A DNA stretch of 36,348 nt from contig JAHBMJ010005506.1 in NCBI GenBank assembly GCA_018398765.1, forward strand, positions 1 through 36,348, written 5' to 3'. Source of the stretch: Chromera velia. Lineage: Eukaryota; Sar; Chromeraceae. Of the stretch, positions 1 through 36,348 are shown one piece after another. The notes under the pieces are model-generated. The model saw only the letters and a list, made by a program, of their open reading frames with translations. It was not told where the DNA came from and did no database searches. Position numbers and translations under genes: made by a program. Position 1 is the stretch's first letter, and the number at the start of each line of letters is the position of its first letter.

Positions 1-894
1 CCACCCCACCACCGCCCCGCACGCCCACCCCCCCCACAACGACTGCTAGACTTTCAGAGGGAGAGCGGGCGCACAACAATGACTTCATGACCCAGTGGCT
101 TCCATTGGGGTGATTTTGGCACTCACGTCGGAATGAAAACGAGTCCAACAGTTTGCGTCTGGCATGAGATTTCTAGGAGCGACGTATTGATGAAGTGATT
201 GTCAATCTCACTAGCAATCTCATCATGTGTTGACTCTTTTTAAGGGGGCGGTTAGGGGGGCGAAGCCCCCCTTATAGTTTGGCCTTCTGAACGTTTCGGA
301 GCCCATTTTCTAAGTATTAAAAGTTGACTCTTTAAAAACATGAGATTTTTACACAAAGTTTTTTAACTGTTTTTTGTTTTAGGAATGATACTGTTTGCAC
401 TAGGTTTTAGGCTCGTACGCTAAAAATTTTATGTCAGTATCGAAATTATCGACGATACCCCCTTTTTTTGGAACATTAAATTCCGATACGATACGATACG
501 ATAGCTATCCCTACTTGAAGTTACCTGCTTGTTTTCTCTCACTCATAATGCATTTTATTATTAAATTCAATTCATGTTCAACTATAAATTGTGTGACTAG
601 TAAATAAAATCTAAAACTACTAATTTAAAGTGGATCGATACAAAATTAAATTCATTAAAAAACATCTGTATAAATATTCAGATTGACTTAAAGATCTCGT
701 AAATTATTGAGTCGTAATTAATAATTTGGAACAACAGCTGACATCAGCTGACTAAAATTATAAAGCATGATGATTATTGCTGGCACTTGCTGGCTGCTAT
801 TGGTAGTCAATTAGCATGCAATTTTAGCTCCTAGATTCTTTATAATCCGATCATGGGTATCTCAGGAGTTGCCTCCTCTGCGCGATCTGTCTGG
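1..894. other. Non-coding, AT-rich flank downstream of the synthase gene
   Basis: No coding region is recognisable. A C-rich stretch occupies 1-50. A perfect hairpin lies at 255-271 (GGGGGGC, GAA loop, GCCCCCC). A tandem GATAC run occurs near 485-503, and from about 300 to 850 the DNA is AT-rich with stops in all frames. Similar islands occur at 14040-15130 and 33360-34200. Confidence 0.6.
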
Positions 895-3800
895 CTATGC
901 GTCATCCCTGCCTGTGTCGGTCACGTTAAACAGTCCTCCGAAGTCCTGTCCAGCAAACAGAGTAGCGAGGGGAGACGGCGACGGTGCAGTGAGGGACGAT
1001 TCCTCGACGGTGGAGGAGAGGGCCCCGACAGAGAGAGAGCCATGATCCGGAGTCTGACAGCCTCGTCCCGGTCGATTCGGATCCCCTCCCTCTCTAGAGT
1101 CTCTCCTCATCTCCCCTCTTTCCATTTCCTCCAGAGAATGGACGTGGCCGAGCTCCTCGACGAGAAGACGGGCCACACGGTTGTACCATTTCTCGTTGGG
1201 AAGACAATCCGCCTCGAAGGAAGAAAATTCTGCAATCGATCGATCAGTGTCGTCATGAGCTAGGTCATGAGTTTCTTTACGTGAGCCAGACTTGCATGCT
1301 CACATCATTCCTCATACCTCCCCCCTGTGCGTTGCTGCGTCTTCTCAGGCTTTCTCTCTCTGGTCTCCTCTCCATTCAGGAATTATGCGTCACCCTCATT
1401 GCAAGTGAAAGACGCCTATCGTAAAGAAAGCCTAGTCATTTGAATGACGGAAAGATACCCTTTCGTCGTCTTCCTCGTTCATCTAACTTCATGTCTATGC
1501 GTACATGACTCTACCTCGAGGGATGCCTGTCAAAAGGGAAGAGGTACACCAGAAAGCCTTCCTTTCCATCCCCTTATATTAATTTGTCTTGTCATCAGTA
1601 CTCACCATAAGCTATGCCCTCAGCCTCCAGAAAGTCCTGCCACCAGAGGCTGTGGCCGTACGGAACGTCCTGCAGCCAGGCAGGGAGGCAGGGAGGGAGG
1701 GAGGCAGAAGGTGCATCACAAGACAGCAAGACAGTTAGTGAGTAGTACCACGGCAATGGAGGGGCACAGAGGTACTGCAAGAAAGGTGAGAGAGACCTAG
1801 GAGAGCCTGAAGGATTCACTCGCCAACCAAAAAAAGGGACGTCATGTACTTGCCAGTGAAAACTCTAAATGTACCTTTGAAAACAGACACATTCCAAAGA
1901 AGACCTTCAGGAACCCCAAACGCTCCGCCCGCTCCCCGTCACATCTCCTCAGGCCATCCACCATCTGCTCCCGCATGGAGAAGGCACCGCCCCACACATC
2001 TGCACGATAGGACAAGCAATTTCGGTCACCAAGATTAGATTATGGATGAAATACAATACAGCATCTGTGTGAAAGACACCCCACTGCAGTCTTCTGAGCA
2101 GGCCAACTGACGGTCGGATATGCGACCGAGGACACAGAAGACTTCCCTGCATGTATTGATGTAGACGGCACCTATAATTCTAGTTTGCTTCCTCTACAGT
2201 GCCACCAATGACTTTCGTCTGTGCAAGGATTCAAAATCGAGATTGCACAAAACACCATCGCCGTTTCAAAAAGTACGCTCTCCTCAGAACTGCGCGACCT
2301 ATCGACATGCATATTGACTGACTGACGTAGAGCAAGAGGAGGGTGCGGCATGTGGAAGGCGAGGTCCACCGCAGCAGTCATTCCTGCATGCACACAGGGA
2401 TGGAGACGCGTGGGTACATCAATCAAAATTGCATTGTAGGAGTGTGTAGGCATGCAAAAGCTCTAGCAGGAAGTCTTCGTGGCGGTCAATCATCGTGCAA
2501 TCCATTTCTTCTTCTAGCGCGGCCTCAGGAGACGCGAGGACCTTGCAAGAACAAGAATAGCGGCGATGTGCAGGCAGGGAGGGGAAGAAGCATCACTTTG
2601 ATGCCCTTTTCTCTTCGCAATTGAAGAAACCCCATCCACCCACCTTGAGTTGCCCCGCACATAATGAGGGAGTCGCAGTCGAGTTTGAACTTCCTGAGGG
2701 ACTCCTCCACAACTTCCTCAAGGATCTCCCGGTGGTGGGGCCAATCTGCAGCATCGGAATCATTTGAGCTTGCGTTTATTTTCATACAGAGAATGAATTA
2801 ATCATTACATACGTATATATACATACATAAAATAAACGCAGGGGCCAATCTGCAGCATCAGAATCATTTGAGCTGAGCGTAGAGGAAGGGGGAGAGATGG
2901 GTAAGACGGAGCTGCATTAACATTCTTCCCCACTTTGTCTCTCACGAGAGACTGCTCACTCTCTCCCTGCTGCGCTCTAGTTTACATCTGCTCTCTCTTT
3001 CAATCGCTTTAATTACTTCGTTTCTCCTTCCAGCACATTTCATTCACTTCTCTTCCAAGAGCTACCCACCAGGGGGACTCCAGTCTCTCATCTTTTTGCA
3101 TCTCCCTGTTTTGAAGTCTCCGTCTGCCCCTCTCCCCGGCCCCTCACTGTACAGTCCCATCTCGTCACTGCACCAGGCAAAACCGTCAGGCTCGTCTGGT
3201 TGTCCATGCTGCTTTGAGCTGCTGCTGTTTGCCTTCGTGCGAACGGAGACGGGGCCTCGGGGAGACACAACCGCCAGGCGAAGATTGGCACGTGAGGCGG
3301 CAGCCAAATACGGCACTGCACAAACGATTTAGGACATAAAGAGAAAGGTTGTCTGTGAAAAAAAAAGGAGGAAGTCCTGTACGTGCATGTTCCAAAGAGT
3401 TTGCTGAATGTGATGATGCGAAAGTTGTGCTCTTTTAGGCAAGACACACAAAGAAGCCGAGAGTCAATGGGCCAGGTATCAAAATAGAAACATCGTTGGC
3501 AGGGTACACCTCGGCGATTTTATGGGGGTCTGCATAGTGAGTGAGTGTGGCGGCCTGGAGTCAAGGATATTGCATCCCGAGATGGCATTGGTGAGTGCAT
3601 TGTGTGCAGGTCTAAGAAATGAAAGAAGACTGACTGGTCAGAGGTCTGTTGGTCTCTGGACTCTGACCGTAACCGTGGAGGGACACAACTGCAGGGATCA
3701 GATTGATGACGCACCTCTTGAATGTTTGACGAGAGAGGAGAAAGGGAAAAGGAAGAATAGAGACGGGGAAGAAAATCAGAAGAAACCTCCGTGCCCCTCG

Positions 3801-6800
3801 TTTCCCTCTGGAAACAGTCAGTGTGGGCTGCTCTATCGAATCACATTGGTCATGATCAAACAAGAACACGTAGGGTCGATGCACAGAGTGGTGTCCGCAT
3901 AAGTTTCCGTAGTGTCATCTTACTCTCATTCACTGACCGAGCGCCTGTGGGTCCTTTCCGTTCGACGTGACAAGACAGTCCAGACCCCCAATATTCTCCC
4001 AGGCATCTGTGAGTCGGGTCTCCTTGGGCAGGTAGGGGTGCCAGAAGCCCTCGAAAATTCCCTCCGTTCTTTCGGAGGTGGAAGAAAAAGAGAAAGAAGG
4101 GTTGGAGGGCATGGGAGGGAACAGAAGAGCCCCAGAGGCTCTTTGAGGAGAAGTTGAAGAAGAAGCAGAAGGGGCAGAAATCGACCCTGACCTCCCACTC
4201 GTACTCACAACAGCCGGGCTCCTAGGTGATCTCTGTTGTTTCCCTCCCCCTCCCCTCCCTTCTTCCCCTTGTTCGTTGAATTCAGACAGAAAGGCAGGCA
4301 CACGCCAAAGGGATGGCAAGAACCTCTTCCACCTGACTGGCTGAATCCCTAGTGCACATGGCATGATCTGAGCAGATGGAGAAGGAGACAAAAGGTTTCG
4401 AAGAATTCCCAACCCCACGTCTGTCTTCATAGAGGCCAACCCCGCCCTCCGTCTCCTCTCAGCCCCCCCCCCCAATGCCCACAGGGTATCATCCAACAGT
4501 CCCATCTGGAGAGCGTGACTGTGGAGACCGAGGGAACGGCGGAAGTCCGCAAGGCCCTCGAGGGCTGATGCAGCCGCTGCACCACAGACGGACCCCTCAA
4601 GGCTGAGAAGGGATGAGACGGCAGAGACGGAGATGAAGGAAGCAGAGGAACTGCAGGAGTTGTGGATGTTCACTGCCGAGTGGACCTGCATGCAGGCGTG
4701 AATTCGAACAGAAAACAAACAAAAATTAAGGAAAAGACGAACATTGTAACGGAACGCCGTTTTGAATTTTACAGCCCTGGAACTTCGACCTTTTGTGCAT
4801 CAGAATGCATCAATTTCATGAGGGCTGGATGAGCAGATAGTCAGATCCACAGCTAGATGCACCCAACAAAACACACAGAACAGATGACCGCCGGGACAGT
4901 GGGTGGGTATCTGCGAACATCAGCAAATGGGGGATTTTTCTGCTTGCCTATCCATGAATATAGACAGACCCGTTGCAAGTATGCTTCTGACACCGAGGCT
5001 GCCGATTCATCGAACAGCGTCTCCTCGGATGGCAGTACTCCCTCCATATGGAGCACACCCGCAACGTCAGTCAGAAGAGTTCGATTCAATCGTTGAAACA
5101 TGGCGGCACACGACGGCCTGTCTCCAAGTATACAGGCCACAGACACGACTCTTCTCTCCTTCGTGTCCCAATCCATCAAAGTGGACAGACGCTTCCAGAT
5201 CTCCAGTTCCCTCGTTGCCTCTGAGGGCAGACCTTCCCTAGAGACCAGCACAACCTGATCTGCCGCCTGGGAGAGGAGCCACTCAGCTGTCAGAAGACCC
5301 GGTCTGCTGTGACCTCCAGAAATTAGAAACGCGCCCTCAAGGGATGCGGAAGCCTTTTCTTCTTCTTCTTTCTTCATTTCTCTCAATCGGAGTCTAGGCA
5401 CGTAAATTCCGTCTCTTCTGACCACCATCTCCAGCTCTTTCTGTGCCCCCCCCTCCCCTCCCCCCAGCATTGCTGTAAGGGCTCGCGAGACGCCCTCAAC
5501 AACTGGAAGGGAACTGTCGAGGTCTGCCCACCCCACAGAGGATCCTCCTTCTTTGCTCTGCTGCTGGCGGCCAAGCATGGGCGTCAGCACTCGAGCAGCC
5601 CCGGAAAGGCCTCTGTGGAGATACCTGTCCGGACTGAACCCAGGCATGTCCCCCTCGACAGAGACTGCCCCTCTTGTAACGAGCCATACTGCCTCTCCCT
5701 TCTGCTTCTTGCCATCTTCTTTTCGAAGAGCCAATGACTGCACAAGATTGAGAGCGTCACTGACAGGACGCTCCACACTCGAGGCCCACCCTTGGTCGGA
5801 CTCACACAGTGCACCCAGACACACAATCACTCTGTTATCTTCCGTTCTTTCAGACCCCTTTTGACTGATTCGCAGCTGACTGGAGAGGTCTGCTGTGGTG
5901 GTGAGCTGCGACTCTGGGAACCTCTCCCGGATTCCCTCTTCCATTTCATCTGGTACGTCGACGAAGACGAGAGATGGGAAGCGAGGGGGCGGATTTTCCG
6001 TGTGCTCAGTAAGGTCTGCACTTGAAACTTTTCGTTTCCACTCAACCTCCCAGACAGGGACCCCGGCATCTTCCGGGGCCTCCTGCACCCCCCCCTCTGA
6101 ATCAGAATCGGCAATTTTCCCTTCTGCAGACGAGACGGGCAGACTTGGGCGGGGGGGAGTCCAGGGAAAGGATTTTGCGTTTTGTCTCCATCCATACGGA
6201 GGCTTCACGGAGGGTTTCTCTCCTCTGAACAAAGTGCGAGCAGACTGAACAATCACATGGCCGTTCGCACCTCCAAACCCAAAGGATGACACACCACACG
6301 AGAGCACAGAGGTGCCTGGAGTAGGTTTCAAGGCCACCTTCTTCAACACAGGATAAAGACTTCCCCTTTTGAAGTCCACATTTGGATGGGGACTCTGAAA
6401 CCCCAACAGGGGTGGCACTGTCTCGTGCAGCATCATCAAGACTGTACTGATCACCCCTGACAAACCCGCAGCTGCTCCCTGATGTCCGAACACACTCTTG
6501 ACAGAATGCAACAGCAGAGGCGTTTCTCTCTTTACAGCATCAGGGGCGAACACTCTACCTGCCGCACACACTTCTGCAGACTCCCATGAAGGTTCGCCTG
6601 CCCCATGGCATTGGAGCAGTGCAATGTCTGAAGGAAGGAGGCGTGCGTCAACTAGGGCCAAGGTCAGAAGCTCTTCTAAAGCCTCTGCATTCGGCACATT
6701 TACTGCCCCCCCATCCCCCCCGTGATTCACCGACGACCCCACGAGATAAGCAAGGGGCCTCACTCCTCCACCTTCCCCTTCCACCCACGACCCCCCTCCC

Positions 6801-9800
6801 TCCTCCGACGCCCCCAGTACTAGAGCAGAGACCCCCTCTGAACGGACGAAACCGTCAGACTGGGAGTCAAAAGGCTTTGTGCGGCCGTCTGGGGCAAGCA
6901 TTCGGGCCTTGCAGAAGGCTACAGTCAGGGAAGGATCAAGGATCAACTGCACACCCAGAGCCACGGACAGACAAGACTGCCCACGCACAATCGTTTGACG
7001 CGCAAGATCGAGCGCCAGAAGCGACGACGAGCACGCAGAATCGACTGTGAAAGAGGGGCCGCGAGTCCCCAGCGCATAGGAGATGCGGTTGGAGACCATC
7101 GCGTTGGCTTGGGCTGCTACTGTGTACTCCTTAGCAATTTTCGGAGACGATCGGACACGGGCCCAGTCATTGGTGCTGGTTGCTGATATGACAGACAAAT
7201 CGGTGCCTTTCAGCGTGTTCTTGTCTTCCCCTGCTTGCGTGAGGGCCTCAAACACAGTCTCAAGGCCGAGGCGCTGCTGAGGGTCCATCTCTCTGGCCTC
7301 TGAATCGCCGATGCGGAAGGCCTTGTTGTCGAACATGTGCGCCTCCTCGATGAAGCCTCCCCTATGGACATACACCTTTCCGGAGGCATCCTGGTCGGGG
7401 CTGAAGAAGTCCTCCAGCGCCCACCGATCTGGGGGGATCTCTCTGATGGCGTCCTTCCCCGAGCACAGAACCTCCCACAGCGATTCCATCGAAGTCACAC
7501 CCCCAGGGAACCGCACCGCCATACCCAGAATCGGTATCCGTCTGCTGTCTTCCGACTGTCGCAACACCTTCGTGAGACGAGTGCTGTCTACCCGTTTCGC
7601 AACAAATCGGGCAATCTTCAGCACGTTGGGGCAGTCAATCAGGTCTGACACACTCACGTCGATCTGCAGGAACAAGAACAGACAGAAACACATTCAGGGG
7701 CAGAAGAAGAAAGAAGAAAAAGATAAACGAAGAGGAGAGCTGACAGAAAAGACATTCCAGAAAGTAGACTGGTGACAGGGCTTTCGTTCATTGCATCTAA
7801 AAAGGAACAAAAGAAAGCAGCCAATCACAGTAGCCAATTACACTCCCTAAGTCAGGCTGTCCAACCCCTCTGTTTCGTCCCCGTCTCCCCTGCCCACCCA
7901 CCCACCCTGAATGTAGATGCGAGTGAGGCTGCGACCATCTGCAGGTCCAGGCTGTCCAGCCCCATCTCCATGAGGGAGACGGAGAAGTCCTGCAAGCTGG
8001 CGGAGACGGAGACGGAACCGCTGCCCCCGAGTCGGGACGCAGGTGCGAGGGTGGAGAGGGAAGTGGAGGCACTGATGTGCACCACCCTCGCCACCTTATG
8101 GCAAAGAGCCTCTGACGGTTTCACTGCCTCCTCCTCTTCTTCTTCTTCCAGATTGGACTGAGACCTCGACAGACAGAACGAGTATCTCTTCTCAGGGGGG
8201 GAAGTACGGGCTCTCAAAGGAAGGACGGGGGGAGTCTGCACGAGGAGGCCGATGGTGTCGTCACTGCGAAGGGCCCTCTCCTCTGTCTCAGCCTCGGCAC
8301 TGTGCAGTGAAAGAAGAGGAAAGAACGCAACAGATCGTCTTCAAACACATACACACATAAGGTCCTCAAAAGACACAGCTACGAGCACAAAAATGGAGTG
8401 AGCGAGAACGAATCTTGGAAGTCAGGCACAAGGGATTCTTAAGTGTTGTGGTTGACGGCGGGACGCAAGATACTCTTCAGGAGACCCGAAAACGACTTTC
8501 AAGTTTGAGCAAGAACTGACTACGTCTTCAGAAAACGTGATCACTCGAAATTGAATTTCTGTTCTGCTGAGAGAGACGAAGTCATTTTGAAACCATGCAC
8601 ATCACCTTCTCGCGTCTGTGAGAGTCAGAGGGAACAGACGCCACAATCTGTACATGCACAGAAAAGCCATGACAGATCCCATATCATCGATGCACAATGA
8701 AATACGTGCAACGGAATTTGAAAGAACAGAACACACTCGCACCTTGACAGCCATAACAGAAAGACAGACAAAAACACTGCTGACTCATCCTCCATCCGAC
8801 ACGGCAAGCAAGCAGGGCTGACTACCCAGAATACTTGTGCAGATGGAGCGGCCCAAAATCCGCAGAGCACCACAGCAACCAAGCAGCAATCTGGAGCATC
8901 ACCTCCAAGTCCCCACACTAGTCGAGCGACACTCGTGCAGACGGACCAAAACAAAACAAAAAAGCAGAGAGAAAGAAAAAGACACCCCGCTGCCCACGGC
9001 CGCAGCAACCAAGCAGCAATGTGGAGCATCACCTCCAAGTCCCCACACTAGTCGAGCGACACACGGGCTGCTGGGAGAAGAAAGAAAAGAAACACACTCA
9101 CAAACACAAAAAAAAAAGGCTGCCAAGGAAACGGAACATTCTTGCCTTGCCTTCAAACCAGCTGTGTATACACAATCACACGAGTGGTTGGACGGCACAA
9201 GGCGTTCAAACGCAAATCTACAACCCGTACTCATCGGGCACTTGGACCAACCTGAGCAAAAGCATGTATGACTGACTGTTTGTCCTTCAGATCCCCTGCC
9301 GAGCCCCCCGGGCCTTTCGTTGGCGTGCCATGTCTGCAGCAATGGGAGAAAGAGTCCACATTGAGACACAGCTACGAGCACAAAAATGGAGTGGGAACAA
9401 TTGCAAGGGTCACAAAGATACACTGCAGGGGGCGCCACACTCAATGAAAAGTCAGGCCCAACGCACCTGTCTCTAACGGGAAGGAGGTCTCCAAGCGCAC
9501 TGCCACCTCCCACCCCTCCCCCACTGGTTTGGATCGCCCGCAGGTCGGCCAGAGCCTTCAAGTTCGGCCGCAACACCTCCACTTCCCTTCCCGCAAACCG
9601 AGAAAGAAGTGTTGCAAGTGCACTCACAAATGACCTCTGCCCCCCCAGTCCAAGGTCCAAAAGTCGGAAGTGCTGCTTTTTCATCTCACTGCTCCCTCCA
9701 CCCTCCGTCCCTCTGTCCACCTCAACTCCTAGGTCCGAGCTAACAACTGATGCCCTTCTGCTGAAAAGCACATTTCCTTCAACGCTACCGACAGACACGA

Positions 9801-11404
9801 CGCTTCCTCTGCAAGCAAAAGGAGGGGGTTCGGTTGGTTGGCAATTGGACAGCAGGCTCAAAGAGAGTCTGCGAGAGACCTGACGGCCCACCACCAATTT
9901 CCTCGCAACCAGAGGAAGGTCCCCTCTCTGCACACACGTCGCCTGAAGAAGCGCTTCGACAAGGGGAGGACAATCTGCACCCCTGCAGGTGAGAGCAGTG
10001 CCGTCAACGGGAAAGATCACCCGCATAGCCAGGCGGTCATACTGCAGATGCTCGCCTACCCCCGCTCGCTGGCAGTCCTGGAGGATTGTCTCGACTGCCG
10101 GTTGCATTGCTGAGTGGTGACAGGGGGCAGAGACTTTCAGGAAACTGGTCATGCCCCCCCCCGCTACTGAGATGCCGCAATCGGACAAGACACTTTGAAG
10201 ACTCGCCCTCCTTCCTGCGATTTTGTGTTGCAGACGGACTCTCAGACTGGCGAGGAGGGAGGGAGGGCCAGCTACAGCCACTGCACGCTGTCCGTTGATC
10301 AGAGCAATCTCAAGGAAGAAGTCTTCCTTCGGTTTTTGCAAGACGTCCACTGCCCGGGTAGCAGTAGTCTTCCGAGGTAGCGAATGAATGGTTAGAGAAG
10401 GGGAGGACACGCTGACAAACTCCGGTCTCAATGATTCGCGTGCAGCATCGTTGACGTGACACACGTGCGCATACACCTCGACGACACGAAGACCTTTCAC
10501 AAGCATCATCGACGTCGTCTCTGTCTGCGCGTGCATGTGCTCGACTGCAACCTCTTCAGTGTCCCTGTGAGCAGCGTAAGGGTCACCCAGGGCTTCTGCA
10601 CGCTGCTGCAGACGGACTCCCATCCAGAACGAAAGGATCACAACCTCAGATGCCACCGGGAGGAGAGAACTGGACAACGTCTCAACATCGGACGAAGACT
10701 CAGAAGACGATCTACGGGCAAGCCATTCCCGAATGCAGGTAGTCATCACTGCTGCCCCGGCTGCAGAGACGACCCCCTGAGAGTGTCCAATGGCTCCCGA
10801 TATCTGGTCAAACAAAGAGGCCGCAGGGGCAGGAGGCGTGTGCTCACTTGCACCCTCGGCCGCTGCCAGAGCTAGGTACGCTATGTTCAAGCATTGTCCA
10901 ATGGCGATGCCCGGAAAAGAAAAAGGGGCCCGCCAGGTGTGTGAGCGCCAGGTTGGGCCTTGGCTCTCTTCATCAGACTTTCTGTTTGTCTGACCTTCGG
11001 AGAGACTAGAGAGAAAGTTGCTCCCTGCGTCTTCCGGGAAGAGTTTTTCTCTTTCCTCGGGAGTCAGTCGGTCCTGCTGGTCCTGTACAACCTTCCTCAG
11101 AGCATGGAAGAAGGGAAGTAGAGAGGGGGAGGAGGAGAGAAGGGCCTCCAATGAAGAGGCCCATTCAGGATCCTGCAGGTGTATGTATATATCCATTAAA
11201 CAGCTGTGCATGTGCATGTATAGAGGGAGAAGGTTGATATGCACATACATGTGCGGGATTCACAATCGTTCCCCGCGGTTAGGTACACAATCCAGCTAAG
11301 AGCCGACTTACAGCTTCTCCACACAGGAGGAGAGGGCTTGCTGGAGGGTTGGCTTTGCTAGGTTCGTCGATTTGTTGAAAGCAAAAAAGGACCTCAGTCG
11401 TCAT
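895..11404 (-). CDS. Type I polyketide/fatty-acid synthase: AT-ACP-KS-KR-esterase, 12 exons
   Basis: Exons on the minus strand: 11404-11312, 11172-9467, 8299-7906, 7663-4970, 4685-3938, 3688-3635, 3315-3070, 2745-2644, 2383-2327, 1999-1875, 1669-1606, 1229-895. Every intron is GT-AG, all phases match, and the sum is 6618 nt (2205 aa plus stop). The start is the first ATG after an in-frame stop. Domains by residue: FAS-type acetyltransferase 20-540, ACP 660-755, KS 774-1205, KR 1265-1765, acyl-protein-thioesterase-like 1840-2130. The protein should load an acyl starter and run one condensation. No malonyl-transferase, DH, ER, or ACP after the KR is visible, so an extender transferase, and perhaps a carrier, must act in trans. 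KR and esterase lack catalytic residues. The join between KR exon and esterase exons is inferred from phase (split GTT Val codon) and from alignment across the junction. Two adjacent genes is the alternative. The end at 895 is the first in-frame stop; residues past about 2130 are low complexity and less certain. The product is unknown. Confidence 0.82.
1123..4055 (-). other. Domain: acyl-protein-thioesterase/carboxylesterase-like, catalytic residues replaced
   Basis: Seven small C-terminal coding segments, joined in phase, follow the family from end to end: VVSLHGYGQSPE, PYLAAASRANLRLAVVSPRGP, EILEEVVEESL, LIMCGATQGGMTAAVDLAF, WGGAFSMREQ, LKVFFG, DVPYGHSLWWQDFLEAEGI, then YEFSSFEADCLPNE. In active members the nucleophile motif is GxSQGG; here Ser is Thr2011. 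The acid position aligns with Ser2072, and the Gly-His before LP aligns with Asp-Cys (Cys2103). All three triad positions differ, so hydrolysis by the usual mechanism is unlikely. A linker rich in Ser, Gly and Lys interrupts the domain at residues 1918-1975. It could hold substrate or serve as a docking module. Confidence 0.68.
2737..2874. repeat. 70-bp inverted-repeat insertion flanked by a 34-bp direct repeat, at a splice acceptor
   Basis: The segments 2737-2770 and 2841-2874 are direct copies with one mismatch, beginning GGGGCCAATCTGCAG. Between them lies a 70-bp segment with perfect 12-bp terminal inverted repeats (2771-2782 TGCGTTTATTTT and 2829-2840 AAAATAAACGCA). The duplicated segment carries the 3' splice site of synthase exon 8. 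Intron 7 therefore has two near-identical acceptors. Use of the upstream copy would run into a stop within the inserted DNA. Confidence 0.85.
4278..6064 (-). other. Domain: ketoreductase, probably inactive
   Basis: It begins with the structural subdomain (VPVWEVEWK, then ALNLVQSLAL, WLVTRGAVSV, WADLDSSL) directly after the KS linker, so no dehydratase lies between. The catalytic half starts with GAFLISGGHSRPG (residues 1508-1520), where the NADPH loop GGxGxxG is lost. It continues after intron 4686-4969 with SFISVSAVSSLL and GSVCGAAAAS. The Ser position is kept, but the Tyr of YAAAN is Gly1664 and its Asn is Ala1668. Downstream helices (ADFRRSLGL, GLGILRNLL, RWKRFLPSL) are retained, so the fold seems preserved without chemistry. 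Confidence 0.8.
6242..7537 (-). other. Domain: beta-ketoacyl synthase, catalytic triad intact
   Basis: This is the best-conserved part of the synthase. It opens with PILGMAVRFPGG and contains MDPQQRLGLE. The nucleophile is Cys942 in VDSACSSSL, the first His is His1084 in QCHGAGEPSW (usual form HGTGT..GDP), and the second His is His1125 in KSVFGHQGAAAG. It ends with SFGFGGANGHV. The altered residues after the first His are unusual, but the Cys-His-His triad is complete, so decarboxylative condensation should be possible. Confidence 0.92.
7592..8121 (-). other. Domain: acyl carrier protein, split by an intron
   Basis: The motif MGLDSLDLQM carries the phosphopantetheine-attachment Ser716. Helix 3, IDVSVSDLIDCPNVLKIARF, lies in the next exon across intron 7664-7905. 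The carrier follows a seven-glutamate run (residues 651-657) and a flexible Ser-rich linker. It is the only ACP found in the protein, and it sits before the KS rather than after the KR. Confidence 0.88.
8300..9466 (-). other. Long intron 2 of the synthase gene, with internal duplications
   Basis: At 1167 bp this is the gene's longest intron; most of the others are 80-330 bp, with one of 554 bp. The donor is AG/GTGCGT at 9466 and the acceptor is TGCACAG at 8301-8300. Joining gives a Ser codon split 2+1. It contains a 30-bp perfect direct repeat (8371-8400 and 9364-9393) and a near-identical pair of about 58 bp (8875-8932 and about 9005-9062). Open frames read into it from exon 2, but they lose all similarity to the family. 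Confidence 0.7.
9550..11404 (-). other. Domain: FAS-I-type acetyltransferase (starter AT) of the synthase
   Basis: The N-terminal 540 residues align in order with the acetyltransferase domain of the fungal FAS beta subunit and with SAT domains of fungal non-reducing PKSs. The start resembles the FGDQT-type segment (PLLLCGEADPEW). Next come SFPGIAIGQ, the nucleophile motif GHSQG (Ser162), a VVILSFWMGVR helix, MMLVKGL, the LINGQRAVAVAGPP segment, the catalytic His region APCHHSAM (His383/384), and the closing RLLDLGLGG. Nucleophile and His are both present, so it is probably active. SAT domains usually carry Cys in GxCxG; this one has Ser, as FAS does. It precedes the only carrier protein and so probably loads a starter acyl group onto it. 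The starter's identity cannot be read from the sequence. Confidence 0.8.
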
Positions 11405-11966
11405 ACCGACAGTCTGTACACAAAGTCTCGAAGGGAAAGACTCTTTGCCTCGAGCAGAAGCATGGATGGAAAAAGCCTTTACTGAAGGATCAGCAACAAT
11501 ACTCGATCACAGGTGTGTAGTGACCCTGTACCATGCAAGGTCTCCTCAAAACAACAAGCAGCTGCATGATCAAAACGACGGCAACTTGCACCCGCGGCAT
11601 GCTTGCATGCATGCAGGCGGCCCGCGTGCATGCATGTGCCCGGCCGCGCGCGGGGGCCGGCCGCCGCGGCGCCCCGCGCTCGGATTCAGTGCATGCATGC
11701 ATGATGCAAATTTAATGAATCATTTAAAAGATATCTTAATCCGCGGGGGCCGCGCTGCCACATGCATGCATGCATGCTGCGACACTGCATGGCTCGATCT
11801 GCGCCCATGCATGCATGTCAGACCACTGCGACAAGTTCAGACTCATGTTTCAGAGTTCTCCGATTCAGTCAATTCGTTAGGGGGCCACAACTGCCCGAAG
11901 TCGACGTTCCTAAGATTTCTTCAACTCTGCAAACGCCCAAAGTGAAACGAATTCGACTGTACCAGA
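11405..11966. promoter_or_regulatory. Divergent promoter with ten GCATGC cores
   Basis: This is the only DNA between the synthase start (minus) and the secreted-protein start (plus). GCATGC occurs at 11597, 11605, 11609, 11628, 11691, 11695, 11764, 11768, 11772 and 11809, mostly as overlapping TGCATGCA. The clusters flank a very GC-rich core at 11614-11680 that includes GGGGCCGGCC at 11653-11662. TGCATGCA is a known target of AP2-domain factors in apicomplexans. Its use here is inferred from that and from the density of sites. An AT-rich stretch at 11708-11740 could hold core promoter elements. Confidence 0.6.
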
Positions 11967-13539
11967 ATGCGCCTGCTTCCTCTTTTTGTCGTCGGGGCTT
12001 CGGCTGCCGTTTCCAAGTTTGACCTCGGTGGACTCTTTGAGGGCTTCGACAAATTTGACCTCGGCGGCATTCTCCAAAAAGAACAGAAGGAGGGCAAGAA
12101 GGACATCAAGGAAAAGGGGGAAGCCTGTAGCATTCCCCACGAATGCCCCGGCAACTCCGGCTTCCTCTTCCCCATCGACAAGATCCAGGGCTGCTCCGAT
12201 CCCGAATTCCAGTCAGAAGTTGGGGGATGCAGCATTAGCTCAATCGGACTCATGTCCGGAGAGACCGAACGTGTCTTCCTGAGACTGCGCACGGACGCCA
12301 CTCTCATCAACCCTGTCGTCACTTTCCGCCCTCTTCCTCGAGGCACTGACAACGAGGAAGAGAGAGATCAACGATTCCAAGCCTACAAGACGCTTGAGGT
12401 CCTCGCAGGTTCTGCAGAAGCTCTCGATTCTGCCGATGGCTGGAAGTGCGAGCTGTGCAAGACCAAGCAGAAGATCACTTGCTCTTTTGATGGGACAGTC
12501 GTCATTAGCGGACCAGGTGTGTGGGTAAACTCACGACATTCGTAGATGCATTGGGTATTTTAATCCCATTTTTGCCTGACCTTCAAGATCCTCATAGGTG
12601 TTCGGCTCACTCGGTGGATCGGCTGCATTTGATGGATTAGGTGTGTGTTGCGTCGTGTCTTCTTTGAGGAACCCTTTGACAGGCTGCTGTCCTTTTGTCT
12701 GTCTGCCTCTATGAGTCTGTTGGTGGCTCTCTCACACCTCAGAGTGTGTTGGGCTCAGTTCTTGCAGTAGAGCATCGTCACACTCATCTCTAGCCCAGCC
12801 TACCATGACATTCACTGATATACTGCTCTCATGCATGCTGGCATGTATGCAGGGAGCTTCCTCGGCCTTCAATTCCAATTCGTTGGGGACTACACGGCCG
12901 TGGCAACCGCGGGGGAGCTCCCGGCGGAGCCCTCGAAAGAGGACAACACTGTTCTCTGCTGCTCAGTGCTGGACGTGAGTATTGTGAATGCATCACTTTC
13001 TAAGACAATGCAGCTTCACTATGCATCTATCAATTGGCAGCAAAGATTTTGCTTTTTTTGCTCGGTGTGTCTATCAGGGCAGAACTCTTAGGGCAAAGAG
13101 GCCCCTCTCCGTTATCATAGTCCCTGTCACTCAATTATGCATGTCGGTTTTCAAGAATCGATGCCTTCAAACTGTCAATCTGTCTCCGCTCCGTTTCATT
13201 CCGCTTCATTTCCCTTGTGCTGCTTCGCTTCGGTTCGCTGTCAGGGGAAGGGGAGGGGTTGAAGCCGGAGTACATACTAGTATCGTTGCCGAGACTCTGT
13301 ACTCTGCTTCTCCTCTGAAGTGCCGATCAACGTACAGACCTGCGCCAGGCGTCAAGGGTTGCACGACTACAGCTGTGCGTATCTGGATGAGTCTTTTGAA
13401 GTATATTCACTGCTGTATCTTGATTTGACTGATCGACTTGCAGGTCCAAGGCACGGTGCAGGACGATTGTGGAAGCTTCCAGCAAAGCACCCTATCAGTT
13501 TTCATCGACGGCCCAGCGTGCTCTTGCGGGTCCACGTAA
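11967..13539 (+). CDS. Secreted Cys-containing protein of unknown function, five exons
   Basis: Exons 11967-12524, 12598-12640, 12853-12974, 13321-13374 and 13444-13539 join in phase to 873 nt (290 aa) ending in TAA. The start opens with a typical signal peptide (MRLLPLFVVGASAAVS). Directly after it comes an imperfect internal repeat, KFDLGGLFEGF then KFDLGGIL (residues 17-36), followed by a charged Lys/Glu segment. The rest holds spaced cysteines (CSIPHEC, CELC, LCCSVLDC, ACSCGST), suggesting disulfides in an extracellular or luminal protein. I recognise no family. The exon 1 donor is uncertain: TGG/GTAAAC at 12525 is preferred, but GGT/GTGTGG six bases upstream also keeps phase. It is divergent from the synthase gene and shares its promoter region. 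Confidence 0.7.
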
Positions 13540-14837
13540 TCTTCCATCGGCACTGACGACATCTCAAATAACCTGCTTCTTGAGTACAACGGAAAAAAAT
13601 CCGGTTCTGCTGATACACACAAGGATCGACGTACTCGTTGAAAGAGAGATGGCCGAACTGTATAACGTCCTTCTTTCAATTGGGTCTCAAACGGTCTTCG
13701 TGCCGTTGTGCGTGTCCGTCTCTGCACTTTCACTTGGGTGATGCATGGCGACGTGGTTTCCGTAGGGATCCGTCGTTCGTTCTGACCTTCTCGATATTCC
13801 ACGGCTGAGTCTGTGTGACTCGATCTGTGACACTGTACGTGTCGCTTTCCGAAGGGCGGCTTCATTGTTGCATGAGATGCGTTTTTGTTCGACTGCCTAG
13901 CTCCTCTGCTCGTCTTCTCTCGGAATCTGCTGCATGTGCATCCAACGTGGTGTGTATCTGCTCTGAGGGAGATCTCACAAGAGCGTTGTCTTTCATGATT
14001 TTTTTCTTTTTAAAGGCGCGTCTGACTCAATTTTCATGAAAGATAGATAGTCCGACCGGCAGTGACAGGAATACACAAGAATTCAAAAACACCGGAGACG
14101 GTGACCGGACCAGCTTGTGCAACAATGTCCAACAGCTGAATGAAGGTGCGCAATATAACCAAACTGCAGTAAAAAGCAGTTATTAATGTGATTAGATAAA
14201 GGATAAAAAAACGTTCTATGATTATAAGATACTATATATATAGTAACACTAACTTAAAAAATGTTAAAGTGTTACAGACCTAGGTTACAAACACTAGGAA
14301 TAAATACCTAGATAAAGATTTAGTAGGAGACTTGATTTGGATGGTGTTTTGAATATAAAATACAAATAATATGTATTATTTAATAATATATATGTGTATT
14401 GCAATACACTAGGCAATACAAAGGCACACACATCAACATATTTAATAGTAATCAAGGGGAGAAAAAAGAGAAATTGAAGGAATAAACTTTGATTTTTACC
14501 AAAAAACTCTCTAAATTTAAAAAAAAATTAAATAAGAGAATTACAACAAAAATGGATGGCATTAGATGCATACTTTATTTTTGCGTTAGTGACTACCTAA
14601 AGTCTACTTACACTCTTAGATTCGACACGACTGCAGTCTTAACTTTATATATATAAGAAGTTGCTTTGTTGTATATAATCTGAGATAAAGTGTAACTTAA
14701 GTTTTATAGCTATATCTATTATTATCTAAAAATTAATAAGAATTAATAATAATGATCGATTATTTTCAACAGTTACTAGTAAAAGTTAATACAATTAATA
14801 AATTAATGAACAAATAAATGAATAAATGAATGAAAAT
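13540..14837. other. Intergenic, no gene recognised; AT-rich from about 14040
   Basis: After the secreted-protein stop there is ordinary-composition DNA without a family I can recognise. From about 14040 the sequence becomes strongly AT-rich, with TATATA runs and stops in all frames. Short runs of AATAAATGAATGAAAA-type sequence precede the inverted-repeat element. Confidence 0.55.
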
Positions 14838-15878
14838 ATACTATACAGTTAGGAGTAACCAATTTAGGATGGTAACGGCCGCGCGGTAACCAGAATCATA
14901 TACTTTTAGGTTGGGTTACCATAGTAGCGGTAGTAGGGTATTTTTAGTAATTTTTAGCATAATCATAGGTTAAAAACTGTTAAAGAATGAATGAAAAACA
15001 ATTTAAAACACGGTTTAAATTGATGAACAACCGTTTTAAAATCTTGTATACACTAATTTAAATTTAAGTGATTAAACTTAATTGTTAAATTGTTAGTTGA
15101 TAAAGTATAGTTAAAGTACCATTGAACTATCGTTTCATCTTGGTAGCCTCAATGACAGGTGCAGAAGGTTTATTAAATACGTTATGAAGGATACTCACTA
15201 CCATAGCGGGATGGTAGCGGGACAGGGAGAAGGATTTGAAACAATAAATTGCATAGAATATCATGAATGCACTATATATAAAGCTTATGCCGCTCACTGT
15301 CTGATCGAATCGGATATGAGAGAAGGTTCCTGCCTGACTTCTTCTCTTCAATCTTGACAAATGCAGGATCGATAGCCCCTTTTCAACTAATACAAGTGAT
15401 AGCCTCTCATTAAAACCAACTTAAAGGTTGACTAAGAGCTAGTGAAAACGACCCGAGTCATACAAAGAGACAGTGTAACACATCATTACGAGGGAAGGAT
15501 GCTTTCTGTATCAGCAATTCCTGCTCGGAGTCTATCGTGAAGTCCTCCTCTTCGGCCACACATACATGCATGCAGGACTTTCACACACGGCTGTCATCTT
15601 CAGTCTTTCCTTCAAACCGGAGAAACTTTGTTCATTTTCTTTACAGATCGATGAAATCATTTTATTGTGCATATATGTGTATGTTAATTCGCGTCAAAAA
15701 ACTTTTGAATTTTTTTTTTTTCTTCGAATGCCGGGGCCCCAGCTGTCAGTTACCATGGTAGTGGTAGAGCCCCTGGATCCTCCTAGTTACAAATCGTCGG
15801 TTACCAAATTTGCGGTAACAAGCCTACCCTCAAATCCCCCGGTAGTTACTAGGGTAGTCACTCCTAACCGTATAGTAT
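14838..15878. mobile_element. Candidate 1.04-kb non-autonomous DNA transposon with 22-bp terminal inverted repeats
   Basis: The ends 14838-14859 and 15857-15878 are inverted copies with two mismatches (inner part GTTAGGAGT). Subterminal GGTAAC/GTTACC motifs recur near both ends (14856-14920 and 15748-15820). The same 16-mer, AATAAATGAATGAAAA, lies outside each end (14821-14836 and 15904-15919), although on the right it is 25 bp from the terminus. A 77-codon minus-strand frame (15127-15360) shows no resemblance to a transposase. Element class and target-site duplication are unresolved. Confidence 0.5.
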
Positions 15879-18869
15879 AAATGAAAAAGTAAATGAATCT
15901 AAGAATAAATGAATGAAAAAATGATGTAATAAGGACATTCCTATGATACTTGAAATAAAATGTAGCCTGGTACCTTGACACGATACGTTTTGCACATGCG
16001 TTAAATAAAGATCCAGATACCTTGCATGGTGCATAAAGTGTCAGATATTGAAACGGGTGTTTGCATGTGGCGGTTTATAACAAATTCATGGCGTGTCTCT
16101 ACCAAGCTTTGCCACTTTTTGTTTTGCTGGGAAAAGGGGGGAGAGGGGGGGGGGCGTGGAAGTGGAAGCCGAAAAATTGAGATGAAAGTTTGCCTCAAGC
16201 TTCAATTCAAGTTCAAACACACCTGCATAAGTGAACAAGATTTCATGTACAGTCAGAATGCTGTGCGTCTAGGCTGTGCGCGGACAATTCGACCGCAAAG
16301 GAAGAGAAAAAACAAAACAGAGAAACCCCGATCATCAAATAGAGACACGCTTGATAGTTTCTTTTTCACAGCTACGGACGGACTAGCGGACGGACATAGT
16401 ACTCGAGGAGCACTGCGTTGCACCAGGAACACTCTGATGAAAAAGAATCTTCCATTTATACCGAGTCACGTACTTGCGCACTTTGCCGTAAAGTTTGAAT
16501 GAGGATACGCATGATAACTTTGTTTCGTTTTCCTCCCCACATTTTTTTTTTCAAAACAAGGAGTATAGTGTGTGCGCGAGTCACTTGCTTCTCGACCAAC
16601 ATTGACTAAAAGACTTGCGATTTTGCCGTAAAGGCACAAAAAGCCAGTCTATTGCTCGGATCGAGCCTGTCATTTCGCCACAGAGGCAGAAAAAACAAGA
16701 CTCTCACTTTGCATCCCGCCTCAGGGGCAGAGAAAGCAAAATGACAGCCCAACGAACTGAAGGGCTTGAAGAGCGTCGTTATGTTCCCACAAGCGGTCCC
16801 GCATGTAGACATTTGTTCTGGGGCACTTCCGTTTTCCTTCATCCCCTTCCTCAGTACATTCCATGCATTTGGTTTCACATTTTTTTCGAGGCCTGTTCTC
16901 ACACACTGAGAGCAGACAAAAACAAAGTTTCTGACAGATGTTACAAGAGACACAAGGAGCAAAGCAAATGAAAAAAGAACGTCACGGAGAAATGGTCTCC
17001 GCCTTCGCACATCCTTTACTCATCGAGTAGGTGACTGCCACTGTCGCAATGTCCAGATTTTTTGGCAGCAAAGACAGACAGAACACGAGGCAAGCTTTCA
17101 TCTTCAAGGTGCGTGTGGAAGGTGAGGCGAAGAAGACGCGGTGAAAGAATGAGGCGGGAGGTCAGGACGTTAATTGACAAGTTCCCTGAGCAATTGACCT
17201 GCCAGTGTGCTTACTTGGAGAGCAAAACAAGATTAAAAGTTGCATGCCACACAAAACTGCTCGGCTCTTCACCTTTTCTTTTCTGACTCAGTCTGCCCTC
17301 TGCATGCATCGATCATGCAGCTCCAATGTGGTGCTTCACATTAATAGCCCAGATTCTGTCCTATACAAGGAGACGGTGAAGAAAGAGCAGTAGAAACAAA
17401 GCCGGGCTGCAAGCACAGAGAAACACATAGGGAGCAATGAATGCTTCCTCCTTTTTTGGGAGGAGCACAAGCAGGCAGCGTCATACATGCAGACCGATGG
17501 CAAGGGAAAGCGAAACCAGAGTTTTTGCTTTGTCCTCTACCGAGTGCTTTACTTTTCAACATAAGAGGGAGACAAGACAAAGGTGGAAGAAAACAAGGCA
17601 GAAATAGGATGTGCTAATTAAATTAAATTCATCGCAGAGTCACAAGCGGTCACAAGACAAGACTGTCCCTTCCTCTACACACACACACCCATCAAGAGAG
17701 CATGCAAGCGCACCTTCTTTGGCACTGTTGACATGTCTATGCAGCAGAGAGTGAAAGAATGTAAGGCATGTCTCAATCTCCTTCCTCTAGTTGCATGCGG
17801 AAACAGAGGTGCAAAGGAACAGGTGAAGGAGGGAAGATGTCGATCGATCAATAACATGATGGGTCAGTCAAACAGGAAGTCATGCATTCTAGGCGGAGCT
17901 GCCAACTGCCTCGTGTCTACATTCCCCACCCCCTGACCAATGCATCCTTCCGTATGCCCCGGCAACTGTTGTCCGTTCTCGCAAAGAGACAAGGAACATT
18001 CACAGCAGGAATTCAGACAAAAGTAGAGAGTCTGACATGAATAAAAAAAGGGCGAGGAAAACGTTCTCCTTTCATGCGGGTTAGAGCTCAGACAGGCAGC
18101 GAGTCAAATATGCGAATCAATGACATGTAAGAGAAAGAGAGAACGAAATTTCTGGTTCGGCCACTACCGATTTTGATTCCGTCAAAAACGGTATGAGGAG
18201 GGAGCAAAGACAGGGATTGTGCAAGAGGAGATGAGGAAATGATGTGCTGGAGAGAGAAAAGGACATGCAAGCCCTTTTCACTCTTTTGTTGCATTCCTCG
18301 TCCTCTTGATCGATTCCTTGTTGATCGTACATCAACCCAGACTCATTTCCCCTCCCCCTTTCCCTCCTTGAAACAACACGTACAGGACCTTCGATTCAGA
18401 TCACTTGCTTTCCAATCAAGCTGGCAGTGCACCCCACCGGACCAGACAAACAGACTGCCTAACAGATGGAGAGAAGAAGTCCAAACAGTTACTGCATGCC
18501 GAAATTCTCCATCCTTGCTTCCTTCCTTCCTTCCTTCCCATCTGCTTCATGCAAATGTCCTTCTCAATCTTCTTCCCCTACACGTCGTCTTCTGTTTTCT
18601 CAGCGAATGGATCAAAGACGAACATAGCCCTTTCACTGACAGATCCCCAGTTGCAGGAAGAGAGAGCGCGACTCACCCAAGCACGTGAAAAAACAAAGAA
18701 AGAGAAGGTGAAGGAGGTGTGCAATCAGAACTGAAGAGACGCAAAACCAGCAAAAGCGAGGGGCAAGGAAAACAATTCTGTCTCCTGGTGTCATTCCTTT
18801 TTTCTGCATCCCATCCCTTTCTCTCCTAGCTCGTCTGAGTGCAAGAAGAACAACATGGATCGATTCACC
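15879..18869. other. Intergenic, no gene recognised
   Basis: Three kilobases with only short, unconvincing frames. Poly-A/T and poly-G runs occur near 16130-16155 and 16540. A Cys-rich minus-strand frame near 16721-16960 is discussed under rejected items. There is a short CCTT run at 18518-18537. Confidence 0.5.
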
Positions 18870-20278
18870 TCACTTACGGATGGAGTTCCTTCTCTGCATG
18901 GCTGCATCTCGTGCTTCCTTTGCAAGCTTTACGGCGTTTTTCTTCTTTTGCAGCTCGCTTGAGTTCCTTTGCTTTCTTTTTTCCTGTTCCCCCCTCCTCT
19001 TCTCTCTCTCCAACGCAACGGCAGCACTGGGCCCCCGCTGTGCGACTGCGACTCGCGCGCGCTCACGCGCCTCCTTTGCTGCTTGCACTCTTCTGTGGTT
19101 TGACTCAAGGGCAAGCGAATCTCTTCTCCTTCTCTCGTCCCTCTCCTTCTTTCTCAGCTCTGTCTCCCTGACCAATACGCCACGTGACCCTCTTCGTGCC
19201 TGAACTCTGTCTCTGGCGTCTGGAGGGGGAAGGGGCAGAAGAGGACCGTCGGATTGTCCTCTGTTTTCCGGATTGGCCGCAGGACCGACCAATACTGCTG
19301 CTGCTGTCGCTTCTTCTGGGTTGTTGTGGAGAGCGTGTGGCACAGAAGGGACTGCTGCTTCTTCTTCTGTCTCCTGCTGCTGCATCTCAAATCCAGGAGG
19401 GGGACCTGCAGGCAGAGGGAGGTCTTCGGCTTGCTGAGGGATGTCTCCTCCCAGGCATCCGCAGACACACGCAGCACAGACATTCTGCAGCACTTTCGGG
19501 GGAGCTGAAGAGCACAGTGAAACGGCCGCATGACGTTGCATTCGATCCATTCCCTGGTAGGCAAAGAGGAGGTGCTTCACTCCCACCGCAAGCTGAGAGA
19601 GGACCTCGTGCTCAGTCAAACCAAACCGCTGGGTCGGAGACAGATCGACCGTGCCGTCCACTACTTCGCTTCCTTCCCCCCTGCCCCCCCTTATCTGCAG
19701 GCCTAGATCAGGGTACCACAGCGGAAGGAATGGAAGGAGAAGGGGAAGAGGGACCAGAACTGACGCACGCATCCCTGCGCCCAAATTGGTTGGGCAGGAA
19801 GTCACGTAACTGAAAGTCCCTGACTTCGCGAACGACCCCCCCCTCTCTCCAAAGACACGCTGAAGCTCTCTCTCCAACCCTGAGAGGACACCACACAGAC
19901 GCACATACAGAGACGGCAGTTCGACTGGAAGAAGATACCACCTGCACACGCAAGTGGTCCTCCTCTCCCACCCATACCCGGACGATCATATCATACGAAA
20001 TGAAGCCCCCCCGGCCTACTGGCCAATCCTTGCCGCCTGGAAGTACTGGCTGGGAGGGGGGAAGAGCACTCGTGCCTTCAGGAGGTCATCAAACTCTTCA
20101 GACTCCTCGTCCATCCGCTCAGCACGGTAGAAGCTGCTGCCTTCACAGGTAGAGAAGGCGGTGTCGACAGCGTTTAGCAAGTCACGTCTCTGCTGCTCGA
20201 TCATTCGAGCTGCATGGGAGGGGGAAGTGCGTGACATTGCGTGCCACTCGGATTCGGATGGAGAGTGGCACTCCGAAG
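18870..20278 (-). pseudogene. Phosphagen (guanidino) kinase with basic C-terminal extension; three frameshifts
   Basis: The family transfers phosphate between ATP and creatine, arginine or related guanidines. The order on the minus strand is SIRIRVARNVTHFPLP, RDLLNAVDTAF, ARVLFPPPSQYFQ, DWPVGRGGF, VWVGEEDHLRV, LYVRLCGVLSGLE, the reactive-Cys motif SCPTNLGAGMRAS, then DLSPTQRFGLTEHEV. Lengths match creatine kinase exactly only if the frame changes at about 20195-20210 (one extra base), 20030 (one base missing) and 19925 (one extra base). Apart from these shifts the key Arg, Glu and Cys residues are present. About 210 residues follow the kinase. The last 100 are Lys/Arg/Glu-rich and look like a coiled coil; no usual family member has this. 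The stop overlaps a perfect donor-like GTAAGT, so the C-terminus may continue. Recent pseudogene is my first choice; assembly indels or recoding are alternatives. Confidence 0.7.
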
Positions 20279-20360
20279 CTGTGCAGAGAAGGGAGAGGGA
20301 GGATGGAGCCGTCAAGCCGTGGCTGTGGATTCAACGCGTCATCGGCCATCCTGTGCTCAC

Positions 20361-20729
20361 GTCGGACGAGGGGACCCAGACTTTCCCCAAACCTCTCCAG
20401 CTAGGTCCGTCGCCTTCCCCATTATACATCCCCCGGCCCCATTCACATTTGCCACCCACAGGCACAGATAATCAATGGCCTGTTCCGGTTCTGTATGGAT
20501 GCAACTCCAAAAGAGAGAGGGCAGAAAAAACTTCACAAACCAACCCCCCTCTCTCCCTTCATCCAGCAATTCTAGCAGCCTCCTCTGGAGGTTGAGGAGG
20601 GTTCTCATCGCAATGTCATCTCCCATGCCCTCAAGGGCCAAAATCCCCTCCCACTCTGCAATCAAATCCCCTGCCTGCTTCCAGTTCAGGCATGAGTACA
20701 CTTCTTCGGAGAGGGCCCGCACTCGCTCT
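20361..20729 (-). CDS. Probable exon upstream of the phosphagen kinase domain
   Basis: An open minus-strand frame begins after the acceptor CTCTGTGCAG at 20730 and ends at donor GAC/GTGAGC (20360). The 82-nt intron 20279-20360 joins it in phase (ACC Thr codon) to the first kinase exon, giving SPRPTFGVPLSIRIRVARN. It contains a helical segment (RALSEEVYSCLNWKQAGDL, then MRTLLNLQRRLLELLDEG). The middle (about 20450-20560) may hide a further intron. It does not resemble the usual N-terminal lobe of phosphagen kinases, so the protein's N-terminus is unusual or lost. Confidence 0.45.
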
Positions 20730-20804
20730 CTGCACAGAGAGAGATCTACGTGATTGCCTGGAGGGCAATTGCCTCCAACAGGGCATGGTGGTGGTCGGAC
20801 TTAC

Positions 20805-21135
20805 CACCGTGGTTGGTTTCAAGAATTCTCTTCCACTCGTTAGGGGGGGCGTGGAGCATGCCATTGGTGTCTCTGACTGCTTTCCATGTAGCAGGGAAGA
20901 TGAGGTGTCTGGGTTCTTCTAGGCAGACATGACAGAGAGACCCCTCTTTTCTTCTTCTCGTGGTAGTCAACCACTCTGATGGGTCCTCAGGGTCCCTCCA
21001 AACATCGCAGAGGGTTCCCACGGGCTCAAGAGAGGCAGGCTGCTGGGATGGGGGGACAACTCTCAAGGGCTTCCCATGCACCTTCACAAAGGGACAGTAG
21101 TAGAGACTGCCGTGGAGGTCTCTCAAGAATGGCCA
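20805..21135 (-). CDS. Hypothetical exon, upstream part of the kinase gene
   Basis: It opens after a good acceptor (CTTTGCCTCACCCCAG) and ends at a perfect donor, G/GTAAGT (20804). The translation contains WPFLRDLHGSLYYCPF, a CxxC pair (SLCHVCLEEPRHL) and NEWKRILETN. Joining it to the next exon misses phase by one base, as at other points in this gene. I do not recognise a family. Further upstream a possible start ATG lies at 21278, in a Pro/Thr/Ser-rich frame. Confidence 0.4.
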
Positions 21136-21278
21136 CTGGGGTGAGGCAAAGAGACAACCGCAACCGTCTCTTCATGAGAGGTACTGGGGAGAGGGGCTGA
21201 GACGGGGGGGGTGGTGTCTTCAGGAGACGTAGGCGGAGAAACGACTATGAACGTCTCTCCAGAGGAAGTTGTGGCCAT

Positions 21279-21819
21279 ATACAAAGAGCCGACCCTGACC
21301 GTCCCTCTGATAGGGGAGTCGGCAATAGCAAGAGCTAGGCAGAAGGGCCATCAGGAAGAACGTAAAGACCAGGGTCGGGAAGGCAGCTCGACCTCTGCTG
21401 GAGTACCTGCACGAGCCAAAAAAAGCACTGTTATTTCGGTCCAGAACTCACCTGCGATCCCCAGAACGACCTCACTTGCTAAGGGAAAGAGCAAGCAAAC
21501 GCGTGCACCCAGCCCCCCAGCACCCCAGCCACGGACACACACGGACACGCTCAACCACACGCTCAAGCACATGCATGCACACGCATGCACACACACACAC
21601 ACTCTCTTCTATTCTATTCTTATGTCATTAAATTTTTTTCCTCTGGGGCTTCTTTGTGTGTGCGTGTGTTCGTATGCATGTACGTGTGTATGTATATACA
21701 TATACAAGAATGTAGATGTGTGCAGAAGTGTGTATGTGTAAATTCATGTGTGTGTGTGTGTGTCTGTATGTCTGTGTGTGTGTGTATGCGTGTATGTGTG
21801 TGTATGTGTGTGTGTGTGT

Positions 21820-21868
<49 letters not shown>

Positions 21869-22774
21869 TGATAGAGAGAGAGAGAGAGAGAGAAACAGGT
21901 TTTATAATTTCCTTCCTTTTCTTTTCTTTTGAATGATATGAAAACAGACAGACATGCAGACAGATCAGAACATACCAGGACAGGTAGGTGGAGTGCCAAA
22001 AGTACACGGGCACAAAGGAAGGCTTACCTCTTCGCAACGGCCTTCACGAACACACTCAAAACAGGTCGGCAGGGAGGCAGGCAGGTGGACACACACAAAC
22101 ACGCACACACATACATGGAGAAAAACGGGTGAATTGACCTTGTGCAGAACAAGTTAGAAAATGGTTGAGGGAACAGGCAAACTGACGTCTATATGTTTGC
22201 TTCAGATGCGCGACTTTATCCCTGGACACCTCCATTGCTCCCCTGGTTATGGAGACCTCATTCCCATATATCTGCTCCTTCTCCTTCAATGGTTGTTGAA
22301 GACTCGAGATGGGCTCTGGAATGCGGAATTCTGGTTTTCCACTTCGTTCTCTTCTGGCACTGGTGATGCCTTCGCATAGATGGGGATGCTCATGCTTCGG
22401 GAATATCTGCACCTACAGGAGCAACGCTCGCACTCGTCAACATGTTATTGGACGCCAGTCTCATTTGCGGCGTCTCCGTCAGCTCTTTCTTCTCCTGGTC
22501 CTCAATCCTTTCTTCTTTGTCATGTCCCTTATGCCTGTCGCCCGCCCCCTTTTTTATCGAGTCATTTGGGGGTCAAAGGATCGCATGAACTTCGAGGGAC
22601 TCCTCCAGCTCTCTATGAAGACGCTCCTATGAGTCATCTGCTGAAGAGTGAGAAGAGGGGGTGCACATATATATTTGCAAACACATCGAGAGATACGTAC
22701 CAATGCATCGAAATTAGTCAAATTGAAATAGAGAGATGAAGACAGTCATCCAAGATGCGTATTGATTCTCACTT
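21279..22774. other. Intergenic, microsatellite-containing, no gene recognised
   Basis: Holds CA/TG and GA tracts (separate entry). Short open frames between 22150 and 22740 show no recognisable family. Confidence 0.5.
21540..21895. repeat. Microsatellites: (CA)n, imperfect (TG)n, (GA)n
   Basis: A short CACA/GCATGCAC stretch at 21540-21602 is followed by interrupted (TG)n over 21656-21870. The purest stretch runs 21825-21860. (AG)n follows at about 21872-21892. Confidence 0.95.
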
Positions 22775-22998
22775 CGTAGCATTGTGGAGGTTAGAGTGTG
22801 ACTATGACAAGCATTTGTATCAGGACTGCGTCTACGGTGGGCGCGGCGTCGAGCGCACCATACAGCATGCATGCAGAATTAATGGTGCTCGCATGCAGTC
22901 AATAGCAAGTCATCTGTTGTTTAGCTTGAACCCAAGAGATTGCAGTAGTGACTTTGTATGACAGAACTTTAATCTTATGAGCCCCGTACGCTACCCGA
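22775..22998 (+). repeat. Dispersed repeat A, copy 1
   Basis: 224 bp, same length as 26007-26230 with seven substitutions (about 97% identical). It includes GCATGCATGC and encodes an open frame (WRLECDYDKH..., SLNPRDCSSDFV) retained in both copies. Confidence 0.95.
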
Positions 22999-23170
22999 TG
23001 TGGTTAGCAGAGCAGAGTTCGACCACGGACTGCTGCTCTTCTGTTGAATCTTGATACGAGACGACTCTCTGTATCGATCGAACAACAGTTGTCAGCCTGT
23101 CTTCTGCACCAAAGAGAATTCTTTTGTGTGCGTAGATTGTGAGCCTTGGAAGTTTTTATGCTTCAGAAAA

Positions 23171-24031
23171 ATGGTAGGACAGAAAGGGAAAGGGGCCGAA
23201 AGATTGGCGGCAGTTGCCTCTGTGATCGACATTGCCGACAAACTTCGCAACGTCTCGGTCGGTGCGGTCAAGGAGAAGGGCGACGCTGTTGATGTGGATC
23301 TCTCAGAGCTTGCAGAAGAGTTGAGACCCTGGCTGCTCTCTGCTGCGATGCCTTGCACAGAGGGAGAGAAGCCTGAGAAGAGAGAGAGAGAGCCGCAAGA
23401 GGCAGAAGCGAAGGGGAAAAAGAAAAGAAAAGCAAGAAGAGCCCCCCGATTCTCCGCAAAGCAATGGTTGCAGCATCCCGCCGCTGCCCAGCTCGATGAC
23501 AGTTCTGAAGAAGTCTTTGAGGAGAGAGGAAGAGAAGAGAAAGAGTCGCAGCCTGTTCTGCCTGCAGGTCTACCTACGGGTGCATTTCCAGAGGTGGAGC
23601 CAAGGACGTCGTTTGACTTCAGTTCCGGCTCCCCGATGATGGCTTTGGCCGGAGGGGATGGACAAATTACAACAACAGCAGCAGATGATCCATATCCCAT
23701 GATGATTGGACACATCCAGCAGAAGAGAAAAGGAAAAGGAGAGAGGATGAGGGAGAAAAAGAGAAGGAAAAGGGAAATAAAGAGTGAGAAGAGACACCAG
23801 GCCGAGCTCCATTCGATCAGACAGGAGCGTATTCGGTCGGGGATTTTGTTTGAGCACCCAGGGTGGCTGCGCGAGGAGACGAGGGGTTTTGGCAACCAAG
23901 TCATGCCGAGAGTGGACCCATTCCAGTTCCGCTCTATTCGGCAATCCGATCAGCATATCACTCCTCGAGGTGGGGAAGACCCAGAGAGAACAGCAGTCCT
24001 CGAAGGGAGGAGAAGGAGAAAAGAAGCATGA
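23171..24031 (+). CDS. Lys/Arg/Glu-rich protein of unknown function (inverted-repeat left arm)
   Basis: A 286-codon frame from an ATG at 23171; the frame is open further upstream to 23051. The N-terminus is helical (ERLAAVASVIDIADKLRNV). A basic patch (KGKKKRKARRAPRFSAKQWL) and an acidic segment follow. Then comes a PYPMMIGHI motif, a long charged helix (KGERMREKKRRKREIKSEKR) and AELHSIRQERIRSGILFEHP. The basic stretches would fit nuclear or nucleic-acid-binding localisation, but no domain is recognised. The minus-strand region 27595-29007 encodes a diverged homologue with the same order of segments. Coding-like sequence continues past the stop (EQLRDAPANFSPEQVQVGED, near 24100-24180), so an intron or a frameshift may link it to 24230-24838. 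Confidence 0.5.
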   Translation: MVGQKGKGAERLAAVASVIDIADKLRNVSVGAVKEKGDAVDVDLSELAEELRPWLLSAAMPCTEGEKPEKREREPQEAEAKGKKKRKARRAPRFSAKQWLQHPAAAQLDDSSEEVFEERGREEKESQPVLPAGLPTGAFPEVEPRTSFDFSSGSPMMALAGGDGQITTTAADDPYPMMIGHIQQKRKGKGERMREKKRRKREIKSEKRHQAELHSIRQERIRSGILFEHPGWLREETRGFGNQVMPRVDPFQFRSIRQSDQHITPRGGEDPERTAVLEGRRRRKEA

Positions 24032-24229
24032 AGGGAAAGAAAGAGGGGTGCGGAGTGGAGAGCAGTAAGAAGAGTCACCGAGGGGGTGGGTGTCACTGAG
24101 CAGCTCCGCGATGCGCCTGCCAACTTCAGTCCCGAACAGGTGCAGGTGGGAGAGGATCGCGCGATCGAAAGTGAAACATCAGGTCCTGCGTCATCAGCCT
24201 GTCTCTCTGCGTAACGAGACAGCGACGCA

Positions 24230-24838
24230 ATGGGAAGAGAGAGGAGTGGGATGTTGTCAACTGAATCCACCCTGAGTCAAGTACAGTTCGACGATGACAA
24301 TCTCTGTTGCCCCAGGCTGGAGATGGTGCAAGGAAGTGAGGAAGAGAGGAACGTTGTGAAAGAGATTGGGGTAGGAGAAGGAGGAGTGGAGAGGAAAGGT
24401 GGAACGTCGAAGCCTGCCGAGTTGCCAGTTAACTCCATTGACGTTCAGTCACAGAAGGTGGGCGGAGGCTATGGAAGGAAGGAGGTGAAAGAACAGAAAG
24501 TGAAGGAATCGGTGGCAGTTAAAGGTGATGGAGACAAAAGGTGGGAACTTAGGCCCAAGCCAACGAAAAAACAAAAAATGAAACAGGAGAAGGAGAAGGC
24601 TCGTGCAGAGAAACTCGAGGCCGAGAGTCTCAGACAAAAGCGTGAGATGATGCCAACGCATTCTTCCCGGCAGGTGTTCACGCTGCTGCCTCAGGAGGGA
24701 GACAGCGAAGCAGTACTGCTCTACAAAGAGAAGAAGAGGGAGTATTGGAAAGAGGTTGGTCGACTGGCACGAGCGGGTATTCCAAAAATAATTCAAGGCC
24801 TCCCAGTACCAGTGAAGCCTGCAGAAATAGAGAATTAA
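24230..24838 (+). CDS. Charged coiled-coil frame, probably the 3' part of the preceding gene
   Basis: A 202-codon frame rich in Lys and Glu, with a long predicted helix (KKQKMKQEKEKARAEKLEAE). The C-terminus is more ordered: VFTLLPQEGDSEAVLLYKEK, then EYWKEVGRLARAGIPKIIQG. The minus-strand paralogue ends in a comparable short hydrophobic/aromatic segment (EYIQKYFSKPWAQYAMVTF). No known domain is seen. Confidence 0.4.
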   Translation: MGRERSGMLSTESTLSQVQFDDDNLCCPRLEMVQGSEEERNVVKEIGVGEGGVERKGGTSKPAELPVNSIDVQSQKVGGGYGRKEVKEQKVKESVAVKGDGDKRWELRPKPTKKQKMKQEKEKARAEKLEAESLRQKREMMPTHSSRQVFTLLPQEGDSEAVLLYKEKKREYWKEVGRLARAGIPKIIQGLPVPVKPAEIEN

Positions 24839-25973
24839 CTTTTAAAGGCTTCATGATCATTTGAGCCCGGGCTTTGTTGTGTGCTCGTTTGCTTTGGTTT
24901 GTCCGTCTACATTTTACTTCACCTCGTTGTGACGTATCTGGTTCGTTTTCTTTGCCTGCTCTTACCGGTGCAAGGAACATTACCTGTTGTCTTCTTTGAT
25001 TAAGCTATCGGTTTCTGTTGAAAGAACATTAATGGAAAGGGAGACCTCACACTCACGTTTGGCTTGCAGTTCATTTCTGTTTCCTTCGTCCGCTTGATCG
25101 TTTGGTGATCAATCTGTCAGAGTGTCTGTCAGATTCTGTCGGCACCTGATCTCACGTTGTTTGCCCAGAGTTTTTTTACCCATCATGAGCGTCTTGGCAC
25201 TAAGTCTTTTGCGTGCTTAGACCGCGGGGACGCGGTCAGGAGGGAGGGGGCACGTGGGTTCATATGGGTGTGAGTGGTTCTCAGAGAGAGAAGGAACATG
25301 TGGCAACAGGAGAGAGAGAGGTGTGGATAGAAAGAAAGATGAAAGGGAATCAAGGTGTGGATGGAAAGAAAGATGAAAGGGAATTAAGACGAGAAGCCGT
25401 CGTAACGAAAAGAAACAAACTGCAAAGAAAGGCGAGACAACAAAGGAACGATGAGAGAATTTGGATGGTTGTGTCAACCATGTGTGTGTTTCACGCTGGG
25501 CTGGCTGTCAGAACAATCATTCGCATCGATCATCGAATTCACGATCTTTGTCTTCGAGAAGAAAGACTGACCTCGATGCCATTTGCACAAATGCCAACGG
25601 AAGAAGATGCTTCAACAGGAAAGGAACAAAGAAAAGAGAAAGACAGACAACTCTTTGCTGTCAGCGCAGTGTGTTTGCGAGAAGAAGGCTGACACTCAGA
25701 TCAATCGGAGAAGAGAAAGGACGAGAGTTGAAGTTAGGCAGACTCTGAGGTGACTGGGTTGGCTGTGGACAAACCAATCATACAATCCGCACATCCTCTG
25801 CACTGTTGAACTACAGGTTCGAGTCCTGTGAGCAATTCTCAACTCTGCCCTTCATGTGACAGAAGAGACCCCGCCTTGAGTTAACGGTTGTGAGCTTAAT
25901 CAATAGCCAACGCGATCCTTTGACTCTGTTCTGCTTAGCACTGTGTATGGCATGACTGCTCCATGCGATTTAA
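24839..25973. other. Left-arm spacer without a recognised gene
   Basis: Contains a GC-rich boundary at 25222-25255 (GAGGGAGGGGGCACGT). A plus frame at 25213-25692 has an internal duplication of GGATAGAAAGAAAGATGAAA-like sequence (about 25325-25385). A tRNA-like segment lies at about 25757-25835. I see no convincing protein family. Confidence 0.45.
25757..25835 (+). repeat. tRNA-like (SINE-like) segment
   Basis: Contains an A-box-like TTGGCTGTGGACAAACCAA and, 40 bp on, a perfect B-box arm ACAGG-TTCGAGT-CCTGT. The acceptor ends do not pair, so it is not a working tRNA. An inverted relative lies at 27011-27090. Confidence 0.35.
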
Positions 25974-26006
25974 GTGGCAGGGACACCACTCTGGAGGGAG
26001 GGGGCA

Positions 26007-26230
26007 CGTAGCATTGTGGAGGTTAGAGTGTGACTATGATAAGCATTCGTGTCAGGACTGCATCTACGGTGGGGGCGGCGTTGAGCGCACCATACAGCAT
26101 GCATGCAGAATTAATAGTGCTCGCATGCAGTCAATAGCAAGTCATCTGTTGTTTAGCTTGAACCCAAGAGATTGCAGTAGTGACTTTGTATGACAGAACT
26201 TTAATCTTATGAGCCCCGTACGCTACCCGA
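26007..26230 (+). repeat. Dispersed repeat A, copy 2 (left arm of inner element)
   Basis: Second copy of repeat A. It is immediately preceded by the GC-rich boundary GAGGGAGGGGGCA, which is mirrored at the other end of the inner element (26789-26802). Confidence 0.95.
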
Positions 26231-26532
26231 CACACTTGCTAACCTTTGCACTGCACTGGCTTCTCTTCGTCATCGTGAAGATCCGTGATCAGCTCCAAGC
26301 AACACTTACTGGTGGATTCTCTCAGAGCAACTTTTGAATGAAATTTATTGTGTAAAAAGCAGATACAACGACAGAAGGCGGTAGAAGATGGACATTTATT
26401 CAGATATGAGGCTTGGTGTGAAGGGTGAAACCATCAAGAGCACCTTTTTGCTGATAGGTTTATTATCGCTTGTTTCACTCTCAGAGAAAAAACATCATGG
26501 TGTTGTTCAGACTGTCAGATACATACAAGGAG
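26231..26532. other. Central part of the inner element
   Basis: 302 bp between repeats A' and B', with no coding capacity recognised. The mirror axis of the whole structure falls in or next to it. Confidence 0.5.
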
Positions 26533-26788
26533 CGTAGGGATGTAGGCCCTCAGCTAGTCGTAGCTGGGATCAGCTCTTACATACGGATAAAGGTTCTGTC
26601 ATGCATGGGTAGTTCTGCTATCTCTATTCTGTAAGACAAACAACGGATGTCTTCATAGAGACTGCATGCTGCACAATTAATTCCCGGCCATGCAGCATGC
26701 ATGCATGCATGCATGCGCCTTACACACGTTATGCACGCATACTTCATTTTATCCTGACACAACTGCTTGTCAGACCTTCACAATGCTA
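26533..26788 (-). repeat. Dispersed repeat B, copy 1 (right arm of inner element)
   Basis: 256 bp, equal in length to 29199-29454 and about 95% identical. It contains an uninterrupted run of overlapping GCATGC cores near 26695-26716. Its reverse complement is a diverged homologue of repeat A. Confidence 0.95.
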
Positions 26789-27010
26789 CGTGCCCCCTCC
26801 CTCTAGAGCGGCGTCCCGCCACTTCATCAGCATGAGGCAATTTGATCTCAAAAAGGCGTGGTCCATACAGAACGGTCTCGAATCTGTGCAAATCACCTCA
26901 AGTCATTTTCTCCCTCTTTCAGCCTTTGCTGCTGAACGATTAGGCTTATGACGACTGATTCCAAAGCATGCTCTCTTTTTTTACATGAAAACTTTAAGTG
27001 GGATAAAGAA

Positions 27011-27090
27011 TCGTTCACAGGATTTGAACCTGGAATGCAGCAGCACATGAGATGAACTGTTTCTCTGATTGGCTAATCCATAGCCAATAC
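27011..27090 (-). repeat. tRNA-like (SINE-like) segment, mirrored copy
   Basis: On the minus strand it reads TTGGCTATGGATTAGCCAA (D-arm-like stem TGGC/GCCA), followed by a B-box arm GGTTCAAATCC. Its layout and spacing match the plus-strand segment at 25757. No acceptor-stem pairing is visible. Confidence 0.35.
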
Positions 27091-27594
27091 TAGCTAATAC
27101 AGCCACCTCTGCCTACTTCAACTCTTGCTCTCTCTTTTTTTTGATCGATCTGAATGACTGCCTTGCTTCACACGTCAATGTGACATCATGCTGCACAAAA
27201 AGAATCTTCTCTTTCTGACCATCACTCACTATCAACTGTCAGCTCTTCTTCTCCTTCTCTCTATATTTTCTTCTCTCACTGCCACCTGCTCTTCTGTCTC
27301 TTCCTTTCCTCTCTCACTAGTACTATGCCCCCTCCCTCTAACGCCGTGCTCCGCGGCTGAGCGAAGGCACCCAACAATTGAAACGATCTCTGAGAAAAAA
27401 AAATTCCTGCCCAACGCAGGTGAGACGGGACCCCGGTACAGGCAAACAGAATCAAACAGACGCGCAAAACCAAAGCAACCGCACGTCCAAACGAAATGAA
27501 GGGATATGGATGAACAGAAAAAGGGAAGCGTTGAAATGTGACTGTATTCCGTCTCCAATTCTGGCTCACATACTTCATGACATACACACACCCC

Positions 27595-29007
27595 TCAACG
27601 AAACGTCACCATTGCATACTGTGCCCACGGTTTAGAGAAATACTTCTGGATGTACTCATCGTGAGACAGTATTTGGGTTTTTCCAGACTGGGCACCCCCT
27701 GTATCCCCCTTCATGCTCGGCGTCTCTACCCTCTCGCAGTTACTGTGATGGATAGAGGCGAGTTGATACGTTTGCACATTCTTTTTCAGGGGAGGCGCTG
27801 CATTCGAACCAAACCCCCTCTTCCCCTGCTTATGACACGTCTCCATGCTATTGCGAAGGCGCACTGACGTGATTCTGTATTGTTGCTCTCGAATTTTATG
27901 GGGGTCTCTAAGTTGGGGCACAGAGTTGCTGCTGAATCCCCCCCACTGCTCTTTCTCCCCCATCACTCTTACTTGGTTTTCAAGAAGCGACGACTGCCTC
28001 TGCCTGAGAGCGTTGATTTCGGCTCTCTGAGTCTCTTGCCTCTTCCACTCCTTTCGCTTCTCTTTCCTTCTTTTTCGGTCCTCCTGCACTGTAACCCTAT
28101 CCTGTCTCTCTACTTGCACCTCTACACTCACTCCTTGAAGGGAGGCACCAAGATTCGTCTGGTGGCTATCCCCACGAGCTTACCGGATAGTATTGATCTC
28201 TGCACGATGCTTCACCTCCTTCTACCTCTCTCTCTTCCTCTGTTGTTTCTCTCTCCTTCTTTCGGCTTTCCCCTTCCCAGCTGCTTCGGTTCTGCCGATC
28301 ATCATCGGCATGGGTTCCATCACTAGAATGGGCTGGACCGGGCTGAATGACAGGGTTTCTTCACCGCTCGGGTCGTACATGTTAATGTCTCCCTGGTCAG
28401 TCGGTCGACTAGCATCAGAAGACGGCCCCTCCCAGTCTTTTCCCTTTTCTTCTGCTTCTTCGGACGTCACCTGAGGGAAAGTACTTTAACCTTTATCTTC
28501 TCTCTCAACAGACTCTTTCTGGGTGGACAGGTCTACTGGTGCACCAGGGATGGACCTCACAGGCCTCCAATCACTTCTCCTGTGGGGACTTCTCTCCCGT
28601 TTCACATCCATCTGCAACCGTTGCGACGCAGACAGGGGACTGTTATTGCTCCCCCCTCTTCCTGAAGGTGTCTTTTGCTTCTTTGTGCTGCCGTCTACTG
28701 AGCCGCTTGCTTGTTTGCGGGCCCAGGCTCCAGCGGTCAACTTCTGACTCCTTCGGGTCTTCGACTTCTTCAAAATTCCCTCTGTATCGGCAGGGGATCT
28801 TCTCGAAAGTGACTGCGGATTCCTCTTTCCTGAAGGGGCGGCTGTGGAAGGCCTACCTGCAGCCTCCACAAGATTTTTTGCAAGTATTCTGCCTTCTGCC
28901 AGGAGGGCTTGACCATTCTTCTGCACGTGAAGGATGGACATGTTTTTAAACTGGTCAAGAGCCTTAAACAACAGAACAAAATTCCCGAACCGTTCTACTA
29001 CCAACAT
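27595..29007 (-). pseudogene. Diverged, interrupted paralogue of the 23171-24838 gene
   Basis: Three minus-strand frames follow in order: 29007-28486, 28470-28222 and 28131-27595. They mirror the plus-strand gene: helical start (LLFKALDQFKNM), basic patch (KKSKTRRSQKLTAGAWARKQ), PMPMMIGRT, charged helix (RKRRKEKRKEWKRQ), AEINALRQRQSSLLENQ, then a C-terminal part ending in QKYFSKPWAQYAMVTF. The plus-strand gene reads from PMMIG through AELHSIRQ in one frame; here the same span is broken between 28222 and 28131. Either introns fill the gaps or the copy is decaying. Function unknown. Confidence 0.45.
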
Positions 29008-29198
29008 GACTGCTAACTGACAAAGAAATTCAAAAGGGCTTTGAAAAAGGTCGCTTCTACTGAATTGGACTTCCTACAGTGACTGCGTGCAAAGCTCCAT
29101 GGACGAGCAATATGACTGCAGCGCGAAAGGCTGTTCGAACGATCAATCCGAAGAGAGTGCACAAACCCACTGAGGCTGGATCGTATGCTCCACTGCCA

Positions 29199-29454
29199 CG
29201 TAGGGATGTAGGCCCTCAGCTAGTTGTAGCTGGGATTAGCTCTTACATACGGATAAAGGTTCTGTCATGCATGGGTAGTTCTGCTATCTCTGTTCTGTAA
29301 GACAAACAACGGATGTCTTCATAGAGACTACATGCTGCACAATTAATTCCCGGCCATACAGTATGTATGCATGCATGCATGCGCCCTACACACGTTATGC
29401 GCGCATACTTCATTTCATCATGACACAACTGCTTATCAGACCTTCACAATGCTA
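29199..29454 (-). repeat. Dispersed repeat B, copy 2
   Basis: Second copy of repeat B, at the right end of the outer structure. The GCATGC array is retained at about 29368-29382 with some substitutions. Confidence 0.95.
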
Positions 29455-30110
29455 TGAGGAGGGTATTAGCAAAAGTTTACTTCACTCAGCATAAGACTTG
29501 GCACAAGTTAAGGTTCGAAGTCTTTTTAATGTTTTCCCTTCTGTAATGCACAAGAGGCAAAAAGCAGTTCCAGTGGTCGTATGTGGTCGCTGAAGATTCA
29601 TTCTTTGCCATCGAATCTTTGATCGATCTCTTCCCATGCATTAATTTCCTCCATATGCACCAAAATTAAGATGTCCGGCGGCTTAATTTGAAGTTTCGTC
29701 GCTGTTTCGCTTTCAGCTATAGGGGCCGGCCGTGCGTACCTGCATGCGTTTTCGCATGCACGTATGCATGCAGTCTTTTGGACTCTTTCCGGGACCAATG
29801 ATGTATTCAGGAGCGCACTGCGCGGCAGCAGAGTGCGCTGGGATGCGCGCGCGAGGGGCGGCTGACAAAAAATTACCAAAATATATACTGGCATTTCTTT
29901 GTGCTCGTGACAGCTCGTCCCGCAATTCTCCCTCATTCAACAGAGGGCCAATCAACACAATAGACGTACTTCCCAAAAGCTCTGATACTTACTAAAGTCA
30001 TTGCAGTGGTTCACTGTCATGGTTTTCATCTTTGTGAGCTGTACACAGTCTGTTAATTGCGCTGCGCTCAACTGTCTCTAACTTGATTTAGTGTCAATCA
30101 CAAAGACAAA
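29455..30110. promoter_or_regulatory. Upstream region of the tetraspan gene, with GCATGC sites
   Basis: GCATGC occurs at 29742, 29754 and 29766, next to GGGGCCGGCC at 29722-29731. The same two motifs, in close company, form the synthase/secreted-protein promoter (11597-11814). They lie 340-390 bp before the ATG. No other gene is seen in this interval. Confidence 0.45.
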
Positions 30111-31316
30111 ATGCAGGCCCGGTGCTTGAGTGTTCTTCTGGGTGTTGGTGCCCTTGTGGGCGTTCTCTTCTTGGGCCTTGGCTGTGGTCTCGACGACTGG
30201 CAGAGATACAAAACAAACATCGACATAGAGGTGAGCTGAGAAGAACGTGGTGACCGTCTCTGTATTTAATTGAGACTCTGAAAGAAGTGATCACCCCCGT
30301 CTCCGTCTCCTTCCCGTCTCCGTCTCCTCCTGTGTGTTCTGTGCAGAGAGCTGGACTCATTTTTCCGATGAAGGTGGACCTGACTGATCACGTTGGGCTG
30401 CTCTTCCGAGTCAGTGGCTGCGTTGCGTGAATGCACTCAAGGAAGCATGCAGCGAGATGAAGGCGGATTTGTTCTCTCTTTGGTATCTGTCGTGTCTCCG
30501 CGCCTCTCTTTCCAATAGACTTTTCCTTTTCTCCAGCAGTGGGCAAGTACAGACAAAAGGAAATGCTGCGGTCGCGGTCACTGATCCTTCAACAATACAC
30601 TGATTCTCCAATGTCTCCCTTCTTTATTCCTGCAGACCGTCACGTTCAACATAAAGCTCGAGGGCGCCTTGGCTGAACTTGCGGGTCCGGACAACAAGGA
30701 GAGTGAGCTCCGTCTCCGAGGGCGCATGTGGTGCCGGAGCATGGGACAGGTCCCTGGAGGAAGCAAGACCGAGCACACAGGCAAGGCCTTCTTTGAGGAT
30801 CTTGCGCAAGGAGACGTGACCGCTGTGCTTCCCTACCTGCCCTACCCAGATCCCTGTGACGTCAGTCAGAAAAACGAAGTGCATGTGTGGGGGGGTTCAT
30901 TTGCGTGTCTTGTATCTCTGTTTGTCCGCCTGAGGGTCTGTGAGCATCTGCTTTGTGCATGTTGCTTGGCCATTCAAATTCTGGTAGACACAGCCACAAA
31001 AGACGGGAGGAGACAGGTGCAGTTCAAACGAACGAAGTTCTGTGATGCGTTCGATCATTTGTGTGTCTGTTCGTCGGAGAAAGAAAGGCTGATAACAGGG
31101 GGGAACCAACAATTTAGCCTTCCTGTTTGCCTGCCTGTCTGCAACCCTGACGGTCCTGTCTGAGTAACTAACTGCCTTGTTCTTTCTCTCTTTGCGTGAA
31201 ATGAAGAAAAACGAAAAAAAATAAGACAGAAAATCGCTTTTACTCTTCTTTGTCTGCCTGTCTGCCGATCTGCCTTTCAAGTTCTCTGAATGGCCGTGTG
31301 GTTTTTTGTGTTTGGT

Positions 31317-31348
<32 letters not shown>

Positions 31349-31897
31349 GCTTGCTTGCTTGCTTTCTTTCTTTCTTTCTTTCTTTCTTTTTTCTTTTTTG
31401 TACAGAGATTTAGGAAGAACCGTTTTGTGTCCTTTCTCTGTGTGCAGCAAGCTCTGGTAGGGTCCCTCACTGCTCTGGGTGTCCTCTCCCTCGCCACCGT
31501 CGTGTTGTTCGTCGCCGCCATCGCTCTGTTCTTTGCTCCCAACAACAAGACCACAAAGACCGCCCGCATCTGTGGTATAGTCGCCTTCTTGTCTGCTGTG
31601 ACTGCCATCGTCGTCGCTCTCGCAACTCGTTCCTGGTCCGGAAACTGGGAGTCTGTCTTCCCCTACAAACCGAGCACTTCGGATGAGTTCTTGTCCGTCT
31701 CTACCTCTGGCACAGTCTCTCTTGGAATCGCCTCCTCGGTTGCCATTCTTGGTGCTCTCCTTTGTCTCTCGACGGCTGTGTTTGTGGGTTGTGTTAGACG
31801 ATGCCCGGGGTATGCAGGGAACAGAGAGGCACCGAAGACTGTCCCGACTCCTCCTCAAGCCACCCTGCCTTCCACCCCCGTGCCTGAGACTGTGTGA
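30111..31897 (+). CDS. Four-transmembrane (claudin-like topology) membrane protein, four exons
   Basis: Exons 30111-30230, 30347-30409, 30636-30860 and 31448-31897 join in phase 0 throughout, giving 285 aa. Transmembrane segments lie at about residues 6-26, 141-166, 176-195 and 224-251. The large loop between the first two (about 110 residues) has a MWCRSMG segment and a DPCD cysteine. This one-long-loop, four-helix layout is that of claudin/PMP22/SUR7-like proteins, but the claudin W-GLW-C-C signature is not convincing and I assign no family. The C-terminal tail is Pro/Thr-rich (KTVPTPPQATLPSTPVPE). Intron 3 (30861-31447) carries a TTTC/TTGC microsatellite. A possible AATAAA polyadenylation signal lies at 31976. 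Cellular membrane unknown; the first segment could be a signal anchor. Confidence 0.75.
31316..31395. repeat. (TTTC)n/(TTGC)n microsatellite in an intron
   Basis: Tetranucleotide repeats TTTC, then TTGC, then TTTC, inside intron 3 of the tetraspan gene, about 50 bp before its acceptor. They form a long pyrimidine-rich tract on the coding strand. Confidence 0.95.
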
Positions 31898-32169
31898 GTG
31901 CGCGTCATCATTGTGAGAGAGTGCAAACTGCGGATGAAAGTATGTGACCGTGAAAGGAAGATAGTACTGGCGTAAAATAAAGGTGGGTGATTGGTTTGTG
32001 TGTTTTCGGGTTGGCGTATTTGAAGCTCTCGTAAGAGAGTGGAAAAGGGAAACAAGAAACGATATCGTTCAATCTCCCTGTATGCGTGTGTGTGTGTATG
32101 GTGTGTGACTGACTGTAAAGTTTTGATGATTCTCCTACATGGTCATCCTTGCCTGGCACGGCCTTCTAC

Positions 32170-32302
32170 GTACAAGTGTTTATTTGGTGGAGGGATGGAC
32201 GTGGTGGATGGTAATGAATGAAGGTACGCTGAAGCGTACAGGTGTGTTTATTTGGTGGAGGGATAGATGTGGTGGATGGTAATGAATGAAGGTACGCTGA
32301 AG
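32170..32302. repeat. Two-copy tandem duplication (about 67 bp) with a hairpin
   Basis: Units begin GTACAAGTG and GTACAGGTG and share TTTATTTGGTGGAGGGAT and GGTAATGAATGAAGGTACGC. A third partial unit begins at 32303. Each unit ends in GTACGCTGAAGCGTAC, a 7-bp stem with a two-base loop. Confidence 0.9.
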
Positions 32303-33185
32303 CGTACAGGTGAGAATTGCTGTGCATAGAGAACTCAAGGACATCGATTGCCTTTTTGGAAGAACGAATTTTCATCAACGAGGCTGTAAGAAGAAAGAAA
32401 GGTGCGGAGCCGGGCGTTCTGTGTGACTGCATGGAGCTCATTGATTCTTCCCCTGCAAAATCGAATTAAAGTCATCTCTCAGCTCAGTGTACATAAAGAA
32501 CGTCTGAAGATGACAGCTGTCGCGCAGGTGCTTCAGGGAGGTGTTTTGCTCTACTAGGTTTTGCTGCTCTGTGAAAGAAAGGATCGGACTTTGTACTCCA
32601 CTTGGAAGTTGCAGAGTGAAAATAATCAGAGAATGATGGATTCGTTTTTCGAGCGAAAGGTGCACGACTTAGTGTGACGACGTGTTCTCTTGTGTCTGTC
32701 ATACGTGAATTCGTATAGATGCATGTTTCATATCTGTCCCTTAGCCGTCTGAAAGCCACGCCGCGTGTGCATGCTCTTGCGTTGAAAGATTGACCTAAGT
32801 GACTGGTTTAAGTATGGTTGAGTTAATTTAGGTTCTCTTTAAGGTTCACAATTTTAAAGACTGTGAATGATGAGACGAAATATGCTAATAATGATATACC
32901 AGTGCTGTGGTTTGCAAAAAAATGCCAAAAATGTTGCCTATTGTGTTGGTCGTATGAATCGCGCCATAGGAATCGCGATCGATCGCGGCATGATGACGAC
33001 TCGATCTGATAATAAGGTGTGCGAGTCTAGTGCTAGTAGGATTAGCATCGAGACTCACGTGCACACAGCCAGGACTATAGGTTCGTTGATCGATACATGA
33101 AGACTGACAGTCCAGGTCTGTCGTTCTGTTTGGCAGTGGCTAGCTGTATCATTGAATTCGATCTGCTCAGTTATGAATCAACAGA

Positions 33186-33245
33186 GTGTCTTTGCATGCA
33201 TGGGTTCGTGCGCGGGTGTCTTTGCATGTATGGATTCGTGCGCGG
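33186..33245. repeat. 30-bp tandem duplication
   Basis: Two units beginning GTGTCTTTGCATG and ending TTCGTGCGCGG, with two mismatches; a partial third follows. Confidence 0.9.
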
Positions 33246-34294
33246 GTGCGCGGGCTGAGTCTGCATACTCTGAATGCTGCGCTTGCTGTTTGCTGGCCCC
33301 GGAACGCTGTATAGTATGTGCATAGCTACCGCAGCACACAACAGATAATGATTCTGATTTAGTAACTTAAGCTCTATGCGTCGGCTAAAGAAAAAAAAAG
33401 AGAAAAAAAATATAAGCGATCAGAGGAAATATTTTTTTTTTTTCTTTTTTACTTTTTTATCCTCAACAACACCTAACAACAGTTATGTAACACATGAACA
33501 ACACCTATGCAACAGTTGTTTGACTGAAAAAGAAAAAAAAAAGCAAAGGGTTTGGGAGGATTTTTTTTTTCTTCTTTAGCTCCTTACGTTAATATTGGTT
33601 GCAGCTCTTTAAATCATATATCTAGGTTTTACCCAGTTTTATCATACATGATCATCATAAATAAATTCTAGCATAAATTTATAGAATCATCAGTTTTTAA
33701 AACTAAGTTTTATACTAATTAGGATGTCCACGATGGCTGACGGGTGATCGAAGTCACGCCATCAGAAAAAAAAATCACTGGGTTTTATAAACTTATCTAG
33801 AACTAGATCTAGAAAATTATAATATCGTTTTAGAAAAACTAGTTATGATATATGTTTGATTGCATGATTGATTGATTGGTTCTGTGCTTACTAATAGACC
33901 AAATCCCGCTATACGTTCATTTATGAGGCTTATCACGCCGCTAATGATTTAGATAAAACTGAAGAAGCCTGATTTGTTACTTTGAGCCATTACTCAGCCG
34001 TAAATTATAGCTAAGTAGCTTGCAGATATTCAAATTAAATTCAAATATATAAACTTTATCAATTAGCAACTGAAACTATAGAAGTCAACAAAGAAATAAA
34101 TCTAGAAATAACTTGAAATTTTAATAAAAGATGTACATAGAGCACTAGTAGAACACAGGATCTAGCACAGGATTGCAAATCATTAGGATTAGGATTGAGA
34201 TGAACACCCTGGCGAGCACCGCACGCAGTACAATTTTTACGATGTCAGAAACCATCAAAAACGGACTTCATTCACTTTGAAATACGAATCACAC

Positions 34295-34601
34295 TCAGAA
34301 GAAAGAAAAAGTTTGGCGCAGTGCATCTGCAGCTGTAATGTTCCACTGTTGTCTCTGCTCAGCAATTAGGCCATCCTCTCCCACCTGCCAGACGACCTCG
34401 CTCTCCCACGGCTGTATGAGGGGCTTCCAGGGGAGCTTCAGTTCCCCCCCCGCCCGTATTCTCGCCCTGATTGTTCTGCTTCCTGCGTCAGACCGTGGTG
34501 GTGAGACGAACTCTATGAAGCTCTTTTGAGGGTCGAAGAGAATCGTCAGAGCTTTCTGGTATCGCGAGAGAGACGCGACGTCATTTGTCGGGTCCACAAA
34601 C
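34295..34601 (-). CDS. 3'-terminal exon of a DUF2358/NTF2-like protein (partial)
   Basis: The exon begins after acceptor TTTCCCTGAAG (34603-34602) with FVDPTNDVASLSRYQKAL and ends at a stop at 34295. The pattern is an F-DP start, a Tyr-rich helix, IRARIRAGGELKLPWKP, a Trp/Gly strand, EDGLIAEQRQQW and a final short helix. It resembles the last two thirds of DUF2358, an NTF2-like fold found in algal and plant proteins of unknown function, often plastid-targeted. The upstream exons, with the N-terminus and any targeting peptide, were not found in the remaining 1.7 kb. They lie beyond the window or are too short to recognise. Family assignment is from memory of the pattern. Confidence 0.5.
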
Positions 34602-35256
34602 CTTCAGGGAAAGTGTATTGGAGTGACGCACGCAAATGAGACTTGGCAGTCACTTTCCGGGAAACACATGGGAGAAGAGTCACAAAGGTGGAAACGGGCA
34701 AAGTTGCATATACACGCAAGCGGAAGAGGCCAGGAGGAATGAGATGGAAAATCCAAATACAGAGAGTGAGGGGGTGCACAGGACGGGGAGGGAAGGAAAG
34801 TGAAAGGGAACGCGAGGAACAGACTGTACGTGCACAACTGCAAAAGGCAACCGTAGTGAATCAGTCAGCATTGGAAGCACGGAAATGGACACCGAGAGGC
34901 ACATACATGTTTTTTGTGGTAGAAGAGCCAGGGAGTGTGATCGGGTAAGTGATCAAGAATGAAGCCTACATACAGCGACACTCCGATGATGGACCGATAC
35001 GTAGAGACGCAAGCAGACGAACGGATGGGCATATGCAGACAAGTAGGCCGACCGCTGACTGACCGATAGACAAATCGACCATATGGCTTGTTTGTTTTCG
35101 TCTCTTTGTTTCACCGAGGGACAGACAAGTGACGGACCATGTGTTTGTTCTTTTTCTTCCTTTCATTCTCCTAACTCAGGTCAAAACGGACAGACCACAC
35201 AGACAGACTTTATTTTTCTTCTTCTCTCTTCTCTTCTTCATGTACAGAACAGACAA

Positions 35257-35257
35257 A

Positions 35258-35309
<52 letters not shown>

Positions 35310-35470
35310 ACAAAGACAAAGGAACAGAACAGACAGACAGACAGGCAAGCAGGCAGGCAGACAGGCAGGCAGGCAGGCAGGCAGAAGAAAACAAATAAAC
35401 AAAGAAAGAAAGAAAGAAAAAAAGCAAACACGAACGAGCAAAAGAACGAACGAACGAACGAACGAATGAC

Positions 35471-35501
<31 letters not shown>

Positions 35502-35660
35502 AGGAAAGAAGGAAAGAAGGAAAGAAGGAAAGAAGGAAAGAAGGAAAGAAGGAAGGAAGGAAGGAAGGAAGGAAGGAAAGAAAGAAAGAAAGAAATGGAG
35601 GAAAGAAATGGAGGAAGGAAGAAAGGAAGGAAGATGGAAGAAAACAGAGAAACGAGGAAA
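35257..35660. repeat. Purine-rich microsatellite block (GAAA, GACA/GGCA, AACG, AAGG)
   Basis: Successive tetranucleotide arrays: AAAG over about 35257-35309, GACA/GGCA over 35333-35386, AAAG, then AACG at about 35445-35465, then AAAG and AAGG to about 35600. The last part is almost pure purine on the plus strand. Confidence 0.95.
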
Positions 35661-36264
35661 TGAATGAACAAAGACAGACGGATTGATAGATACACAGACA
35701 GAAACCAAGAAGGAAGGACAGACAGAAAAGAAAGGGGGAAGGAAACAAATACATGGAACATAGAAAAAGAAATGAGGAAAGAAATCAAGCAAGAGAAAGA
35801 CAAAGAGAGGGAGGAAAAAGAAAGCAAACAAGTGAGGAAGGAAGGCCGGAAGGAAGGAAGAAACAAAAAAAAGACCACAAGAAACATGGTTGGAGAATCA
35901 AGCCCATATATGGAAAGACAGATAAGCAGACACTCAAGAAGAAACAGGCCGACAGAGAGTGGCGCATCAAGAACCCATGCAGCTGACAATACAGACTGCG
36001 ACTGTCAATGGAATCGAAATGAGTGAGATGGACATGAAGTGCGACAGCCATCCCGCCTGTCCAACTCGCCGCTGAATCAGTACACATACTTACGGGCAGG
36101 AACGCATACAAAGATATGGACTGCCTGGCACAGAGAGAAAAACAGACACACGGGCATGCCGAGAGACAGAGAAGCCGAAAGAAGAAAGCAGCACAGAAAC
36201 TGCGTCTCTGAATGTATGCAGATGTCGCACGGCCACTCACAGACGCCCATACACCACACATACA

Positions 36265-36270
36265 CACATA

Positions 36271-36343
<73 letters not shown>

Positions 36344-36344
36344 G
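36265..36344. repeat. (CA)n (TA)n (GA)n compound microsatellite
   Basis: Three dinucleotide tracts in direct succession at the right edge: CA to about 36305, TA to about 36321, then AG/GA to 36343. Confidence 0.95.
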
Positions 36345-36348
36345 GGGG

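Follow-up and report, generated by a model that had tools for sequence, protein, structure and literature searches.

A candidate reworked loading module headed by a FAS-I-type acyltransferase in Chromera velia

A gene on the minus strand of a Chromera velia contig is predicted to encode a single protein in which a FAS-I-type acyltransferase (AT) is followed by an ACP, a KS, a KR and an esterase-like end. The reading that we favour, and to which we give an about even chance, is that the gene encodes a reworked version of the alveolate type-I FAS/PKS loading module, which would prime or relay acyl chains without a full in-cis extension-reduction-release cycle. We favour it because, in the predicted protein, the KS falls among those found after an acyl ligase (AL) and an ACP, and the FAS-I-type AT occupies the acyl ligase position.

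Gene model and exon structure

The window, that is, the whole stretch of DNA analysed, comprises positions 1-36348 (36,348 nucleotides) of the 61,297-base contig C3755, from a genome assembly of 177.8 Mb in 4040 contigs. In the splice model of the gene at 895-11404 (Table 1), 11 exons join into a predicted frame of 2161 aa with no internal stops, and all introns are GT-AG with consistent phases. A preliminary description of this DNA had proposed 12 exons with consistent phases; the phases fit and the frame is open, but the exons number 11. Its domain order, AT-ACP-KS-KR-esterase, was recovered through the KR by a Pfam scan of the joined exons (PF16073, SAT/FAS-AT, E = 2.5e-9; PP-binding PF00550, E = 5.6e-7; PF00109/PF02801, ketoacyl-synt, E = 4.9e-74; KR PF08659, E = 3.3e-19), the esterase end being weakly supported. 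Elsewhere in the window, a minus-strand ORF at 18873-19985, arginine-kinase-like, matches the ATP:guanido phosphotransferase catalytic domain (E = 2.3e-22), and a long purine-rich simple repeat with strong AT skew occupies 35000-36000.

Table 1. Features of the gene at 895-11404 on C3755 and of the FAS-I gene on contig C675
Feature	Position	Strand	Content
Exon 1	11312..11404	-	Predicted start codon (ATG) at 11404, AT N-terminus; donor GTAAGT
Exon 2	9467..11172	-	FAS-I-type acyltransferase (PF16073), GHSQG Ser162, His383, then linker
Intron 2	8300..9466	-	1167 nt, AT/ACP boundary; least supported join (consensus sites and phase only)
Exon 3	7906..8299	-	Linker and ACP, Ser716 (GLDSLD)
Exon 4	4970..7663	-	ACP end, KS, linker, KR first half
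KS within exon 4	about 7543-6233	-	Cys942, His1084, Lys1120, His1125
Exon 5	3938..4685	-	Predicted dead KR second half (Ser to Ala1651, Tyr to Gly1664), linker, esterase-like start
Exon 6	3148..3315	-	Esterase-like part; profile match
Exon 7	2644..2745	-	Esterase-like part; GATQ in place of hydrolase GFSQ
Exon 8	2327..2383	-	Esterase-like part; profile match
Exon 9	1875..1999	-	Esterase-like part; splice model; beyond the profile-matched stretch
Exon 10	1606..1669	-	Esterase-like part; Asp2030 kept, by eye; beyond the profile match
Exon 11	895..1229	-	Esterase-like end (ADC at expected GH, by eye), C-terminal tail, predicted stop at 895; beyond the profile match
C675 FAS-I pieces	about 55,500-78,400		PF16073 SAT/AT, PF08354 (Fas1-AflB-like helical), MaoC, acyltransferase, Fas_alpha_ACP, FAS_I_H, KS

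Splicing completes both the ACP and the KR, because their Pfam scores go up once the exons are joined. The open frame of exon 3 alone matched no Pfam family at E 0.1, and joining it to exon 4 brings an ACP match of 30.2 bits within the complete protein and 34.5 bits as a segment; the KR scores 70.0 bits across exons 4 and 5 versus 33.1 and 24.8 bits for its halves. The split of the KR is shared but not universal: in an own-genome profile search the domain is likewise divided across open frames in five contigs (C1319, C2194, C3834, C1549 and C3391), where the second part begins at profile position 111-115 (113 in the present gene), and 15 of 39 KR matches span the domain in one frame, including those of C781 and C409. 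One open exon (exon 4) runs from the KS through the first half of the KR, and a second (exon 5) from the remaining KR half into the esterase-like part. Pfam found no AT, DH, ER or ACP after the KS in either, so none is hidden there.

Intron 2 is the longest (the remaining nine are 139-622 nt) and no Pfam domain of the spliced protein spans it, as would be expected if the FAS-type AT were a gene of its own and a second gene encoded an ACP-KS-KR-esterase protein. We consider this division very unlikely, since the intron has consensus GT/AG sites in phase, no Met precedes the ACP motif in the open frame around exon 3, and an AT followed by an ACP is the expected loading order. By eye, near-identical stretches were seen within intron 2 at 8371-8400 and 9364-9393, together with a second repeated block around 8880-9060.

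The acyltransferase and the ACP

The AT is by sequence of the FAS-I/SAT type (PF16073), for which transfer of an acyl group from acyl-CoA to the ACP is predicted. It scored 37.5 bits against the Pfam cut-off of 22.8, and all 12 of its PDB matches up to E 0.033 were FAS chains (best E = 1e-5), which bears out the FAS-type AT of the preliminary description. NR-PKS chains starting with a SAT were matched in the PDB by the KS of the gene and none by its AT. The dyad Ser162 and His383 aligns with the FAS chains, the match around the Ser being weak taken alone. The ACP keeps its Ser716, and the spliced protein has no Pfam match to an AMP-binding (acyl ligase) domain.

A 17-residue stretch of the AT, of the FWMGVRLQQ type, is 53% identical to the FAS-I AT on contig C675 (E = 1e-4). 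It has a residue other than Arg there, which, by analogy with yeast FAS, would mean a non-malonyl substrate. A second piece of the C675 AT aligns weakly with the AT of the gene over 87 columns (26% identity, E = 1e-4), and the third, with GHSSG, gave no alignment to GHSQG, so that two of the three C675 AT pieces match, both weakly. The C675 locus holds a FAS-I gene of fungal/bacterial type beside modular FAS/PKS genes of this genome, and no mention of it was found in the available text of PMC7464705; it is a possible source of the AT. As an own-genome query, the AT retrieved only itself and a chance-level match with stops on contig C1470 (E = 0.27), and none of 15 pattern matches in the prokaryote collection was confirmed. 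The own-genome PF16073 search found C675 only and missed the gene at 895-11404 itself, so it is not usable as a count, and an AlphaFold2 model of the AT exon made without an alignment was unusable (mean pLDDT 34.6).

Kinship of the KS with the KS of AL-started paralogues

Own-genome searches gave 52 and 53 exon-level KS matches including the present gene, a wealth that, with the AL-type FAS/PKS genes, is in keeping with a chromerid; 36 KS genes are given in the available text of PMC7464705. In the five closest paralogues, which gave the five best matches (C608, C3391, C1319, C781 and C409), an AL, an ACP and, immediately after the ACP, a KS follow in this order on one strand; the Pfam check covered ACP and KS in C608, C3391, C1319 and C781 and the AL in C608 only, C409 being outside the scan. 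From residue 704 on, the ACP and KS of the gene align as a single block with C608, C1319, C781 and C409, and the alignment to the first KS of C3391 covers the KS only. With the AL as a query, matches were obtained on eight contigs at E 1e-20, and none on C3755 at that threshold.

The KS trees comprised 23 stretches including the present gene, split or partial KS being excluded (e.g., those after the AL of C3834 and C1753), and the outgroup consisted of 15 bacterial KS hand-picked for spread among 80 loci. The KS of the gene fell inside the AL-ACP-following group both with the outgroup (support 99/99 and 100/99) and without it (100/100 and 100/99), and the alternative topology, in which the five paralogues group without it, was disfavoured (p-AU = 0.026). 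Five of the six full-length KS that follow an AL-ACP group with it, and that of C2410 falls elsewhere. The placement is less sure because the branch of this KS is very long (2.0-2.7 changes per site). In the tree with the outgroup, a KS from a Candidatus Neptunochlamydia MAG sits among the chromerid KS, apart from the other 14 bacterial KS, which may reflect transfer or mis-binned eukaryote DNA.

Kept and altered residues of the KS

The KS keeps its Cys, His, Lys and His (Table 1), so condensation may be possible. The main rival of the loading-module reading, a real but minor possibility, is a working mini-synthase with trans-loaded malonate, whose single ACP would take a starter and then malonate from a trans-AT, whose KS would condense once or a few times, and whose beta-keto product would be released in trans. 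The kept KS residues speak for it, as do the kept ACP Ser and AT dyad; in iterative FAS, moreover, one ACP normally serves both starter and extender roles. PMC7464705 (available text) names AT-less modules as a hallmark of type-I PKS in algae, and the ACP-KS-DH exon of the paralogue C1319 is also without one. Against condensation, of the 69 positions at which the 22 other KS of the alignment are all identical, the KS of the gene departs at 23 (each other KS, left out in turn, differs at 0-9 of 69-78); of the 34 that are invariant across a wider set of 37 KS (22 own and 15 bacterial), it departs at 7. The motifs affected include HGTGT, which reads HGAGE, LGD, which reads SWE, and GHLEGAAG, whose Glu is replaced; the threonines of HGTGT contact pantetheine. 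Among the paralogues, the KS on contig C1782 has the active-site motif DTATSAS, without the catalytic Cys.

The KR and the esterase-like end

The KR appears dead, its cofactor motif and catalytic residues being lost. Compared with two full-length paralogue KRs, GGLGALG reads GGHSRPG, and Arg1629, Ala1651 and Gly1664 stand in place of the catalytic Lys, Ser and Tyr, the Ser being placed by an assumed 13-residue spacing to the Tyr. The preliminary description had called both this domain and a C-terminal esterase dead. For the KR this holds; for the esterase, a dead esterase-like fold is probable, with GATQG in place of GFSQG, but the family match is weak and without Pfam support.

The esterase-like part (residues about 1833-2085) had no relevant Pfam match, the one match being irrelevant (E = 0.21). 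Its weak NCBIfam match to RNA 2'-phosphotransferase (E = 0.008, 16.1 bits, cut-off 239) would count, if anything, against the esterase reading, and its PDB matches were to the polyphosphate kinase 2 family (E = 0.39) and LC-Est1C (E = 1.6). By hhalign, a hydrolase profile made from E. coli YpfH and ten plasmid-borne hydrolases matched it weakly over 75 columns (score 28.3, probability 14), a score reached by none of the controls (best of 100 shuffles 20.4, best of 46 control segments 20.5). This alignment places GATQG on the hydrolase GFSQG, the Ser being lost; the Ser-Asp-His triad is incomplete, with the Asp and His positions placed by eye, and the His is probably lost as well. As an own-genome query the part found only its own seven exon pieces, and an own-genome PF02230 search yielded three partial matches, none of them an intact relative of use.

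A dead KR, a probably dead esterase-like part, altered KS motifs and a very long branch could also mean that the protein is largely non-catalytic, or that the gene is becoming a pseudogene. We regard this as unlikely. All 11 exons are open with GT-AG introns despite at least two changes per KS site, and the catalytic residues of the AT, ACP and KS are retained; an entirely open frame in spite of so long a KS branch would argue for selection on the protein.

Proposed function

As a loading module, the protein would use its AT to transfer a short acyl group other than malonyl from CoA onto the neighbouring ACP, a step that would need neither free fatty acid nor ATP. From the ACP the group would then pass to the KS cysteine, and the KS would hold it or relay the chain to a partner synthase. 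A full extension-reduction-release cycle by the protein itself is not expected, because the KR is apparently dead, the esterase-like part is without its Ser and probably also without its His, neither an extender AT nor a second ACP is encoded and the KS motifs are altered. The starter or priming synthase working with a partner that had been suggested beforehand is compatible with this evidence.

A more specific version, which we put forward as doubtful, is a starter-relay megaenzyme in which a loading module would have captured a FAS-I-type AT at its head, its KS would have turned into an acyl shuttle that no longer condenses, and the folds of the dead KR and the esterase-like part would act as docking surfaces. 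Acetyl or short-acyl starters would then be fed in trans to other FAS/PKS chains, which otherwise begin with free fatty acids taken up by their AL domains. If it were true, an alga would possess a split, trans-acting loading module. A relative of CpFAS1 starting with a FAS-I-type AT would show that starter logic can be exchanged by domain swap, and the retention of dead domains makes a case for asking which part KR and hydrolase folds play in megasynthases once their catalysis is lost.

Comparison with known systems

Loading in bacterial modular PKS follows the order AT-ACP-KS, with an AT of family PF00698; the gene has the same order and differs in the AT family. In fungal non-reducing PKS (SAT-KS-AT-PT-ACP), as in the gene, a SAT-family starter transferase stands at the N-terminus of a PKS; however, the order in the gene is AT-ACP-KS-KR, and its AT matches FAS rather than NR-PKS chains in the PDB. 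With the FAS-I AT, represented by the fungal beta subunit and C675, the AT of the gene shares PF16073, GHSQG, FWxGxRxQQ and the dyad His, but it is fused to a PKS-type ACP-KS instead of the other FAS-I domains.

The closest likeness is to the CpFAS1-type loading unit of apicomplexans and chromerids. CpFAS1 is described as having three full modules and a reductase behind its AL-ACP loading unit, and its starting acyl ligase takes up free fatty acids (PMC2995488, available text). The preliminary description had held that an ACP ahead of the KS fits no known layout, and a layout wholly without parallel was dropped, since an AL-ACP unit followed by a KS occurs in the five nearest paralogues and, by the available text of PMC2995488, in CpFAS1. 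Set against known architectures, the joined protein is headed by a FAS-type AT, as had been described, but its ACP-KS order matches AL-ACP-KS loading units. In the literature searched, which included the available text of PMC7464705 and PMC4661987, we found no such module described with a FAS-type AT at its head. Of the features of a loading module, the gene has an ACP directly before the KS in one predicted chain and a KS in the AL-ACP-following group; an N-terminal AL and a downstream full extension module with its own ACP are absent. Like the CpFAS1-type unit, it has an N-terminal loading enzyme and a KS of that group immediately preceded by an ACP. What appears unusual from the predicted domains is that a FAS-I-type AT takes the place that the acyl ligase has in CpFAS1, and that most of the extension cycle is absent, the KS being followed only by an apparently dead KR and an esterase-like end, whereas CpFAS1 continues with full modules and a reductase.
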